From positions 4,588,001 to 4,652,000 of the forward strand of contig NZ_CP077062.1 in NCBI RefSeq assembly GCF_019039255.1: a stretch of 64,000 nucleotides of DNA. The letters run 5' to 3'. The stretch is from Nocardioides panacis. GTDB lineage: Bacteria > Actinomycetota > Actinomycetes > Propionibacteriales > Nocardioidaceae. Shown here in pieces: positions 1 to 64,000 of the stretch. Every line of letters starts with the position of its first letter. The first letter of the stretch is position 1. Position numbers and translations under genes: made by a program. The notes under the pieces were generated by a model. That model made no database searches and was not told the DNA's origin. It saw only the letters and a program-made list of their open reading frames with translations.

Positions 1-293
1 GCCAGGGCCGGTACGACGGTCAGCAGCACGTTCACCGCTCCCAGCCGCGCACCGCGGTCGTGGGTCTGCACGGCGAAGGAGGAGAACGTCGTCAGCCCTC
101 CGCAGAAGCCGGTGCCGAGCAGGGCGAGCCCGTCGCCGCTCAGGGCGAGGCCGGCGAACCAGCCCAGCAGCAGCGAGCCGGCCCAGTTGACCAGGATCGT
201 GCCGCGGGGCAGGCGGCCGTCGAGCAGGTTCCCCGCGACGTACCGCAGCGGGGCGCCGACGGCCGCCCCGATCGCCACCAGCAGCCAGCTCAC
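1..293 (-). CDS. crcB: Fluoride channel CrcB/Fluc, second copy (partial)
   Basis: Second of two adjacent Fluc-type fluoride channels. The C-terminus runs off the left edge, leaving about 97 visible residues. Family members export fluoride as membrane dimers. The signature GFCGGLTTFSSFA is visible at residues 62-74, after hydrophobic helices and an LVNWAG segment. The GTG start overlaps the TGA of the upstream crcB copy by four bases (GTGA), so the two are probably translationally coupled and may form a heterodimeric channel, as proposed for paired Fluc genes. Family assignment is firm; substrate is inferred from the family. Confidence 0.9.
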   Translation of the reverse strand, partial: MSWLLVAIGAAVGAPLRYVAGNLLDGRLPRGTILVNWAGSLLLGWFAGLALSGDGLALLGTGFCGGLTTFSSFAVQTHDRGARLGAVNVLLTVVPAL

Positions 294-715
294 TGGTCGC
301 CCTCCTCGCCCAGGAACTCCACCCGGGCCACCACCGAGCTGAGCCGGTCCGCGAGGGCGACGGCGACCAGGCCGACCGCCACGCTGCCGACGACGTAGGC
401 GGTGGCCGTGACCACGTGGCCCCCCGCGACCAGGGCCCGGGCCTGCTCGGCGAACGTGGACAGCGTGGTGAACCCGCCCAGCACCCCCGGGCCGAGCAGC
501 GGGGGCAGGACGGGGTGCAGCCGGAGCACGGGGATCGCCGGCAGCGTCGCGAGGACCGCGCAGCCGACCACGTTGATCGCGAAGATCGTCCACGGGAACC
601 CGTCGGACGGGTCCGGGAAGGCCAGCGTCAGGGCGTAGCGCAGCACCGCGCCGATCGCGCCGCCCACGGCGACGGCGCCCACCAGGGACGGTCGCAGGGC
701 GGACCGGGGGGTCAC
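290..715 (-). CDS. crcB: Fluoride channel CrcB/Fluc, first copy
   Basis: Membrane protein of 141 residues with four predicted helices, the usual Fluc size. It carries the family motif GVLGGFTTLSTFAEQ at residues 77-91 and the N-terminal GxxGAxxRY motif. Predicted role: fluoride efflux. The GTG start overlaps the stop of the upstream HATPase gene by four bases, and its own stop overlaps the start of the second crcB copy. All four genes from 2300 down to 1 are therefore joined by four-base overlaps and are probably one transcript. No fluoride riboswitch is visible before the operon. Confidence 0.92.
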   Translation of the reverse strand: MTPRSALRPSLVGAVAVGGAIGAVLRYALTLAFPDPSDGFPWTIFAINVVGCAVLATLPAIPVLRLHPVLPPLLGPGVLGGFTTLSTFAEQARALVAGGHVVTATAYVVGSVAVGLVAVALADRLSSVVARVEFLGEEGDQ

Positions 716-1638
716 CGCGGGTCGGCCTCGACGCTCAGGGATCCGGACCAGGGCACCGGCTGCTCGCCGGCGGCCTGGCGGGTGAACTCGCCGAGGTACC
801 AGGTCCGCAGCGCCAGCTGCTGGGCGGTCGGCTCGAGGGTGAGCAGCCGCTGCTCGCGGCAGAAGACGTCGGCCTCCTCGAGCAGCTCGCGCAGCCGCCC
901 CATCGTCTCGCCGGCGGTGACCGGGACGCGGTACACCAGGTCCACGCGCTGCTCGCCGGCGGCGATGGCCGCGTCGAGACGGTCCAAGCCGACCGCCTGC
1001 CGGCGCTCCTGCTCGACCTGCAGGGTCAGCGCGGACAGCTCGCTCGCGAGCGGGTAGACCCGGCCGTGGTTGAGCGCCAGCAGCCGCAGCTCGCGGCGCA
1101 GCTCCTCGTACCAGCCGCGGTAGTGCGCGAAGACCTGCACCGGCATCGAGAGCAGGTGCACCGCGAGCCGCTCGGCGGGCTCGCCGGCCCCGGCCAGCCG
1201 CTGCTCGACGTAGCCGCCCAGGTCGAAGACCTCCCCGACGGGCGCCGGGCCCTCCCCGACGTCCTCGCCGGCCGGCTCGAACCAGACGACCTTGCCCCGC
1301 GGGGTCACCTCGGCGCCCCAGCTCGTGGAGTACGTCGCCACGATGCCCAGGCCGCGCCCGACCGTCGCGAGCAGCCGGTCGTCGTCGTTCATGTCGCGGA
1401 TCCGCGGCGGTGCAGGCGAGGTGTCGTGCACCTCCACGCGCGGGTGCGCGACGGTGCCGCCGACGCGGACCGTGATCGGCGGGTCGGCGTGCAGGATCGC
1501 GTTGGTGACCAGCTCGGAGACGCCGAGCTCGGCGGCGTCCCCGAGGTCGGAGCGGCCGATCGCGGACAGCGCCTCGATCACCCAGACGCGCGCCCGGCGG
1601 ACCGAGCGCGGCTCGGGCTCGAGCACCAGCACGCTCAC
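712..1638 (-). CDS. ATP-binding (HATPase_c) anti-sigma-like regulator
   Basis: Protein of 308 residues. The N-terminal half is a GHKL/HATPase_c domain of the RsbW/SpoIIAB-like type found in actinobacterial anti-sigma kinases. The N-box ELGVSELVTNAILHA lies near residue 50, an EVHDTS segment stands where the G1 Asp is expected, and a GRGLGIV glycine-rich box lies near residue 107. The C-terminal half (about 135-308) is mostly helical and I do not recognise it; it may be a sensory or partner-binding region. I start at the GTG reading VSVLVLEPE because it overlaps the ion-channel stop by four bases and longer frames upstream are only antisense to that gene. The coupling suggests regulation tied to ion homeostasis (inference). 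Confidence 0.72.
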   Translation of the reverse strand: MSVLVLEPEPRSVRRARVWVIEALSAIGRSDLGDAAELGVSELVTNAILHADPPITVRVGGTVAHPRVEVHDTSPAPPRIRDMNDDDRLLATVGRGLGIVATYSTSWGAEVTPRGKVVWFEPAGEDVGEGPAPVGEVFDLGGYVEQRLAGAGEPAERLAVHLLSMPVQVFAHYRGWYEELRRELRLLALNHGRVYPLASELSALTLQVEQERRQAVGLDRLDAAIAAGEQRVDLVYRVPVTAGETMGRLRELLEEADVFCREQRLLTLEPTAQQLALRTWYLGEFTRQAAGEQPVPWSGSLSVEADPR

Positions 1639-2300
1639 GACTGCCTCCCGGCGGCCCGCTGGCCCCGGAGCGCGACCAGCCGGGTCACCACCATCGCGAT
1701 GTAGAACACCCCGGCCACCTGCTCGATCATGACCACGCTGCGGGCATGGCCCGAGATCGGCGTGATGTCCGAGAGACCGGTGCTGGAGAGCGTGGTGAAG
1801 GACAGGAACAGCAGCTCCATCCAGGTCCGGGTGCCCTGGCCGCCGGTGCTGAACCCGCCCGGGTCGAGCGCCTGGACCACGACGAAGAGGTAGGCGAAGG
1901 CCCAGGCCAGCAGGGTGAACACCGCGGGGATCGCGAACAGCTCGTCGGTGGTGACCCGGTCGTCGCGGAGCATGTAGGCCAGCATGCTCAGCGCGGCGTA
2001 CAGGTAGAGCAGCATCTCGAACACCGCGGACCACACGAACAGGCCGGGGTCACCGCTGACCGCCGAGACGGCCAGCAGCACCGCCGACGGCGCCGCGACC
2101 AGCAGCGCGACCCAGGTCAGGAACGGGGTGACCCGCAGGGTGAGCACCACCAGCGCGAGGACCAGCAGCCCGAACAGCGCGAACGCCGCGCGCCCGGCGT
2201 ACGTCTCCTCCATGAACGGGTAGAGCACGACGCCGGCGAGCTGGACCACGAGCAGGACCAGGCACGGCGTACGTCGCAGGAAGTCGAGCCACCTCGGCAT
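1635..2300 (-). CDS. Two-pore-helix type ion channel with atypical filter
   Basis: Integral membrane protein of 221 residues with about six hydrophobic segments. The C-terminal pore region (LSFTTLSSTGLSDITPISGHA, about residues 165-185) matches the pore helix, filter and outer mouth of Ion_trans_2 potassium channels. The filter reads TGLSD where classical K+ channels have TVGYG or TIGYG followed by D. The surrounding FTTLS and DITP residues are conserved, so the pore fold is likely but ion selectivity cannot be assumed. It is first in the overlapping operon with the HATPase regulator and the two fluoride channels. No RCK/TrkA domain is present. Confidence 0.75.
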   Translation of the reverse strand: MPRWLDFLRRTPCLVLLVVQLAGVVLYPFMEETYAGRAAFALFGLLVLALVVLTLRVTPFLTWVALLVAAPSAVLLAVSAVSGDPGLFVWSAVFEMLLYLYAALSMLAYMLRDDRVTTDELFAIPAVFTLLAWAFAYLFVVVQALDPGGFSTGGQGTRTWMELLFLSFTTLSSTGLSDITPISGHARSVVMIEQVAGVFYIAMVVTRLVALRGQRAAGRQS

Positions 2301-2309
2301 GTCGGCAGG

Positions 2310-2885
2310 CTATCGGGGCACGGTCGGGTCGGCCGGTGCCCGGGGGGCCTCGCGGGTCCGGAACAGCTCGAGCTCGGTGTCGTAGTAGCGGGAGGTGCGG
2401 CCCAGCGGGGTCATCGCGAGGCGGTCGCAGACCGCGAGGGAGGGCGCGTTGTCCGGGCGCACGACTGCGTGCACCTCGTCCAGGCCGCGGTCGAAGCCCC
2501 AGCGGAGCGCGCCGCGGGCCGCCTCGGTGGCGTAGCCGTGGCCCCAGGCGTCGGGGTGGAAGTGCCAGCCGACCTCGAACTCGCCGGCGCCGTCGGGCAG
2601 CGGGACCAGGAGCACCGTGCCGAGCACCCGCCTGTCCTCGCGGCGCTGGACCGCCCAGCGGCCCTCCACCTCGCTCTCCAGGTTCCGCTCGGCCCAGCGG
2701 GTGATCCGGGCCTCCGCCTCGTCGAGGGAGAGCAGCGCCTGCGGGGCGGCGCCCAGCCAGCGGGCCACCTCCCACCGACGGTAGAGGTCGAAGAACGCCG
2801 GGCCGTCGGCCAGCGACCAGCTGCGCAGCACCAGACGGTCGGTGCCGAAGCCGGCGTCAGCGGTCAAGGTGTCGCGCCCAGGCAA
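2310..2885 (-). CDS. GNAT family N-acetyltransferase (RimJ/RimL type)
   Basis: Acetyltransferase of the RimJ/RimL branch, up to 191 residues. The domain begins at TDRLVLRSW, the acetyl-CoA loop is seen as HPDAWGHGYATEAA, and the end motif is RPDNAPSLAVCDRLAM followed by GRTSRYYD. Such enzymes acetylate N-terminal amines or small amines; the substrate is not deducible. The start is uncertain: the TTG at 2885 and another TTG at 2867 both overlap the end of the upstream DUF1206 gene, consistent with co-transcription. It lies 10 bases from the ion-channel start on the same strand. Confidence 0.8.
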   Translation of the reverse strand: MPGRDTLTADAGFGTDRLVLRSWSLADGPAFFDLYRRWEVARWLGAAPQALLSLDEAEARITRWAERNLESEVEGRWAVQRREDRRVLGTVLLVPLPDGAGEFEVGWHFHPDAWGHGYATEAARGALRWGFDRGLDEVHAVVRPDNAPSLAVCDRLAMTPLGRTSRYYDTELELFRTREAPRAPADPTVPR

Positions 2886-3675
2886 AGCAGAAGACGCCGT
2901 AGCAGGCGAAGCCGATCGCGATGACCACCAGGACCGGGCCGCCGAACGGCTGCTGGAGCACCTTGTGCAGGGCCTGGTCGAGGCCGGCGGACTTCTGCGC
3001 GTCGTGGGTGAACGCGGCGAAGAGGAACAGCACGCCGATCACCGCGAGCGCCACGCCCTTGGCGATGTAGCCCACCTTGCCGGCCAGCACGTACGCCTTG
3101 CCGTCCTTGCCGGTCTTGCCCTGGGTGTCGAGCTTGGAGAGGAACTTCTCCTTCCAGCCCCGGTAGACCAGGAACCCGGCGGTCACGAGCACCCCGACGC
3201 CGATCAGGCCGACGAGCACCTGTCCGGCGGGGAGCTTCATCACCTGGGCGGTCATGCCCTCGGTGCCGCCGCCGCTCGAGGAGGCCCCGATGGCGGTCTT
3301 GAAGCAGCTGTAGGCGAGGTAGCCGTAGAGCACCACCTTGCCCCCGGAGATGGATCGCTTGAGGACAAGCTTGCCGCCGTCCTCGTCGGTGTGGCCCCAG
3401 ATCGCCTCCAGCGCCTGCCACGCCACCAGGGCCAGGAACCCGACCGCGGCGACGTACAGGAAGAACAGGCCGATGCTGTTCTGGGCGAGCTCCTGCATGG
3501 CGCCCTTGTTCGATGCCTGGCCCCCGCCGCCCCCGATGACCAGCTGCAGGGTCAGCCAGGCGAGGACCAGGTGCACGACCCCGTAGGACACCAGTCCCAC
3601 CCGGACCGCCCGGTCCATCCACTCGCTGTTGTCTGCACGACGTCCTGCTTGCTCCGCGTGTGTCGATGCGTTCAT
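2857..3675 (-). CDS. DUF1206 family membrane protein
   Basis: Membrane protein of 272 residues made of three copies of a two-helix DUF1206 unit, at about residues 20-95, 105-180 and 195-270. Each unit starts with a basic/aromatic stretch and a VxxYGxxxL-like helix (for example GLVSYGVVHLVLAWL). The family is common in actinobacteria and has no established function. A GGGAGGG ribosome site lies six bases before the ATG. The divergent PhoD gene starts 105 bases away, so both promoters must lie in that gap. It is probably co-transcribed with the overlapping GNAT gene. Confidence 0.85.
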   Translation of the reverse strand: MNASTHAEQAGRRADNSEWMDRAVRVGLVSYGVVHLVLAWLTLQLVIGGGGGQASNKGAMQELAQNSIGLFFLYVAAVGFLALVAWQALEAIWGHTDEDGGKLVLKRSISGGKVVLYGYLAYSCFKTAIGASSSGGGTEGMTAQVMKLPAGQVLVGLIGVGVLVTAGFLVYRGWKEKFLSKLDTQGKTGKDGKAYVLAGKVGYIAKGVALAVIGVLFLFAAFTHDAQKSAGLDQALHKVLQQPFGGPVLVVIAIGFACYGVFCFAWARHLDR

Positions 3676-3780
3676 GTTCGCCCTCCCGGCTTCCGGGGGG
3701 AACGTACCCGCTTTCGGGTCGGGTCACGCTTTGCCGGGCCGCCGGTTCGATCCACCTGTCCGCCGGGTAGAACGGACCCC

Positions 3781-5460
3781 GTGAGCACACCTCCCCTGGT
3801 CCTCGGCCCGCTCGTCCGGTATGTCGACGAGACGTCGACCTCGCTGTGGGTGCAGACCCGTGACGCCGCGCTGGTGACCGTCCGGGCCGACGACCGTTCC
3901 TGGGACGCCCGGACGTTCCGCGTGCACGGCCACCACTACGCCCTCGTCGAGATCGAGGGCCTCGCCCCGGGCACCATCGCGCCGTACACCGTCGAGCTCG
4001 ACGGGCAGCAGGTGTGGCCGCCGGCCGAGGGGGAGGAGGGCAGCGACTTCCCGCCGAGCGTGCTGACCACGCTCAAGCCGAACAAGCCGCTCCGGATGGC
4101 CTTCGGGTCGTGCCGCACCAGCGTCGGGCACGACGAGGCCGGCAACACCACGCACGGCGTCGACGCGCTGCGCAGCCTCGCGCTGAGGATGGCGACCGAC
4201 CGGGACGCCCGCTGGCCGGACCTGGTGCTGTTCCTCGGCGACCAGGTCTACGCCGACGAGACCACCGAGGAGATGCAGCGGTTCATCGAGTCCCGCCGCG
4301 ACATCGAGCAGCCGCCCGGCAAGGAGCTCAAGGACTACGAGGAGTACTCCCACCTCTACGAGCTGGCCTGGAGCGACCCGCTGAACCGGTGGCTGCTCTC
4401 CACGCTGCCGAGCTCGATGATCTTCGACGACCACGACGTCCGCGACGACTGGAACACCTCCTACGCCTGGAAGCAGGAGATCGAGAAGACCTCCTGGTGG
4501 CACGAGCGGATCGTGTCCGGGCTGGTGTCCTACTGGGTGCACCAGCACCTCGGGAACCTCTCCCCGGAGGAGCGCGCCGCCGACGACATCTGGCAGGAGG
4601 TGCTGCGGCACCAGTCCGCCGGCGACGAGCTCGACCTCACCGAGCGGCTCCGCGACCTCGCCGAGCGGGTCGACCAGAAGCCCGAGACCTACCGGTGGAG
4701 CTACTCCCGCGAGATCTCCGGGAACCGGCTGGTGGTGATCGACTCCCGGGCCGCCCGGGTGCTCGAGCCGGACCGCCGCGACCTGCTCGACGACGCCGAG
4801 ATGGCCTGGCTCGACGAGCAGATGCGCGGCGACGTGAAGCACCTGTTCATCGGTACATCGCTGCCGTTCCTGCTGCCGCCCGGCCTGCACTACCTCGAGG
4901 CCTGGAGCGAGGCGGTCGGCAACGGGGCGTGGGGCAAGCGGTCCGCGGCGCTCGGCGAGAAGCTCCGCCAGGCCGTCGACCTCGAGCACTGGGGCGCGTT
5001 CCAGAAGGCGTTCCAGCGGGTCGCGCAGATGGCCGTCGAGGTGGCGGACGGCCGGCGCGGCGCGGCCCCGCAGACGGTGACGTTCCTGTCCGGGGACGTG
5101 CACCACTCCTACCTCTCGGAGGTGCAGCGCGAGCACCCGCCCGGCAGCAGCAGGATCATCCAGGCGGTCTGCTCGCCGATCCGCAACCCGCTGCCGCGGA
5201 AGATGCGCTTCGCCACCGCGGTCCTGGCCTACGCCGTGGCCGGTCCGATCGGCAAGGTGGTCGCCCGGTCCGCGAAGGTGCCGGATGCGCCGTTCTCGTG
5301 GAAGAACCTGGCGGGTCCGTGGTTCGACAACTCGATCGCGATCGTCGAGGACCGCGCGGACGGCCTCGACGTGCGCTGGCACACCGGCACCGTCGTCGGC
5401 GGCGACCACCTGCACCCGCGCCTGGACACCGTCGCCGACGTCCTGGTCGAGCCCCGCTGA
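3781..5460 (+). CDS. phoD: PhoD-like alkaline phosphatase/phosphodiesterase
   Basis: Protein of 559 residues of the PhoD metallophosphatase superfamily. An N-terminal fibronectin-like domain is followed by the catalytic domain. Metal-site motifs are visible in order: FGSCR, LFLGDQVYADE, IFDDHDVRDDWN, VVIDSRA and LSGDVHHSY. No Tat signal is present, so unlike classical secreted PhoD it may be cytoplasmic. The GTG start at VSTPPLVLGPLVRY is chosen because the fold begins there; upstream sequence is antisense to DUF1206. No good ribosome site precedes it and a TAGAAC box lies seven bases upstream, suggesting a leaderless mRNA. Substrate is unknown. Confidence 0.85.
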   Translation: MSTPPLVLGPLVRYVDETSTSLWVQTRDAALVTVRADDRSWDARTFRVHGHHYALVEIEGLAPGTIAPYTVELDGQQVWPPAEGEEGSDFPPSVLTTLKPNKPLRMAFGSCRTSVGHDEAGNTTHGVDALRSLALRMATDRDARWPDLVLFLGDQVYADETTEEMQRFIESRRDIEQPPGKELKDYEEYSHLYELAWSDPLNRWLLSTLPSSMIFDDHDVRDDWNTSYAWKQEIEKTSWWHERIVSGLVSYWVHQHLGNLSPEERAADDIWQEVLRHQSAGDELDLTERLRDLAERVDQKPETYRWSYSREISGNRLVVIDSRAARVLEPDRRDLLDDAEMAWLDEQMRGDVKHLFIGTSLPFLLPPGLHYLEAWSEAVGNGAWGKRSAALGEKLRQAVDLEHWGAFQKAFQRVAQMAVEVADGRRGAAPQTVTFLSGDVHHSYLSEVQREHPPGSSRIIQAVCSPIRNPLPRKMRFATAVLAYAVAGPIGKVVARSAKVPDAPFSWKNLAGPWFDNSIAIVEDRADGLDVRWHTGTVVGGDHLHPRLDTVADVLVEPR

Positions 5461-5478
5461 CCGGCGGGGCCCCAGGGG

Positions 5479-6852
5479 TCAGCCGGGCGGCGCGGGCAGG
5501 GCGAGGAGCAGGTTCTCCACGACCTCCATCAGGGCCGGGTGGATCCAGTACTGCCCCCGGGCGACGTCGTGCGCGGTCTGCCCGAAGCTCATCGCCTGCA
5601 CCAGCGGTTGCAGCAGGTTCGAGGCCTGGGCCCCCAGGATGTGCGCGCCCAGGATCAGCCCGGTGTCCGGGTCGGCGATCAGCTTGGCGAAGCCGGTGGT
5701 GTCCTCCATGGCCCAGCCGTAGGCGGTGTCGCCGTAGCGCTGCTGTGCGACCACGTGCCGCACGCCCCGCTCGCCGGCCTGCCGCTCGGTGAGCCCGACG
5801 CTGGCGACCTGCGGGTTGGAGAACACCGCGCTCGGCACCACGTCGTGCCGGGACTCCCAGAGGTCGTCGGGGTGCAGCAGGTTGTGCTGGACCACCCGGG
5901 CCTCGAGGTTCGAGACGTGCTTGAGCTGGAAGTGGTTCGCGATGTCGCCGAGCGCCCAGATGCCCTCGACGCCGGTGCGCTGGTGCCGGTCGACCACCAC
6001 GACGCCGTCCTCGTCGACCTCGACGCCGGTCCGGTCCAGGTCCAGGCCGTCGGAGTTCGGCTGCCGCCCGGCCGCGACCAGCACCGCGTCCACCTCGACG
6101 GTGCTGCCGTCCGAGAGCTGGGCGCGGACCCCTCCGTCGTACGCCTCGGCCTTGGTCACCACGGTCTCCAGGCGGACGTCCCAGCGGGCCCGGGCGACCT
6201 CGGTGAACGCCGCCGAGAGGTCGTCGTCCTCGGCACGCAGCAACCCGTTCGACCGGTTCACGATCGTCACCTGGGTGCCGAACGAGCCGAACACGTGCGC
6301 GAACTCCGCGGCCACGAACCCGCCGCCGATGATCAGCATCCGGGCGGGCAGCCTCTCGAGCCGCATCACGGTGTCGCTGGTGTGGAAGCCGACCCCCGCC
6401 AGGCCCTCGATCTCCGGTACGACGGGCCGGGCACCCGCGGCGATGACGACCTGGTCCGCGGTGATCGTCTCGCCCGTGCCGGTGTCGAGGGTGCGGACGT
6501 CGACGAACCGGGCGTGCCCCTCGTACAGCGTCACGTTCTCGTTCGAGTCGGCCCGCCAGCGGCGCCCGCCGATCGAGATCGGGTCGATCCGGCCGAAGAT
6601 CCGGTCCCGCACCTCGGGCCAGCGCACCCCGTCGAACCGGGTCTCCACGCCGAGGCTGCCGCCCTGCGCCGCGGACAGCGCGATGTCCGCGGGGTAGACG
6701 AACATCTTGGTGGGGATGCAGCCGACGTTCAGGCAGGTGCCGCCGAACGTGCCCTTCTCGAGGAGGGCGACCCGGCGGTCCGCGAACCGCTCGTCGACGA
6801 TCGAGTTGCCGGAGCCGGTGCCGATGATGGCCAGGTCGTAGTGGGTGCTCAC
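5479..6852 (-). CDS. mtr: Mycothione reductase
   Basis: Class I flavoprotein disulfide reductase of 457 residues. The N-terminal FAD Rossmann motif is IIGTGSGNS, the redox-active pair is in GGTCLNVGCIPTKMFVYPA near residue 40, the NAD(P) motif is IGGGFVAAEFAHVFG, and the C-terminal HPALMEVVENLL carries the active-site His-Glu dyad. It best fits mycothione reductase, which keeps mycothiol reduced with NADPH, rather than lipoamide dehydrogenase or glutathione reductase. Presence of mshD at 36.8 kb supports this. A GGGGAG purine run directly abuts the GTG start, an unusually short spacing. It is divergent from ndh. Confidence 0.9.
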   Translation of the reverse strand: MSTHYDLAIIGTGSGNSIVDERFADRRVALLEKGTFGGTCLNVGCIPTKMFVYPADIALSAAQGGSLGVETRFDGVRWPEVRDRIFGRIDPISIGGRRWRADSNENVTLYEGHARFVDVRTLDTGTGETITADQVVIAAGARPVVPEIEGLAGVGFHTSDTVMRLERLPARMLIIGGGFVAAEFAHVFGSFGTQVTIVNRSNGLLRAEDDDLSAAFTEVARARWDVRLETVVTKAEAYDGGVRAQLSDGSTVEVDAVLVAAGRQPNSDGLDLDRTGVEVDEDGVVVVDRHQRTGVEGIWALGDIANHFQLKHVSNLEARVVQHNLLHPDDLWESRHDVVPSAVFSNPQVASVGLTERQAGERGVRHVVAQQRYGDTAYGWAMEDTTGFAKLIADPDTGLILGAHILGAQASNLLQPLVQAMSFGQTAHDVARGQYWIHPALMEVVENLLLALPAPPG

Positions 6853-7043
6853 CTCCCCATCCTGCCCGCTGTGATCCTGGTGACACGTCGGGCCCGGTCC
6901 CAGGCGGGGCGCGCCGCGGAACTGTGAGCCAGGACATGTCGCGGGGTGCAAGCAGACCGACCGGGGATGCGTTGTGTGAGCAGAAGGCCGAAAATGGGTA
7001 CGCAGTGCCCGTCCGGCGGATCCACCCAGGGAGAGGCCAGTCC

Positions 7044-8537
7044 ATGGCGAACGTCAGCACCCCCAGCAGCGACCGTCACCAGGTGGTGGTGATCGGGTCC
7101 GGCTTCGGCGGGCTGTTCGGCACGAAGGCGCTGAAGAACGCCGACGTCGACGTGACCATGGTGGCCAAGACCACGCACCACCTCTTCCAGCCGCTGCTCT
7201 ACCAGGTGGCGACCGGCATCCTCTCCGAGGGCGAGATCGCCCCGCCGACCCGGGAGGTGCTCTCCGGGCAGAAGAACGCCCGGGTGATCCTGGGCGAGGT
7301 CACCGACATCGACCTCGCCGCGCGCACGGTCACCTCGAAGGTGCTGAACCGGGTCACCGTGACGCCGTACGACTCGCTGCTGGTGGCGGCCGGGGCCGGC
7401 CAGTCCTACTTCGGCAACGACCAGTTCGCCGAGTTCGCCCCGGGCATGAAGAGCATCGACGACGCCCTTGAGCTGCGCGGTCGGATCTTCGGCGCGTTCG
7501 AGCTCGCCGAGATCTCCGACAGCGAGGAGGAGATCGAGCGGCTGCTCACCTTCGTCGTGGTCGGCGCGGGCCCGACCGGCGTGGAGATGGCCGGCCAGAT
7601 CGCCGAGCTCGCGCACCGCACGCTGCGCCACGACTTCCGGCGGATCAACACCCGCGCCGCCAAGGTCATCCTGCTCGACGCCGCGCCGCAGGTGCTGCCG
7701 CCGTTCGGCGCGAAGCTCGGCGAGAAGACCAAGGTCGCCCTGGAGAAGCTCGGCGTCGAGGTCCAGCTCGGCGCCATGGTCGTCGACGTGGACGAGTGGG
7801 GCATCGACGTCCAGGACAAGGACGGCACCCGCCGGCGCATCGAGGCGACCACCAAGGTGTGGGCCGCGGGCGTGCAGGCCAGCCCGCTCGGCAAGCTGCT
7901 CGCCGAGCAGTCCGGCGCCCCGGTCGACCGGGCCGGCCGGATCGGCGTGAACCCCGACCTGACGCTGCCGGGGCACCCGGAGGTCTTCGTGGTCGGCGAC
8001 ATGATCAGCCTCGACCACCTTCCCGGCGTCGCCCAGGTGGCGATCCAGGGCGCGAAGTACGCCGCCAAGGAGATCAAGGCCCGGCTCTCGGACGGGCAGG
8101 CGCCCCAGGAGCCGTTCAAGTACTTCGACAAGGGCAGCATGGCGACGATCTCGCGGTTCCGCGCGGTCGCGCTGGTGGGCAGGATCCGGATCACTGGCTT
8201 CGTCGCCTGGCTGATGTGGCTCGCCGTCCACCTCGTCTACATGACCGGGTTCAAGAACCGGGTCGGCGCGCTGGCGCACTGGGCGGTCAGCTTCCTCGGC
8301 CGCGGCCGCTCGGAGCGGACCGCGACCGAGCAGCAGATCTTCGCCCGCGCCGCGCTGCAGCGGCTCAAGGGTGGTGCCTCCGACCTGGTCAGCAGCCCGG
8401 GCGACTACGAGGCGACCCAGAACCTCCTGGAGGCGTCCCGCCGCGCGGAACTCGAGGCGCAGGCCGCTGAGGAGGCCCGGCTCACCGACTCCGGCGAGCG
8501 GGGCGTCCACCACGAGGAGACCGCCCCCGCCCACTGA
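7044..8537 (+). CDS. ndh: Type II NADH:quinone oxidoreductase (NDH-2)
   Basis: Membrane-associated FAD enzyme of 497 residues that passes electrons from NADH to quinone without proton pumping. Seen are the FAD motif VVIGSGFGGLFG, the NAD motif VVVGAGPTGVEMAGQIAEL near residue 175, the second FAD motif VFVVGDM near residue 316, and the AQVAIQGAKYAAKEI quinone-site helix. The last 130 residues hold a hydrophobic helix and an amphipathic tail, as in mycobacterial Ndh. A GAGAGG ribosome site lies eight bases before the ATG. A two-unit 32 bp repeat begins exactly at the stop codon. Confidence 0.93.
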   Translation: MANVSTPSSDRHQVVVIGSGFGGLFGTKALKNADVDVTMVAKTTHHLFQPLLYQVATGILSEGEIAPPTREVLSGQKNARVILGEVTDIDLAARTVTSKVLNRVTVTPYDSLLVAAGAGQSYFGNDQFAEFAPGMKSIDDALELRGRIFGAFELAEISDSEEEIERLLTFVVVGAGPTGVEMAGQIAELAHRTLRHDFRRINTRAAKVILLDAAPQVLPPFGAKLGEKTKVALEKLGVEVQLGAMVVDVDEWGIDVQDKDGTRRRIEATTKVWAAGVQASPLGKLLAEQSGAPVDRAGRIGVNPDLTLPGHPEVFVVGDMISLDHLPGVAQVAIQGAKYAAKEIKARLSDGQAPQEPFKYFDKGSMATISRFRAVALVGRIRITGFVAWLMWLAVHLVYMTGFKNRVGALAHWAVSFLGRGRSERTATEQQIFARAALQRLKGGASDLVSSPGDYEATQNLLEASRRAELEAQAAEEARLTDSGERGVHHEETAPAH

Positions 8538-8587
8538 CCCGGCGCGTCTGGCGGCCCGCCGACCGCTGACCCGGCGCGTCTGGCGGC
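8536..8587. repeat. Tandem repeat, two units of period 32 bp
   Basis: Two copies of a GACCCGGCGCGTCTGGCGG core begin at 8536 and 8568, a period of 32 bases. The first copy begins inside the TGA stop of ndh, and the array ends at the convergent DUF5709 gene. A closely related core with the same 32-base period is found at 25600-25780, also beginning at a gene's stop codon, so this is a small repeat family. Function unknown. Confidence 0.75.
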
Positions 8588-8590
8588 GCC

Positions 8591-9022
8591 TCAGTCCTCG
8601 ATGACGTGGACCGCGGCCTCTTCGGCGCTCGCGCCGGCGCCGTCGATGCCGACGTCCTCGCCGATCATCTCGGAGTCCACGTCCGGGCCGAGGCCCTCGT
8701 CCTCGTCGACCAGCCGGCCGGCGCGCTCGGTGCCGACCTCGCCGCCGACGTCCTCGCGGTCCAGCTCCGCCTCGGCGTAGGGGTCCGGCTCGGGCTCCTC
8801 CTGCGCGATGCGCTGGTCGAGCGTCTCGCCGACCTCCTCCTCGTAGGGCGTGTTGCCGAAGCCCTCGGCCACCGACCACTTCTCGGGCGGTGAGTAGCCC
8901 TCGTCGAGGGGCTCGGTGAGGCCCCGGTCGCTGACCAGGCTGTCGCCGTCGCCCTGCGGCTGGTCCTCGTCGTCGACGCTGTAGTCGTTGTAGGTCTCGT
9001 TCTCGCCGCTGTTCTCGCTCAT
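8591..9022 (-). CDS. DUF5709 family acidic protein
   Basis: Very acidic, low-complexity protein of 143 residues from a family restricted to actinobacteria, with no known function. The conserved part is SVDDEDQPQGDGDSLVSDRGLTEPLDEGYSPPEKW followed by a GFGNTPYEEEVGETLDQRIAQEEPEP region. No signal peptide or membrane segment is present, and most of the chain is probably disordered. It is convergent with ndh; the YbdK-type ligase lies 46 bases upstream in the same direction, so they may share a transcript. Confidence 0.82.
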   Translation of the reverse strand: MSENSGENETYNDYSVDDEDQPQGDGDSLVSDRGLTEPLDEGYSPPEKWSVAEGFGNTPYEEEVGETLDQRIAQEEPEPDPYAEAELDREDVGGEVGTERAGRLVDEDEGLGPDVDSEMIGEDVGIDGAGASAEEAAVHVIED

Positions 9023-9068
9023 GTCCCAGGCTTACCCGGACGACTCAAGCGCAACCCCACCGGGGCCC

Positions 9069-10193
9069 TCAGGAGAGGTCGAGCTCGCGGACCACGGAGT
9101 CGACCACCGCGACGAGGTCGCCGCCGGTCTCGGCCGCCACCCGCCGCATCCGCTGGTACGACGCCCCGGCCCGGGTGATCTCGTCGACCGAGCGCAGCTC
9201 GTCCGCGCAGCCGAGCCGGGCCGCGACGGGCTCGAGCCGGGTGAGCAGGTCGGCGAGGTCGTCGGTGACCAGCCGCTCGTTCGCGGCGGCGTCCAGGATG
9301 ATCACCGCGTCGAGGCCGTAGCGCGCGGACCGCCACTTGTTCTCCTGGACGTGCCAGGGCGGCATCGTGGGCAGCGTCTCGCCGGCCGAGAGCCGGTCGG
9401 TCAGGTCGACGACCAGGCAGTGCGTGAGCGCGGTCAGCGCGGCCAGCTCGCGGAGGTTGGAGACGCCGTCGCAGATCCGGACCTCGACGGTGCCGAGCTT
9501 CGGGGAGGGCCGCACGTCCCACCGGATGTCGTTGAGGTAGTCGATCACCCCGGTCCGGAAGTGGTCCTCGACGAACGACTCGTACTCCTCCCACGTCTCG
9601 AACTGGAAGGGCAGCCCGGCAGTCGGGAGCTGCTGGAACATCATCGCCCGGTTGCTCGCGTAGCCGGTGTCGGTCCCCGACCACATGGGGGAGGAGGCGG
9701 AGAGCGCCTGCAGGTGCGGGAAGTAGTTGAGCAGCGAGGACACCACCGGCATCACGTGGTCGCGGTGCTGGACGCCGACGTGCACGTGCACCCCCCAGAT
9801 CAGCATCTGCCGGCCCCACCACTGGGTCCGCTCGATCAGCTCCTCGTAGCGGGCGCCGGGGGTGAGCAGCTGGCTCGACCACTGTGCGAACGGGTGGGTG
9901 CCCGCGGAGTACAGGTCGACGCCCAGCTCGTCGGCGACCGGCCGCACCAGCCGCAGCGTCGAGGCCAGGTCCTCCATCGCCTCGGGCACCGACCGGGTGA
10001 TCCCGGTGACCACCTCGACGGTGTTGCGGAGCAGCTCCTTGTGCAGCTGGGGCTGCTCGCCCAGGGACTCGCGGACCCGGTCGAACAGCTGGCTGGCGTT
10101 GTTGGACAGGTCGCGCGTGGACTTGTCGACCAGAGCGAACTCCCACTCGACGCCCAGCGTCGGCCCGGCCGATGCGGCGTACTCGATGGTCAC
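9069..10193 (-). CDS. ybdK: Carboxylate-amine ligase, YbdK / GCS2 family
   Basis: Protein of 374 residues of the glutamate-cysteine ligase family 2. The start region TLGVEWEFALVD carries the conserved E-x-E metal-binding element, followed by HKELLRNTVEVVTG, HVHVGV, MMFQQLPTAGLPFQF and a late VEVRICDGV segment. E. coli YbdK has weak glutamate-cysteine ligase activity; since this organism appears to use mycothiol, glutathione synthesis is not assumed and the true substrate is unknown. The GTG at VTIEYAASAG is chosen because homology begins there. It is divergent from the DNA methyltransferase, with 48 bases between start codons. Confidence 0.85.
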   Translation of the reverse strand: MTIEYAASAGPTLGVEWEFALVDKSTRDLSNNASQLFDRVRESLGEQPQLHKELLRNTVEVVTGITRSVPEAMEDLASTLRLVRPVADELGVDLYSAGTHPFAQWSSQLLTPGARYEELIERTQWWGRQMLIWGVHVHVGVQHRDHVMPVVSSLLNYFPHLQALSASSPMWSGTDTGYASNRAMMFQQLPTAGLPFQFETWEEYESFVEDHFRTGVIDYLNDIRWDVRPSPKLGTVEVRICDGVSNLRELAALTALTHCLVVDLTDRLSAGETLPTMPPWHVQENKWRSARYGLDAVIILDAAANERLVTDDLADLLTRLEPVAARLGCADELRSVDEITRAGASYQRMRRVAAETGGDLVAVVDSVVRELDLS

Positions 10194-10241
10194 GGTCCAT
10201 CGAATCACAGGTGCCGGGCCGTCGGCTGCGAGGATGTCCCG

Positions 10242-11129
10242 GTGATCGATCTCGCGACCTCCGCCGACGTGGTGGTCCACGGCGACAACGCCGCGGTGCT
10301 GGCCAAGCTCCCGGACGAGTCGTTCCAGCTCGTCTACATCGACCCGCCGTTCAACACGGGTGGCCGACGGGACCGCCGTACCCTCCGGACGGTGCAGGAC
10401 GGCAGCGGCGAGGAGGCCGGCGGCGACCGCACCGGCTTCGGCGGCCGGCGCTACCGCAGCGAGGAGACCGGGCGGATGTCCTACCCGGACACCTTCACCG
10501 ACTACGCCGGCTTCCTGGCGCCGCGGCTGGAGGAGGCCCGGCGGCTGCTCACCGAGTCCGGCACGCTCTACGTGCACCTCGACCAGCGCGAGTCGCACTA
10601 CTGCAAGGTGCTGCTCGACCAGATCTTCGGGCGGGACTGCTTCCTCAACGAGATCATCTGGGCCTACGACTTCGGCGGCCGCGGCAAGACCCGGTGGCCC
10701 GCCAAGCACGACACGATCCTGGTCTACGTCAAGCGCCGGGGCGCGCACCTGTTCGACCAGGACCAGATCGAGCGGGTGCCCTACCTCGCCCCCGGGCTGG
10801 TCGGGCCCGAGAAGGCGCTCCGCGGCAAGCTGCCGACCGACGTGTGGTGGCACACGATCGTGCCCACCGGCGGCAAGGAGAAGACCGGCTACCCGACCCA
10901 GAAGCCGGAGGGCGTGCTGCGCCGGGTGCTGCAGCCGTCGTCGCGGCCGGGGGACTGGGTGCTGGACTTCTTCGCCGGCAGCGGTACGACGGGCGCGGTG
11001 GCCGCCGCAATGGGCCGCCGGTTCGTGCTGGTCGACGAGAACCCGGAGGCGGTCGAGGTGATGCGGGCCCGGCTGCCGGCCGGCACCACCTACCTCGACG
11101 CCGAGGGCGGCCCGCTCCCCGGAGCCTGA
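10242..11129 (+). CDS. Site-specific DNA methyltransferase, beta-type order
   Basis: S-adenosylmethionine-dependent DNA amino-methyltransferase of 295 residues. The catalytic motif IV DPPFNTGG lies near residue 38, the target-recognition stretch follows, and the AdoMet motif I DFFAGSGTTGAVAAAMG lies near residue 247. Motif IV before motif I is the beta-group order, as in CcrM and HinfI methylases, so it methylates N6-adenine or N4-cytosine. A 44-residue low-complexity insert rich in G, R and T sits after DPPF. No endonuclease gene adjoins it, so it looks like an orphan methylase. Start is the GTG at VIDLATSADV. Target site unknown. Confidence 0.85.
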   Translation: MIDLATSADVVVHGDNAAVLAKLPDESFQLVYIDPPFNTGGRRDRRTLRTVQDGSGEEAGGDRTGFGGRRYRSEETGRMSYPDTFTDYAGFLAPRLEEARRLLTESGTLYVHLDQRESHYCKVLLDQIFGRDCFLNEIIWAYDFGGRGKTRWPAKHDTILVYVKRRGAHLFDQDQIERVPYLAPGLVGPEKALRGKLPTDVWWHTIVPTGGKEKTGYPTQKPEGVLRRVLQPSSRPGDWVLDFFAGSGTTGAVAAAMGRRFVLVDENPEAVEVMRARLPAGTTYLDAEGGPLPGA

Positions 11130-11208
11130 CGGTGACGGCCGGGTGGACCACCTCCGGCAATGCGGGCAATCCCAGGACCAGCCCGCGCGGGTGTCCTACT
11201 GTCGAAGG

Positions 11209-13260
11209 GTGACGGGGAGCGAAACCGGCGCGAGCACGGGGCTGGTCTCGCCTCCCGACCTCCCGCCCGAGGTGCTGGCTGCGGTCGCGCCGCACCTCGC
11301 GCGCGTCGTGGACGACTTCTACGCACGCCTCGCGCTGCGGCCCGAGCTCAAGGCGGTCGTCGGGCGGCTGACCCCCGACGAGTTCGACCACCTGCGGCAC
11401 CGTCAGGCCCTGCACCTGCGGCACCTGCTCACCCCCCGGCTGGACGCCGACGACCTGCGCGGCCGGGCCCGCGAGGTCGGCCGGATCCACGCCATGACCG
11501 GCGTCGAGCTCGACTGGTACGTCGACGGGATGACCGAGAACCGGCACGGCGTCTGGCAGGCGATCGTCGAGCACTGCCCCGGCCTCGACCTGATCGCGGT
11601 GCACGAGGTGGTCGTCGAGCGGTTCCTGGCGGACCTGCACGGCGCGATGCTGGGGTACCGCGACCTCGACGAGGTCGAGAACCGGGTGCTCCTCGAGGTG
11701 CTCGACGTGTGCGCCGAGGCGGCCACCGTCCCGGACCTGTCCCGCGGTCTGGTCACCGCGCTGGCCGGGCTCGACGGCGTGGTGGCCTGCCTGTTCGCGC
11801 GCGCCGACGACGCCGGCCGGATGGAGACCGAGGCCGGCGCGGGCAGCGGGCTGGCGACCTTCCTGGCCGAGGCCGCCCGCGAGGAGTGGGCGCCGGTCTC
11901 CACCAGCGAGCGGCTCTCCTCCGGACAGGGGCCGATCGGGCGGGCGTGGCGGTCGGGGATGGTGGAGCGCAGCGACTCGTTGTCGACCGACGCCTCGGCG
12001 CGGCCCTGGCGGGCGCTGGCCGCCCGGATCGGCTGGCGCTCCAGCGCCGCCGTGCCGCTCGTCGACCCGAGCGGGCGGACCCGCGCATTGGTCTCCCTGC
12101 AGTCCGGCTGGACCGGCGCCTTCGGCGCACGCGGCCGGGCGACCCTGCTGCAGCAGGTCAAGCAGGTCGCGGAGCGGGCCCTGACCGACCTGGAGGAGCG
12201 GCCGACGACGGCCAGCGGGGTGCGCGCGTTCGCCCAGCGGGCCGGCCACCTGGCGCTGCTGGAGGCCGGTGCGGTCGAGATGCTGTTCCAGCCGGTGGTC
12301 AGCCTGCCGTCCGGGCGGCTGGTCAAGCTCGAGGCGCTGGCCAGGCTGCGCGACGCCGGGGCGCGGGTCAGCCCGGCCGAGTTCCTGCCGTCCTTCGGTG
12401 ACGGCGAGCTGTTCACGCTGTTCGAGGTCGGCCTGCGCGAGTCCCTGAGGGCGCTGCGGGAGTGGCAGGACGCCGGCCTGGTCACCGGGGTCTCGGTGAA
12501 CCTGCCGGTCGCCGCGGTGACCGACGACGGCTACGCCAAGGTGGTGGCGGACCTGCTCGCGACGTACGACGTGTGTCCGGAACGCCTCACGCTCGAGCTG
12601 CTGGAGACCGGCGCGCTGGACCGGCAGACGCCGGGCCGGCCGCTGTCCCTGGACCACTTCCGGGACCTCGGGGTGCGGTTGGCCCAGGACGACCTCGGCT
12701 CCGGGTACAGCTCGCTGCTGCGGCTCCAGCACTTCGACTTCGACGAGGCCAAGATCGACCAGAGCCTGGTCCGCGGCACCGACCTGGCGCCCGGGACCGC
12801 GCTGCACTTCATCCGGCCGATGACCGACATCGCGCACAGCCTCGGGATCCACGTGGTGATCGAGGGGCTGGAGCACGTCGGCCTCATCGACGCGGCCGTC
12901 CAGCTCGGCGTCGACGCCGGGCAGGGGTACGGCATCGCCCGGCCGATGCCCGCCTCGGAGGTGGTCGCCTGGGCGGCCGGCTTCCGGATCTCCGTCGACC
13001 CCGTCGTGCCGAGCACCCCGATGGGCGCGCTGGCCGGGCACGTCGCGTGGGAGCACCGGATGACCGCGACCGGCGGCCGCTACGCCGGCGACGACCGGCT
13101 CGACCTGGCCGGCTGCCCGCTCACCGCCTACACGCGCGCGGACGGCGCGGACGTCACGCGGGCGCACGAGGCGGTGCACGCCGCGGCGGTCGGGCAGCGC
13201 GGGAGCTTCCTGCACCGCACCGCCTGGGAGCGGCTGATCGCCCTCGTCGCCCCCCGATAG
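11209..13260 (+). CDS. Globin-coupled sensor with GAF and EAL domains
   Basis: Predicted heme-based cyclic-di-GMP phosphodiesterase of 683 residues. An N-terminal protoglobin-like sensor occupies about residues 15-155 with the candidate proximal His94 in GRIHAMTGVELDWY, matching the IAxxHxxIGLxxxWY pattern of globin-coupled sensors. A GAF-like domain covers about 170-320 and an EAL domain about 345-590. Catalytic EAL residues look intact: LEALARL, SVNLP, LELLETG, QDDLGSGYSSL, AKIDQSL and VIEGLEH. A tail of about 90 residues is unrecognised. No GGDEF domain is present. Its TAG stop lies inside the left arm of palindromic repeat copy A. Confidence 0.85.
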   Translation: MTGSETGASTGLVSPPDLPPEVLAAVAPHLARVVDDFYARLALRPELKAVVGRLTPDEFDHLRHRQALHLRHLLTPRLDADDLRGRAREVGRIHAMTGVELDWYVDGMTENRHGVWQAIVEHCPGLDLIAVHEVVVERFLADLHGAMLGYRDLDEVENRVLLEVLDVCAEAATVPDLSRGLVTALAGLDGVVACLFARADDAGRMETEAGAGSGLATFLAEAAREEWAPVSTSERLSSGQGPIGRAWRSGMVERSDSLSTDASARPWRALAARIGWRSSAAVPLVDPSGRTRALVSLQSGWTGAFGARGRATLLQQVKQVAERALTDLEERPTTASGVRAFAQRAGHLALLEAGAVEMLFQPVVSLPSGRLVKLEALARLRDAGARVSPAEFLPSFGDGELFTLFEVGLRESLRALREWQDAGLVTGVSVNLPVAAVTDDGYAKVVADLLATYDVCPERLTLELLETGALDRQTPGRPLSLDHFRDLGVRLAQDDLGSGYSSLLRLQHFDFDEAKIDQSLVRGTDLAPGTALHFIRPMTDIAHSLGIHVVIEGLEHVGLIDAAVQLGVDAGQGYGIARPMPASEVVAWAAGFRISVDPVVPSTPMGALAGHVAWEHRMTATGGRYAGDDRLDLAGCPLTAYTRADGADVTRAHEAVHAAAVGQRGSFLHRTAWERLIALVAPR

Positions 13261-13320
13261 TCCGTGACGGACTTGCTGTTCCAGGGGCCCTGGGAGGACA
13301 AGTTCGTCACGGACTATCGG
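13254..13320. repeat. Palindromic repeat, copy A (22 bp arms, 23-nt loop)
   Basis: Inverted repeat with arms 13254-13275 and 13299-13320 that match except for one G-T pair. The loop is 23 nt (13276-13298) and holds its own CCAGG/CCTGG stem. The arm core GATAGTCCGTGACG recurs at 32.3 and 33.4 kb. The TAG in the left arm is the stop codon of the EAL gene. It may act as a terminator, but there is no T-tract; a mobile or REP-like origin is possible. Confidence 0.9.
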
Positions 13321-13354
13321 GTCGGGGTTGCAGGGGGGTTGACATGCTGGCCCG

Positions 13355-14428
13355 ATGCGCATCCTCGTCGCCGGCGCCACCGGCTACATCGGCTCCCGGA
13401 TGGTCCCCGAGCTGCTCCGGCGCGGGCACGACGTGGTCGCCGCGTCGTCCTCGGTCCCGGCCCCCGAGCGGTTCGCCTGGGGGGACGCCGTGGACTTCGT
13501 GCGGATGGACGCCACGGACGCCGCGCAGGTCGCGGCCGCCACGGCGGGCGTCGACGCGGTCTGCTTCCTGGTGCACGGCCTGTCCAGCCGCAGCTTCCGC
13601 GACCGGGACCGGGTCGCCGCCGAGACCGTGCGCGACGCCGTGGACGCCCAGCGCGTCGGCCGGGTCGTGTACCTCTCCGGGCTGGTGCCCGAGGTCCCCG
13701 AGGACGAGCTCTCCCCGCACATCGCGTCCCGCCTCGAGGTCGAGCGGATCCTGCTGGGCAGCACCGCGAAGACCCTGTCGATGCGGGCGGGCGTCGTGAT
13801 CGGGGCCGGGTCCACGTCCTTCGAGATCGTCCGGCAGACCGCCTCCGGGCTGCTGGTGCAGCCGGTGCCGCTGTGGATGCGCTCGCGGGTGCAGCCGATC
13901 GGGGTGGCCGACGTGCTGCGCGCGATCGCCGACGCCCTCGAGGGCGACGCCGTCGGGGACGTCGACGTCGGCGGCCCGGACGTGATCAGCTACCCCGACC
14001 TGCTGGCGCTGTACGCCGACGTGGCCGGCCTGACCCGGCTGCAGGTGCCGGCGCTCCTCGCCCCCGTGACCGCGGTGTCCCTCGGGGCCGGGCTGGTCTC
14101 CGCGGCGCCGTACTGGACGGCGGCCGCGCTGGTCCGCAGCCTCCGGCACGACATGGTCTGCCGGCCCGGCCAGCCGGACCCGGACAAGGTCGACCTCACC
14201 GACGCGCTGCCGCTGCGCGAGGCGATGCAGGAGGCGGTGCTCGCCGACGGGCCCGGGGGGCGCGCCTCCGGCCGGGAGAGCAGCGACCCGTCCTGGGTCC
14301 GCTCCTCGTGGGCCGAGCGCGCCGTCGTCGCCACCCGGCTGCCCGGGTCGATGCTGCTCAGCTCCGCGATGCACGTCGCGGACCATCGCCTCCGCGGCCT
14401 GCGGGCCCTCCTCCCCGGCCAGCGGTGA
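13355..14428 (+). CDS. NAD(P)-binding SDR-like protein (NmrA/YbjT type)
   Basis: Atypical short-chain dehydrogenase of 357 residues. The nucleotide-binding motif GATGYIGSRM is at residues 7-16, but the usual catalytic YxxxK is replaced in the region LSGLVPEVPEDELSPHIASR, as in NmrA/YbjT-like proteins that bind NAD(P) without dehydrogenase activity. The second half has an ARxGVVIGAGSTSFEIVRQ-like segment typical of the YbjT group and a hydrophobic stretch near residue 235. Function is unknown. It follows palindromic repeat A by 34 bases and has no co-directional partner. Confidence 0.75.
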   Translation: MRILVAGATGYIGSRMVPELLRRGHDVVAASSSVPAPERFAWGDAVDFVRMDATDAAQVAAATAGVDAVCFLVHGLSSRSFRDRDRVAAETVRDAVDAQRVGRVVYLSGLVPEVPEDELSPHIASRLEVERILLGSTAKTLSMRAGVVIGAGSTSFEIVRQTASGLLVQPVPLWMRSRVQPIGVADVLRAIADALEGDAVGDVDVGGPDVISYPDLLALYADVAGLTRLQVPALLAPVTAVSLGAGLVSAAPYWTAAALVRSLRHDMVCRPGQPDPDKVDLTDALPLREAMQEAVLADGPGGRASGRESSDPSWVRSSWAERAVVATRLPGSMLLSSAMHVADHRLRGLRALLPGQR

Positions 14429-14464
14429 CCTCGACCCGGGCCCGAGGCGACCTCGACCCGGGGC

Positions 14465-14974
14465 TCAGGCCAGGTCGAACAGCAGGCAGGCGCTGGTCGC
14501 GGTCGCCAGCAGCCGACCGGCACCGTCGGTGATCGACGCCTCCGCGTGCGCGACCCGGCGGCCGCGGTGCACCACCCGGCCCTCGCAGGTGACCCGGCCG
14601 GTGGTCGCGCTCATGCCGCGCAAGAACTTCACGTCCAGGTCGAGGCTGGTGTAGCCGACCCCCACCGGCAGCGTGCTGTGCACGGCGCACCCGGTGGCCG
14701 AGTCGAGGAGGGTCGCGAACACGCCGCCGTGCACCGACCCGATCGGGTTGTAGTGGTGCTCGGCCGGCTCCAGGGAGAACACCACGCGACCCTCCTCGAC
14801 GTGGTCCAGGTCGAAGCCCACCGTCGTGGCGATCGGCGCGGCGGGCAGCCGGCCGTCCCGGACCGCCTCGAGCATCGCCAGCCCGCTGTCGCGCCCGAGC
14901 CGGGCAGCACTGATCGACGGGTCCTCCCACGTCGTGGTCCGCTCGCGACGGGCTTCCTCGGGCGTGGTGGTCAT
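14465..14974 (-). CDS. PaaI-type hotdog thioesterase
   Basis: Acyl-CoA thioesterase-like protein of 169 residues with one hotdog domain. The signature HHYNPIGSVHGGVFATLLDSA lies near residue 80, with the Asn and the GGxxAxLxD helix expected for PaaI/YbgC-type enzymes. Substrate unknown. I start at the ATG reading MTTTPEEARRE, which has a GAGAGG ribosome site seven bases upstream; the in-frame upstream ATG would place the start inside the palindromic intergenic operator. It is divergent from the CGNR regulator, which may control it. Confidence 0.82.
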   Translation of the reverse strand: MTTTPEEARRERTTTWEDPSISAARLGRDSGLAMLEAVRDGRLPAAPIATTVGFDLDHVEEGRVVFSLEPAEHHYNPIGSVHGGVFATLLDSATGCAVHSTLPVGVGYTSLDLDVKFLRGMSATTGRVTCEGRVVHRGRRVAHAEASITDGAGRLLATATSACLLFDLA

Positions 14975-15008
14975 GGTGGTTCCTCTCGTCGACACAGGTG
15001 TCACGGGG

Positions 15009-15037
15009 TTGTCTCTGTCCCATGGTGACAGAGGCAA
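15009..15037. promoter_or_regulatory. Candidate operator between thioesterase and CGNR regulator
   Basis: Imperfect palindrome in the divergent gap: arm TTGTCTCTGTC at 15009-15019 and arm GACAGAGGCAA at 15027-15037 (ten of eleven positions pair), around a CCATGG-centred spacer. It lies directly upstream of, and partly within, the promoter of the CGNR gene. Autoregulation and control of the thioesterase are inferred from position. Confidence 0.6.
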
Positions 15038-15038
15038 C

Positions 15039-15044
15039 TATGCT
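15039..15044 (+). promoter_or_regulatory. Leaderless promoter -10 box of the CGNR gene
   Basis: TATGCT ends six bases before the ATG at 15051, so transcription would begin at the A of the start codon. No ribosome site lies between. The palindromic operator abuts this box on its upstream side. Confidence 0.55.
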
Positions 15045-15050
15045 TCGCCT

Positions 15051-15611
15051 ATGTCGGCCACGTCACGCTTCCTCGTCGAGCCGGCGCCGGGTGGGCTGGC
15101 CCTGGTCCAGGAGCTGGTCAACACCCGCCCGGTCCCGCCGTACGGCGTCCGGGACCTGCTCGGCACCGTCGCCGATGCCCGGCGCTGGACGACGGAGGCC
15201 GTCGGGTCGTGGAAGGTGCACTCCGCCGCGACCGGCGGCGTCGGCCGCGTGACCTCGGTCGAGCTGGTCGGCCTGCGCCGCCTGCGACGGGACCTGGAGC
15301 GGCACCTGCTCGGCGAGGGCGTCCCGCGTCCCGTGCCGACCACGCTGACGGCCGGCCCGGACGACCTGCTGCGGCTCCAGCCGCCCGGGAGCGGCGTGCG
15401 CTGGCTGGCCTCCGCGGTGTGGGGCGAGGTGCTCCTCGCCCAGCGCGACGGCCGGTGGGACCGGCTCAAGGTGTGCCGCAACCCGCTGTGCCCGTGCGCG
15501 TTCTTCGACCGGTCGCGCAACAACAGCCGCGTGTGGCACGACGTCCGCACGTGCGGCAACGTCGCCAACCTGCGGTCCTCGCGGGCCCGGCGGAGGGCCG
15601 CGACCAGCTGA
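15051..15611 (+). CDS. CGNR zinc-finger (ABATE domain) transcriptional regulator
   Basis: Protein of 186 residues with an N-terminal ABATE-like domain (about 8-135) and a C-terminal CGNR zinc finger. The zinc ligands are CRNPLCPCAFFD then WHDVRTCGNVANLRSSRARRR. The motif residue after CGN is Val here rather than Arg, and CSM before it is HDV, a mild departure from the consensus. Such proteins are presumed stress-related DNA-binding regulators. The ATG at 15051 is supported by an ideally spaced -10 box for leaderless translation. A palindrome just upstream could be its binding site. Confidence 0.82.
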   Translation: MSATSRFLVEPAPGGLALVQELVNTRPVPPYGVRDLLGTVADARRWTTEAVGSWKVHSAATGGVGRVTSVELVGLRRLRRDLERHLLGEGVPRPVPTTLTAGPDDLLRLQPPGSGVRWLASAVWGEVLLAQRDGRWDRLKVCRNPLCPCAFFDRSRNNSRVWHDVRTCGNVANLRSSRARRRAATS

Positions 15612-15657
15612 GCGGGCGGCGGCCTGCGAGAATCGGGGTCCGTCGAGGGAGGTCCGC

Positions 15658-16581
15658 GTGCAGGGGGTGTTCGAGGGCTTCGCCACCATCGGCGCGATCA
15701 TCGCCCTCGGGGTGCTGCTGGCCCAGCTCGGCGTGCTGGACCTGGCCGGCCAGCAGGTGCTCTCCCGGCTGTCCTTCTTCGTGGCCAGCCCGGCCCTGAT
15801 GGTGACCGTCCTCGGCCGGGCCGACGTCACGAGCGTGCTGTCGAAGAACCTCGTCGCGACGGCGGCCGGCGTCCTGGTGTGCGGGGTGCTCTACCTGCTC
15901 GCGGCCCGGCTCGTCTGGCACCACCCGCCGGCCGAGACGACCATCGGCACGCTCTCGGCCACCTACGTCAACGCCGGGAACCTCGGCCTGCCGATCGCGG
16001 CGTACGTCCTCGGTGACGCCGCGCTCGTCGCCCCCACGCTGCTGATGCAGCTGCTGGTCCTGCAACCGGTCGCCCTCGCGGTGCTCGACAACGCGGTGTC
16101 CGCACGCCGGTTCTCGTGGGTCCGGGCGTTCAGCCGGCCGCTGACCAACCCGCTCACGCTGGGGTCGCTGCTCGGCCTCGCCCTGGCGGTCACGGGTGTC
16201 TCGCTGCCGATGGCGGTGCAGGACCCGCTGGAGCTCGTGGGCGGCATGGCGGTGCCGTCGATGCTGATCGCCTACGGCATCTCGCTGCGGCTGGGTCCCC
16301 GGCCGGGGCACGGCACGTCGGCGGTCGAGATCGGCTTCATCACGGTGCTCAAGCTGGTCGTCCAGCCCGCTGCGGCGTACGGCGTGGCGCGGCTCGTGCT
16401 CGGCCTCGACGGCACCGCCCTGCTGGCGGTCACGGTGCTCGCGGCCCTGCCGACGGCGCAGAACATCTTCGTGCACGCGACCCGCTACGGCCGCGGGGTC
16501 GTGCTCGCGCGGGACTCGATCTTCGTGACCACGGTGCTGTCGGTGCCGGCGATCGCCCTGGTCGCCGCGCTGCTCGGCTGA
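15658..16581 (+). CDS. AEC family transporter (auxin efflux carrier-like)
   Basis: Membrane protein of 307 residues with about ten helices, of the bile/arsenite/riboflavin transporter superfamily. The family's first crossover is seen as TYVNAGNLGLPIAAYVLG near residue 103, and the second half ends with LPTAQNIFVHATRYGRG, the matching conserved loop. Bacterial members export or import small organic acids; the substrate here is unknown. A GAGGGAGG ribosome site lies six bases before the GTG. It follows the CGNR gene by 46 bases and may be co-transcribed. A strong stem-loop follows. Confidence 0.83.
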   Translation: MQGVFEGFATIGAIIALGVLLAQLGVLDLAGQQVLSRLSFFVASPALMVTVLGRADVTSVLSKNLVATAAGVLVCGVLYLLAARLVWHHPPAETTIGTLSATYVNAGNLGLPIAAYVLGDAALVAPTLLMQLLVLQPVALAVLDNAVSARRFSWVRAFSRPLTNPLTLGSLLGLALAVTGVSLPMAVQDPLELVGGMAVPSMLIAYGISLRLGPRPGHGTSAVEIGFITVLKLVVQPAAAYGVARLVLGLDGTALLAVTVLAALPTAQNIFVHATRYGRGVVLARDSIFVTTVLSVPAIALVAALLG

Positions 16582-16601
16582 CCTGGGCGAGCACGGAGGA
16601 A

Positions 16602-16642
16602 CCGACCCCGAACCATGACGGGGGATGCATGGTCGGGGTCGG
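16602..16642 (+). terminator. Stem-loop terminator after the AEC transporter gene
   Basis: Arms 16602-16617 and 16628-16642 pair over 15 bp (CCGACCCCGA and CCATG with one bulged A) around a 10-nt loop. It starts 20 bases after the transporter stop. No T-tract follows, which is common in high-GC actinobacteria. Confidence 0.65.
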
Positions 16643-16830
16643 CCCGAGGGAAGAGTACAACGCCCCGTGGTTGCCTCGTGCGTCGATCGGGCCGCGACAC
16701 ACACCGGCGTGTGGACGTGGACTGGACCGGTCAATCCGGCACAATTCCGGTGGACCCGACCGGTCGCGCCGCTGGCCTCGTTCCGCCGGTCTGTCCAGTC
16801 CTGTCCAGGACATCTGTTTCGCCCGGCGAG

Positions 16831-16852
16831 GTGTCGGGTACGTAGCCGACAC
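16831..16852. promoter_or_regulatory. 22 bp palindrome, candidate operator
   Basis: GTGTCGG and CCGACAC flank a TACGTA core, giving a 22-base palindrome with a single mismatched pair. It ends 22 bases before the ATG of the small gene at 16875, where a repressor would block transcription. The binding protein is unknown. Confidence 0.5.
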
Positions 16853-16874
16853 GCGAACTACCGAGGACGGCGAG

Positions 16875-17186
16875 ATGACGGCGAGCACCCCCCACGGCGA
16901 GTCGGTGGTTGCTGCGATGTGCGCGGCACTGGAGCGCTACCCGTGGCGCCGCCTGACGCCGGGGCTGTTCGCCCGGCTCGCGCTGGCCGCCAACGACCGG
17001 CACGTGGTGCACCTGCTGCTCGAGGGCGTCGCGGGCACCGAGGTCGGCACCTGGGAGAACCTCGAGCCGGTCCACCTCGAGGACGACCGCGTCGACCGGC
17101 TCGTGGACTTCCTGGCCGGCCAGCACTGGACCGCCCAGCCCCTCGTCGTCGTGTGCGGCCTCCTGCACGGTGCCCTCCAGGACTGA
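16875..17186 (+). CDS. Hypothetical protein, 103 aa
   Basis: I do not recognise a family. The protein is soluble, with alternating helical stretches (VAAMCAALERYPWRRLTPGLFARLALAANDRH) and an acidic middle (EDDRVDRLVDFLAGQH). Base composition and codon use match its neighbours, and no competing frame is plausible, so it is probably a real gene. A near-perfect 22 bp palindrome stands where an operator would. The sequence between 16643 and 16830 shows no other gene. Confidence 0.6.
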   Translation: MTASTPHGESVVAAMCAALERYPWRRLTPGLFARLALAANDRHVVHLLLEGVAGTEVGTWENLEPVHLEDDRVDRLVDFLAGQHWTAQPLVVVCGLLHGALQD

Positions 17187-17291
17187 GGTACGTCGCATCA
17201 CCCGCCGCAGGTGAGCCGCGGTCGGCTCCCACGCCGGACACTCGAGCCGAGCGCACGAGGGTGCGAACGAGTCGGCAGGGGCGTGAGGACG

Positions 17292-17816
17292 ATGCGAGGC
17301 AGGCGACAGGAGCGCCACGAGGACGACTGGGTGCACTACAAGATGCGCCAGCGCCTGGTGTCGATCGGTGACGACTTCTGGATCGAGGACGACGCCGGCG
17401 AGCGGGTCTTCAAGGTGGACGGCAAGGCGCTGCGCCTGCGCAAGACGCTCGTCCTGGAGGACGTGGACGGGCACAAGCTCGCCAAGATCCAGGAGAAGAT
17501 GCTCCGCATCAAGGACGCCATGGAGGTCGAGGACGCCGACGGGCACCGGATGGCCATGGTCAAGAAGGCGCTGATCAGCCCGCTCAGGGAGCGCTGGTCC
17601 GTCGAGGTCGAGGACGGCCCGGACCTCCACATCAAGGGCAACATCGTCGACCACGAGTACACGTTCACCGCCGAGGACACCCCGGTGGCCTCGGTCTCCA
17701 AGCAGTGGTTCCGGGTGGCCGACACCTACGGCGTGGCGGTCGAGCCCGGGCAGGACCCGGTCGTCGTGCTGGCCGCCACGGTCGCGCTCGACATGATGGC
17801 CCACGAGCACCGCTGA
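17292..17816 (+). CDS. LURP-one-related / YxjI-like protein
   Basis: Protein of 174 residues with the LURP-one-related (scramblase-like tubby C-terminal) fold. It shows repeated beta-strand units: YKMRQRLVSIGDDFWIEDDAGERVFKVDGKALRLRKTLVLEDVDG and then ALISPLRERWSVEVEDGPDLHIKGNIVDHEY. Bacterial members (YxjI) have no settled role; the fold is thought to bind lipids. Start is the ATG at MRGRRQERHEDDW, after GAGGAC; an in-frame start further upstream lacks support. The tRNA-Lys gene lies just downstream on the opposite strand. Confidence 0.8.
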   Translation: MRGRRQERHEDDWVHYKMRQRLVSIGDDFWIEDDAGERVFKVDGKALRLRKTLVLEDVDGHKLAKIQEKMLRIKDAMEVEDADGHRMAMVKKALISPLRERWSVEVEDGPDLHIKGNIVDHEYTFTAEDTPVASVSKQWFRVADTYGVAVEPGQDPVVVLAATVALDMMAHEHR

Positions 17817-17832
17817 GCCCCGCACACAGGGG

Positions 17833-17905
17833 TGGGCCCCGTGGGGATCGAACCCACAACCCGCGGATTAAAAGTCCGCTGCTCTGCCAGTTGAGCTAGA
17901 GGCCC
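17833..17905 (-). tRNA. tRNA-Lys (anticodon TTT)
   Basis: Full cloverleaf of 73 nt on the minus strand. The acceptor stem GGGCCTC pairs with GGGGCCC (one G-U), the D-arm is GCTC/GAGC, the anticodon stem GCGGA/TCCGC carries loop CTTTTAA with anticodon TTT, and the T-arm GTGGG/CCCAC holds loop TTCGATC. Discriminator base is A; the genomic bases that follow are CCC, so CCA is not encoded. It lies between the convergent LURP-like gene and the HU gene leader. Confidence 0.97.
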
Positions 17906-18174
17906 GGGGACGCACCTGCACCGGGAGGAACCCCCGGACCGCGTCCGCGTGGTGCCTGCCGGCTCGCACCCGCCGGCACAGGGTATCCGAGTGGGGTGCC
18001 GCGACCGCCGTGTGCGGCCTCGCCCTCCCCGGAGCGCCGTGGGCAGCGGGCCCCGGGCGCTTCCCGGGACCTCGCCACGGTGGTCGCGACGTACCGCCCG
18101 CCTCACCCGTTCGTGGGGGCATGCCTACGATGACGGCCGACAACCGCCCCATCCCTCTGCAGGAAAGGCATTCA

Positions 18175-18489
18175 GTGAACAAGAGAGAGTTCGTCGACGC
18201 CATCATCGAGAAGACCGGCTGGTCGCGGCGCGAGTCCGAGCTCGCCCTCGCCACCGTGCTCGACACCATCAGCGACTCGGTCGCGAACGGTGACAAGGTG
18301 ACGCTGCCCGGCTTCGGCACCTTCGAGAAGCGCGAGCGGGCGGCGCGTGAGGGCCGCAACCCGCAGACCGGTGCGGTGGTCAAGATCAAGAAGACCAACG
18401 TGCCCGCGTTCAAGGCCGGTGCCACCCTGAAGACGTACGTCGCGGCCTCGAAGAAGGACCAGGCCGCGTTCCGCAAGAACCGGGGCTGA
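18175..18489 (+). CDS. hup: HU family nucleoid protein
   Basis: Histone-like DNA-binding protein of 104 residues. The HU fold is complete: NKREFVDAIIEKTGWSRRESELAL helices, the GFGTFEKRERAAREGRNPQTG region with the DNA-binding beta-ribbon, and VPAFKAGATLK. A short C-terminal tail, AASKKDQAAFRKNRG, is mildly basic but lacks the long Lys/Ala-rich tail of mycobacterial HupB. The GTG start has an AGGAAAGG ribosome site about six bases upstream; longer in-frame starts lack one. A convergent terminator separates it from the SsgA-like gene. Confidence 0.93.
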   Translation: MNKREFVDAIIEKTGWSRRESELALATVLDTISDSVANGDKVTLPGFGTFEKRERAAREGRNPQTGAVVKIKKTNVPAFKAGATLKTYVAASKKDQAAFRKNRG

Positions 18490-18504
18490 CCCGGGTTCGC
18501 CGTA

Positions 18505-18538
18505 CCCGGGGCCGCGCACCGATCGGTGGGGCCCCGGG
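18505..18538. terminator. Bidirectional terminator between hup and the SsgA-like gene
   Basis: CCCGGGGCC at 18505-18513 pairs perfectly with GGCCCCGGG at 18530-18538, and the loop itself holds the palindrome CACCGATCGGTG. It sits between two convergent genes and can fold on either strand. Confidence 0.7.
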
Positions 18539-18544
18539 GCGGCG

Positions 18545-18976
18545 TCAGGGCGTGGGCAGCAGGGCCGCGATGCTGGCGTCCACGTCGACGTGCGCCGACT
18601 CGCTGCCGGGTGCCACGAGCGCCACCACCCGGTCGGTGAAGCGGGCCAGGTCCCCGGACCGCAGCTGGACGAGCGCGGCACCCTCGGGCGAGCACAGCTC
18701 GATGAGGACCACGGCGCGGCCGTTCGTGTCGAGGGACGGCCAGACGTGCACGTCCCCGTCGCCGGTCGGCTCGCCGAGCCCGTCGATAAGGAGGTCGCGG
18801 CCGAACACCCAGACCACGGGCCCGGTGGGGGTGCTGAGCACCATCGTCGCGGCGTACGGGTCGGAGGGGTGGTACTGCAGCTCGGCACCCAGGAGGGTGG
18901 TGAGGTCGTCGGATCCGATCAGCTCGGCCTCCACGGTGTGGGAGACGAAGGTGTGGTCGGCGGAAGAGTCCCGCAT
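18545..18976 (-). CDS. SsgA-like sporulation/cell-division regulator
   Basis: Protein of 143 residues of the SsgA-like (SALP) family found in morphologically complex actinobacteria. The family's features are visible: short N-terminal strand, AELQYHPSDPYAATMVLSTPTGPVVWVFGRDLLIDGL, then VWPSLDTNGRAVVLIELCSPEGAALVQL. In Streptomyces, SALPs help place FtsZ and remodel peptidoglycan during sporulation; in related non-sporulating genera a division role is presumed. A single SALP suggests the ancestral SsgB-like function (inference). The 238 bases upstream hold no gene I can support. Confidence 0.85.
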   Translation of the reverse strand: MRDSSADHTFVSHTVEAELIGSDDLTTLLGAELQYHPSDPYAATMVLSTPTGPVVWVFGRDLLIDGLGEPTGDGDVHVWPSLDTNGRAVVLIELCSPEGAALVQLRSGDLARFTDRVVALVAPGSESAHVDVDASIAALLPTP

Positions 18977-19214
18977 GGGTGCGCGGCCTTTCGTGTGGAG
19001 GCAAGTCGTCTAGGGGTAAGCCGTCCAATCCTGGCTCGCGATCGGGCCATGCCCGAGGGGCAGAGGTGCCGTTTCCGGGTGGCGCATCGGTACCAGCCCG
19101 GAATGTCGGTTCGGCACCGTCTTGCGTCGGTAGGGTGACCCGTCGGCCGCTCCGGCCGGCCGGTCGCCGTGCCTCGGGGTCTCCTGCAGGCTCCGCGAGA
19201 GCGTCACGACGCTG

Positions 19215-19955
19215 TCAGCCGATCTGCGCGGTCCCGCCGGCGCTGCAGCCCGCCAGCGCGTGGGGCCGGGTCGGCAGCGCCTCCTGCGGTACGTCGACCC
19301 CGTCGGCGTCGAGCACCCGGAACTGCTCGGCGTAGGTCGTGCCGGCCGGCTGGGGGCCCTTCACCCACGACTGCAGGTGGACGTACCCGTCCTGCGCCGC
19401 GGTCTCGAACCACGGGCCCGCGACCCCGTCGACCCAGAACCGCTGCTGCACCTTCGCGACGAGCGGGGACACGACCAGCCAGCTGGACTGCTCGAACCGG
19501 TCGAGCACCTTCGTCGTGCCGGCGCAGCTCCAGCTGGACCGGCCGGTGGACAGGAACCTCACCGGCTCGGCGGCCGAGGCCGTGGGCAGCGCGGACTGCG
19601 CCGGGCTGTCCGGGCCGAACTGGTCGCACATCCGTACGTCGCCGGCGGCGTTGCGCAGGACCAGGACCGGGTTGCTGCCGTCGAGCCGGAGCTGCCGGAC
19701 GCCGTACAGCACGTCGACCCGGGCCGCGTCGGAGGCGAAGCCGGCGGTGAGGCAGGCGGTGACGTCGGCCTGCGCGACGGTGCCGTCGTCGACGACCAGC
19801 ACCGAGGCGTCCTGGGACGGCACCGCGGCGACCGGGGAGGCGGCCGGGTCGTGGCGCAGGGACAGCGCCTTGAGGTAGCCGGCACCCAGGACGAGCGCGG
19901 CCACCAGCACGGCGGCGCCGGCCACGGGCAGGACGCGGTGGACGAGCTTCCTCAT
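19215..19955 (-). CDS. Hypothetical membrane-anchored or secreted protein
   Basis: Protein of 246 residues with one N-terminal hydrophobic segment after MRKLVHR (about residues 10-32), then an extracytoplasmic domain. Four cysteines (in TACLT, RMCDQ, WSCAG and AGCSAGG) could form two disulfides. No catalytic motif or family is recognised. A GAGGGG ribosome site precedes the ATG. It is transcribed away from the cold-shock gene and alone; the C-terminus lacks a sorting signal. Likely a surface-exposed protein of unknown function. Confidence 0.7.
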   Translation of the reverse strand: MRKLVHRVLPVAGAAVLVAALVLGAGYLKALSLRHDPAASPVAAVPSQDASVLVVDDGTVAQADVTACLTAGFASDAARVDVLYGVRQLRLDGSNPVLVLRNAAGDVRMCDQFGPDSPAQSALPTASAAEPVRFLSTGRSSWSCAGTTKVLDRFEQSSWLVVSPLVAKVQQRFWVDGVAGPWFETAAQDGYVHLQSWVKGPQPAGTTYAEQFRVLDADGVDVPQEALPTRPHALAGCSAGGTAQIG

Positions 19956-20293
19956 GAGGCACCCCTCGGAGAGGTCGGGCCGACCGCGGTGCCCCCACCG
20001 CGGGCCGGTCTCACCCCGGACCGGCGACCCACGCAGATGTCGGTGCTCGGCAGTCGCCGGGCACCGAGGCCGAGTCTACGGGCGGACGGGGTGCGACACG
20101 CCGGTTTCGCGCACCTCGTCCACCTCGCCAGGCGGCCTCGGGAGCCGGGTCCCAGGCGTCGATGCGGACGCCCCGGCACGGGGCCGCCGGGACCGGGTCA
20201 CACTGGTTCGGCTCCCGGCTCGGTTTCCGGGCCGATGATTGGTAGGGTTCGGAACGCAACAGATGCAAGTTCCAGCAGGTACGCCCGCGGAGT
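19956..20293. other. Gene-free divergent region upstream of cspA
   Basis: No protein or RNA gene is supported here. The stretch serves the minus-strand hypothetical gene on the left and the cold-shock gene on the right. The part from about 20225 onward becomes AT-richer than its surroundings, as expected for a strong promoter and leader. Confidence 0.5.
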
Positions 20294-20322
20294 TTGTGAT
20301 CCGACGGCGTTTTCTCTTGTAT
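20294..20322 (+). promoter_or_regulatory. Candidate cspA promoter
   Basis: TTGTGA at 20294-20299 and TTGTAT at 20317-20322 are separated by 17 bases, a plausible housekeeping promoter. It would give a leader of roughly 85 nt containing a CCGCC/GGCGG stem-loop shortly before the ribosome site, resembling the long structured leaders of cold-shock genes. Confidence 0.4.
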
Positions 20323-20415
20323 GAGCGTTAGCTTTTCGAGGGGGCTCGGCGTTTCACCGCATCTGTCAGGGGCCGCCGAGGTGGCGGTTCCTACCCCCGT
20401 ATGAGGAGTAACAGC

Positions 20416-20619
20416 ATGGCTCAGGGCACCGTCAAGTGGTTCAACGCCGAGAAGGGCTTCGGCTTCATTGCGCAGGAGGACGGCGGCGACGACGTCTTCG
20501 TGCACTACTCGGCCATCCAGTCGCAGGGCTACAAGTCCCTCGACGAGAACCAGAAGGTCGAATTCGACGTCACGCAGGGCCCCAAGGGCCCGCAGGCGGA
20601 GAACGTTCGCGCTCTCTGA
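20416..20619 (+). CDS. cspA: Cold-shock protein, CspA family
   Basis: Single-stranded nucleic-acid chaperone of 67 residues forming one OB-fold cold-shock domain. RNP1 is seen as KGFGFIAQ and RNP2 as DVFVHYSAI, preceded by [11 protein letters not shown]. The start is the second ATG (MAQGTVKWF), which has AGGAG eight bases upstream; the ATG at 20401 overlaps that ribosome site. It ends in a strong intrinsic terminator. Codon use is strongly biased, consistent with high expression. Confidence 0.96.
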
Positions 20620-20669
20620 TCTAGGTCAGCGCAGCACAGGAGAACACGCCTGACCCTTCAGGCACCCAT

Positions 20670-20701
20670 GAGGGCCCCGACGGAACCACGTCGGGGCCCT
20701 C
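20670..20701 (+). terminator. Intrinsic terminator of cspA
   Basis: Perfect 13 bp stem (GAGGGCCCCGACG pairing with CGTCGGGGCCCTC) with loop GAACCA, followed by GTGTTTGT. It lies 50 bases after the cspA stop and is the clearest terminator in the window. Confidence 0.88.
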
Positions 20702-20814
20702 GTGTTTGTCCCAAATGACTATGGGTAGAAATTTGAGCGTCGCCCACAATGAGGTCAGCAGAAAAACGGTTGGGTCGACAAGGAGTCGCGATGCGCAAGG
20801 GAGGAGCCGGCGTG

Positions 20815-21012
20815 ATGGATGACCAGCTGAACGTCCCGCTCGAGGACGCCGAGCTGCTCGCCGAGGTCGAGCTGACGACCAACCTGATCATCGCCGCGAG
20901 TGAGGCCGACGCCGCGCTGCCGCAGGAAGTGGTGGACCGGTTGCTCGGTGTCGAGGCGGAGCCGGCCGAGGGCCGGCACGCCTTCCCGACGCAGCAGATC
21001 CGCAGCGTCTGA
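20815..21012 (+). CDS. Small conserved acidic protein, 65 aa
   Basis: Short protein beginning MDDQLNVPLEDAELLAEVEL followed by TTNLIIAASEADAALPQEVVDRLLGV. I recognise similar sequences as hypothetical proteins in many actinobacteria, but no function is known. The ATG at 20815 has GGAG eight bases upstream; another ATG at 20791 with AGGAG six bases upstream would add eight residues and cannot be excluded. It is convergent with copA, 33 bases away. Confidence 0.7.
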   Translation: MDDQLNVPLEDAELLAEVELTTNLIIAASEADAALPQEVVDRLLGVEAEPAEGRHAFPTQQIRSV

Positions 21013-21045
21013 GCTGCGTTCCAGGCTCCGCCCGGACCCGCCTGC

Positions 21046-23316
21046 TCAGCTCCGGCGGTCCGGCGTGAACCTGCGCAGCCGCAACGAGTTCCCGACCACG
21101 CAGACGCTCGACGCGGCCATCGCCGCGCCCGCGATCATCGGGTCGAGCAGCCCGAGGGCGGCCACCGGCAGCCCCACGACGTTGTAGGCGAACGCCCAGA
21201 ACAGGTTCTGCCGCACGGTCCTCAGCGTCCGGCGGGACAGCTCGATGGCGTCCGCCGCGGCCCGCAGGTCCCCGTGCGTGAGGGTCAGGTCGCTGGCCTC
21301 GATCGCGGCCGCCGTGCCGGTCCCCATCGCCACGCCGAGGTCCGCCTCGACCAGGGCGGCCGCGTCGTTGACGCCGTCCCCGACCATCGCCACCACCCGC
21401 CCCTGCGCGCGCAGGCCGGCGATGGTCGCCGCCTTGTCGGCCGGCATCACCTCGGCGATCACCTCGTCGATGCCGACCTCGGCCGCGACGGCCCGGGCGG
21501 TGGTGGTGTGGTCGCCGGTCAACAGGATCGGGTGCAGCCCGAGACCCCGCAGCCGTCGTACGGCGTCCGCGCTGGTGGCCTTGACGGTGTCGCCCACGTC
21601 GAACACCGCGGCGGGACGGCCGTCGAGCTCGACGAGCACGGCGGTGCGGCCGGCCTCCCGGGCGGAGCAGACTGCCTGGGCCAGCGCGAAGGGCAGTGTC
21701 TCGGACCGGGTGCCGCCGTCGGCGTCGGCCGAGGGCAGCGCCACGTCGGCCGGGGCGCGACCGACCCGCACCCGGCGGCCGTCGACGACGCCGGAGACCC
21801 CGATGCCCTCGTGGTTGGCGAAGTCGGTGACCGTCGGCGGCCGGGACTGCCACGGCTGCGGACCGGTGCGGGCGGCGTACTCCGCCACCGCCCGGCCCAC
21901 CGGGTGCTCGGAGGACGCCTCGAGCGCGCCGGCCAGGCGGACCGCCTCGGCGTGGTGGGTGACCACGTCGTGCACGCCCATCACCCCGGTGGTGACGGTG
22001 CCGGTCTTGTCCAGCACGATCGTGTCGATGCGGCGGGTGGACTCCAGCACCCCGGCCTCCCGGATCACGATGCCGAGCTGGGCGGCGCGGCCGGTGCCGA
22101 CGAGCAGTGCGGTCGGGGTCGCCAGGCCGAGCGCGCAGGGGCAGGCGATCACCAGCACCGCGACCGCGGCGGTGAACCCGCCGGCGGGGTCGCCGAGCAG
22201 GGCCCAGGCCGCGAAGGTGGCGACCGCGAGGCCGAGCACCACCGGCACGAAGACCGCGGACACCCGGTCGGCGAGCCGCTGCACCGGCGCCTTGGTGGCC
22301 TGGGCGTGCCGGACCAGGTCGGCGATCCGGGCGACCGCGGTGTCCCGGCCGACCCGGGTGACCTCGACGACCAGCCGCCCCGAGGTGTTCAGGGTGGCGC
22401 CGACGACCTCGTCGCCGGGGGACTTGTCGACCGGGACGCTCTCCCCGGTCAGCATCGACTCGTCGACGCCGGAGCGGCCCTCGAGGACGACCCCGTCGGT
22501 CGCGACCTGCTCACCGGGCCGGACCAGGAACCGCATGCCCGGCCGGAGCAGGCCGACCTCGACCAGCCGCTCGGCGCCGTCCTCGTCGAGCAGGGTGGCC
22601 TCGTGGGCGCCCAGGGCCAGCAGCTCGCGCAGCGCGGAGCCGGCGCGCTGCTTGGCCCGCGACTCGCTCCAGCGGCCGAGCAGCAGGAAGGTGGTGACGG
22701 TCGCCGCGACCTCGACGTAGGTGTGCATGCCGCCGGTCAGCGCCTGCACCAGTGACCAGCCGTAGGCGACCAGCGTCCCGAGCGAGACCAGCGTGTCCAT
22801 CGTGCTCGCGCCGTGCCGGGCGTTGAGCGCCGCGGCCCGGTGGAACGGCCACCCGGCCCACAGCACCACCGGGGTGGCCAGCGCGAGCGCGGTGAGGCGT
22901 ACGGCGGTCGTGTCGGGCACGCCGGGCAGCATGGTCAGCGCGACGACCAGCAGGCTGAGCGGCGCGGCGACCAGCAGCCGGCGCCGGTAGTCCGCGGCCA
23001 GGGCCCGCTCGTCGTCGGTGGCGGCGGTCGAGGACGCGTCGGTCGAGACCGCCGCGGTGTAGCCGGTCTGCTGCACCGTGCGGACCAGGTCCTCGACGCC
23101 GACGTCCCCGGTGTAGTCCACCGACGCGGAGGCGGTGGCCAGGTTGACGGTGGCGGTGACGCCGTCGATCCGGTTCAGCTTCTTCTCGACCCGGCCGACG
23201 CACGACGCGCACGTCATCCCGCCGACCAGGAGGTCGACGTGCCCGCCGCTCGAGCCGCTCGAGCCGCTCGCCCGTCGCGAGGAGCCGGGGGGCGGGGCGT
23301 CCCGCAGGGAGGCCAT
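21046..23316 (-). CDS. copA: Copper-exporting P1B-type ATPase
   Basis: Heavy-metal ATPase of 756 residues. One N-terminal HMA domain has GMTCASC, membrane helices follow, then the actuator motif (MLTGESVPV), the CPC metal site in [17 protein letters not shown], phosphorylation site DKTGTVT, the SSEHPVG motif and [13 protein letters not shown] with MTCASC indicates Cu(I) export. It is the last gene of csoR-copZ-copA: its ATG shares one base with the copZ stop (TGATG). A Ser/Gly/Arg-rich stretch of about 25 residues precedes the HMA domain. Confidence 0.95.
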
Positions 23317-23516
23317 CAGGCCACCGCGTAGCCGGCCTCGTCGACCGCCGTACGCACCTGCTCGTCGCTCACGCCGACGCCGCGGACCAGCACGGTCCCC
23401 GCCTCGACGCTCACCTCCACGGACTCGACACCGGACACGGCGGAGACCTCCTCGGTGACGGCCGCGGCACAGTGCGCGCAGGTCATCCCGGTCACGGTGT
23501 AGGTGTTCTCGGTCAC
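23316..23516 (-). CDS. copZ: Copper chaperone, HMA domain
   Basis: Atx1/CopZ-like chaperone of 66 residues with Cu(I)-binding [11 protein letters not shown] at residues 10-20. It hands copper to CopA and possibly to CsoR. The GTG start (VTENTYTV) is chosen because the fold begins there. It lies 28 bases after csoR and overlaps copA by one base, so it belongs to the CsoR-controlled operon. Confidence 0.93.
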
Positions 23517-23544
23517 GCCGGTCTCCTCGTCGTACGTCGTCGGA

Positions 23545-23835
23545 TCAGGTGCGGAGCAGCCGCGCGATGGCCGCGGAGGCCTCGGCGACCTTGGCGTCGG
23601 CCTCGGTCCCGCCGGAGGCGACCGCGTCACGCACGCAGTGGCCGAGGTGGTCCTGCACGAGGCCGACCGCCACGCCCTGCAGCGCCTTGTTCACGGCGGA
23701 TACCTGGGTCAGGATGTCGATGCAGTAGGTGTCCTCGTCGACGAGCCGTTGCAGTCCCCGGACCTGGCCCTCGATGCGCCGCAGCCGCGCCAGGTAGGCG
23801 GCCTTGTTGTCGTGGTATCCGTGTGTCTCGGCCAT
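23545..23835 (-). CDS. csoR: Copper-sensing repressor CsoR
   Basis: All-helical repressor of 96 residues of the CsoR/RcnR family. The Cu(I) ligands match CsoR exactly in spacing: Cys38, His63 and Cys67 (in TYCID and HLGHC), 25 and 4 residues apart as in the Mycobacterium tuberculosis protein. Apo-CsoR represses its operon, and copper binding releases it. The ATG is 11 bases from a matching palindromic operator, so it should autoregulate csoR-copZ-copA. Confidence 0.93.
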   Translation of the reverse strand: MAETHGYHDNKAAYLARLRRIEGQVRGLQRLVDEDTYCIDILTQVSAVNKALQGVAVGLVQDHLGHCVRDAVASGGTEADAKVAEASAAIARLLRT

Positions 23836-23846
23836 GCCCCGACCAT

Positions 23847-23863
23847 ATACCCCCCACGGGTAT
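23847..23863 (-). promoter_or_regulatory. CsoR operator and promoter of csoR-copZ-copA
   Basis: ATACCC and GGGTAT flank a short C-rich centre, the classical CsoR operator layout. On the minus strand a TATATG -10-like box overlaps it, ending eight bases before the csoR ATG. Repressor binding would cover the promoter. Confidence 0.75.
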
Positions 23864-23971
23864 CGACCAACCCTGAGTTGCGTGATGGAGGCGGTGTGCG
23901 CCTAGCATGTGTCACGGTTTGTTCACACCTGTGATCAGGCTTGTCGAGAGTCCGTATTCCAGGAGTTCGCC

Positions 23972-24589
23972 GTGGCTTTGCGCTTCCGCCCTGCCGACAC
24001 CACGTTCTACGACCTGTTCACCCAGGCCGCCAACCACCTCGTCGACGGCGCGGCCCTGCTGGCCGAGATGCTCGGCGAGGGCAACGACCGCGAGGGCATC
24101 GCGCAGCGGATGCGCGACGCCGAGCACGCGGCGGACGAGACCACGCACGCGATCATCCGGCGGGTGAACAGCACGTTCGTCACGCCGTTCGACCGCGAGG
24201 ACATCTACTCGCTGGCCTCCAGCCTCGACGACGTCATGGACTTCATGGAGGAGGCCGTCGACCTGACCCTGCTCTACGAGGTCGTGAAGCTGCCCTCCGA
24301 GCTGGCCAACCAGGTCGAGGTGATCCAGCGGTGCGCCGAGCTCACCGCCGAGTCGATGCCGCGCCTGCGGACGATGGCGGACCTCGAGGAGTACTGGATC
24401 GAGATCAACCGCCTGGAGAACCTCGGTGACAAGTCCTACCGACGGATCCTCGCCAAGCTGTTCAGCGGCAAGTACGAGGCCCTCGAGGTCATGAAGCTCA
24501 AGGACGTGGTCGACTCGCTCGAGGCGGCGATCGACGCGTTCGAGACGGTGGCGAACATCGTCGAGCAGCTCGTCGTCAAGGAGTCCTGA
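23972..24589 (+). CDS. DUF47/PhoU-like phosphate transport regulator
   Basis: Helical protein of 205 residues of the DUF47 (PhoU-like, YkaA) family, which accompanies Pit transporters. Motifs include the FYDLFTQAANHLVDGAALL start, FVTPFDREDIYSLASSLDDVMDFMEEAVDL and INRLENLGDKSYRRIL, with acidic residues that bind metal clusters in PhoU. It probably modulates the adjacent Pit transporter. GTG start with AGGAG six bases upstream. The pit start follows two bases after its stop. Confidence 0.9.
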   Translation: MALRFRPADTTFYDLFTQAANHLVDGAALLAEMLGEGNDREGIAQRMRDAEHAADETTHAIIRRVNSTFVTPFDREDIYSLASSLDDVMDFMEEAVDLTLLYEVVKLPSELANQVEVIQRCAELTAESMPRLRTMADLEEYWIEINRLENLGDKSYRRILAKLFSGKYEALEVMKLKDVVDSLEAAIDAFETVANIVEQLVVKES

Positions 24590-24591
24590 GG

Positions 24592-25601
24592 GTGGACCTC
24601 GCGATCGTCATCGCGGTCGTCGCCGTCGCCCTCGTCTTCGACTACACGAACGGGTTCCACGACGCCGCCAACGCCATCGCCACCGCGGTCTCGACCCGGG
24701 CGCTGACCCCCGGATCGCGCTCGTGATGGCCGCGATCATGAACTTCGTGGGCGCCTTCCTCGGCCAGAAGGTGGCGCAGACGGTCAGCGAGGTCATCGAC
24801 CTCTCGCACGTCTCGTCCCCGAGCCACGGCCTGGTCATCGTGCTGGCCGGGCTGATCGGCGCCATCGGCTGGAACCTCGTCACCTGGTACTTCGGGCTGC
24901 CGTCGTCGTCGTCGCACGCGCTGATCGGCGGGCTCGTCGGGTCGGCGCTGGTGGCCGGCGGCGTCATCCGCTGGGCCACGATCGTCGACAAGGTGCTCAT
25001 CCCGATGATCGCCTCCCCGCTGGTCGGCTTCGGCCTGGCCTTCCTGGTGATGCTCTCGATCATGTGGATCTTCCGGCGCCGCAACCCGCACCGGGTCTCC
25101 CGCGGCTTCCGCCTGGCCCAGACGGTCTCCGCGGCCGCCCTGGCGCTGGGCCACGGCCTCCAGGACGCGCAGAAGACGATGGGCGTGATCTTCCTGGCGC
25201 TGGTCACCGGGAACTACATCTCCCCGGACTCCGACCTGCCGCTCTGGGTGATCTTCTCGGCCGCCTTCGCGATCTCGGCCGGCACCTACTCCGGTGGCTT
25301 CCGGATCATGCGCACCCTCGGCCGCAAGATCATCCACCTCGACCCGCCGCGGGCCTTCTCGGCCGAGTCGGTGGGTGCGCTGGTGCTCTACACGACCGCG
25401 TTCGTCTGGCACGCGCCGGTCTCCACCACGCACATCATCACCTCGGCGATCATGGGCTCCGGCGCCACTAAGAGGCTGTCCGCGGTCCGCTGGGGCGTCG
25501 CGAAGAACATCCTGGTCGCCTGGGTCTCCACCTTCCCGGCCGCCGGCATCTTCGCCGCGGTGGTCTACCTGATCCTGAAGTTCGTCTTCCAGCTCCCCTG
25601 A
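24592..25601 (+). pseudogene. pit: Low-affinity phosphate transporter Pit, apparent frameshift
   Basis: Sodium- or proton-coupled phosphate permease of the PiT family, about 336 residues if restored. From GTG 24592 the frame reads VDLAIVIAVVAVALVFDYTN then GFHDAANAIATAVSTRALTP, the conserved first PiT repeat, before a frameshift in a run of five C at 24707-24711. One extra C restores RIALVMAAIMNFVGAFLGQKV and the rest of the protein to 25601, including HGLQDAQKTMG and TTHIITSAIMG. Both halves are under clear coding constraint, so a sequencing or assembly error in the C-run is likely; a true pseudogene is the alternative. It is coupled to the DUF47 gene. Confidence 0.85.
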
Positions 25602-25780
25602 CCCGGCGGCTCTGGCGCGAGCGCGCCCGACCCGGCGGCTCTGGCGGCGCGAGCGCGCCCGACCCGGCGGCTCTGGCGGCGCGAGCGCGCCCGACCCGGC
25701 GGCTCTGGCGGCGCGAGCGCGCCCGACCCGGCGGCTCTGGCGCGAGCGCGGCCGACCCGGCGGCTCTGGCGCGAGCGCCA
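25600..25780. repeat. Tandem repeat, six units of 29 or 32 bp
   Basis: Six units with core GACCCGGCGGCTCTGGC start at 25600, 25629, 25661, 25693, 25725 and 25754. Periods are 29, 32, 32, 32 and 29 bases; the difference is one GGC triplet, and all units end in GCGAGCGCG-like sequence. The first unit begins at the last base positions of the pit stop codon. There are no unique spacers, so it is not a CRISPR array. Confidence 0.9.
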
Positions 25781-25843
25781 TGCACGGACGGACCGTGTCC
25801 ACCCCCGTAGGAGACACGGCCCGCCACGCACTGCCCCCCGGCA

Positions 25844-25863
25844 CTGTCCGACCCCCCGGACAG
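25844..25863. terminator. Short stem-loop downstream of pit
   Basis: CTGTCCG pairs perfectly with CGGACAG around a six-base C-rich loop. It could help terminate transcription from pit. No T-tract follows. Confidence 0.4.
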
Positions 25864-25918
25864 GAACGAGACGGGCCACCCCGACCGTCATGACGCAGAA
25901 ATCGGACATTTCTCCCAG

Positions 25919-25956
25919 GTGCCCCGAGAACGGTGACGAGGGGTCACCCGGGGCAC
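25919..25956. terminator. Nested stem-loop between pit and pstB
   Basis: Outer stem GTGCCCCG/CGGGGCAC and inner stem GGTGAC/GTCACC with a five-base loop. It lies 49 bases beyond the pstB stop and probably ends the pstSCAB transcript, and may also stop readthrough from pit. Confidence 0.6.
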
Positions 25957-26005
25957 GGACGACCGACCCGCCGGAAGGTGCCGGGCCTGGCGCGGGGGCG
26001 GGGGA

Positions 26006-26785
26006 TCAGCCGAAGCGGCCGGAGATGTAGGCCTCGGTGGCCGGCTGCTCGGGGTTGCTGAAGATCTTCCGGGTCGGGTTCATCTCCACCAGCCGGCCGG
26101 GCTTGCCGGCGGCCGAGAGGTTGAAGAACCCGGTGTCCTCCGAGACCCGCGCGGCCTGCTGCATGTTGTGGGTGACGATCACGATCGTGTAGTCGCTCTT
26201 GAGCTCGTGGATCAGGTCCTCGATCGCGGAGGTCGAGATCGGGTCGAGCGCGGAGCACGGCTCGTCCATCAGCAGCACCTGCGGCTCGACGGCGATCGCG
26301 CGCGCGATGCAGAGCCGCTGCTGCTGGCCGCCGGACAGGCTGGCGCCGGGCTTGTTCAGCCGGTCCTTGACCTCGGTCCAGAGGTTCGCGCCGCGCAGCG
26401 ACCGCTCGACGATCTCCTCGGCCGTCTTCTTCGGCATCTTCTTGGCGTTCAGCCGCGAGCCGGCCAGCACGTTCTCGGCGATCGTCATCGTCGGGAACGG
26501 GTTCGGCCGCTGGAACACCATCCCGACCTGGCGGCGCACCTCGACCGGGTCGACCTCGGCGCCGTACAGGTCCTGCCCGTCGATCACGATCTTGCCCTCG
26601 ACGCGGGCGCCGGGGATCACCTCGTGCATCCGGTTCAGCGAGCGCAGGAACGTGGACTTGCCGCAACCGGACGGACCGATCAGGGCGGTCACCGAACGCG
26701 CGGCGATGCTCATCGTGACACCCTCGACGGCCTTGAAGTCGCCGTAGTAGATGTCGAGGTCGGAGACGTCGATGCTCTTGGCCAT
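26006..26785 (-). CDS. pstB: Phosphate ABC transporter ATPase PstB
   Basis: ATP-binding subunit of 259 residues of the high-affinity phosphate importer. Walker A is GPSGCGKST, the signature is LSGGQQQR, Walker B is [13 protein letters not shown] and the H-loop is VTHNMQQA. The [18 protein letters not shown] stretch near the C-terminus is typical of PstB. It is last in pstSCAB, 24 bases after pstA. It drives Pi import through PstC/PstA and, in other bacteria, takes part in Pho signalling with PhoU. Confidence 0.96.
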
Positions 26786-26809
26786 GGTTCTCTCTTTCGA
26801 ACGGGGAGG

Positions 26810-27937
26810 TCAGCGGCCGGACTTGGGGGCGAAGTAGCGCCCCACCGCCCGGGCGAGCAGGTTGAGGGCCATCACGATCACGATCAGCACGAGCGCCGCT
26901 CCCCAGGCGCGCTCCTGGCCGTACTCGGCCGGGACGCCCGGCTGCGTGTAGGAGTAGTAGATGAACACCGGCAGCGTCATCATCCGCTCGGCGAACAGGT
27001 TGGTGTTCACCGAGTCGGTGGAGCCGGCGATGATCAGCAGCGGCGCGGTCTCGCCGATCACGCGGGCGATGGCCAGCGTGACGCCGGTGATGATGCCGGC
27101 CAGCGAGGTGGGCAGCACGACCTTGGTGATCGTGCGCCACTTCGGCACGCCGAGGGCGTACGCCGCCTCGCGCAGGTCGTGCGGGACCAGCTTGAGCATC
27201 TCCTCGCAGGAGCGCACCACGATCGGGATCATCAGCAGCGAGAGGGCCACCGCCCCACCGAAGCCCATCCGGACGCCCTCGCCGAAGAACAGCACGAACA
27301 GCGCGTAGGCGAACAGGCCGGCGACGATCGACGGGATGCCGGTCATCACGTCGACCAGGAAGGTGATCGTGCGGGCAGCGCGGGAGCTGTTGCCGTACTC
27401 CACCAGGTAGATCGCGCTCATCAGGCCGATCGGGACGGAGATCACGGTGGCGGCCAGCGTGATCAGCAGGGTGCCCAGGATGGCGTGGTAGATCCCGCCG
27501 CCGGGGCCGATCACGTTGCGCATCGAGAAGGTCAGGAACTCGGCGCTGACCACCGGGGCGCCCTCGGCGAGCACCTTCCAGACCAGCGCGACGAGCGGCA
27601 CGAGCGCGACCGCGAACGCCGCCCAGACCAGCGTCGTGACCAGCCGGTCCTTCGCGGCCCGGGCGTTCTCCACGACCCGGGACCACGACGGCAGCACCAC
27701 GGCGTACAGCAGGACCGCGACGATCGCCCAGCCCACCACGCTCCAGCCGAGCAGCAGGGCCAGGATCGCCGAGGTCGACGCGGCCACGGCGGCGACCAGC
27801 CAGGGTGCCCACTGGGGCAGCCGCGGGCGGCGCAGCGCGAGGTGCGCGGAGCCGGCCGGCGCGGTGGCGGTCGGAGGGGTCACGGTCGGGGCCTCGGTCG
27901 GGGTCGGCGGGTGGGTCGTCTTCGCGCGGGGGCTCAT
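26810..27937 (-). CDS. pstA: Phosphate ABC transporter permease PstA
   Basis: Inner-membrane permease of 375 residues, longer than E. coli PstA because of an N-terminal extension rich in Pro, Thr and Ala and extra hydrophobic segments (about residues 40-85). The transport domain has the EAA loop REAAYALGVPKWRTITKVVLP. The ATG overlaps the pstC stop (ATGA). Membrane partner of PstC; together they form the channel energised by PstB. Confidence 0.94.
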   Translation of the reverse strand: MSPRAKTTHPPTPTEAPTVTPPTATAPAGSAHLALRRPRLPQWAPWLVAAVAASTSAILALLLGWSVVGWAIVAVLLYAVVLPSWSRVVENARAAKDRLVTTLVWAAFAVALVPLVALVWKVLAEGAPVVSAEFLTFSMRNVIGPGGGIYHAILGTLLITLAATVISVPIGLMSAIYLVEYGNSSRAARTITFLVDVMTGIPSIVAGLFAYALFVLFFGEGVRMGFGGAVALSLLMIPIVVRSCEEMLKLVPHDLREAAYALGVPKWRTITKVVLPTSLAGIITGVTLAIARVIGETAPLLIIAGSTDSVNTNLFAERMMTLPVFIYYSYTQPGVPAEYGQERAWGAALVLIVIVMALNLLARAVGRYFAPKSGR

Positions 27938-28875
27938 GCCATCCTCCGTTCGCGCCGGCCCACGATGGAGCGGGCGGCGAAGTTCACGGCGAAGGTGATC
28001 ACGAACAGCACCAGGCCGCTGGCGATGAGGGCGTTGACCCGCAGGCCGGTCGCCTCGGGGAAGCCGAGCGCGATGTTCGCGGCGATCGTGGACGGGTTCG
28101 TGGTGCTGATCAGGTTGAAGGTGATCACGCCGCTCGCCGACAGCACCATGGCCACGGCCATCGTCTCGCCGAGGGCGCGGCCCAGGCCCAGCATCACGGC
28201 CGAGACGATGCCGGAGCGGGCGTAGGGGAACACCGCCAGCCGGAGCATCTCCCAGCGGGTCGCGCCCAGGGCGAGCGCGGCCTCCTGGTGCAGCGTCGGC
28301 GTCTGGGCGAAGATCTCCCGGGTGATCGCGGTGATGATCGGCAGCACCATGATCGCCAGCACGATCGCGGCGGTCAGGATGGTGCGGCCGGTCGCCGACG
28401 CGGGCCCGGCGAAGAACGGGATGAAGCCCAGGTGGTCGGCGAGCCAGGCGTAGACCGGGGCCAGCTTCGGGCCGAGGAACGCCAGGCCCCACAGGCCGTA
28501 GACGACGCTGGGTACGGCGGCCAGCAGGTCGACGACGTACCCGAGCGGGGTGGCGAGCCGGCGCGGGGCGTAGTGCGAGATCACCAGCGCGACACCGAGG
28601 GCGAGCGGGGTGGCGATCAGCAGGGCGAGCACGGCCGCGAGCAGCGTGCCGAACAGCAGCGGCCACACGTAGGCCACGAAGTTGGCGGCTCCGGCCAGGT
28701 CGTCCGGGCCGGCGCTGAAGGCGGGGATGCCCTCGACGGTCAGGAAGATCGCGACGCCGGCCAGCGCGACCAGGATGACGTAGCCGGCCGCCCGGGTGGC
28801 GCCGGCGAAGATGCGGTCACCGGGGCGCTGCTTGACCTTGCGAGCTTCCGTCGGCGGTGCTGCGGTGGCGGTCAC
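27934..28875 (-). CDS. pstC: Phosphate ABC transporter permease PstC
   Basis: Permease of 313 residues with six or more helices. The family loop EAALALGATRWEMLRLAVFPYARSGI is clear, and the YVVDLLAAVPSVVYGLWGL segment is typical of PstC. It overlaps pstA by four bases. A stem-loop lies in the 106-base gap after pstS, which could lower its expression relative to the binding protein. Confidence 0.95.
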   Translation of the reverse strand: MTATAAPPTEARKVKQRPGDRIFAGATRAAGYVILVALAGVAIFLTVEGIPAFSAGPDDLAGAANFVAYVWPLLFGTLLAAVLALLIATPLALGVALVISHYAPRRLATPLGYVVDLLAAVPSVVYGLWGLAFLGPKLAPVYAWLADHLGFIPFFAGPASATGRTILTAAIVLAIMVLPIITAITREIFAQTPTLHQEAALALGATRWEMLRLAVFPYARSGIVSAVMLGLGRALGETMAVAMVLSASGVITFNLISTTNPSTIAANIALGFPEATGLRVNALIASGLVLFVITFAVNFAARSIVGRRERRMA

Positions 28876-28918
28876 TGTCTCGTCCTTCGTCTCTCGGGTG
28901 CTGCCGGTCCTACCGACG

Positions 28919-28963
28919 TCGGGGTCCGTGCCTCCGGCAAGTCGCCGGCGACGCGGACCCCGA
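28919..28963 (-). terminator. Stem-loop between pstS and pstC, possible attenuator
   Basis: TCGGGGTCCG and CGGACCCCGA form a perfect 10 bp stem, with a CCGGC/GCCGG stem inside the 25-base loop. Position inside the operon suggests partial termination or 3' end protection of pstS mRNA, so that binding protein exceeds permease. Confidence 0.55.
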
Positions 28964-28981
28964 GCGGGTGGATCGTGCGGA

Positions 28982-30094
28982 TCAGCCGGCCTTGATGGTG
29001 TCGACCTGCTTGGTGGCCTCGTCGCTGAGCGTGCTCGACAGCGGCGCCGAGCCGGCTGCCTTGGCCGCGGCGGCCTGGCCGTCGGTGCCGACCAGGTAGG
29101 ACAGGTAGCCCTTGACCAGGTCCGCGGTCTTGGCGTCGGAGTACGTCGGGCACGCGATCACGTAGGACACCAGGACGATCGGGTACGCGCCGGACTCGGT
29201 GGTCTTGCGGTCCACGTCGATGGCGATGTCGCCGGCCGGGCGGCCCTTGACGCGGGGCGAGACGTCGACGGTCTTGGCGGCCGACTCGGCCGACGGGGTG
29301 ACGTACGCGCTGCCGACCTTCACCTGGGCGACGCCGAGGTCACCGGCCTGGCTCTCGTCGGCGAAGCCGATCGAGCCGGCGCCGTTCTTGACCGACTCGA
29401 TGACGCCGGAGGTGCCGTTGGCGCCCTCGCCGGACTTCAGCGGCCAGACACCGTCGGGCTCGTTGGTCCAGGTGTCGGGAGCGACCGCGGAGAGGTACTG
29501 GGTGAAGTTGTCCTGGGTGCCCGAGTCGTCCGAGCGGTGCACGGGGGTGACGGCCGTGGAGGGCAGCTTGACGCCGGAGTTGTCGGCCGCGATCGCCGGG
29601 TCGTTCCACTTGGTGATCTTGCCGGCGAAGATGCCGGCGAGCGCCTCGGGGGACAGCTTCAGGTCGCTGACGCCGTCGAGGTTGTAGACCACGGCGATCG
29701 GGCTGACGTAGGCCGGGACCTCGAACGCCTCGGTGCCGCCGCAGGTCTTCTTGGAGGAGGCGAGCTCGGTGTCGGCCATGTAGGAGTCCGACCCGGCGAA
29801 GGAGACGCCGCCGGCGAGGAACTGCTCGCGGCCGCCGCCGGAGCCCACCGGGTCGTAGTTGACGGTGGCGCCGCTGTTGGCGGTCTGGAAGGCGGCGGTC
29901 CAGGCACCCTGGGCGGCCTCCTGGGCGCTCGAGCCGGCGCCGTTCAGGGTGCCGCTGAGCGTGGTGCCGCCCGCGGCCGTGGTGTCGCTGGACGAGGGCT
30001 GCTCGTTGCCGGCGGCGCACGCCGTCAGGCTGAGGCCGAGGGCGAGGACCGCGACGGACGGTGCTGCGGTCCGGCGGAAGGACGAGAGCTTCAC
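28982..30094 (-). CDS. pstS: Phosphate-binding lipoprotein PstS
   Basis: Substrate-binding protein of 370 residues for the Pst importer. The signal peptide ends in a lipobox LTAC with Cys26 as the lipidated residue. Phosphate-site elements are seen in LNGAGSSAQE, DPVGSGGGREQF, FAGSDSYM and RSDDSGTQDNFTQYL. GTG start with AGGAG six bases upstream. PHO-box repeats lie about 80-100 bases before the start, so PhoP induction under phosphate limitation is expected. Confidence 0.95.
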   Translation of the reverse strand: MKLSSFRRTAAPSVAVLALGLSLTACAAGNEQPSSSDTTAAGGTTLSGTLNGAGSSAQEAAQGAWTAAFQTANSGATVNYDPVGSGGGREQFLAGGVSFAGSDSYMADTELASSKKTCGGTEAFEVPAYVSPIAVVYNLDGVSDLKLSPEALAGIFAGKITKWNDPAIAADNSGVKLPSTAVTPVHRSDDSGTQDNFTQYLSAVAPDTWTNEPDGVWPLKSGEGANGTSGVIESVKNGAGSIGFADESQAGDLGVAQVKVGSAYVTPSAESAAKTVDVSPRVKGRPAGDIAIDVDRKTTESGAYPIVLVSYVIACPTYSDAKTADLVKGYLSYLVGTDGQAAAAKAAGSAPLSSTLSDEATKQVDTIKAG

Positions 30095-30153
30095 TTCTGG
30101 CTCCTGTGATCTGTTCAGGACATGACTGGTCGAGACCGAAGTTAGGCAGCGCA

Positions 30154-30193
30154 GGTGAAGCGACCGGCCGTCTCCGGTGAACGGAAGGTGAAC
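30154..30193 (-). promoter_or_regulatory. PHO box upstream of pstS
   Basis: On the minus strand GTTCACC occurs at 30187-30193 and again at 30176-30182 (11-base period), with a third degenerate copy CTTCACC at 30154-30160, still on the 11-base phase. Direct GTTCACC-like repeats at 11-base spacing are the PhoP-binding sites of Streptomyces. Confidence 0.8.
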
Positions 30194-30279
30194 GCCAGCA
30201 ACCGGTTTGGTCACCGCTCGTCGGACGTGAGACGGCGGTCACGTGAACGACGGTGTGTCGCCGCGCGACAGGCCGTTCC

Positions 30280-31146
30280 TCAGGCGGTGTGCTGCTCCAC
30301 GGCGACCACCCGGCCGCGGCGGTGGTGGACCACCACCATCGCCCCCCGCGTCGAGCTTCGGGTCGGGGACGCCGAGGGCCGCGTAGACGTGCGGCAGCAC
30401 CGGTCGGTGGGTGCAGACGACGGCCGGTTCACCGGCCTCGATCAGCCCGTGCACCAGGGCCTCGACGGCGTCCGGGTCGACCTCCTCCTCGGACAGCTCC
30501 CGACTGGTCTCCACGTCCACGTCGAGCACGTCGGCGTACGGGCCGACGGTCTGCCGGCAGCGGGTGCTGGTCGAGCTGACCACCCGCTGCACGCCGTAGG
30601 CGCCCAGGACCGGCACCACCTGCTCGGCCTGCAGCTCGCCGTCGGGGTGCAGCGGGCGCAGGCGGTCCTCGTCGGTCCAGGCCTTCCGGGGGTCGCCTTG
30701 CCGTGCCGGAGCACGACGATCGGGTTGCTCCGCTTGCGCAGGCCGGCCGCCTCGGCGAGCGTCTCGCGGTCGCGGCGGTAGGACAGCATCCGGCCGGCCT
30801 TCTCGACCGGCACCCACTCGAGGCCGTCGATCTCCGCGTTGAACCGGAAGCCCGACACGTCGTCGTGGCCGACGACTCGGGCCACCCAGTAGTGCACGAG
30901 CTTGTGCTTGGTCGACCCGTTGCGGACGTCGTACTCCTGGGTGCTCAGCGGCGGCCCCAGGCGTACGTCGAGACCGGTCTCCTCCGCCACCTCGCGGACG
31001 GCCGCCGTCGTGGTGTGCTCGCCGGGATCGAGCTTGCCCTTGGGGAACGACCAGTCGTCGTACTTCGGCCGGTGCACCAGCAGCACCTCGGGGCCCTTGC
31101 GCACGACCACCGCCCCCGCTGCGACGATGAGGTCTGCCTCGGTCAT
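30280..31146 (-). pseudogene. mutT1: MutT1-like Nudix plus histidine-phosphatase protein, two frameshifts
   Basis: Restored, this is a 288-residue two-domain protein like mycobacterial MutT1, which hydrolyses 8-oxo-GTP/8-oxo-dGTP and diadenosine polyphosphates. The Nudix box is intact (GKLDPGEHTTTAAVREVAEE then TGL). The phosphatase domain starts with VVLRHGKAT. Two homopolymer indels break it: five bases at 30688-30692 where six are needed, and six at 30342-30347 where five are needed. They compensate in length, and the coding sequence between is well conserved, so sequencing error is likelier than decay. TAACCT lies six bases before the ATG (leaderless), and PHO-like repeats lie further upstream. 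Confidence 0.82.
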
Positions 31147-31157
31147 GCAATCAGGTT

Positions 31158-32267
31158 ATGGCCTCGGGACCCGCGGAAGGTGAACGCCAGGTGTACACAC
31201 GTGTCGTGGTCTACGTCGCAGGCCTGCTGGTCGTCGCGGCGCTCGCCGGCGTGGTGGCCTGGCGGCTGCTGGGCGCGACCTCGACCTACGAGAGCGCGAT
31301 CGACACCCTGCCCCGCACGACCTTGCGGGCGACGTACACCGACTGGGCGCAGGTCCGCGACAGCGCCGGCGGTACGACGCTGGGCAGCGTGTCCTCGAAG
31401 GCCGACGTGCAGGCGTTCCTTACCCGGGCCTACGACCTCGACCTCACCTCCGGCTCCGCGCTCGCCGAGTCGACGTACGCGATGCGCGAGGCCTACGGCT
31501 TCTCGCCCATCGACGCGAGCTGGGAGGCGTTCGGCCAGGGCCGCGACGGGCAGGTCGACGTGGTGCGGGTGGCCGACGGCGTCGACCTCGACGGGGTCGA
31601 GCGGGCGCTGCGGCGGCTGGGGTACACGCCCCCGCGCGGCGGCTCCGGCACCGGCGGGGTGTGGGTCGGCGGGCCGGACCTGGTCGCCCAGATCGACGCC
31701 GACCTCACGCCGGTGCAGCAGAACGTCGCGGTGTTCCCCGACGAGCACCTGGTGCTGATGTCGGACAACGCGGCCTACCTGTCGACGGCGACGGCGGTCG
31801 CGAAAGGCTCGGCCGACGGGCTCGGCCACGTCGCCGGCGTCCACGGCCTGGCCGCGGCGGCCCACGAGCCGGTGGCCGCGACGCAGTGGGTCTCGACGTT
31901 CGCCTGCGAGGACCTGAGCATGGGCGCGGCCGACGACGGCGACCGGGCCGAGGGCGAGCGGCTGGTCGCCAGGGCCGGCGACGCGGGACCCTTCGAAGGC
32001 CTGGTGATGGCCCTGCAGCCCGACCGGTCGCTGGTGGTCGGCCTGCACTTCGAGAACGCCGACCAGGCGGACCGCAACCTGCAGACCCGGGTCGACCTCG
32101 CCTCGGGTCCCGCCCCGGGGCAGGGCGGCTCGTTCGCGGACCGGTTCGAGATCGCGTCCGGGAAGGCCGACGGCCAGGACGTGGTGATCACGACCAAGCC
32201 CACCGGCCGCACCGCCTCGGTGCTGTCCGACCTCGCCTCGGGCCCGGTCCTCTTCGCCACCTGCTGA
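31158..32267 (+). CDS. Hypothetical membrane-anchored protein
   Basis: Protein of 369 residues with one N-terminal membrane helix (VVVYVAGLLVVAALAGVVAW) and a large extracytoplasmic domain. No family is recognised; the domain has repeated ADGVDL and DGLVMALQPDRS-like beta segments and a Cys at the very C-terminus plus one in TFACEDL. The ATG is only 11 bases from the divergent mutT1 ATG, leaving no room for a ribosome site; a GTG at 31191 with GGAAGG upstream is a good alternative start. Palindromic repeat B begins six bases after its stop. Confidence 0.65.
   Translation: MASGPAEGERQVYTRVVVYVAGLLVVAALAGVVAWRLLGATSTYESAIDTLPRTTLRATYTDWAQVRDSAGGTTLGSVSSKADVQAFLTRAYDLDLTSGSALAESTYAMREAYGFSPIDASWEAFGQGRDGQVDVVRVADGVDLDGVERALRRLGYTPPRGGSGTGGVWVGGPDLVAQIDADLTPVQQNVAVFPDEHLVLMSDNAAYLSTATAVAKGSADGLGHVAGVHGLAAAAHEPVAATQWVSTFACEDLSMGAADDGDRAEGERLVARAGDAGPFEGLVMALQPDRSLVVGLHFENADQADRNLQTRVDLASGPAPGQGGSFADRFEIASGKADGQDVVITTKPTGRTASVLSDLASGPVLFATC
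31179..31196 (-). promoter_or_regulatory. Candidate PHO box upstream of mutT1
   Basis: On the minus strand GTACACC (31190-31196) and GTTCACC (31179-31185) are direct repeats at 11-base period. They end 32 bases before the mutT1 start, which would be the -35 region if transcription starts at the ATG. The overlap with the opposite gene's coding start lowers confidence. Confidence 0.45.
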
Positions 32268-32273
32268 CCCCCG

Positions 32274-32344
32274 TGGCGATAGTCCGTGACGAACTTGTCG
32301 TCCCGGACCCGTCTCGGGAACAAGTTCGTCACGGACTATCGCCA
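32274..32344. repeat. Palindromic repeat, copy B (perfect 24 bp arms, 23-nt loop)
   Basis: Arms 32274-32297 and 32321-32344 are perfect inverted repeats of 24 bp; the 23-nt loop has an inner TCCCG/CGGGA stem. The sequence GATAG of the right-hand arm, read on the minus strand, is the stop codon of the DUF559-like gene. Same family as copies A and C. Confidence 0.93.
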
Positions 32345-33319
32345 GTGGGGCGGCGGCACCAACGTCCAGGTACGTCGACCGGGTGGCACCCGGCGCGCCC
32401 GGGCGTAGGCGGCGTGGATCCGCCCGGTCACCCGCAGGACCTGCGACAGGTCCGGGCCGGTGACCCGGAACACCTCGAGGTCGTGCGCCCGGAAGCGCGC
32501 CTCCCGGTCGACGTCGGCGCTGTGCCGCAGGGCGTCGCGGTGGTCCTCCCCGTCGTACTCGCCGACGACCCCGGCCACCGGGTCGAGCAGGTCGGGGTAC
32601 CCCAGCAGCCGGCCGTCGAGGTCGAACAGCGGCGGGTTCACCACGGGGCGGGGACGCCGCGCGTCGAGCTGCCAGACGAGCCGCAGCCGGGTCTCCTGGG
32701 GCGAGCGGCTCAACGCGTCGCCGAGAGCGACCGCCTCGCGCGCCTGCGGCACGCCCGTCCAGGCCGGGTGCGCGTCGACGTACTCCCGGACCCGGGCCAG
32801 CGAGGCGCAGGACGCGGCGAGCATCATGTCCAGCGCGACCACCGCCTCCCGGGTGCTCGCCGCGAACCGCATGGCGTCGAAGGTGGCCCGCAGGACGGTC
32901 GTGCAGGGAACGCCGTCGACCAGCACGATCTCGTCGTCGAGCAGGATGTCGCGCAGCAGGTCGTCGCCGGGCAGCCTCCGGATCTGGTGCAGCGGCCCGC
33001 AGTTCAACGGCACCGGGAGCGGCGTCCGGCCGTCCCGACGGAGGCCGTCGAAAAACGCGGCCCGGTGCATCCGGCAGGCCGCCCAGCCGGTGACCGCGCC
33101 GCCGTGCAGCCGCATCGACTGCTCCAGGATCCGCTGCTCGGGCACGGTCGCGTCGACGTCCGCGGGCACGAACAGTCCCCGGCTCGTCGTACGCCAGTGC
33201 GGCCCGCGGGCCTCGCCCGGGGTGGGGCCGGTGCGTCCGGACGGGTCGGCCGGCACGGGGCGCACCAGCCCGGTGGGCGGCCGGCAGACCGGGTCCCACC
33301 GATGACGTGGAAGCTGCAT
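32336..33319 (-). CDS. DUF559/Vsr-like endonuclease-domain protein
   Basis: Protein of 327 residues. The N-terminal part (about 20-130) resembles the AbiEi-like/winged-helix start of many actinobacterial proteins (VTGWAACRMHRAAFFDGL). The C-terminal part has the Vsr/DUF559 nuclease-fold pattern: PLFDLDGRLLGYPDLLDPVAGVVGEYDGEDH, then the basic RFRAHDLEVFRVTGPDL. The acidic GYPD and EYDGEDH residues would be catalytic in a PD-(D/E)XK-like fold. Biological role is unknown. It lies between palindromic repeats B and C; its TAG stop is inside copy B, and copy C lies 61 bases upstream of its ATG. Confidence 0.72.
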   Translation of the reverse strand: MQLPRHRWDPVCRPPTGLVRPVPADPSGRTGPTPGEARGPHWRTTSRGLFVPADVDATVPEQRILEQSMRLHGGAVTGWAACRMHRAAFFDGLRRDGRTPLPVPLNCGPLHQIRRLPGDDLLRDILLDDEIVLVDGVPCTTVLRATFDAMRFAASTREAVVALDMMLAASCASLARVREYVDAHPAWTGVPQAREAVALGDALSRSPQETRLRLVWQLDARRPRPVVNPPLFDLDGRLLGYPDLLDPVAGVVGEYDGEDHRDALRHSADVDREARFRAHDLEVFRVTGPDLSQVLRVTGRIHAAYARARRVPPGRRTWTLVPPPHWR

Positions 33320-33380
33320 CCCCCCAACGTGCCGGGAGATGCGGCCCTAGAAGCGGTTGTCCACAGCCCTGCTCGTCCAG

Positions 33381-33449
33381 CCCGATAGTCCGTGACGAAC
33401 TTGCTGCGGACATGCCCTCCGGACTACAAGAACGTCACGGATTATCGGG
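33381..33449. repeat. Palindromic repeat, copy C (23 bp arms, 23-nt loop)
   Basis: Arms 33381-33403 and 33427-33449 pair at 20 of 23 positions plus one G-T; the loop is again 23 nt with an inner CGGA/TCCG stem. The changes relative to copies A and B are all in the right arm. The ppk stop codon TGA is formed by the CCGTGA of this arm. Confidence 0.88.
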
Positions 33450-35675
33450 GGAGGTGGGGTCTTGGGTGGGCGCGGTGGCCCGGTGGGTACGGCGCCGGCG
33501 CTTCTGGGCCACCAGCACCTCCTGCAGGTCGCGCAGCGGGTTGCCGCCCTCGTCCACGTGGTGCCGGGTCCACTCGCCGTCCGGGCCGAGCCACCAGGAC
33601 GCCGTGCGGTCGTCGAAGGAGAGGTCGAGCAGCCGGCCGACCTCGTCGATCTGCTCCTGGCCGGGCAGGTCGACCAGGCACTCGACGCGCCGGTCGAGGT
33701 TGCGGTGCATCAGGTCGGCCGACCCGATCCACACCGAGGGCGACCCGCCGTTCTCGAACCAGAAGACCCGGCTGTGCTCCAGGAACCGGCCGAGCACCGA
33801 GCGCACCCGCATGTTCTCCGAGAGGCCCGGGACCCCCGGACGCGCGGAGCAGATGCCGCGGGTGAGCAGGTCGACCGGGACGCCGGCCATCGAGGCACGG
33901 TAGAGCTCGTCGATGATCGACTCGTCGACGATGGAGTTCGCCTTGATCCGGATGCGGGCGGGACGGCCGGCCGCGTGGTGCTCCACCTCGCCGCGGATCC
34001 GGGCCAGCAGCCCGTCGCGCACGGAGTCCGGGGCGACCAGCAGGTGCTCGTAGGACGCGTTGCGCGAGAAGCCGGACAGGTTGTTGAACAGGTGCGCGAC
34101 GTCCTCGCCGATCCCCTCGTGCGAGGTGAGCAGGCCGTAGTCCTCGTACATCCGCGCGGTCTTCGGGTTGTAGTTGCCGGTGCCGATGTGCACGTAGCGG
34201 CGGATGCCCTCGGGCTCGTCGCGGACCACCAGCGCGAGCTTGCAGTGGGTCTTGAGCCCGACCTGCCCGTAGACCACGTGGCAGCCGGCGTGCTCGAGCT
34301 TGCGGGCCCAGCGGATGTTGGCCTGCTCGTCGAAGCGGGCCTTGAGCTCCACCAGCACGAGCACCTGCTTGCCGGCCTCGGCGGCGTCGACGAGCGCCTC
34401 GATGATCGGGGAGTCACCGGAGGTGCGGTAGAGCGTCTGCTTGATCGCCAGCACGTGCGGGTCGTCGGCGGCCTGCTCGATGAACCGTTGCACCGAGGTG
34501 GCGAACGAGTCGTAGGGGTGGTGCAGCAGCACGTCGCTGCGCCGGACGGCCTTGAAGACGTCGACGGGCGAGGCGGACTCCACCTCCGCGAGCTGGCTGT
34601 GCGTGGAGGGCACGAACGCGCGGTACTTCAGCTCGGCCCGGTCGATGTCGGCGATGTCGTGCAGCCCGGTGAGGTCGAGCGGTCCGGGCAGCCGGACCAC
34701 CTCGCCGGGGGTGATGTCGAGCTCGGAGACCAGCAGCTCGAGGATGTGGTCGTCGATGGACTCCTCCACCTCGAGCCGGACCGAGGGCCCGAACCGGCGG
34801 CGCAGCAGCTCCTTCTCGAGGGCCGCGAGCAGGTTCTCGGCGTCGTCCTCCTCCACCTCGAGGTCCTCGTTGCGGGTCACCCGGAACGTGTGCACGCCGA
34901 GCACGTCCATGCCGGGGAACAGCCGCTTCATGTGGTCGGCGATGACGTCCTCGAGCGGCACGAACCGCTGGTCGCCGACCGGCACGAACCGCGAGAAGAT
35001 CGGCGGCACCTTGACCCGGGCGAAGTGCTCCTTGCCGGTCTTCGGGTTGCGCACCAGGACGGCGAGGTTCAGCGAGAGCCCGGAGATGTAGGGGAACGGG
35101 TGCGCCGGGTCGACCGCCAGCGGGGTCAGCACCGGGAACACCCGGTCCTTGAAGAGCTTCTTGCACTGCTTCTGCTCCTCGCGGGTGAGGTCGGCCCAGC
35201 GCAGCAGCTCGATGTCCTCGGCGGCGAGGGCGGGCACGATCTCCTCCCGGAACAGCCGCGCCTGGCGCTCCATCAGCGCCGACGTGGTGCTCCAGATCTG
35301 CTCCAGCACCTCCCGCGGCAGCAGCCCGGACGCGGCGGGTACGGCGACCCCGGCGGCGATCCGGCGCTTGAGGCCGGCCACCCGGACCATGAAGAACTCG
35401 TCGAGGTTCGAGGCGAAGATCGCCAGGAACCGGACCCGCTCCAGCAGCGGCAGCGTGTCGTCCTCGGCGAGCTCGAGGACCCGGGTGTTGAAGTGCAGCC
35501 AGGACACCTCGCGGTCCAGGAACCGTGCGGGCGGGAGGTCCGGTGCGGAGGCGTCGTACGGCGGCTCGATGTCGAAGGGCTCGGAGGGCACCGCGCGCAG
35601 GTCGGTGGGTCCGTCCTGGGCGGGGCCACCGACGTGCGCGGCCAGCGAGCTGCCGGTGGTGGAGTCGGCGGTCAT
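33435..35675 (-). CDS. ppk: Polyphosphate kinase PPK1
   Basis: Enzyme of 746 residues that makes polyphosphate from ATP. It has the start of the N-domain ([30 protein letters not shown]), the VLALKQTLYR-like ATP site ([15 protein letters not shown]), and the autophosphorylated His region [21 protein letters not shown]. An N-terminal extension of about 45 residues is typical of actinobacteria. A PHO-box-like repeat lies 22 bases before the ATG. The last residues (SPDNP) are encoded within palindromic repeat C. Confidence 0.95.
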
Positions 35676-35696
35676 GTCGTCATCGTGTCACCACCA

Positions 35697-35714
35697 GGTG
35701 AACGGGAGGTAGCC
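35697..35714 (-). promoter_or_regulatory. PHO box upstream of ppk
   Basis: On the minus strand GGCTACC (35708-35714) and GTTCACC (35697-35703) form an 11-base-period direct repeat ending 22 bases before the ppk ATG. Streptomyces ppk is under PhoP control, which supports the call. Confidence 0.6.
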
Positions 35715-35763
35715 AAAGTGCGGGCCTCGGGGTGGTTTGCGACGGGGCGGGTAGTTTGCGGGC

Positions 35764-36825
35764 ATGCCCAGCCCCTCGCCCTCCCTCCGCGACCGGATCG
35801 ACGCGGGGGTCCTCGCCGCGGTGCTGCGCCTGCCGTCCCGGCTGCAGCGGGTCCTCGCCGGCCGGCCGGTGCTCCGCGACGGCCAGACCCTGGACACCGA
35901 GACCCAGCTATTGCTCCGGCTGCAGCGGATCACCCGCGACCCGGGGCTGTCGGGCAGCACCATCGCGGACATCCGCCGGGACACGGACCGGCAGACCTGG
36001 CTGGCCGGCGGACGGCAGCCGATCGGGGCGGTCCGGGACCTCGAGGTGCCCGGCGCCGACGGCCCGATCCGGGCCCGGCTCTACACCCCGCGCTCCCGGG
36101 TGGCCGGCTCCGAGCCCGCGCCGCTGCTGTTCTTCGCGCACGGCGGCGGGATGGTGTTCGGCGACCTGGACTCCCACGACGCGACCTGCCGGCTGCTCGC
36201 CGAGCGGGCCGACGCGCTGGTGCTGGCGGTGGACTACCGGCTGGCCCCCGAGCACCCGTTCCCCGCGGCCGTCGAGGACTGCTGGGCGGCGTTCTCGTAC
36301 GTCGCCGGGCACGCCGCGACGTACGGCGCCGACGCCGGGCGGATCGCGGTCGGCGGCGACTCGGCCGGCGGCACGCTCGCTGCGGTCACCGCGATCCGGG
36401 CCGCCGAGGAGGGGGTGCCGCTGGCGTTCCAGCTGCTGGTCTACCCGGCGACGAACCTCGTCGACGACAGCGAGAGCCGGCGGCTGTTCGGCGAGGGCTT
36501 CTTCCTGACCAGCGAGTTCATGGAGCTGGCCCACTCCTCCTACGTGACCGGCGCCCACGAGCTCGCGGACCCGCGGGTGTCGGTGGCGTTCACCGAGCGG
36601 CTCCCGGACGGCCTGGCCCCGGCGCTGGTCGTCACCGCGGGGTTCGACCCGCTGCGCGACGAGGGCGAGGCCTACGCCCGGCAGCTCGCGGATGCCGGGG
36701 TGCGGGTCGAGCTGCGCCGCCACCCGGGGCAGGTGCACGGGTTCTTCAACGTGGTGGGCGTGGGCCGGTCGAGCCGCGCGGCGGTGGCCGAGGCCGCCGC
36801 GAAGCTCAAGGCCGCGCTCCACTAG
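35764..36825 (+). CDS. Alpha/beta hydrolase, hormone-sensitive-lipase family esterase
   Basis: Carboxylesterase of 353 residues of the HSL (family IV) group. The oxyanion-hole motif is FFAHGGGMVFGD, the nucleophile is in GGDSAGGTLA, the acid is likely the Asp in TAGFDPLRDEGEAYA and the catalytic His is in VHGFFNVVG. The first 80 residues form the cap. Substrate is unknown, probably short-chain esters. It ends immediately before the mshD stop (no gap), convergent. Confidence 0.9.
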   Translation: MPSPSPSLRDRIDAGVLAAVLRLPSRLQRVLAGRPVLRDGQTLDTETQLLLRLQRITRDPGLSGSTIADIRRDTDRQTWLAGGRQPIGAVRDLEVPGADGPIRARLYTPRSRVAGSEPAPLLFFAHGGGMVFGDLDSHDATCRLLAERADALVLAVDYRLAPEHPFPAAVEDCWAAFSYVAGHAATYGADAGRIAVGGDSAGGTLAAVTAIRAAEEGVPLAFQLLVYPATNLVDDSESRRLFGEGFFLTSEFMELAHSSYVTGAHELADPRVSVAFTERLPDGLAPALVVTAGFDPLRDEGEAYARQLADAGVRVELRRHPGQVHGFFNVVGVGRSSRAAVAEAAAKLKAALH

Positions 36826-37746
36826 TCAGTCGCGGGCGTACATCACGTGGGTGTCCGCGGCGGCGTGCGTGAAGCCGAGCCGCTCGTAGACCGCGACGGC
36901 CGGGGCGTTGTCCGCCTCGACGTACAGGATCACCTCGCCGGGGCCGCGGCCCGCCAGGTGGTGCAGGCCGGCCAGCGTCAGGTGCTTGCCGAGGCCGCCG
37001 CCCTGCGCGTCCGGCGCGATCCCGACGACGTACACCTCGCCGAACGGCGGCGCGCCCTCCGCGTGCACCTTGGTCCAGTGGAAGCCGAGCAGGTCGTCGC
37101 CGCGCCAGGCGAGGAGGAAGCCGGCCGGGTCGAACCACGGCTCGGCGATCCGGTCGTCGAGGTCCGCGCGGGTCATCCGGCCCTGCTCGGGGTGGTGGGC
37201 GAACGCGGCGGCGTTCACCGCGAGGAACGCCTCCTCGTCGGCCCCCACCCGGAACGCCCGTACGTCGATCCCGTCGGCCGGCGCGCCGAGGTCGGGGAGC
37301 CCGGACAGCGGCCGGCGCATCACCCACAGGTCGCGCACCCGGGCCAGCCCGAACCGCGGGGCGAGTGCGGCGGCCGCGGGGTGGTTGCCGTGCGACCAGG
37401 CGGTCAGCCGGCCGGTGCCCGGGACGGCCGCCGCCGCGAGCGCCGCACCGAGACCCGTGCCGCGCGCCGTCGGCGCGACCACCAGGTCGAGCGCCTCGTC
37501 GTGCAGCCAGGCGAGCCCCAGCGCGGGAGCGTCGCCGGGGCCGTCGGCGGGAGCCGCCAGCCAGAGCGCCGATCCCTCGAGGCCGCGGTGCCGCAGCGCG
37601 AGCAGGGCCGCCTCGTCGAGGGGCGCGGACCCGTCCGCGGCGGTGGCCGCGTCGACGAGGCGACGGACCTCCGCGGCCGGACCTGCGGGATTGTCCCACC
37701 GGAAGTCGGATCGCGCGACGCGCAGAACGGTGCTGGCGGGAGTCAT
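36826..37746 (-). CDS. mshD: Mycothiol synthase MshD
   Basis: Final enzyme of mycothiol synthesis: it transfers an acetyl group from acetyl-CoA to Cys-GlcN-Ins. At 306 residues it has two GNAT domains; the C-terminal one is the better conserved, with VYVVGIAPDAQGGGLGKHLTLAGLHHLAGRG and the YVEADNAPAVAVYERLGF end. Its neighbours (glnR, pst/ppk genes) match the mshD locus of mycobacteria and Streptomyces. The divergent small membrane-protein gene starts 39 bases away. Confidence 0.93.
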   Translation of the reverse strand: MTPASTVLRVARSDFRWDNPAGPAAEVRRLVDAATAADGSAPLDEAALLALRHRGLEGSALWLAAPADGPGDAPALGLAWLHDEALDLVVAPTARGTGLGAALAAAAVPGTGRLTAWSHGNHPAAAALAPRFGLARVRDLWVMRRPLSGLPDLGAPADGIDVRAFRVGADEEAFLAVNAAAFAHHPEQGRMTRADLDDRIAEPWFDPAGFLLAWRGDDLLGFHWTKVHAEGAPPFGEVYVVGIAPDAQGGGLGKHLTLAGLHHLAGRGPGEVILYVEADNAPAVAVYERLGFTHAAADTHVMYARD

Positions 37747-37785
37747 GCCGCAACTTTATGCTCGACGCGACGAGAGGGGCCTGTG

Positions 37786-38043
37786 ATGCAGGTGTTGCTC
37801 ATTTTGGTGGCGGCAGTGCTCGCACCGCTGCTCGGTCTCGCGCTGCTGCTGTGGCTCGCGCACCTCGAGGACACGCTGCCCCAGGACGTGCAGCGCGCCC
37901 GGCACCGGCCGGAGCCCGCCCCGATCCTCGCGATCCTGGTGCGCGGGGCACCGGTGCGGCCGCCGGTGAGCGTCCCGGTCCAGCGCACCGCCCCGGAGTC
38001 CGAGCGGTTGCCCGACGTGGTGCCCGGCACCGCGGTGGCCTGA
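37786..38043 (+). CDS. Small single-span membrane protein, 85 aa
   Basis: Begins with one hydrophobic helix (QVLLILVAAVLAPLLGLALLLWLAHLE) followed by a Pro/Arg/Val-rich cytoplasmic or external tail. No family recognised. ATG start with GAGAGGGG six bases upstream. It lies between divergent mshD and convergent glnR, ending three bases before the glnR stop. Real-gene status rests on the ribosome site and membrane segment. Confidence 0.6.
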   Translation: MQVLLILVAAVLAPLLGLALLLWLAHLEDTLPQDVQRARHRPEPAPILAILVRGAPVRPPVSVPVQRTAPESERLPDVVPGTAVA

Positions 38044-38046
38044 GGG

Positions 38047-38757
38047 TCAGGCGTTCTCGCGCTCCTGCGCGGGCTCCTTGGGCGGCAGCACGAACCGGTA
38101 GCCGACGTTGCGCACGGTGCCGATCAGGGTCTCGTTCTCGGGGCCGAGCTTCGCGCGCAGCCGGCGCACGTGCACGTCCACGGTGCGGGTGCCGCCGAAG
38201 TAGTCGTAGCCCCACACCTCCTGGAGCAGCTGCTCGCGGGTGAACACCCGGCCGGGGTGCTGGACGAGGTACTTCAGCAGCTCGAACTCCTTGAAGGTGA
38301 GGTCGAGCGGTCGGCCGCCCAGCTTCGCGGTGTACGTCGAGTCGTCGACGGTCACCTCGCCGGAGCGGATCACGTGCGACTCCGGGTCGTCGGCGTCGCG
38401 CTGCGCGGCGAGCCGTCCGACGGCGAGGCGCAGCCTGGCCTCGAGCTCGGCCGGGCCGCAGGTGGAGAGCAGCACGTCGTCCATGCCCCAGTCCGCCGCG
38501 ACGACCGACAGGCCGCCCTCGGTGACGATCATCAGCACCGGGGCGTCGGAGCCCGTGGTCCGGATGAGCCGGCACAGGTCCCGCGCGTGGGCGAGCTCCT
38601 TGCGGCCGTCGACCAGGACCACGTCCACGTCGGGCGCGTCGAGCAGCGCGCTCCCCTCGGCAGGCAGGATCTTCACCTGGTGGGTGAGCAGGGCGAGCGA
38701 GGGAAGCACGTCAGCCGAAGGCTGGGTCGTGCTGGTCAGCAGCAGCAGGGTGCTCAT
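38047..38757 (-). CDS. glnR: GlnR-type OmpR-family response regulator
   Basis: DNA-binding regulator of 236 residues with an N-terminal receiver-like domain and a C-terminal winged helix ([21 protein letters not shown] and [13 protein letters not shown]). The order next to mshD matches glnR (Rv0818 in M. tuberculosis), the orphan nitrogen regulator that controls glnA and ammonium uptake. The receiver keeps one Asp in VVLVDGR but lacks the usual paired acidic residues, as in GlnR, which works without phosphorylation. No kinase gene adjoins it. Confidence 0.88.
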
Positions 38758-38855
38758 GGCACCTCCCGGTCAAGGGGTCTCGCCGACTCGCCGTTGAGCC
38801 GCTGAAGCGCCGGACGGGCCCGAGCCGTCTTGCGCGATACGAGAGGATACCGAAC

Positions 38856-39158
38856 ATGAGCGACCGATCGGACCGCAGCGTCTCACCGGAGAGCAACGTC
38901 ACCGTCCGCTACTGGGCTGCCGCGCGGGCCGCGGCGGGCGTCGAGTCCGACGAGGTGGCCGTGTCCGCGGGTACGACGCTGGCCGACGTGCTGGCCGCCG
39001 TACGCACGCTGCACGCCGACCGCGACCGGCTCGCCGACGTGCTGTCGGTCTGCTCGGTGCTCGTCGGCGACCGTCCGGTGGGGTCCCGCGAACCCGGCGA
39101 CGTGAGCGTCGTGGCGGGGGACACCGTGGAGCTGCTGCCGCCGTTCGCCGGCGGCTGA
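38856..39158 (+). CDS. MoaD/ThiS-family sulfur-carrier protein
   Basis: Ubiquitin-like sulfur carrier of 100 residues. The beta-grasp fold is clear (VTVRYWAAARAAAGV, VELLPPFAGG) and the chain ends in Gly-Gly, needed for thiocarboxylation. Context with thioredoxin and rhodanese genes suggests sulfur transfer for molybdopterin or another thio-product; which one cannot be told. Divergent from glnR with 98 bases between; GAGAGG precedes the ATG by nine bases. Confidence 0.85.
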   Translation: MSDRSDRSVSPESNVTVRYWAAARAAAGVESDEVAVSAGTTLADVLAAVRTLHADRDRLADVLSVCSVLVGDRPVGSREPGDVSVVAGDTVELLPPFAGG

Positions 39159-39211
39159 CCGGGGCTGTCCAAAGGCAGCGATCTTTACCGTGAAATCCCG
39201 CTTTCGCTTGA

Positions 39212-39217
39212 TATACA
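39212..39217 (+). promoter_or_regulatory. Candidate promoter in the leader of the thioredoxin gene
   Basis: TATACA here, with GTGAAA about 16 bases upstream, is the best promoter-like pair in the 216-base gap between the moaD-like and thioredoxin genes. The local sequence is AT-rich compared with the surroundings. Confidence 0.35.
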
Positions 39218-39263
39218 AGGGTTATCGACCTGCGCGCCTCCGGGCAGCGCGGTCCCGCAGCCG

Positions 39264-39305
39264 CCTCGGAGCGGTCCGCCACCTCCCAGGTGGATCGCTC
39301 CGGGG
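39264..39305 (+). other. Nested stem-loop in the thioredoxin gene leader
   Basis: A 10 bp outer stem (CCTCGGAGCG with CGCTCCGGGG, one G-T) encloses a second stem CCACCT/AGGTGG with loop CCC. It lies about 70 bases before the ATG. It may be an attenuator, a processed end of the moaD-like mRNA, or a structured leader; I cannot assign a riboswitch class. Confidence 0.5.
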
Positions 39306-39374
39306 CCCTGTTGTCCCGGTCACGTCCCGGACGACGGCGGAATCAACCCGGCCTCCGCCCGGTTGGGAGACGAC

Positions 39375-39818
39375 ATGAGCCAAGGTGCGTGGGTCCTCGT
39401 CGTCGCGCTGGTCCTGGCCACCGGGTTCGGTCTCTGGCGGGCGGCGCGCGACGGGCGCTTCCGCGGCACCCACCGGCTGCCCGCGGTCCCCGCGGCTGCG
39501 GCCGCGGACGTCGAGCCGGGGGTCCTCGACGGCCTCGGCCACTCGCTGGGGGAGCGGGCCACGCTGCTCCAGTTCTCGTCCGCCTTCTGCGCGCCCTGCC
39601 GCGCGACCCGCCGGATCCTCGGCGAGGTCGCCACCCTGGTGCCCGGCGTCGCGCACGTCGAGATCGACGCGGAGCAGCACCTCGAGCTGGTGCGCCGGCT
39701 GGGCATCGTCCGGACGCCGACCACCCTGGTGCTCGACGCGCAGGGCGTCGAGGTCTCCCGGGCCAGCGGTGCGCCATCCAAGGACGCCGTGCTCGCCACC
39801 CTCGCCGGCGCCGTCTGA
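39375..39818 (+). CDS. thiX: Membrane-anchored thioredoxin-like protein (ThiX type)
   Basis: Protein of 147 residues. An N-terminal hydrophobic helix (WVLVVALVLATGFGLW) anchors a thioredoxin domain with active site FCAPC near residue 75 and the cis-Pro loop RTPTTLVLD. The active site CAPC differs from CGPC of cytosolic thioredoxins. Order thiX, DUF4395, rhodanese, DUF1416 matches the mycobacterial Rv0816c-Rv0814c block. ATG start with GGGAG five bases upstream. Confidence 0.88.
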   Translation: MSQGAWVLVVALVLATGFGLWRAARDGRFRGTHRLPAVPAAAAADVEPGVLDGLGHSLGERATLLQFSSAFCAPCRATRRILGEVATLVPGVAHVEIDAEQHLELVRRLGIVRTPTTLVLDAQGVEVSRASGAPSKDAVLATLAGAV

Positions 39819-39886
39819 GCGTCCACATGGCGGACGGTGTGACCACATCGCGAGACGGCTGTTTCCGGACCGGTCGGCGCTCTGCG

Positions 39887-39892
39887 TACTGT
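39887..39892 (+). promoter_or_regulatory. Leaderless promoter -10 of the cysteine leader peptide
   Basis: TACTGT ends six bases before the ATG at 39899, so transcription should start at that ATG. No ribosome site is present between. A clear -35 is not seen, which is common for such promoters in actinobacteria. Confidence 0.6.
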
Positions 39893-39898
39893 GGCGTC

Positions 39899-39976
39899 AT
39901 GTCCTCGACCATGCTCACCAAGCGCCGCGCAGTGGACCACTGCCGCGTGCGCTCGGCGCTGTGTCGAATGTCCTGA
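39899..39976 (+). CDS. Cysteine-containing leader peptide (attenuator uORF)
   Basis: Short reading frame of 25 residues, MSSTMLTKRRAVDHCRVRSA followed by LCRMS, with two Cys codons (TGC and TGT) near its end. It resembles the actinobacterial 'putative leader peptide' family with an HVDLCR...SAxC pattern that precedes sulfur genes. In mycobacteria, leaderless cysteine-rich uORFs attenuate the downstream cysA2-type operon according to cysteinyl-tRNA supply. It lies 135 bases before the DUF4395-rhodanese operon. An inner ATG at 39911 is a second possible start. Confidence 0.7.
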   Translation: MSSTMLTKRRAVDHCRVRSALCRMS

Positions 39977-39996
39977 CGGACGTCGCCCACCTCTCT

Positions 39997-40024
39997 TTTG
40001 TCGACTGATCTACTCGACTAAGAT
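39997..40024 (+). promoter_or_regulatory. Candidate internal promoter of DUF4395-rhodanese operon
   Basis: TTTGTC at 39997-40002 and TAAGAT at 40019-40024 are 16 bases apart. It lies after the leader peptide, so if used it would bypass attenuation. Direct CGACT repeats lie in the spacer. Confidence 0.4.
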
Positions 40025-40111
40025 TCGAGGTCGTGCCGGTTCTCCCGGCCGCACCGACGTGTCCGTGCCTCTGCCCCGCAGTCCAGGCCGATCCCCTCGC
40101 AGGAGACCCAC

Positions 40112-40591
40112 GTGTCCACCACCACCCGCACCGCCGAGACCTCGGTCGGCACGCGCACCCGGATCGACCCGCGCGGCCCGCGGTTCGCGGCGACGCTGAC
40201 CACGGTGCTCCTCGCCGTCGCGCTGGTGCTCGCCCCGTCGGCCGCCACGATCACGCTGCTCGCCGTCCAGACCGTGGTGTTCGCGATCGGCGCGTTCCTC
40301 GGCATCCAGCACACGCCCTACGCCTGGCTGTTCAAGACGCTCGTGCGTCCCCGCCTCGGCCGACCCGCCGAGCTGGAGGACGCCGCGCCGCCGCGGTTCG
40401 CCCAGGCCGTCGGCCTCGGCTTCGCGGTCGTCGCGCTGGCCGGGTACGTCGCCGGCGTCGACCTGCTCGGCGCGGTGGCGACCGGCTTCGCCCTCGCGGC
40501 GGCCTTCCTCAACGCGGCCTTCGGTTTCTGTCTCGGTTGCGAGGTGTACCTCCTCCTCCAGCGCGCCCGCCCCGCCCGCACGACCCCCTGA
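40112..40591 (+). CDS. DUF4395 membrane protein
   Basis: Protein of 159 residues with two pairs of hydrophobic helices and conserved cysteines in FGFCLGCEVYLLL, the DUF4395 signature. It is regularly found beside rhodanese and thioredoxin genes (Rv0817c in M. tuberculosis), suggesting a membrane role in sulfur relay or thiosulfate handling; function is not proven. GTG start with AGGAG six bases upstream. First gene after the leader peptide. Confidence 0.87.
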   Translation: MSTTTRTAETSVGTRTRIDPRGPRFAATLTTVLLAVALVLAPSAATITLLAVQTVVFAIGAFLGIQHTPYAWLFKTLVRPRLGRPAELEDAAPPRFAQAVGLGFAVVALAGYVAGVDLLGAVATGFALAAAFLNAAFGFCLGCEVYLLLQRARPARTTP

Positions 40592-40648
40592 CCTCACAGC
40601 ACTCATCAAGACAACCGCCCGGACCGACCGGGCAACGAAAGGAACGCC

Positions 40649-41509
40649 ATGAGCCGCGACACCGCACTCGTGAACGCCGACTGGGTCGAGCAGCATCTCG
40701 ACGACCCGAGCATCGTCCTGGTCGAGGTCGACGAGGACACCACGGCCTACGACAAGGGCCACATCCGCAACGCCATCAAGCTCGACTGGACCACGGACCT
40801 CCAGGACCAGGTCCGCCGCGACTTCGTCGACAAGGCGCAGTTCGAGGAGCTCCTGTCGAACAAGGGCGTCGCGAACGACCAGACAGTGGTGCTGTACGGC
40901 GGCAACAACAACTGGTTCGCCGCCTACGCCTACTGGTACTTCAAGCTGTACGGCCACCAGGACGTCAAGCTCCTCGACGGCGGCCGCAAGAAGTGGGAGC
41001 TCGACTCCCGCGAGCTGACCGACGACACCGTCACCCGCGAGAAGACCAGCTACACGGCAGGCGAGCAGGACCTCTCGATCCGCGCGTTCCGCGACGAGAC
41101 CGTCGAGGCCATCGGTGTGAAGAACCTGGTCGACGTACGCAGCCCCGACGAGTACGCCGGCCGGCTGCTCGCCCCGGCCCACCTGCCCCAGGAGCAGGCG
41201 CAGCGCGCCGGCCACGTGCCGACCTCGATCAACGTCCCGTGGAGCAAGAACGCCAACGACGACGGGACCTTCAAGTCCGACGAGGAGCTCACGGCGCTCT
41301 ACGCGGACGCCGGGATCGACGACGGCAAGGACATCATCGCCCTGTGCCGCATCGGCGAGCGCTCGTCGCTGACCTGGTTCGTGCTCAAGGAGCTCCTCGG
41401 GCACGAGAACGTCAAGAACTACGACGGTTCGTGGACCGAGTACGGCTCCCTCGTCGGCGTCCCGATCGCGCTCGGCGACGAGCCGGGCTCCGCCGAGGGT
41501 GGGCGCTGA
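40649..41509 (+). CDS. cysA2: Thiosulfate sulfurtransferase (tandem rhodanese), CysA2/SseA type
   Basis: Protein of 286 residues with two rhodanese domains. The C-terminal active-site loop is LCRIGERSS with the catalytic Cys. It matches the mycobacterial CysA2 thiosulfate:cyanide sulfurtransferase group, thought to take part in sulfur mobilisation. A GAAAGG ribosome site precedes the ATG. Its stop overlaps the DUF1416 start (TGATG). Confidence 0.93.
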   Translation: MSRDTALVNADWVEQHLDDPSIVLVEVDEDTTAYDKGHIRNAIKLDWTTDLQDQVRRDFVDKAQFEELLSNKGVANDQTVVLYGGNNNWFAAYAYWYFKLYGHQDVKLLDGGRKKWELDSRELTDDTVTREKTSYTAGEQDLSIRAFRDETVEAIGVKNLVDVRSPDEYAGRLLAPAHLPQEQAQRAGHVPTSINVPWSKNANDDGTFKSDEELTALYADAGIDDGKDIIALCRIGERSSLTWFVLKELLGHENVKNYDGSWTEYGSLVGVPIALGDEPGSAEGGR

Positions 41510-41805
41510 TGTGCGGCGCGACCACCGGCGGCGTCTCGCTGGACGGCGTCAACGTCGCCAAGGAGTCGGTGATCCAGGGCGTCGTCACGCGTGACGACCA
41601 GCCGGTCGGCAACGCCTACGTGCGGCTGCTCGACAAGACCGGCGAGTTCACCGCCGAGGTGCCGACGTCCGCGACCGGTCACTTCCGGTTCTTCGCCGCT
41701 CCGGGCGAGTGGACGCTGCGCACCCTGGCCCCGAAGGCCGACGTGGTCGACAACAAGGTGGTCGCCCAGCAGGGCGTCGTCGCCGAGGTCGCCGTAGCGA
41801 TCTGA
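41509..41805 (+). CDS. sseC: DUF1416 protein (SseC type)
   Basis: Protein of 98 residues, the partner of the rhodanese in actinobacteria (SseC2, Rv0814c). Begins MCGATTGGVSLDGVN and has a carboxypeptidase-regulatory-like beta fold (VIQGVVTRDDQPVGNAYVRLLD). Its N-terminal Cys2 is conserved in the family; the role is unknown but strictly linked to the sulfurtransferase. Overlaps the upstream gene by one base. Confidence 0.92.
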   Translation: MCGATTGGVSLDGVNVAKESVIQGVVTRDDQPVGNAYVRLLDKTGEFTAEVPTSATGHFRFFAAPGEWTLRTLAPKADVVDNKVVAQQGVVAEVAVAI

Positions 41806-41817
41806 CGCACCCACCGG

Positions 41818-41843
41818 GTGGTCGAGCCTGTCGAGACCGCTCC
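41818..41843. repeat. Interspersed repeat, first copy
   Basis: TGGTCGAGCCTGTCGAGACC with matching flanks recurs at 62298-62323 (25 of 26 bases equal). It lies just after the DUF1416 stop; the other copy also lies between convergent genes. Confidence 0.7.
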
Positions 41844-41852
41844 GGAACCCCA

Positions 41853-41883
41853 GGACCCCCGGGCTGCCACAGCCCGGGGGTCC
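41853..41883. terminator. Bidirectional terminator
   Basis: Perfect 13 bp stem (GGACCCCCGGGCT with AGCCCGGGGGTCC) and loop GCCAC between the convergent DUF1416 and epimerase genes, followed by TTCCGTTCC. Confidence 0.85.
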
Positions 41884-41902
41884 TTCCGTTCCACGGCGAG
41901 GG

Positions 41903-42859
41903 TCAGGCCGCCACCATGCTCTGCCGCCCGACCTCCCACCGGACCTGCCGGGGCAGCCCCTCCTCGATCCTCACGGCGGGCACCCAGCCCAGCATGTCCT
42001 CGGCCAGCCAGCCGGCTCCACCCGTCCGGGCCACGTCGCCGGCAAGGTCGGGCACGTGCGCGACCTTCAGCGGGTGGCCGAGCTCCCGCTCGATGATGGC
42101 GAGCACGGCGTTGATGGTGACGGTCTGGCCACCGGCGACGTTCAGGACCGTGCCCGGCGCGACGCCCCGGGTGCCCGCGGCCACGGTCGCCGCCACCACG
42201 TCCTCCACGAACGTGAAGTCGCGGACCTGGGTCCCGTCGCCGGTCACCGTCAGCTGGCCGCCGGCGAGCCCGGTGCGGATGAACCGCGAGAAGGCCATGT
42301 CCGGACGCTGACGCGGGCCGTAGACGCTGAAGTACCGCAGCGAGACCGTCGGGGTCCCGTAGTTCGCGGCGTACAGGCCGCACAGGTGCTCCGCGGCCAG
42401 CTTGGTCACGCCGTACGGGCTGTACGGCTGCGGCCGGACGCTCTCGTCGCACGGGTAGACGGCCTGGTTGCCGTAGACCGACGAGCTCGACGCGTAGACG
42501 ATCCGGCCGACGGAGGCGTGGCGCGCCGCCTCCAGGAGCGCCTGGGTGGCCGCGACGTTGTGCTCCAGGTAGCGGTGGAAGTCGTGCGCCCACGAGGACG
42601 TGACCCCCGGCTGCCCCGCCAGGTGGTAGACGACGTCGGTGCCGTCGAGCCGCGCCAAGGCCTCGGGCGCCGAGGCGTCCGCCTCCAGGAACTCGAAGTT
42701 GCCGTAGGCCATCGCGGCCGCCAGGTTCGAGCGCTTCTGGGCGACGTCGTAGTAGTCCGTCATCCGGTCGACGCCGAGGACGTCGTGTCCCTGGCGCACC
42801 AGGTGGTCGACGAGGTGGCTGCCGATGAATCCGGCCGCACCCGTCACGAGATACTTCAT
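41903..42859 (-). CDS. NAD-dependent nucleotide-sugar epimerase/dehydratase
   Basis: Extended SDR of 318 residues. The NAD motif is GAAGFIGSHLV, the catalytic triad region is ASSSSVYGNQ and YGVTKLAAEHL (YxxxK), and YFSVYGPRQRPDMAF is the substrate region. It is like GalE or UDP-glucuronate epimerases; the substrate cannot be set from sequence alone. ATG start; GAAGGGG lies about ten bases upstream. It stands apart from the main nucleotide-sugar cluster. The 273 bases to the next gene hold no supported feature. Confidence 0.85.
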   Translation of the reverse strand: MKYLVTGAAGFIGSHLVDHLVRQGHDVLGVDRMTDYYDVAQKRSNLAAAMAYGNFEFLEADASAPEALARLDGTDVVYHLAGQPGVTSSWAHDFHRYLEHNVAATQALLEAARHASVGRIVYASSSSVYGNQAVYPCDESVRPQPYSPYGVTKLAAEHLCGLYAANYGTPTVSLRYFSVYGPRQRPDMAFSRFIRTGLAGGQLTVTGDGTQVRDFTFVEDVVAATVAAGTRGVAPGTVLNVAGGQTVTINAVLAIIERELGHPLKVAHVPDLAGDVARTGGAGWLAEDMLGWVPAVRIEEGLPRQVRWEVGRQSMVAA

Positions 42860-43132
42860 GGTGACGATCCCCTTCGTCAGGTCCCTCGGCAGTGGCGCTG
42901 GGTGCCCCTTCGCAGACGCGCGGGCGTAGTTGCCTGCACCGCTAGTACAGCCCGCCCTCGGCCCCTCCGAACAGAGCAGAAGTCCGGTATGCCGGTGCGG
43001 ACTCAAGTCCCCGGTGAGGAATCGGGCGAACGGTCGATCTCCCGCTGCCCGACGTCCGCGCCAGGGTGCGCTATCCGACCGGTCCTCGCCGCACTTGGCG
43101 GCTGGGCGCGCTTGTCCGTAGGGTCGTTGCTC

Positions 43133-44045
43133 ATGTCCGACCCGAACAGACCCCGTGAGGTGCCCCCCGAGCTCCCGCCGGAGTACGCCGAGGCGTACCG
43201 ACGCGGCTACGAGAGCGCGGTGCAGCAGGCCGGGGGGAGTGAGCTCGACCAGCCGGGGTCCGCGGGTGCGCACCGCGCCGAGCCCGAGCAGCCGCTGTTC
43301 GACGAGGGGTTCTTCGACGAGGACCCGGACCAGGACTCCCGTGTCCCGCGGCAGCGCCCGGCCTGGCTCGTCCCGGCACTGCTCGCCGGCCTGGCGGTCG
43401 TGCTCCTGCTCGGCGCCTACGGCATCGGCCGGGTGGTCTCCGGGAACCTCGCCGGCACCGACGTGAAGCCGGCCGAGCCGGACGGCGTGGTGATCGGTGA
43501 GGACGGCTCGACCGGGGGGAGCGGCTCCGCCCAGCCGTCGAAGAAGCCCGGGGGGCACGCCGTACGCCGGCACCACCGACACGGCCCCGATCGGTGGCGC
43601 CTCGGCCACCTGCCAGTCGGGGAACGGGGTCGACTCGGCGGGCAACCTGGTCAGCTACTCGCCCGGGAACGTCTACGACGAGGACATGACCACCGCCTGG
43701 CGCTGCGACGGCGACGGGACCGGTCAGCAGCTGACCGTCGACCTCGCCGGGAAGACGAAGATCGGCGAGGTCGGGCTGGTCCCCGGCTACGCGAAGACCG
43801 ACGTGCGCAGCGGCACCGACCGCTACGCCGAGAACGACCGGATCACCCGGGTCCGCTGGGTCTTCGACGACGGTACGACGGTCGAGCAGACCTTCGACCC
43901 CGCCCCGTCGAACCGGTCGATGCAGTCGATGCGGATCCCGGTGACGAAGGCCCAGAAGGTCGTCGTCGAGGTGCTGGACTCCGAGCGGGGAGACCGCAAC
44001 ACGATCGCGGTCAGCGAGCTGCGGATCGGTGCGGTCGCCCGCTGA
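43133..44045 (+). pseudogene. Membrane protein with NADase-type glycan-binding/discoidin-like domain, frameshift
   Basis: Restored length about 303 residues. The N-terminal 85 residues are acidic and cytoplasmic, then a membrane helix (PALLAGLAVVLLLGAYGIGRV), a Ser/Gly linker, and a C-terminal discoidin-like domain (SYSPGNVYDEDMTTAWRCDG and GQQLTVDLAGKTKIGEVGLV). A run of six G at 43550-43555, where five would keep the frame, splits it. Both parts read as normal coding sequence, so an extra base from sequencing is likely. Proposed role: surface glycan binding (inference). Confidence 0.7.
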
Positions 44046-44051
44046 GCCGCC

Positions 44052-44483
44052 TCAGGGCTCCGGAGCGTCGAGCACCAGGGTCATCGGGCCGTCGTTGACG
44101 AGGCTGACCTGCATGTCGGCCCCGAACGCGCCGCGGGCGACGGTGGCGCCGAGCCGCTCGAGCTCGGCGCACACCTGCTCGTAGACCGGCTCGGACACCT
44201 CGCCCGGGGCGGCGGCGTTCCAGGTCGGGCGCCGGCCCTTGCGCGCGTCGCCGTACAGCGTGAACTGGCTGACCACCAGGACGGGCGCGGCGACGTCGGA
44301 GGCGGACCGCTCCTCGCGGAGCAGCCGCAGGTCCCAGATCTTGCGGGCCGTCCAACTCACCTGGGCGGGGCCGTCGGTGTGCGTGACGCCGAGCAGGACC
44401 AGCAGCCCCTCGTCGATCGCGCCGACGATCTTCCCGTCCACGGCCACGGACGCCTCAAGGACTCGCTGGATCACGACACGCAT
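44052..44483 (-). CDS. dtd: D-aminoacyl-tRNA deacylase
   Basis: Proofreading enzyme of 143 residues that removes D-amino acids (and glycine from tRNA-Ala) from tRNA. Signature motifs are present: MRVVIQRV start, VVSQFTLYGD and LVNDGPMT, the cross-subunit SQFTL and NxGP(V/F)T motifs. It ends six bases from the convergent upstream gene's stop. Divergent from BKACE. Confidence 0.95.
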   Translation of the reverse strand: MRVVIQRVLEASVAVDGKIVGAIDEGLLVLLGVTHTDGPAQVSWTARKIWDLRLLREERSASDVAAPVLVVSQFTLYGDARKGRRPTWNAAAPGEVSEPVYEQVCAELERLGATVARGAFGADMQVSLVNDGPMTLVLDAPEP

Positions 44484-44533
44484 GAGCAGATCTTCCTGTT
44501 CCGGTTCGACGGGGTCGCGGTGAGTCTGCCAGC

Positions 44534-45382
44534 ATGACCGCCATGACTGTGCCCACCGACCGACTCCTGATCACCGTCGCGCCGACCGGCGCGGAGACGG
44601 CCAAGGACGACGTCCCCCAGCTGCCCACGACGCTCGAGGAGCTCGTCGAGACCGCCCGGCGCTGCGAGGCGGCGGGCGCCGCGATGGTGCACGTGCACAT
44701 CCGCGACGACGCGCACCGGCCGACGCTCGACCTCGGCCGGCTGACCGCGACGGTGGAGGCGCTGCGGGAGGCCACGGACCTCGTCGTGCAGCTGTCCACC
44801 GGCGGCTCCGTGCACGACCCGCTCGAGCGGCGCCTCAAGGTGCTCGACGCGGAGCCGGACGCGTGCAGCCTCACGATGGGCACCACCAACTTCGGCGACG
44901 ACGTCTTCAGCAACCCGTGGCCGTTCATCACCGAGCTCTACCAGCTCTCGCAGGAGCGCGAGGTGGTGCCCGAGTTCGAGCTGTTCGACCTCGGCCACGT
45001 GGCCTCGCTGCGCCGGCTGCTGGCGACGTACGGGCTCCCGTACGGCGGCCGGGTGCACGTCGACCTGGTGATGGGCGTCCCCGGCGGCATGCCCGGCACC
45101 GCCGACGCCCTGGTGGCAGCCGTCGGCGCCCTGCCCGCGGAGGTCACGTCCTGGTCGGCCACCGGCATCGGCCGCTCCACGCTGGCGGTGGCGCTCGCCT
45201 CGCTGTCCAAGGGCGGCCACCTCCGGGTCGGCATGGAGGACGTGCTGACCCTCGCCAAGGGCGTCCCGGTGGAGCACAACGTGCAGCTCGTGGACCGGGT
45301 CGTGGAGCTGGGGCGGCTGGCCCAGCGGGTCCCGATGACCACCAACGAGGCGCGCGAGCTGCTGCAGGTCAGGCCGCGCTAG
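44534..45382 (+). CDS. BKACE-family beta-keto acid cleavage enzyme (DUF849)
   Basis: Protein of 282 residues of the BKACE family, zinc enzymes that cleave a beta-keto acid with acetyl-CoA; the founding member acts on 3-keto-5-aminohexanoate. Seen: VAPTGAETAKDD near the start, AAMVHVHIRDDAHRPTLD with the metal-binding HxH, STGGSVHD, TMGTTNFGDDVF, and HLRVGMEDVL near the end with the conserved Glu. Substrate unknown. Its stop overlaps the convergent DsrE-like gene by four bases (CTAG). Confidence 0.88.
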   Translation: MTAMTVPTDRLLITVAPTGAETAKDDVPQLPTTLEELVETARRCEAAGAAMVHVHIRDDAHRPTLDLGRLTATVEALREATDLVVQLSTGGSVHDPLERRLKVLDAEPDACSLTMGTTNFGDDVFSNPWPFITELYQLSQEREVVPEFELFDLGHVASLRRLLATYGLPYGGRVHVDLVMGVPGGMPGTADALVAAVGALPAEVTSWSATGIGRSTLAVALASLSKGGHLRVGMEDVLTLAKGVPVEHNVQLVDRVVELGRLAQRVPMTTNEARELLQVRPR

Positions 45383-45741
45383 TAGACCAGCGCCTGCGCA
45401 CCGTCGGCCAGCGCCTCCTCGACGAACGCGGCGGCGCCGGCGATGGCGATCCCGGGCAGCACGTCGCCCTGACCGAGGCCGCGACGGGCGGCGCACTGGG
45501 TGCACAGCGTCACCGTGCCGGCGTCCAGGACGATCGCGAGCAGGTCGGAGAGCGGGGTGGCGTGCGGCAGCGAGAACTCCTCCGCGCGCCCCGGCGTCGC
45601 GAACCAGGCGGCCTCGCCGGTGAGCCACAGGCTGACCGCCGCGCCGGAGGCGACCCCGGCCGCGGCCACCGTGAAGGCCTGGTTGCACCGCTCCGGGTCG
45701 GCGTCGCCGACCGTCACCTTCACCACCAGGCTCCGTGTCAT
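45379..45741 (-). CDS. DsrE-family protein
   Basis: Protein of 120 residues with the DsrE/DsrF-like fold used in sulfur relay (TusD-like) and some peroxiredoxin-like proteins. One cysteine pair is present (TLCTQCAARRG), in the region where the active cysteine sits in family members. Context with rhodanese and thioredoxin genes suits sulfur handling, but function is unproven. It shares the promoter region at 45751 with the divergent small membrane-protein gene. Confidence 0.8.
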   Translation of the reverse strand: MTRSLVVKVTVGDADPERCNQAFTVAAAGVASGAAVSLWLTGEAAWFATPGRAEEFSLPHATPLSDLLAIVLDAGTVTLCTQCAARRGLGQGDVLPGIAIAGAAAFVEEALADGAQALVY

Positions 45742-45750
45742 GCCCCGACC

Positions 45751-45758
45751 CTATATAG
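45751..45758. promoter_or_regulatory. Shared palindromic -10 region for divergent genes
   Basis: CTATATAG reads the same on both strands and lies ten bases from each start codon (45741 on minus, 45769 on plus). It may give a TATATA-type -10 box in both directions with very short leaders. Confidence 0.5.
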
Positions 45759-45768
45759 ACTCCCCGGC

Positions 45769-45867
45769 ATGGAAGCCGTCTTCATCTCGCTCATGGCCAT
45801 CGTGGTGCTGCTCACCGGCTACGTCGCCCTCGTGGTGCTCTACAAGCTGTTCAAGACCCAGAGCTGA
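45769..45867 (+). CDS. 32-aa single-span membrane microprotein
   Basis: The complete protein is one transmembrane helix (EAVFISLMAIVVLLTGYVAL and VVLYKLFKTQS): short acidic N-terminus, hydrophobic span and basic tail, so probably N-out/C-in. It ends four bases before the nitrobindin-like start and is presumably co-transcribed. No family known to me. Confidence 0.65.
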   Translation: MEAVFISLMAIVVLLTGYVALVVLYKLFKTQS

Positions 45868-45870
45868 CCC

Positions 45871-46365
45871 GTGCCGTTCGAGCTGCCGGACAACCTGCAC
45901 CCCGACTGCGCCCCGATCGCCTGGCTGCTGGGCACCTGGCGCGGCAACGGGCACGGTGACTACCCGACGATCGACGCGTTCCAGTTCGGCCAGGAGTGCA
46001 TCTTCACCCACGACGGCCGGCCGTTCTTCCACTACATGAGCCGCGCCTGGATCGTGGACGAGCAGGGCGAGAAGGTCCGCGACGCGGCCATCGAGACCGG
46101 GTTCCTGCGGCCCAAGGCGGACGGCACCCTCGAGTGGCTGCTCACCCACAACACCGGGTTCGCCGAGGTCTACCACGGCACCTCCGAGGGCGCGAAGATC
46201 GAGGTGAGCACCGACGCCGTGGTGCGCACCGAGACCGCCAAGGAGTACGTCGGGGGCCACCGGATGTACGGCCTCGTCGAGGGCGACCTGCTCTGGGCCT
46301 ACGACATGGCGGCGATGGGCCAGAAGCTCCAGCCGCACCTGTGGGGACGGCTCGTCCGCCAGTAG
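45871..46365 (+). CDS. Nitrobindin-like heme protein (FABP family)
   Basis: Beta-barrel protein of 164 residues. The family GxWxGxG motif is seen as LLGTWRGNGHGDYPT near residue 25, and a late His in LQPHLWGRL fits the proximal heme ligand of nitrobindins. Mycobacterial Rv0813c, its likely ortholog, binds heme and isomerises peroxynitrite. The GTG start directly follows the microprotein gene, without a clear separate ribosome site. Confidence 0.88.
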   Translation: MPFELPDNLHPDCAPIAWLLGTWRGNGHGDYPTIDAFQFGQECIFTHDGRPFFHYMSRAWIVDEQGEKVRDAAIETGFLRPKADGTLEWLLTHNTGFAEVYHGTSEGAKIEVSTDAVVRTETAKEYVGGHRMYGLVEGDLLWAYDMAAMGQKLQPHLWGRLVRQ

Positions 46366-46409
46366 CGGCGGCCCGGTCCCACCGGGTGTCCCGCCGCCTA
46401 CGCGCTACC

Positions 46410-46415
46410 TACACT
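46410..46415 (+). promoter_or_regulatory. Leaderless promoter -10 of the Fur-family gene
   Basis: TACACT ends seven bases before the ATG at 46423; no ribosome site lies between. Confidence 0.45.
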
Positions 46416-46422
46416 GGGGGCG

Positions 46423-46866
46423 ATGACCCACCACGCGCACGAGCACCCGCCCCCCGCCGGGGACTGGCAGGCCACGCTGCGCTCGAAGGGCTACCGGCTC
46501 ACCCCGCAGCGCGAGCTGGTGCTCCGCGCGGTCGAGCGGCTCGGGCACGCCACCCCGGACGAGATCCTGGGCGCCGTGCGCGAGGAGTCGCAGGCGGTCA
46601 ACGTCTCCACCGTCTACCGGACCCTGGAGCTGCTCGAGGAGCTCGGGCTGGTGCGGCACGCGCACATCTCCGACCGGGCGCCGACCTACCACTCCGCGGC
46701 CGCCCCCGAGCACGTCCACCTGGTGTGCCGGGAGTGCCACGGCATCACCGAGGTGTCGCCGGCCGTCGTGGAGCCGCTGGTCGCGTCCGTGCGGTCGACG
46801 TACGGCTTCGAGACGGACGTCGGCCACCTCACGGTGTTCGGCACCTGCGGGCGCTGCGCCTCCTGA
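46423..46866 (+). CDS. Fur-family metal-responsive repressor
   Basis: Protein of 147 residues. The winged helix (RLTPQRELVLRAVERLGHATPDEI and VNVSTVYRTLELLEELGLV) is followed by the dimerisation domain with two CxxC zinc sites, Cys102/Cys105 (VCRECHG) and Cys142/Cys145 (CGRC), and the HVHLVC metal loop. It may be Zur- or Fur-like; peroxide or iron sensing cannot be told from sequence alone. The His-rich N-terminus (HHAHEH) could add a metal site. Likely leaderless. Confidence 0.88.
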   Translation: MTHHAHEHPPPAGDWQATLRSKGYRLTPQRELVLRAVERLGHATPDEILGAVREESQAVNVSTVYRTLELLEELGLVRHAHISDRAPTYHSAAAPEHVHLVCRECHGITEVSPAVVEPLVASVRSTYGFETDVGHLTVFGTCGRCAS

Positions 46867-46926
46867 GGCGGGAAGGATCGGTGCCCCCCGATGGGTTCAG
46901 CCAGTGTGTCGACGAGAGGTGACGAC

Positions 46927-47892
46927 GTGTCCACGAGTCCCAGCCCCCTGCTCGGTCTGCCCGGAGCGGTGGCCGGCAACGGCGTCGACGCCCCGGTCGC
47001 GGCCCACTACGGGTCCTTCACCGGTGAGCAGCGCACCCTGGAGGCCGGCGACGGCTTCGTCGACCTCTCGCACCGCGAGGTGGTCCGGGTCAGCGGCCCG
47101 GACCGGCTCACCTGGCTGCACTCGCTGACCTCCCAGGCCCTGGACCGGCTGCAGCCGCGGGTGCCGACGGCCACGCTCGTGCTCAGCCCCCAGGGCCACG
47201 TCGAGCACGCGCTGTACGGCGTCGACGACGGCGAGTCCTTCACCGCGCACGTGGAGCCGGGCGAGGCGGCCGCGCTGGTCGCCTGGCTCGACCGGATGCG
47301 GTTCATGATGCGCGTCGAGGTGGCCGACGTGACCGACGAGCTCGCGGTGACGTGGCGGCCGTCGGCCCGGATCGACGCGGCGCCGTACTCCGGCTACGAC
47401 CTGGTCCCGCGCGCCGAGCTCCCGGCGTACGCCGCAGCGGCCGGTCCCGCGGCGGGCACCTGGGCGTTCGAGGCGTTGCGGATCGCGCGCGGGGAGCCCC
47501 GGCTCGGTCTCGACACCGACCACCGGACGATCCCCAACGAGGCCGGCTGGATCGGCACCGCGGTGCACCTCGACAAGGGCTGCTACCGCGGCCAGGAGAC
47601 GGTCGCGCGGGTGCACACGCTGGGCAAGCCGCCGCGTCGGCTGACCCTGCTGCACCTCGACGGCTCCGACAACCGGCTGCCCGCGCGCGGCGCCGACCTG
47701 GTGCTCGGCGAGAAGGTGGTCGGGTTCGTCGGCACCAGCGCCCGGCACCACGAGCTGGGCCCGATCGCGCTCGCACTGGTCAAGCGCAGCGTCCCGGTGG
47801 ACGCGACCCTCGTGGCCGACGGGCTCGCCGCCGGCCAGGAGGTCGTCGTCGACCCCGACGTGGGGCTGCACGTCCGCCCGTCCCTGCGGTGA
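46927..47892 (+). CDS. ygfZ: Folate-binding YgfZ/GcvT-like protein
   Basis: Tetrahydrofolate-binding protein of 321 residues that supports repair or assembly of Fe-S clusters (IBA57/YgfZ). The family motif is DKGCYRGQE near residue 218, and the GcvT-like N-half starts with DLSHREVVRVSGPDRLTWLHS. The GTG start (VSTSPSPL) has AGAGGTGA six bases upstream and is preferred to the upstream ATG. It overlaps the VanZ-like gene by four bases. Confidence 0.92.
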   Translation: MSTSPSPLLGLPGAVAGNGVDAPVAAHYGSFTGEQRTLEAGDGFVDLSHREVVRVSGPDRLTWLHSLTSQALDRLQPRVPTATLVLSPQGHVEHALYGVDDGESFTAHVEPGEAAALVAWLDRMRFMMRVEVADVTDELAVTWRPSARIDAAPYSGYDLVPRAELPAYAAAAGPAAGTWAFEALRIARGEPRLGLDTDHRTIPNEAGWIGTAVHLDKGCYRGQETVARVHTLGKPPRRLTLLHLDGSDNRLPARGADLVLGEKVVGFVGTSARHHELGPIALALVKRSVPVDATLVADGLAAGQEVVVDPDVGLHVRPSLR

Positions 47893-48317
47893 CCCGGAGC
47901 GCCCGGGTCGCCGGGCTGCTCCTGTCGGTCTACCTCGTGCTGCTCCTCGTCGCCCTGCTCGCCCCGGAGTCCGGCCGGCAGACCGAGGCGGTGTACTGGC
48001 TCCAGCACCTGCTGGCCCGGGTCGGCGTCGACGGTCCCCAGGTCACCTACGACCGGCTCGAGGTGGTGGGCAACGCGCTGATCGTCGTACCGGTGGCGCT
48101 GCTGGGCTCGGAGATCCGCCCCGCCTGGAGCTGGCGGGACTGGACGGCGCTGGCCTTCCTCGGGTCCCTCGCCGTCGAGACGGTGCAGGGTCTCCTGCTC
48201 CCCGACCGGCAGGCCGCCTTCAGTGACGTGGTGGCGAACACCGTCGGTGCGCTCGCCGGGGCGCTGCTCTTCCGTCTCCTTCGCCCTATGCTGCGGGCCA
48301 AGGGCTCCGAACGGTAG
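47889..48317 (+). CDS. VanZ-like membrane protein
   Basis: Protein of 142 residues with four predicted helices and the VanZ-family pattern VVGNALIVVPVALLG ... ETVQGLLLPDRQAAFSDVVANTVGALAGALL. Often annotated after teicoplanin-resistance VanZ, but most members have unknown roles. GTG start overlapping ygfZ (GTGA). It runs 22 bases before the HTH regulator. Confidence 0.85.
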   Translation: MTRSARVAGLLLSVYLVLLLVALLAPESGRQTEAVYWLQHLLARVGVDGPQVTYDRLEVVGNALIVVPVALLGSEIRPAWSWRDWTALAFLGSLAVETVQGLLLPDRQAAFSDVVANTVGALAGALLFRLLRPMLRAKGSER

Positions 48318-48339
48318 GACGGGCAAGGGGGCGGGCACG

Positions 48340-49915
48340 GTGACCACGAAGCGACCGGGTCGCACGCAGAAGATCGCCAGCGACCTGACGCCGTTGACCG
48401 CGTCCCAGCCGGACATCGACGCCCGCATCGGCTGGCTGCTGGCGATGTCGCGCCTGCACCACCCGGACGAGTCCTACCAGGACGGCCGCCGGTTCGCCGA
48501 GGCGCTCGGCGACGCCGGGACCCCGGTCAGCCGCAGCCTGCTGAGCCGCTGGGAGTCGGGGGAGATCCCGATCTCCTACGAGGCGATGACCGGCTACGAG
48601 CAGGTGCTCGGCCTGCCGGTCGGGCAGATCTCGTCGATCACCGGCTACATCCGGGCCTCGATCCCGGCCGTCCGGGCGCGGGTGGTCCGTCCCAAGCTCG
48701 ACCCGACGTCCGCGGCGTTCGCCGACCGGCTGGACGACCTGATCGACCTCGCCGAGCACGGCCCGGTCCTGGCCCGTGACTGGCAGGAGCTGGGCTGGCA
48801 CCTCACCGCGGCTCCGATGATCCACCTGCGGCGGGGCACCTGGGAGATCCTCGCCCAGCGGCTCGTCAGCCAGCTGCCGCGCTCCATCAAGGTCTGCTAC
48901 CGGCAGCTCAGCACCGCCGCGATGAACATGGCGGCGGTGCCCCGCGCCCAGGACTTCATGGCGGAGGCGATCGCGCGGTACACCTCGGTCCCGGGCGTCC
49001 AGGTGATCACCAGCCCGGTCGGCCTGCTCGACCGGCTGCCCACCCGGCAGGCGGCCCGCCTGGTGCTGGAGTTCTTCGACCACCCGGAGAACGGCCTCAC
49101 CTACGGCACCGGGATCTGGCTGGCCACCCAGAAGATCGTCCGCGGGGACTTCGACCAGGCCGAGCGCACCCAGCTCGACATGCTGATCCTCAAGGCCTGG
49201 CGCCGCAACCCGCAGCAGGCCAGTGCCGACCTCGCCGAGCTGATCGCCGAGCTGCCCCCCCGGCATGCGGGCCACCCTGGTCCAGGCGGCCGACAAGGCA
49301 GGGCGGCGCAAGCTCGGCTACGTCGTGACGCACGGCGAGGAGATCCTCGCGGCCAAGGCGGAGCAGTTCTCCGCCGAGCTGGCGGCCGGGGCGCGGGCGC
49401 GTGCCCCGCAGGAGCCGGCGTACGACGAGGACCGGATGCTGCCGCGGCTGATCCGCGAGGCGCTGTTCCACCGGGACTCCGAGCGCCGGCACCTCGCGGC
49501 GATGCTGATCGCCTCGTCCCCGTTCGACTCCGGCGTCACCGACGAGCTGCTGGCGCGGCTGGCCGGCCGCGCCTACCCGGACTGGATGCGGGCACGGTTC
49601 GCCACCCTGGTCCGCTACCTCAGCGCGGACACCCACCGGATGCGGATGCTGACGCTCGTCGACGACCCCTCCGACGAGGTCGCCGCGCCGGCCATCCAGG
49701 GACTGGGGCACCTGAGCCTCAACGCGATGTCCGACCTGGCCGTGCGCAACTCCCTCGGTCCGGTCTGGTCGCACCGCGAGCGCGCCAAGATGTACGTCCT
49801 CGGGATGACCGGTTCCCCGGGCCTGCAGGCGATCACCAAGAGCAGGGACGCCGTCGACTGGCAGAAGGCGGCCGCCCGCTGGTGGATCGACCAGGGGCCC
49901 GCGATCCGGGAGTGA
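48340..49915 (+). pseudogene. Large XRE-type HTH regulator, apparent frameshift
   Basis: Restored length about 524 residues. The N-terminus has a helix-turn-helix (VSRSLLSRWESGEIPISYEAMTGYEQVLGL), then a long helical region with HEAT-like repeats. A run of seven C at 49255-49261, where six are needed (Leu-Pro-Pro-Gly-Met), causes the break; the downstream frame continues MRATLVQAADKAGRRKLGYV to 49915. Both halves show strong coding bias. Error in the C-run is likelier than decay. Located just before gmd, it may regulate the surface-sugar genes (inference). GTG start with AAGGGGG upstream. Confidence 0.75.
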
Positions 49916-49961
49916 CCGGATGCCGGGGCGGGGCCTGCGGCCGGGCACGGCGGTCGCGTAG

Positions 49962-51071
<1,110 letters not shown>

Positions 51072-51075
<4 letters not shown>

Positions 51076-52040
51076 GCGAGGGTTTCCGCGCCGGACCGCT
51101 CGACCGGGACGCGACGTTCTACGTGGCGGGCCACCGCGGGCTGGTCGGGTCGGCCATCTGGCGCACCCTCGAGGCCGCGGGCTTCACCGGCCTGGTGGGC
51201 GCGACGTCCGCCGAGCTCGACCTCACGGACCGGGCCGCGGTCTTCGAGCACCTGGCCCGCATCAGGCCGCGCTACCTCGTCCTCGCGGCCGCGAAGGTCG
51301 GCGGGATCATGGCCAACTCGACGTACCCCGTCGACTTCCTGAGCAACAACCTGCAGATCCAGGTCAACGTCATGGACGCCGCCCTGGAGCACGGCGTCGA
51401 GCGTCTGCTGTTCCTGGGCTCGTCCTGCATCTACCCGCAGCTGGCCGCGCAGCCGATCCACGAGGACTCGCTGCTCACCGGCCACCTCGAGCCCACCAAC
51501 GACGCCTACGCGATCGCCAAGATCGCCGGCATCCTGCAGGTCCAGGCGGTGCGTCGCCAGTACGGCCTGCCCTGGATCTCCGCGATGCCGACGAACCTCT
51601 ACGGTCCCGGCGACAACTTCTCCCCGCAGGGCTCCCACCTGCTGCCCGCGCTGGTGCGTCGCTACGACGAGGCGGTCCGCGACGGCCTCGACGAGGTGAC
51701 CAACTGGGGTACCGGTACGCCGCGCCGCGAGCTGATGCACGTCGACGACATGGCCGAGGCGTGCCTGCACCTGCTCGAGAACTACGACGGGCCGCAGCAG
51801 GTCAACGTCGGCACCGGTCGGGACGCGACGATCCGGGAGATCGCCGAGGTGGTCGCCGAGGTCACCGGGTTCCAGGGCCGGACGCTCTGGGACACCACCA
51901 AGCCCGACGGCATGCCGCAGAAGCTGCTCGATGTCAGCAAGCTCGCCGGCGAGGGCTGGACCGCGCGGGTCGGCCTGCGGGACGGCATCGCGGCCACGGT
52001 CGCGTGGTACCGCGAGCACGCCGGCGACCTGCGCGAGTAG
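51072..52040 (+). CDS. fcl: GDP-L-fucose synthase
   Basis: Bifunctional epimerase-reductase of 322 residues that converts the Gmd product to GDP-L-fucose with NADPH. The motif [14 protein letters not shown], the catalytic GSSCIYP and YAIAKIAG (YxxxK), and [11 protein letters not shown] are canonical. The ATG overlaps the gmd stop (ATGA), so the two form a GDP-fucose operon. It ends two bases from the convergent manA stop. Confidence 0.95.
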
Positions 52041-52042
52041 CC

Positions 52043-53287
52043 CTAGGCGGGCGTGCGGGCGATCGCGAAGCGGCCGGTCCCGGACAGCCGGGCCAGGCCG
52101 TCGTTGTCCTCGACGAACACCGACTCGCCGGGGGTGAGGGTCTCCTCGGCCTTCCCGGCCGCGACCCGGACCTCGCCCTCCAGGCACAGCACGATCATCG
52201 GGCGGACGTCCTCGGCGGCCGGCTCCTGGCCGTCGATCGATCCCACCACCAGCTCGAACTCCGAGACCGGCGGGGAGAGCACCGTGCCCTCGGCGTCCCG
52301 CAGCGGGCTGCCCACCCACAGGGGCGGCGGGATCGGCGTGAAGTTGGTGATCTCGAGGAGCTCGGGGATGTCCACGTGCTTGGGCGTCAGGCCGGCCCGC
52401 AGCACGTTGTCCGAGGCCGCCATGATCTCCACCCCGAAGCCGGACGTGTAGGCGTGGATCACGCCCGCGTCGATGAACATCGCCTCGCCGGCGGCCAGCA
52501 CCACGTGGTTGAGCAGCAGCGTCACGAGCACGCCGGCGTCGTCGGGGTAGCGGTCCACCAGCGGCGGCGTCTGGGCGAACACCCGGAGGCTCTCGCGCTC
52601 CAGGCTGCTCGGCTCCACGGCCACCGGCCGCATCCGGGGCTGCGGACGGTGCCAGCGGGCCTCGGCGTCGGCGGCCGCCGTACGCAGCTCCTGGAGCCGC
52701 CCCTGCAGCTTGGTCCCGGACGTCGCCAGCAGGGCGGTGACCACGCGCCGCAGCGTCTGGAAGGGCGTGGGCGTGTTCTCGAGCTGGTCGGCGATCTCGT
52801 CGAGCCAGGGCAGGCCGAGCTCCCGCAGGATCGCGACGGTCTTCGCGATCTCCCGGAAGCCGGCCATCCCCTCGAACCGGGTCAGCGCGAAGATCAGCTC
52901 CGGCTTGTGCGAGGCGTCCTGGTAGGACCGCTCGGGCGCGTCCATCGCGATGCCGGCGGCGTTCTGCTCGGCGTAGCGGATCCGGGCCCGCTCGCTGGTG
53001 GGGTGCACCTGCAGCGAGAGCGGCTCGGCGGCGGCCAGCAGCTTCATCAGGAACGGCAGCCGGGGGCCGAACGTGTCGACCGTGCGCAGCCCCAGGCTGG
53101 ACACCGGTGAGTCCTGGATGACGGCGTCGAGCCCACGCCCGTCCTCGACGCGCGAGGGGTCGGCCGGGTGTGCGCCGAACCACATCTCCGCCATCGGCTC
53201 GTCGCCGACCGGCAGGTCGCACAGCCGGGGGATGTGGGTCCGTGAGCCCCAGGCGTAGGCACGCACCGGGTTGGTCAGGCGGTGCAT
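52043..53287 (-). CDS. manA: Mannose-6-phosphate isomerase, class I
   Basis: Zinc enzyme of 414 residues interconverting fructose-6-P and mannose-6-P, the entry to GDP-mannose for gmd-fcl. Zinc-ligand motifs are seen: SLQVHPT near residue 95, SHKPELIFAL near 130 and HAYTSGFGVEIMAASDNVLRAGLTPKH near 265. ATG start with GGGGGA six bases upstream. It is on the same strand as cysN, 35 bases downstream of it. Confidence 0.93.
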   Translation of the reverse strand: MHRLTNPVRAYAWGSRTHIPRLCDLPVGDEPMAEMWFGAHPADPSRVEDGRGLDAVIQDSPVSSLGLRTVDTFGPRLPFLMKLLAAAEPLSLQVHPTSERARIRYAEQNAAGIAMDAPERSYQDASHKPELIFALTRFEGMAGFREIAKTVAILRELGLPWLDEIADQLENTPTPFQTLRRVVTALLATSGTKLQGRLQELRTAAADAEARWHRPQPRMRPVAVEPSSLERESLRVFAQTPPLVDRYPDDAGVLVTLLLNHVVLAAGEAMFIDAGVIHAYTSGFGVEIMAASDNVLRAGLTPKHVDIPELLEITNFTPIPPPLWVGSPLRDAEGTVLSPPVSEFELVVGSIDGQEPAAEDVRPMIVLCLEGEVRVAAGKAEETLTPGESVFVEDNDGLARLSGTGRFAIARTPA

Positions 53288-53322
53288 GGTCGTCCCCCGC
53301 GGCTCGTCAGGCGTCCCGGCGA

Positions 53323-54573
53323 TCAGGAGCCGGAGTTGATCATCCCGGCGCCGACGGTGACCCCGGTGGCCTCGTCGATCAGGATGAAGGAGCCCGTGGT
53401 GCGGTTCTTGGAGTAGGGGTCGCACAGCAGCGGGACCGTCGTGCGCAGCTGCACGCGACCGATCTCGTTGAGGCCGAGCTCCTTGGTCTCCTTGTCCCGG
53501 TGCAGGGTGTTCACGTCGAGGCGGTACTGGATGTCCTTGACCAGCGCACGACCCGACCGGGTGGTGTGCTTGATCGCGAGCTTCTGGCGCGGACGCAGCG
53601 GCTCGTTGGTCATCCAGCAGATCATCGCGTCGATGTCCTGGCTGGGCTTCGGGGCGTTCTGCGGGCGGCAGATCATGTCGCCGCGCGAGACGTCGACGTC
53701 GTCCTCGAGGCGGACGGTCACCGACATCGGCGGGAACGCCTCCTCGATCTCCTGGTCGAACAGGTCGATGCCGGCGATCTTGCTGGTCATGCCGGACGGC
53801 AGCACCAGCACGTCGTCACCCGGCTTGAGCACCCCGCCCGCCACACGGCCGGCGTACCCGCGGTAGTCGTGGTAGGCGTCCGACTTGGGCCGGACGACGT
53901 ACTGCACGGGGAACCGGGTGTCGACGAGGTCGCGGTCGGAGGCGACGTGCACGTTCTCGAGGTGGTGCATCAGCGACTGGCCGGAGTACCAGTCCATGTG
54001 CTCGCTGCGGGTCACCACGTTGTCGCCCTTGAGGGCCGAGATCGGGATGATCTCGAGGTCCGGGATGTTGAGCTTGGCCGCGAACGACGTGAACTCGGCG
54101 TGGATCCGGTCGAAGACCGCCTCGTCGTAGTCGACGAGGTCCATCTTGTTGACCGCGAGCACGAGGTGCGGGACCCGGAGCAGCGACAGCAGCACGGCGT
54201 GCCGGCGGGACTGCTCGGTCAGGCCCTGGCGGGCGTCGACGAGCACCAGGCCGAGGTCGGCTGTCGAGGCGCCGGTGACCATGTTCCGGGTGTACTGCAC
54301 GTGCCCGGGGGTGTCGGCGATGATGAACTTGCGCTTGGGCGTGGCGAAGTAGCGGTAGGCCACGTCGATGGTGATGCCCTGCTCGCGCTCGGAGCGCAGG
54401 CCGTCGGTCAGCAGCGACAGGTCGGTGTAGTCGTCACCACGGGACTTCGAGGTGGCCTCGACGGCCGCGAGCTGGTCCTCGAAGATGCCCTTGGCGTCGA
54501 GCAGCAGACGCCCGATGAGGGTGGACTTGCCGTCGTCGACGGAGCCGGCGGTGGCGAAACGAAGCAGGTCCAT
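53323..54573 (-). CDS. cysN: Sulfate adenylyltransferase subunit 1 (GTPase)
   Basis: Large GTP-driven subunit of ATP sulfurylase, 416 residues. G-motifs: GSVDDGKSTLIGRLL (P-loop), DTPGHVQYTRNM, and NKMDLVDYDE. It has EF-Tu-like beta domains and no C-terminal APS-kinase domain; a separate cysC lies at 63.3 kb. The ATG overlaps the cysD stop by one base (TGATG). With CysD it makes adenosine 5'-phosphosulfate (APS). Confidence 0.95.
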   Translation of the reverse strand: MDLLRFATAGSVDDGKSTLIGRLLLDAKGIFEDQLAAVEATSKSRGDDYTDLSLLTDGLRSEREQGITIDVAYRYFATPKRKFIIADTPGHVQYTRNMVTGASTADLGLVLVDARQGLTEQSRRHAVLLSLLRVPHLVLAVNKMDLVDYDEAVFDRIHAEFTSFAAKLNIPDLEIIPISALKGDNVVTRSEHMDWYSGQSLMHHLENVHVASDRDLVDTRFPVQYVVRPKSDAYHDYRGYAGRVAGGVLKPGDDVLVLPSGMTSKIAGIDLFDQEIEEAFPPMSVTVRLEDDVDVSRGDMICRPQNAPKPSQDIDAMICWMTNEPLRPRQKLAIKHTTRSGRALVKDIQYRLDVNTLHRDKETKELGLNEIGRVQLRTTVPLLCDPYSKNRTTGSFILIDEATGVTVGAGMINSGS

Positions 54574-55487
54574 CAGAAGTAGCCCTCTTTCTTGCGGTCT
54601 TCCATGGCCGAGTCGGAGAACCGGTCGTCGCCCCGGGTGGCGCCGCGCTCGGTGACCCGGGCGAGGGCGATCTCCTCGATGATCTCGGCGGTGGTGGCGG
54701 CGCCGCTCTCGACGCAGCCGGTCTGGGTCATGTCACCCACGGTCCGGAAGCGCACCGTCAGCTCCTCGACGGTCTCGCCGCCCTTGGGCTGCACGTGCTC
54801 GGACTCCGAGAGCAGCATGCCGTCGCGGCGGATCACCCGGCGCTGGTGCGAGAAGTAGATCGCGGGGATCTCGATCTCCTCGCGGTGGATGTAGTCCCAG
54901 ATGTCGAGCTCGGTCCAGTTGGACAGCGGGAAGATCCGCATGTGCTCGCCGCCGTGGATCCGGCCGTTGTAGAGCGACCAGAGCTCGGGCCGCTGGAGCT
55001 TGGGGTCCCACTGGCCGAACTCGTCGCGGTGGGAGTAGACGCGCTCCTTGGCGCGGGCCTTCTCCTCGTCGCGGCGCCCGCCACCGAAGGCGGCGGTGAA
55101 GCCCTCCTCCTCGATGACGTTGAGCAGCGTGCCGATCTGGAGACGGTTGCGCGAGGTCTTGCCGTCGTCGACGACGATGCCGTTGGCGATCGCCTCGTCG
55201 ACCGAGGCGATGACCATCCGGACGCCCAGGCGGTTCACCCAGTTGTCGCGGGTCGACAGGACCTCGGGGAAGTCGACTCCGGTGTCCACCTGCAGCACCG
55301 GGAACGGGATCTTGGCTGGGTGGAACGCCTTCTCCGCCAGTCGCAGCATGACGATGGAGTCCTTGCCGCCCGAGAACATCAGGACGGGCTTCTCGAACTC
55401 GGCCGCGACCTCGCGGAAGATGTGGATCGACTCCGCCTCCAGCTCGTCGAGCTGGCTCAGGCGGTAGTCCGCATGGGTGGATGACAT
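54573..55487 (-). CDS. cysD: Sulfate adenylyltransferase subunit 2
   Basis: Catalytic subunit of 304 residues with the PP-loop FSGGKDSIVMLRLAEKAF and the conserved AFGGGRRDEEKARAKERVYS and PLSNWTELDIWDYI motifs. It forms APS from ATP and sulfate. First gene of cysDN. The 132 bases to the divergent ugd gene hold both promoters; the ribosome site of cysD is weak. Confidence 0.95.
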   Translation of the reverse strand: MSSTHADYRLSQLDELEAESIHIFREVAAEFEKPVLMFSGGKDSIVMLRLAEKAFHPAKIPFPVLQVDTGVDFPEVLSTRDNWVNRLGVRMVIASVDEAIANGIVVDDGKTSRNRLQIGTLLNVIEEEGFTAAFGGGRRDEEKARAKERVYSHRDEFGQWDPKLQRPELWSLYNGRIHGGEHMRIFPLSNWTELDIWDYIHREEIEIPAIYFSHQRRVIRRDGMLLSESEHVQPKGGETVEELTVRFRTVGDMTQTGCVESGAATTAEIIEEIALARVTERGATRGDDRFSDSAMEDRKKEGYF

Positions 55488-55606
55488 CGTCTGGAGGGAC
55501 CTCTCGTCGGGGAGCAGCCGTCACTCTACCGAGTGGGAGGGGCGTGGCCACGTCGGCGCCACCTGGTGAGGTGACGGTTCTCTCGGCGGGGGGTCCCACC
55601 AGCATC

Positions 55607-55612
55607 TAGACT
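55607..55612 (+). promoter_or_regulatory. Leaderless promoter -10 of ugd
   Basis: TAGACT ends seven bases before the ATG at 55620, with no ribosome site between, suggesting a leaderless mRNA. Confidence 0.45.
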
Positions 55613-55619
55613 TCCCCGA

Positions 55620-56933
55620 ATGCGCATCTCTGTCTTCGGCTGTGGCTACCTCGGCGCCGTCCACGCCGCCTGCATGGTCAAGCTCGGCCACGAGGTCGTC
55701 GGCATCGACGTCATCGAGGCCCAGGTCACCGCCCTCGCGGAGGGCCGGGCGCCGTTCCACGAGCCCGGCCTGCCCGAGCTGCTCGAGGAGGCGCTCGCGA
55801 CCGGTCGGCTGCGGTTCTCCACCGACGCGGCCGAGGCGGCCGGTGCCGAGGTGCACTTCGTGTGCGTCGGCACCCCCCAGAAGCGCGGCGAGAACGCCGC
55901 CGACCTGCGCTACGTCCAGGCCGCCGTCGACGACCTGATCCCGCACCTGAGCCCCGGTGACGTGGTCGTGGGCAAGTCCACGGTCCCGGTCGGCACCGCC
56001 GAGAACATCGCCGCCCGGCTGTGGAAGGACGCCCCCGAGGTCACCCTGCTGTGGAACCCCGAGTTCCTGCGCGAGGGCCACGCGGTCGACGACACCCTGC
56101 GCCCCGACCGCTTCGTGTACGGCGTCCAGGCCGGCGAGGCGGACGCACGTGCCGTCGCCCGGCTCGACGAGGTGTACGCCGTGGCGCTGGCCGACGGCAC
56201 GCCCAAGCTGGTGACCGACCTGGCCACCGCGCAGCTCGTCAAGGTCGCCGCCAACTCGTTCCTGGCCACCAAGATCTCCTTCATCAACGCGATGGCCGAG
56301 CTGTGCGAGGCCACCGGCGCCGACGTCACCCAGCTCGCCGACGCGATCGGGCTCGACGACCGGATCGGCCGGCGGTTCCTCGACGCCGGTCTCGGCTTCG
56401 GCGGCGGCTGCCTGCCCAAGGACATCCGGGCGTTCATGGCCCGCGCCGGTGAGCTCGGCGCCGACCAGGCCCTGTCCTTCCTGCGCGAGGTGGACGCGAT
56501 CAACATGCGCCGCCGGGTGCGGATGGTCGACCTGGCCCGCGAGGAGCTCGGCGGCTCGATCGTGCAGCGCAGGATCGCCGTCCTGGGGGCGGCCTTCAAG
56601 CCGCACAGCGACGACGTACGCGACTCGCCCGCCCTGAGCGTGGCCGCCCAGATGCAGCTGCAGGGCGCCTCCGTCACCGTCACCGACCCGTGGGCCGTGC
56701 CGAACGCACGCAAGAAGTGGCCCGACCTGACCTTCGTCGACAACGTCGAGGACGCGCTGCGCGGCGCCGAGCTGGTCCTCGTGGGCACCGAGTGGCCGGA
56801 GTACGTCGCCCTCGACCCGGAGAAGGTCAGCCGGCTCGTCAAGGACCGCCGGATCATCGACGGACGCAACTGCCTGGACCCGACCGCCTGGCGCGACGCG
56901 GGCTGGACCTACCGTGCCCTCGGACGCCCGTAG
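55620..56933 (+). CDS. ugd: UDP-glucose 6-dehydrogenase
   Basis: Oxidises UDP-glucose to UDP-glucuronate; 437 residues. The NAD motif is VFGCGYLGAVHAA, the central region has VGKSTVPVGTAE and NPEFLREGHAVDD, and the catalytic Cys is in GLGFGGGCLPKDIRAF near residue 263. UDP-glucuronate feeds surface polysaccharides. It ends close to the convergent hypothetical membrane-protein gene. Confidence 0.94.
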   Translation: MRISVFGCGYLGAVHAACMVKLGHEVVGIDVIEAQVTALAEGRAPFHEPGLPELLEEALATGRLRFSTDAAEAAGAEVHFVCVGTPQKRGENAADLRYVQAAVDDLIPHLSPGDVVVGKSTVPVGTAENIAARLWKDAPEVTLLWNPEFLREGHAVDDTLRPDRFVYGVQAGEADARAVARLDEVYAVALADGTPKLVTDLATAQLVKVAANSFLATKISFINAMAELCEATGADVTQLADAIGLDDRIGRRFLDAGLGFGGGCLPKDIRAFMARAGELGADQALSFLREVDAINMRRRVRMVDLAREELGGSIVQRRIAVLGAAFKPHSDDVRDSPALSVAAQMQLQGASVTVTDPWAVPNARKKWPDLTFVDNVEDALRGAELVLVGTEWPEYVALDPEKVSRLVKDRRIIDGRNCLDPTAWRDAGWTYRALGRP

Positions 56934-56945
56934 CCGCGGTCGTCG

Positions 56946-57695
56946 CTAGCGGCGCGACCGTCCGCCGAACAGGCCGATCACGATCAGCGCCGCACCCACG
57001 ACGGCGACCGGGAGCAGGGTGCTGACGACCCCGGACCACTCGGACCGGAGCACCTCGGCACCGGCGACGACGAGCGGGTCGTTGCTCGCCGAGCGGACCA
57101 CCGACGGGAGCAGCCGGAACAGCAGCGCCGACGCGCCGCAGGCGAGCAGCACCGTGATCCCGACCGAGCGGACCGTGCGCAGCCGCGGCGAGACGACGAG
57201 CGCGACCAGCAGGAGGGCACCGGCGACCAGGCCGCCGACCGTCCAGATCCGGTGGCTCAGGTCGCGCGCCTCGGTGAGCCGGTCGAGGTACCGCGACGGC
57301 ACGGACACCTCGGCGCTCCCGGTGGCCCCGGCGACCCGGCCGGCGATCGCGGACTGGCCGTTGGCCCGGAGCTCGCGGACGACCTGGGACCGCAGCCCGG
57401 ACAGCGAGACGCTTCCGTCGGCACCCACCTGCACGCTCTCCAGGGCCTTGCGGGTCGCGGGTGAGTCCGCCGCAGCGTCGACCCGGGAGCGTACGGCGGC
57501 CGGCAGCCGGTCGTAGCCCGGCACGGCGCGGGTCAGCAGCTCCTGGCGCAGGTCGTCCTGGCCCAGGGCCCGGCCGAGCAGCTCGCCGGCCCGGCTCTGG
57601 TCGAGGAGCAGTTGGTCGGCGACGTAGCTCGTGAGCGCGGCGGTGCCGGCGAGGAACGCGAGCAGGAGGGCGAGGCCCGAGACGAAGCGGCGCAC
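56946..57695 (-). CDS. Hypothetical integral membrane protein
   Basis: Protein of 249 residues: an N-terminal helix (VSGLALLLAFLAGTAALTSYV), an extracytoplasmic region of about 130 residues rich in Asp, Arg and Ala, then three helices near the C-terminus (IWTVGGLVAGALLLVALVV, SVGITVLLACGASALLF, LLPVAVVGAALIVIGLF). No family recognised, though the topology is common among actinobacterial membrane proteins. It follows rmlB by six bases, so it is probably co-transcribed. Confidence 0.7.
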   Translation of the reverse strand: MRRFVSGLALLLAFLAGTAALTSYVADQLLLDQSRAGELLGRALGQDDLRQELLTRAVPGYDRLPAAVRSRVDAAADSPATRKALESVQVGADGSVSLSGLRSQVVRELRANGQSAIAGRVAGATGSAEVSVPSRYLDRLTEARDLSHRIWTVGGLVAGALLLVALVVSPRLRTVRSVGITVLLACGASALLFRLLPSVVRSASNDPLVVAGAEVLRSEWSGVVSTLLPVAVVGAALIVIGLFGGRSRR

Positions 57696-57701
57696 GGCGT
57701 C

Positions 57702-58691
57702 CTAGCGGGTGAGCGCCGCGCGACGCTTGAGCGGCTCCCACCAGTCGCGACGGGTGCGGTACCACTCGACGGTGTCCGCGAGGCCCTGCTCGAACGAGAC
57801 CTGCGGTTGGTAGCCGAGCTCGTCGCTGATCTTGGAGATGTCGACCGAGTAGCGACGGTCGTGGCCGAGCCGGTCCGTCACCCGCTCGACGAGGTCCCAG
57901 CCGGTGCCGGTCGCCTCGAGGAGCAGGCCGGTGAGGTCCTTGTTGGTGAGCTCGGTGCCGCCGCCGATGTTGTAGACCTCGCCGGGGCGCCCGCCGGTGA
58001 GCACCAGCCAGATGCCGCGGCAGTGGTCGTCGACGTGCAGCCAGTCCCGGACGTTCGCCCCGTCGCCGTACAGCGGGACCGACGCGCCGTCGATCAGGTT
58101 GGTCACGAAGAGCGGGATGACCTTCTCGGGGAACTGGAACGGGCCGTAGTTGTTCGAGCAGCGCGTCACGCACACCGGGAGGCCGTGGGTGCGGAAGTAG
58201 GCGCGGGCCAGCAGGTCCGAGGAGGCCTTGGACGCGGAGTACGGCGAGTTCGGCTCGAGCGGCTGGTCCTCGGCCCAGGAGCCGGTGTCGATGGAGCCGT
58301 AGACCTCGTCGGTGGAGACGTGCACGAACTTGTCGACTCCGTGGTGCAGGGCCACGTCGAGCAGGGTCTGGGTGCCCACCACGTTGGTCATCACGAAGTC
58401 GGCGGCGCCGAGGATCGAGCGGTCGACGTGCGACTCGGCGGCGAAGTGCACGATCGCGTCCACGTCGGCCACGAGCTCCTGCGCCAGCGCCCGGTCGAGG
58501 ATGTCGCCCTCGACGAAGGTCAGCCGGGGGTCCTCGGAGACGGGTGCGAGGTTCGCCAGGTTGCCGGCGTAGGTCAGCTTGTCCAGCACGACGACGGAGT
58601 CCGGCTCGGACCCGCCCCAGGCACCGCGGAGGGCCTGTCGCACGAAATGCGAGCCGATGAAGCCCGCGCCGCCGGTCACGAGAAGTCTCAT
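57702..58691 (-). CDS. rmlB: dTDP-glucose 4,6-dehydratase
   Basis: Second step of dTDP-L-rhamnose synthesis, 329 residues. Motifs: [25 protein letters not shown] and [11 protein letters not shown] (YxxxK), and [14 protein letters not shown]. Start codons of rmlB and divergent rmlA are only 20 bases apart, so their promoters overlap. Followed by the hypothetical membrane-protein gene. Confidence 0.96.
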
Positions 58692-58711
58692 GGTCCGGCA
58701 GACTAACCGAC

Positions 58712-59578
58712 ATGCGCGGAATCATCCTGGCCGGTGGCACCGGCACACGGCTCCACCCGATCACCATGGGCATCAGCAAGCAGCTGGTCCCGGTCTACGA
58801 CAAGCCGATGATCTACTACCCGCTGACCACGCTGATGCTGGCTGGCATCCGCGACATCCTGCTGATCACGACCCCGTTCGACGCGCCGCAGTTCGAGCGG
58901 CTGCTCGGCGACGGGTCGCAGTACGGCATCAACCTCACCTACGCCCAGCAGCCCGCCCCGGACGGTCTCGCCCAGGCGTTCACGATCGGCGCGGACTTCA
59001 TCGGCAGCCAGACCAGCGCGCTGGTCCTCGGTGACAACCTGTTCTACGGGCCGGGCTTCGGCCGCAAGCTCGAGCGGTTCCAGGACGTCGACGGCGCCGC
59101 GGTGTTCGCCTACTACGTGTCCGACCCCTCGGCGTACGGCGTCGTGGAGTTCGACGAGAGCGGCCGCGCCCTGTCGCTGGAGGAGAAGCCGGCCCGGCCG
59201 CGCAGCAACTACGCGATCCCGGGGCTCTACTTCTACGACAACGACGTCATCGAGATCGCCCGCGACCTGAAGCCGTCGGCCCGGGGCGAGTACGAGATCA
59301 CGGACGTCAACCAGGCCTACCTCGACCAGGGGCGGCTCAACGTCGAGGTGCTCGAGCGCGGCTTCGCCTGGCTGGACACCGGCACCTTCGACTCGCTCAA
59401 CGACGCCAGCAACTTCATCCAGACCGTCGAGCACCGGCAGGGCCTCAAGATCGGCTGCCCGGAGGAGGTCGCCTGGCGGGAGGGGTTCCTCACCGACGAC
59501 GAGCTCCGCCAGCGCGGCGAGGCGCTCGCCAAGTCCGGGTACGGCGCCTACCTGCTGCAGCTGCTCGAGGCGCGCTGA
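58712..59578 (+). CDS. rmlA: Glucose-1-phosphate thymidylyltransferase
   Basis: First step of dTDP-L-rhamnose synthesis, making dTDP-glucose; 288 residues. The nucleotide-binding motif is [14 protein letters not shown], followed by [25 protein letters not shown] and [13 protein letters not shown]. Divergent from rmlB; ends 15 bases from the convergent galE stop. Confidence 0.96.
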
Positions 59579-59593
59579 CCGGCGGGTCGGGTC

Positions 59594-60598
59594 TCAGGCG
59601 TAGCCGAGGACCTCTTCGCGGCGCGCGTTCCACGCCAGCGCGGAGGTGATCCCGTCGGCCAGCGAGAGCGTCGAGCGCCAGCCGAGGACCTCGGCGGCCT
59701 TGTCCACGTTGGCGAACGCGCCAACGGCGTCCCCGGGGCGCGGCGGTGCGTCCACCGTCGGCACGGCGCGGCCGAAGACCTGCTCGAACGTGCTCAGCAG
59801 CTCGCGGACGGTGACGCCCTCGCCGGTGCCGATGTTGATCACGCTGCTCGTCGTACCCAGGCTGGCGAGGGCATCGTCGAACTGCTCGACGGCCGCGACG
59901 TGGGCCTGCGCCAGGTCCCACACGTGTACGTAGTCCCGTAGGCCGGTCCCGTCCCTCGTCGGGTGGTCCGTGCCGGTCACCGCGAAGGCCTCGCGCCGGC
60001 CGGTCGCGGCCAGGACCAGCTGGCCCAGGACGTGCGAGGGGGTGCGGGCGTAGACGCCGGACTCCAGGTCGGGGTCGGAGCCGATCGGGTTGAAGTAGCG
60101 AAGGATGAGCGCCCGCAGCTCGGTGGCCTCGGCCATGTCCTGGAGAATCTGTTCCATCATCCACTTGGTCCGCGCATACGGCGAACCCGGGTCGAGCGGG
60201 GCCTGCTCGTCCACCTCGAAGTCGTCGACCGTGCCATACAGCGACGCCGAGCTCGAGAAGACCACCCGCGGCTTGCCCAGTGCCACCAGCTCGTCGAACA
60301 GCTCCAGGGACTTGGCGACGTTGTCGCGGTAGTAGAGCACCGGCTGCGCCACCGACTCCGGCACGACGATCCGTGCGGCCATGTGGATCGTGCAGTCGAG
60401 GTCGGGGTGCTCGTCGACGACGCGGCGCAGCAGCGCGCGGTCGGCGACGTCGCCCTCGTAGAACGCGCGGTCCTTGACGAACGCCCGGGGCCCGGTGAGC
60501 AGGGAGTCGAGGATGACCGGGGTGTGGCCGGCCGCCTCGAGCGCCTTCGCTGTGGTGGATCCGATGTAGCCGGCGCCGCCGGTGACGAGAACCTTCAT
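59594..60598 (-). CDS. galE: UDP-glucose 4-epimerase
   Basis: Interconverts UDP-glucose and UDP-galactose; 334 residues. Motifs: LVTGGAGYIGSTTAKAL, FSSSASLYG and YARTKWMMEQIL (YxxxK), then RYFNPIGSDP and GTGLRDYVHVWDLA. Substrate specificity is inferred from the GalE-like motifs. ATG start at MKVLVTGGAG. The 163 bases to rmlD hold no gene I can support. Confidence 0.93.
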   Translation of the reverse strand: MKVLVTGGAGYIGSTTAKALEAAGHTPVILDSLLTGPRAFVKDRAFYEGDVADRALLRRVVDEHPDLDCTIHMAARIVVPESVAQPVLYYRDNVAKSLELFDELVALGKPRVVFSSSASLYGTVDDFEVDEQAPLDPGSPYARTKWMMEQILQDMAEATELRALILRYFNPIGSDPDLESGVYARTPSHVLGQLVLAATGRREAFAVTGTDHPTRDGTGLRDYVHVWDLAQAHVAAVEQFDDALASLGTTSSVINIGTGEGVTVRELLSTFEQVFGRAVPTVDAPPRPGDAVGAFANVDKAAEVLGWRSTLSLADGITSALAWNARREEVLGYA

Positions 60599-60761
60599 GC
60601 GGCAAGACCATAGTGGGCGCCGTCGCGCTCCGCACGACGCCATGCCCTTCGAGTTCGGGTCGGAGACCGAGGAGCTGCAGTTCACGGCGCCACCCGGAGC
60701 CACACACCGATGCGTCTCTCCCACAGTGACGGCCGCGCTGCAGCCGGCGAGGGTGGGAGTG

Positions 60762-61625
60762 TCAGGCCAGCACCGCGGTGGCCGCCTCGGCCCAGCGGGA
60801 CTCCCAGTCGCCGATCGGCTCGAGCCCGAGCCGGACCAGGGCGTCGTGCCCCAGCACCGAGTACGCCGGGCGGGGCGCGGGCCGCACGAACTTGTCGCTC
60901 GTGGTCGGCATGACCGTCGACGACTCGAGGCCGGCGGCCACGACCACGCGCTGTGCGAAGTCGAACCAGGTCCCCCGTCCCGACGAGGTGGCGTGGTAGG
61001 TCCCTGCGGGCGCGTCGGCCTCGACCAGCGCGAGCACCAGGCCGGCGACGTCGACGGTCCAGGTGGGCTGGCCGACCTGGTCGTCCACGACGCTCACCTC
61101 GCCGCGCTCCCGTGCGACCCGGGCGATCGTCTTGGGGAAGCAGCCTCCGTGGGCGCCGTACAACCAGGCGGTGCGGACGATCAGGTGCCCGTCCGGCAGC
61201 TCCGTGCGCACGGCCTCCTCGCCGCTCGCCTTGGTGCGGCCGTAGGCCGAGCGGGGCGTCGCCGGGGCGTCCTCCTCGTACGGCGAGGTGGCCGACCCGT
61301 CGAACACGTAGTCGGTGCTGATCTGCACCAGGCGGGCGCCGTGCTCGCGGGCGGCGCGGGCCAGCGCACCGGGCGCCGTGCCGTTGATCGCCCGCGCCTG
61401 GTCCTCGTGCTCCTCGGCGTCGTCCACCGCGGTCCAGGCGGCCGCGTTGACCACCACGTCGTGGCCGGCGACGGCGCGGTCGAGGGCGGCCTCGTCAGTG
61501 ACGTCCAGGGTGTCCCGTCCGGCCGCGGTCACCTCGTGCCCCTGGGAACGCAGCAGGTCCACGAGGTCTGTTCCGAGCATGCCGGCCGCACCGGTGACGA
61601 GCCACTTCCACGAGGTTCCTTCCAT
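60762..61625 (-). CDS. rmlD: dTDP-4-dehydrorhamnose reductase
   Basis: Last step of dTDP-L-rhamnose synthesis, 287 residues. Motifs: WLVTGAAGMLGTDLV, VNAAAWTAVDDAE, ISTDYVFDG and YGRTKASGEEAV (YxxxK), and WLYGAHGGCFPKTI. The ATG at MEGTSWKW is the only reasonable start. Its start lies 31 bases from the divergent rmlC start, so the pair share a regulatory region. Confidence 0.94.
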   Translation of the reverse strand: MEGTSWKWLVTGAAGMLGTDLVDLLRSQGHEVTAAGRDTLDVTDEAALDRAVAGHDVVVNAAAWTAVDDAEEHEDQARAINGTAPGALARAAREHGARLVQISTDYVFDGSATSPYEEDAPATPRSAYGRTKASGEEAVRTELPDGHLIVRTAWLYGAHGGCFPKTIARVARERGEVSVVDDQVGQPTWTVDVAGLVLALVEADAPAGTYHATSSGRGTWFDFAQRVVVAAGLESSTVMPTTSDKFVRPAPRPAYSVLGHDALVRLGLEPIGDWESRWAEAATAVLA

Positions 61626-61644
61626 CGACGGGGTGGACCGTCCG

Positions 61645-61650
61645 TACCCT
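61645..61650 (+). promoter_or_regulatory. Leaderless promoter -10 of rmlC
   Basis: TACCCT ends six bases before the GTG at 61657, so transcription may begin at the start codon. It lies 20 bases from the rmlD start on the opposite strand. Confidence 0.45.
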
Positions 61651-61656
61651 ACGCAG

Positions 61657-62274
61657 GTGGAGACAAGAGAGCTGAGCATCGCCGGCGCCTTCGAGATGAC
61701 CCCGAACATCATCGGCGACTCGCGGGGTGCGTTCCTCGAGTGGTTCCGTGCCGACCGGTTCGCCGAGCTGACCGGCCACGACTTCTCCCTCGTGCAGGCC
61801 AACTGCTCGGTGTCGTCGGCCGGTGCGCTGCGCGGCGTGCACTTCGCCGACGTGCCGCCGAGCCAGGCGAAGTACGTCACCTGTCCCGCGGGCGCCCTGG
61901 TGGACGTGGTCGTCGACCTCCGGGTGGGGTCACCGACGTTCGGGCACACCGAGATGATCCGGCTGGACGACGAGAACCGGAAGGCGGTCTACCTCGCCGA
62001 GGGCCTCGGCCACGCGTTCCTCGCGCTGGAGGACCGGACCGTGATCCAGTACCTCTGCTCGGCGCCCTACGCGCCCGGACGGGAGCACGGCGTGCACCCG
62101 CTCGACCCGGCGCTCGGCATCGCCTGGCCGACCACGGACCGCGCCGGCCGGCCGCTCGAGCTGCTGCTGTCGGAGAAGGACGCCCAGGCGCCGACCCTCG
62201 CCGAGGCGGAGCGGTCCGGGCTGCTGCCGTCGTACGACGAGGCCCTGGCCTACGTCGCCTCGCTGCGCTGCTGA
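61657..62274 (+). CDS. rmlC: dTDP-4-dehydrorhamnose 3,5-epimerase
   Basis: Third step of dTDP-L-rhamnose synthesis; cupin fold of 205 residues. The catalytic His is in LRGVHFAD, followed by DVVVDLRVGSPTFGH, the GLGHAFLALEDRTVIQYLCS strand with the conserved Tyr, and DPALGIAWP. GTG start at VETRELSIAG. Convergent with the TauE/SafE-type gene. Confidence 0.94.
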   Translation: METRELSIAGAFEMTPNIIGDSRGAFLEWFRADRFAELTGHDFSLVQANCSVSSAGALRGVHFADVPPSQAKYVTCPAGALVDVVVDLRVGSPTFGHTEMIRLDDENRKAVYLAEGLGHAFLALEDRTVIQYLCSAPYAPGREHGVHPLDPALGIAWPTTDRAGRPLELLLSEKDAQAPTLAEAERSGLLPSYDEALAYVASLRC

Positions 62275-62297
62275 CCCGGCCGCTCGAGCCGCCCCGG

Positions 62298-62323
62298 CTG
62301 GTCGAGCCTGTCGAGACCACTCC
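62298..62323. repeat. Interspersed repeat, second copy
   Basis: Same TGGTCGAGCCTGTCGAGACC core as at 41818, between convergent rmlC and the permease gene. Confidence 0.7.
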
Positions 62324-62332
62324 CGACGACGC

Positions 62333-63319
62333 CTACCGCGGCTCGGGCTGCTCCACGGCACCCGCGTCCGGCCGCGCCGGGACGCCGTCGGGGTCGTCGA
62401 CCGGCCGCCAGGCCGCGGCGTTGTTGTCGAAGGCCGGCAGCCCGCGCGACTGCCGGACGAACCCCCAGACCAGCGGGCCGAGCAGCAGGAGTGCCGCACC
62501 GATCAGGCCGACGATCTCCGGGGGGACCCCGAGCATGTTCAGCCCGGTCAGCGACAGCACGATCACGATGCCGCGCCGGATCACCGACTGGGAGACCCAG
62601 TTCGCCAGCCGGGCGCCGAGGAAGGTGCCCGGTGAGCCGCCCAGGATCAGCGGGATCAGCACCGCCCACTCGACGCCGCTGACCAGCACGTGGCTGATCG
62701 CCGCGGACAGCACCAGAGGGACCGCCTGGACCAGGTCGGTGCCGACCAGGCGCACCGCGGACAGCGTCGGGTAGAGCAGCAGCAGCGCCACCATGATCAG
62801 CGAGCCGGAGCCGACGGACGTGATGCCGACGAGCAGGCCGCCGACCGCGCCGACGAGCAGGGTCAGGGCCGGCTTGAGCTTCGGATCGTCCTGCCGCAGC
62901 GTGTTGCCGGCGGTGACGTACCGCAGCTGGATGTACATCCGCAGTGCGTAGGTGGACGCGGTGAACAGCAGCGCCACGCCCAGGGCCTGCTTCAGGAAGT
63001 CCTCCTGGGCCTCGACGTCGCCGATGGCGTTGACGATGAACGCGCCGGCGAAGGCGGTGGGCACCGAGGCGCACATCAGCAGCCCGGCCAGCTTGAGGTT
63101 GGGTCGGCCGACCTTCCAGTGCACGGCCGCGCCCACGGACTTGTTGACCGAGGCGGCGACCAGGTCGTTGGCCACCGCGACCGTCGGGTTGATGCCCAGG
63201 AAGATCAGCGCCGGGGTCATCAGGGCGCCGCCGCCCATCCCGGTCAGCCCGACGACGATCCCGACGCCGAAGCTGACCAGCAGCACCGACAGTGCGCTGG
63301 TGGTGAGGAGGTCCGTCAC
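62333..63319 (-). CDS. TauE/SafE-family permease
   Basis: Membrane protein of 328 residues with eight or more helices and the family's repeated pattern GxxxGxxGxGGG (GIVVGLTGMGGGALMTP) and VGAVGGLLVGITSVGSGSL. Members export sulfite or other sulfur anions, or import them; direction and substrate are uncertain here. The GTG start overlaps the cysC stop by four bases (GTGA), so it belongs with PAPS synthesis and may handle sulfate or sulfite. Confidence 0.85.
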   Translation of the reverse strand: MTDLLTTSALSVLLVSFGVGIVVGLTGMGGGALMTPALIFLGINPTVAVANDLVAASVNKSVGAAVHWKVGRPNLKLAGLLMCASVPTAFAGAFIVNAIGDVEAQEDFLKQALGVALLFTASTYALRMYIQLRYVTAGNTLRQDDPKLKPALTLLVGAVGGLLVGITSVGSGSLIMVALLLLYPTLSAVRLVGTDLVQAVPLVLSAAISHVLVSGVEWAVLIPLILGGSPGTFLGARLANWVSQSVIRRGIVIVLSLTGLNMLGVPPEIVGLIGAALLLLGPLVWGFVRQSRGLPAFDNNAAAWRPVDDPDGVPARPDAGAVEQPEPR

Positions 63320-64000
63320 GATGCACCTTCCGTGGGGGTGGTCCCGGCCGCTACCGGAGCCAGGAAGCCGGCGTCGTACAGGTGGGTCAGCACGTCGTCG
63401 AGACAGTCCTCGATGGTCCGACCCGTGGTGTCCACGCGTACGGCGGCGTCGTCGGGCTCCTCGTAGGGCGAGGAGATGCCGGTGAACTCGGGGATCTCGC
63501 CGCGCCGCGCCTTGGCGTACAGGCCCTTGCGGTCGCGTCGCTCGCACTCCTCGAGCGGGGTGGCCACGTGCACCAGGACGAACGCGCCGCCGGCCTCGTC
63601 CACCATCGCCCGGACCTGCCGGCGGGTCTCGTCGAACGGCGCGATCGGGCTGCAGATCGCGATCCCGCCGTGCCGGCTGATCTCCGCCGCGACCCAGCCG
63701 ATCCGGCGGATGTTGGTCTCGCGGTCGGCCCTGGAGAAGGTCAGCCCGGCCGACAGGTTCCGCCGGACCACGTCCCCGTCGAGGCTGGTGACGGTGCGGT
63801 CGCCCCGCTCCAGGACGACGTCGTGCAGCGCCCGGGCCAAGGTCGACTTGCCGCTGCCGGACAGCCCGGTGAAGAACAGCACCAGGCCCTGCTCGTCGGG
63901 TCCCGGGCGGTCGGCGTCGACGACGTCCGCGACCACGTCGGGCAGCTCGCCCTCGCCCGGGACGCCGAGCACGTCGCCCGGTGCGTAGGCCGCCACGACC
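63316..64000 (-). CDS. cysC: Adenylylsulfate (APS) kinase (partial)
   Basis: Phosphorylates APS to PAPS. P-loop FTGLSGSGKSTLARAL, then LDGDVVRRNLSAGLTFSRADRETNIRRIGWV and CERRDRKGLYAKARRGEIPEFTGISSPYEEP are characteristic. The kinase domain is complete; about 40 residues before it (AYAPGDVLGVPGEGELPDVV) do not belong to it and continue to the window edge, so the true N-terminus, perhaps another domain, may lie outside. A GTG at 63996 is one possible start. Overlaps the TauE-like gene. Confidence 0.9.
   Translation of the reverse strand, partial: VVAAYAPGDVLGVPGEGELPDVVADVVDADRPGPDEQGLVLFFTGLSGSGKSTLARALHDVVLERGDRTVTSLDGDVVRRNLSAGLTFSRADRETNIRRIGWVAAEISRHGGIAICSPIAPFDETRRQVRAMVDEAGGAFVLVHVATPLEECERRDRKGLYAKARRGEIPEFTGISSPYEEPDDAAVRVDTTGRTIEDCLDDVLTHLYDAGFLAPVAAGTTPTEGAS

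Follow-up and report, generated by a model that had tools for sequence, protein, structure and literature searches.

The DUF4395–cysA2–DUF1416 operon of Nocardioides panacis is preceded by a short reading frame that, judged by sequence comparison, is a real conserved coding gene tied to DUF4395 and cysA2. Its best explanation, and in our judgement a probable one, is a cis-acting leaderless cysteine leader, in which ribosome delay at the last UGU codon, near the stop, would report scarcity of Cys-tRNA. The frame (MSSTMLTKRRAVDHCRVRSALCRMS) lies in a 64,000-nucleotide stretch of contig NZ_CP077062.1 (assembly GCF_019039255.1, positions 4,588,001 to 4,652,000), here called the window. The first-pass annotation of this DNA had already taken it for a leaderless, Cys-coding leader of the operon that carries the mycobacterial leader, and spacing, conservation and homology support that reading. 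The annotation was also exact in its coordinates, with a 25-codon frame holding two Cys codons, six bases after a TACTGT box and 135 bases before the operon (Table 1).

Table 1 Features of the leader and its operon, with window positions.
Feature	Position	Strand	Evidence or remark
Thioredoxin-like gene	ends 39818	+	
-10 box TACTGT	39887–39892	+	TANNNT 5–8 bases 5' of the start in 193/198 leaders
Leaderless leader-peptide ORF MSSTMLTKRRAVDHCRVRSALCRMS (ATG 39899, 25 codons, TGA 39974–39976)	39899–39976	+	Library matches, family conservation, pN/pS
Predicted inner RNA hairpin over the AVDHC codons	39929–39944	+	Pairs kept in Nocardioidaceae
First Cys codon, TGC	39941–39943	+	Cys in 194/198 cysA2-linked leaders, TGC in 188/194
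Last (second) Cys codon, TGT, proposed sensing codon	39962–39964	+	TGT in 194/198 cysA2-linked and 42/43 other leaders
Short predicted hairpin AUGUCC-UGAC-GGACGU around the stop codon	39968–39983	+	Fold; weak
Spacer from leader to DUF4395, 135 bases	39977–40111	+	C > G, no intrinsic terminator found
Shine-Dalgarno AGGAG of DUF4395 gene	40101–40105	+	By eye
DUF4395 gene, first of operon (GTG at 40112)	40112–40591	+	PF14340, 1.9e-43
cysA2-type rhodanese (sulfurtransferase)	40649–41509	+	Pfam Rhodanese, 3.8e-35
DUF1416 gene	41509–41805	+	PF07210, 3.3e-39

A strong palindromic hairpin, noticed by eye 3' of the DUF1416 gene (41853–41883), probably marks the end of the operon. An Rfam search gave no match at the leader, and its sole matches were two sub-threshold hits to F6, on both strands, at this palindromic hairpin (41850–41886).

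The leader peptide was found, beyond what chance would give, in 5 of the 7 genomes of the genus and in 278 of the 294 family genomes sampled (own genome included in both). Among the matches listed, at least 26 family genomes, the own included, were identical over all 25 residues. Sixteen family genomes had no leader; 11 of these gave no cysA2 match at E<=1e-40, three had cysA2 near a contig end, and one had only a distant rhodanese (49%). In the single-contig family genome L238, thioredoxin, DUF4395 and cysA2 follow one another but the leader is missing, which is a real loss; because the operon is retained there, the leader is dispensable. A nucleotide-pattern search for cysA2 yielded 587 candidates for related loci; the 80 best, which came from named organisms, were kept, and the closest among them suggest a place in Nocardioidaceae for the window. 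The leader was upstream in all 80 of these best loci, which include Nocardioides, Mumia, Aeromicrobium, Kribbella, Micromonospora, Actinoplanes, Streptomyces, Actinomadura and Nocardia.

For the counts that follow, 223 leaders were collapsed to 211 distinct ones, and 13 without a cysA2 link, all with UGU, were set apart. The remaining 198 comprised a Nocardioidaceae set (94, from loci returned by the family search plus 60 further places among the matches listed), a named set (79), and a phylum set (25) that was found with the Ms5788A model and is thus enriched for Ms5788A-like leaders. Loci L070, L072, L231 and L232 had no leader by the search pattern and were left out, and all counts treat loci that are phylogenetically non-independent. 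DUF4395 or cysA2 lay downstream of 198/198 distinct leaders. In the named set cysA2 was found behind 79/79 leaders but DUF4395 behind only 37/79, and the leader therefore goes with cysA2.

Numbered from the L of LTKRR as 0, residues L0, T1, R3, R4, A5, V6, D7, C9, R10, L15 and C16 were conserved in 183–198 of the 198 leaders. The pN/pS ratio was 0.187 among 63 distinct Nocardioidaceae leader sequences; in the named set it was 0.36 across all 18 codons. Across codons 0–7 the ratio was 0.12–0.13, with 0.13 in the named set. Synonymous change occurred at invariant residues, with five codons used for R3 and GAT for D7 in 48/196. Because the codons drift while the peptide is held, the amino acids themselves appear to be selected, apparently most clearly in the first half of the leader. 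Codon starvation alone would not need the peptide conservation seen here.

The frame begins where a leaderless transcript would begin. The share of leaders with TANNNT 5–8 bases before an in-frame ATG, GTG or TTG (193/198) compares with 2.6% in shuffled upstream DNA, a chance level that is somewhat understated, since each leader was given a single start in the shuffle control and several in the real scan. A Shine-Dalgarno-like motif occurred in 1 of the 197 leaders with TANNNT. The spacing fits that of leaderless genes in Streptomyces lividans, where, by the RNA-seq passages of PMC8079986, the -10 box lies on average 6.3 nt from the transcript start and 93.4% of leaderless genes have TAnnnT. 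The first-pass annotation had further suggested that an internal promoter-like pair at 39997 may bypass the leader. This pair, TTGTCG (39998–40003) and TAAGAT (40019–40024) with a 15-base spacer, was rejected as unsupported: it fell below the level of a consensus promoter scan of 39600–42000, which found nothing, and a pattern search of the spacers of four same-genus relatives found no internal -35/-10 pair.

The two Cys codons of the window leader lie seven codons apart, with no Cys codons side by side near the stop. The annotation had remarked on two separated Cys as unlike the polycysteine versions; this describes the window leader correctly, but it is no oddity, as separated Cys are the usual state. 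No adjacent Cys occurred in 179/198 leaders and a run of three or more in 15/198, and the total was two Cys in 138 leaders and three in 40. By set, two and three Cys were found in 90 and 4 of the 94 Nocardioidaceae leaders and in 37 and 35 of the 79 named ones, three separated Cys being common in Micromonosporaceae-type leaders. Runs of three or more made up 13/25 of the phylum set, which was collected with the Ms5788A model. Ahead of other genes, a single Cys (from VD on) was present in 21/43 leaders. Cys runs also occur in Nocardia-type leaders of the present sample, and passages of PMC1262725 report them for P. acnes and B. longum; on these sources, runs are therefore not only mycobacterial. 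Across the compared leaders, two separated Cys codons do not look like a degenerate version of a polycysteine leader. The constant element among them is the last motif Cys, encoded by UGU and usually 3–4 codons before the stop, together with the conserved peptide.

The TGT share at C16 (194/198 cysA2-linked leaders) stands against a background of 6.5%, while the TGC of the first Cys (188/194) is as background predicts. In Nocardioidaceae, UGU was used at the last Cys in 94/94 leaders versus 11/163 background Cys codons; in Micromonosporaceae-type leaders the figures were 29/29 (0/29) and in Streptomyces-type leaders 15/15 (0/15). Background estimates near leaders were about 5–7% (6.5%; 11/163; 8/175), and a cruder one, from rhodanese ORFs picked by motif with no frame filter, was 34/205. 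The four exceptions at C16 were Nocardia-type CCCLCR/CCCRCR leaders (one from a named Nocardia, L145), with UGC there and TGT at position 14, and none of the 198 cysA2-linked leaders was without a TGT among its motif Cys codons. A separate exception, L281, has UGC at its last Cys and UGU at its first. Two other codons were skewed, with GCA at A5 in 133/190 (background 3.4%) and CGA at R17 in 98/179 (background 3.7%). In general, UGU is read by wobble by tRNA-Cys (anticodon GCA) and hence more slowly than UGC. A literature search, mostly of titles and the starts of abstracts, turned up nothing that we recognised as a UGU rule in actinobacterial leaders.

We propose that transcription starts at the A of the ATG (39899) and that ribosomes translate the leader. 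When charged tRNA-Cys is scarce, a ribosome would be delayed with UGU in its A site, and the LTKRRAVD..R stretch, then about 6–16 residues back, would probably strengthen the delay. The delayed ribosome would break the self-folded leader RNA and the operon would be expressed; with ample cysteine, the ribosome would terminate and expression would fall. A single well-placed slow codon in its nascent-chain context would thus do the job of the mycobacterial polycysteine run. The question of how a two-Cys leader could sense cysteine receives a sharp answer under this proposal, in that a change from UGU to UGC should blunt the response. The output would be either prevention of Rho termination in the C-rich spacer or unmasking of the downstream ribosome-binding site (RBS), as in the M. 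smegmatis model.

The Rho output is possible, at a little under an even chance in our estimate. With ample cysteine the ribosome would leave, Rho would load on the C-rich spacer and stop transcription, and a delayed ribosome would prevent this, a scheme already put forward for mycobacterial cys operons and known from TnaC. Consistent with this, the window spacer has C 0.40 and G 0.25 (39977–40100), and C exceeded G in 80/81 Nocardioidaceae and 93/93 other spacers. The window excess of +0.15 compares with a mean of 0.002 for 17 other upstream regions of this stretch, all of them at 0.1 or below; this control rests on crude gene calls in this one window. No intrinsic terminator was found on the + strand in 39600–42000, hence none between the leader and the first gene, which departs from a classical transcription attenuator. 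Rho was suggested for cys leaders by Seliverstov 2005, who in the relevant passages called the prediction weak (PMC1262725). Since 195/198 leaders have UGU no more than five codons from the stop, a waiting ribosome with UGU in its A site would by our estimate reach only to about the stop codon, leaving the spacer uncovered, which speaks against Rho being held off in this way. The M. smegmatis evidence, too, is said in papers citing Canestrari 2020 to favour translational control.

RBS unmasking, in which the leader RNA would sequester the downstream RBS and a stalled ribosome would free it, is the mechanism that citing papers describe for the mycobacterial homologue; here we consider it conceivable, though somewhat doubtful. 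RBS folding was restricted to the 178/198 leaders with a downstream gene start found within the length limit. In 83 Nocardioidaceae leaders the mean unpaired fraction of the RBS rose from 0.38 in the whole RNA to 0.48 with a ribosome at UGU, by more than 0.1 in 36% of the 83. However, a ribosome at the stop codon gave a near-equal rise (0.47), and shuffled spacers had the same base level (0.39), so there was nothing specific in the change. The corresponding values (whole RNA, ribosome at UGU, ribosome at stop, shuffled spacer) were 0.35, 0.40, 0.39 and 0.35 for 71 named leaders and 0.51, 0.58, 0.54 and 0.39 for the window. The predicted folds thus showed no specific ribosome switch at the downstream RBS.

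On the sensing side, a plain codon-starvation attenuator would have the Cys codons alone matter and the rest of the peptide kept for RNA folding, a reading to which we give distinctly less than an even chance. In Nocardioidaceae, the leader RNA indeed folds better than its synonymous recodings (94 leaders, mean z -1.77). A predicted inner hairpin spanning codons 5–9 is kept, with five pairs holding in 90/90 distinct leaders and a sixth in 75/90. The amino acids by themselves also dictate most of the hairpin's bases. The base left free is at the third position of the Ala5 codon, where all 90 leaders have a purine (A in 79, G in 11), the kind of base that pairing requires; the rare GCA codon, which pairs with the UGC codon in the predicted hairpin, is preferred, in keeping with that pairing. 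Leu at position 8 was CTG in 60/61. Nevertheless, the fold surplus was weaker in the named set (mean z -0.89, 79 leaders) and absent in the phylum set (0.07, 25 leaders), synonymous bases vary at invariant residues, pN/pS is low (about 0.19 in Nocardioidaceae), and the same amino-acid motif recurs before other genes. The stop-codon hairpin was not part of the Nocardioidaceae consensus fold; the Micromonosporaceae consensus fold has one.

The UGU codon itself might be held in part by RNA pairing, as modelled folds suggest. Its third base was paired in 167/194 cysA2-linked folds, and in Nocardioidaceae it pairs with A of a 5' CGAC in 88/90 leaders and with G in 1. Conservation of UGU by one RNA helix was attractive for Nocardioidaceae and Streptomyces-type leaders, but was rejected, as the partner differs in Micromonosporaceae. 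The pairing energy between the 5' end and the UGU region showed only a weak excess over that of synonymous recodings in Nocardioidaceae (mean P 0.12; 24% of 93 leaders at P<0.05), and in the other sets there was hardly any (mean P 0.41 for 79 named leaders and 0.58 for the 25 of the phylum set). Among 42 leaders not linked to cysA2, no common RNA partner or flanking motif for UGU was found, with 30 different 9-mers around the codon; in 25 of these leaders the third base was paired, its partners lying at scattered places to either side. Because the fold surplus is uneven and the pairing partners differ and scatter across leaders, selection on the UGU codon as such is favoured, and we favour RNA pairing as a local addition to it.

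Action of the peptide in trans as a small protein would suit its extreme conservation (100% over 25 residues in the at least 26 genomes noted above) but is very improbable, given that DUF4395 or cysA2 follows every one of the 198 leaders, that the same genomes have weaker copies in front of other genes, and that no Pfam family matches the peptide.

Several known systems resemble the cis-acting cysteine leader that we prefer. The window peptide is homologous to the Ms5788A Cys-rich leader of mycobacterial cysA2 (NF042933; E 3.7e-10, 39.3 bits, below the cut-off of 45), and the two share the position just upstream of cysA2, a putatively leaderless start and the lack of an intrinsic terminator, but the Ms5788A type ends in a Cys run whereas the window leader has two separated Cys. 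Canestrari 2020 reportedly described cysteine-responsive attenuation by leaderless polycysteine ORFs, with translational control in M. smegmatis, according to papers that cite it. A second family, NF042934 (cis_reg_atten, "putative leader peptide"), matched at 24.8 bits (E 1.1e-5, below the cut-off of 27); the window leader shares its R, VD and C-terminal Cys motif ahead of sulfur-related genes, and the model output attaches no mechanism. TnaC-type arrest peptides are likewise short leaders whose nascent chain has conserved residues preceding the stall site, with a possible Rho output; their free-ligand sensing has no evident counterpart in the window leader, and the proposed stall codon here is Cys and not a stop.

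In passages of Seliverstov 2005, the cys operons of mycobacteria and P. acnes are described as preceded by leader ORFs that carry Cys runs. The Cys-run leaders given there, including that of B. longum cbs, likewise have Cys codons near the stop, no terminator and a suggested Rho output, the difference being that the window leader has no run (PMC1262725). Passages on the orthologous M. smegmatis cysA2 leader describe it as ribosome-occupied (PMC4633059). The uORFC-8-2 before cysS of Rhodobacterales, as described in passages of PMC8632094, is also a leader ORF with conserved Cys codons, but differs in its tandem Cys, dominant UGC, intrinsic terminator and phylum. The S. lividans RNA-seq survey lists eight leader peptides and, in the passages covered, calls none cysteine-dependent (PMC8079986). 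With these earlier reports and two matching NCBIfam families, the kind of element is therefore known. The leaders compared here add that Cys are mostly kept apart, that selection appears to act on the amino-acid sequence itself, and that UGU is close to mandatory at one position.

Similar leaders were found ahead of other genes. A class-wide NF042934 search of 148 genomes gave a match at E<=1e-4 in 98, and 79 of the 89 loci were parsed (unparsed: L247, L269, L270, L295, L296, L304 and L321; L274, L278 and L293, also outside the 79, had UGU by a looser pattern). TGT stood nine residues after VD in 78/79, versus 8/175 in the nearby background. After removal of 4 duplicates it was found in 32/32 cysA2-linked and 42/43 other leaders, "other" meaning that tblastn matched neither DUF4395 nor cysA2 of the window within the fetched stretch. 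Genes behind such leaders encode a cysteine synthase (L226), a sodium:dicarboxylate-type symporter (L228), a TauE-type exporter (L073), a molybdopterin oxidoreductase (L071) and a sulfite/nitrite reductase (L003). The own genome has a second leader, MISSATATHLVGRLHVDLGRTRSMICLSWPTA (1257133–1257186, minus strand; loci L003/L334; match E 1.3e-8), before a sulfite/nitrite reductase-like gene, with a single Cys encoded by TGT.

We tentatively suggest an Actinomycetia-wide superfamily with a conserved nascent chain, L[TV].R..VD..R, and one obligatory UGU nine residues after VD, of which polycysteine leaders would be elaborations. In such a two-part device the nascent chain would set the ribosome up and Cys codons would not be counted, and UGU may have been chosen as the more starvation-sensitive codon owing to its wobble decoding by tRNA-Cys. 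Polycysteine leaders would then be one particular form of a broader sulfur control in actinobacteria by one codon plus a conserved nascent peptide, covering cysA2, cysteine synthase, sulfite/nitrite reductase, symporter and other genes.

Several smaller features were also seen among such leaders. Tandem leaders about 240 bases apart occurred at L224/L236 and L227/L237; at least one of them seems to be Shine-Dalgarno-led and not leaderless, and the gene behind them resembles, by its N-terminus, the cysteine synthase confirmed for L226. Leaders of the form LTQRRAVDL.RT.SALCR precede a symporter at L228 (PF00375) and a putative one at L229, L230, L233, L234 and L235, and a GGAAT...GTT arrangement upstream of several of these leaders resembles SigR (thiol stress) promoters. 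The Ser three residues before the UGU Cys was AGC in 37/44 class-wide leaders, compared with an expected 25%.
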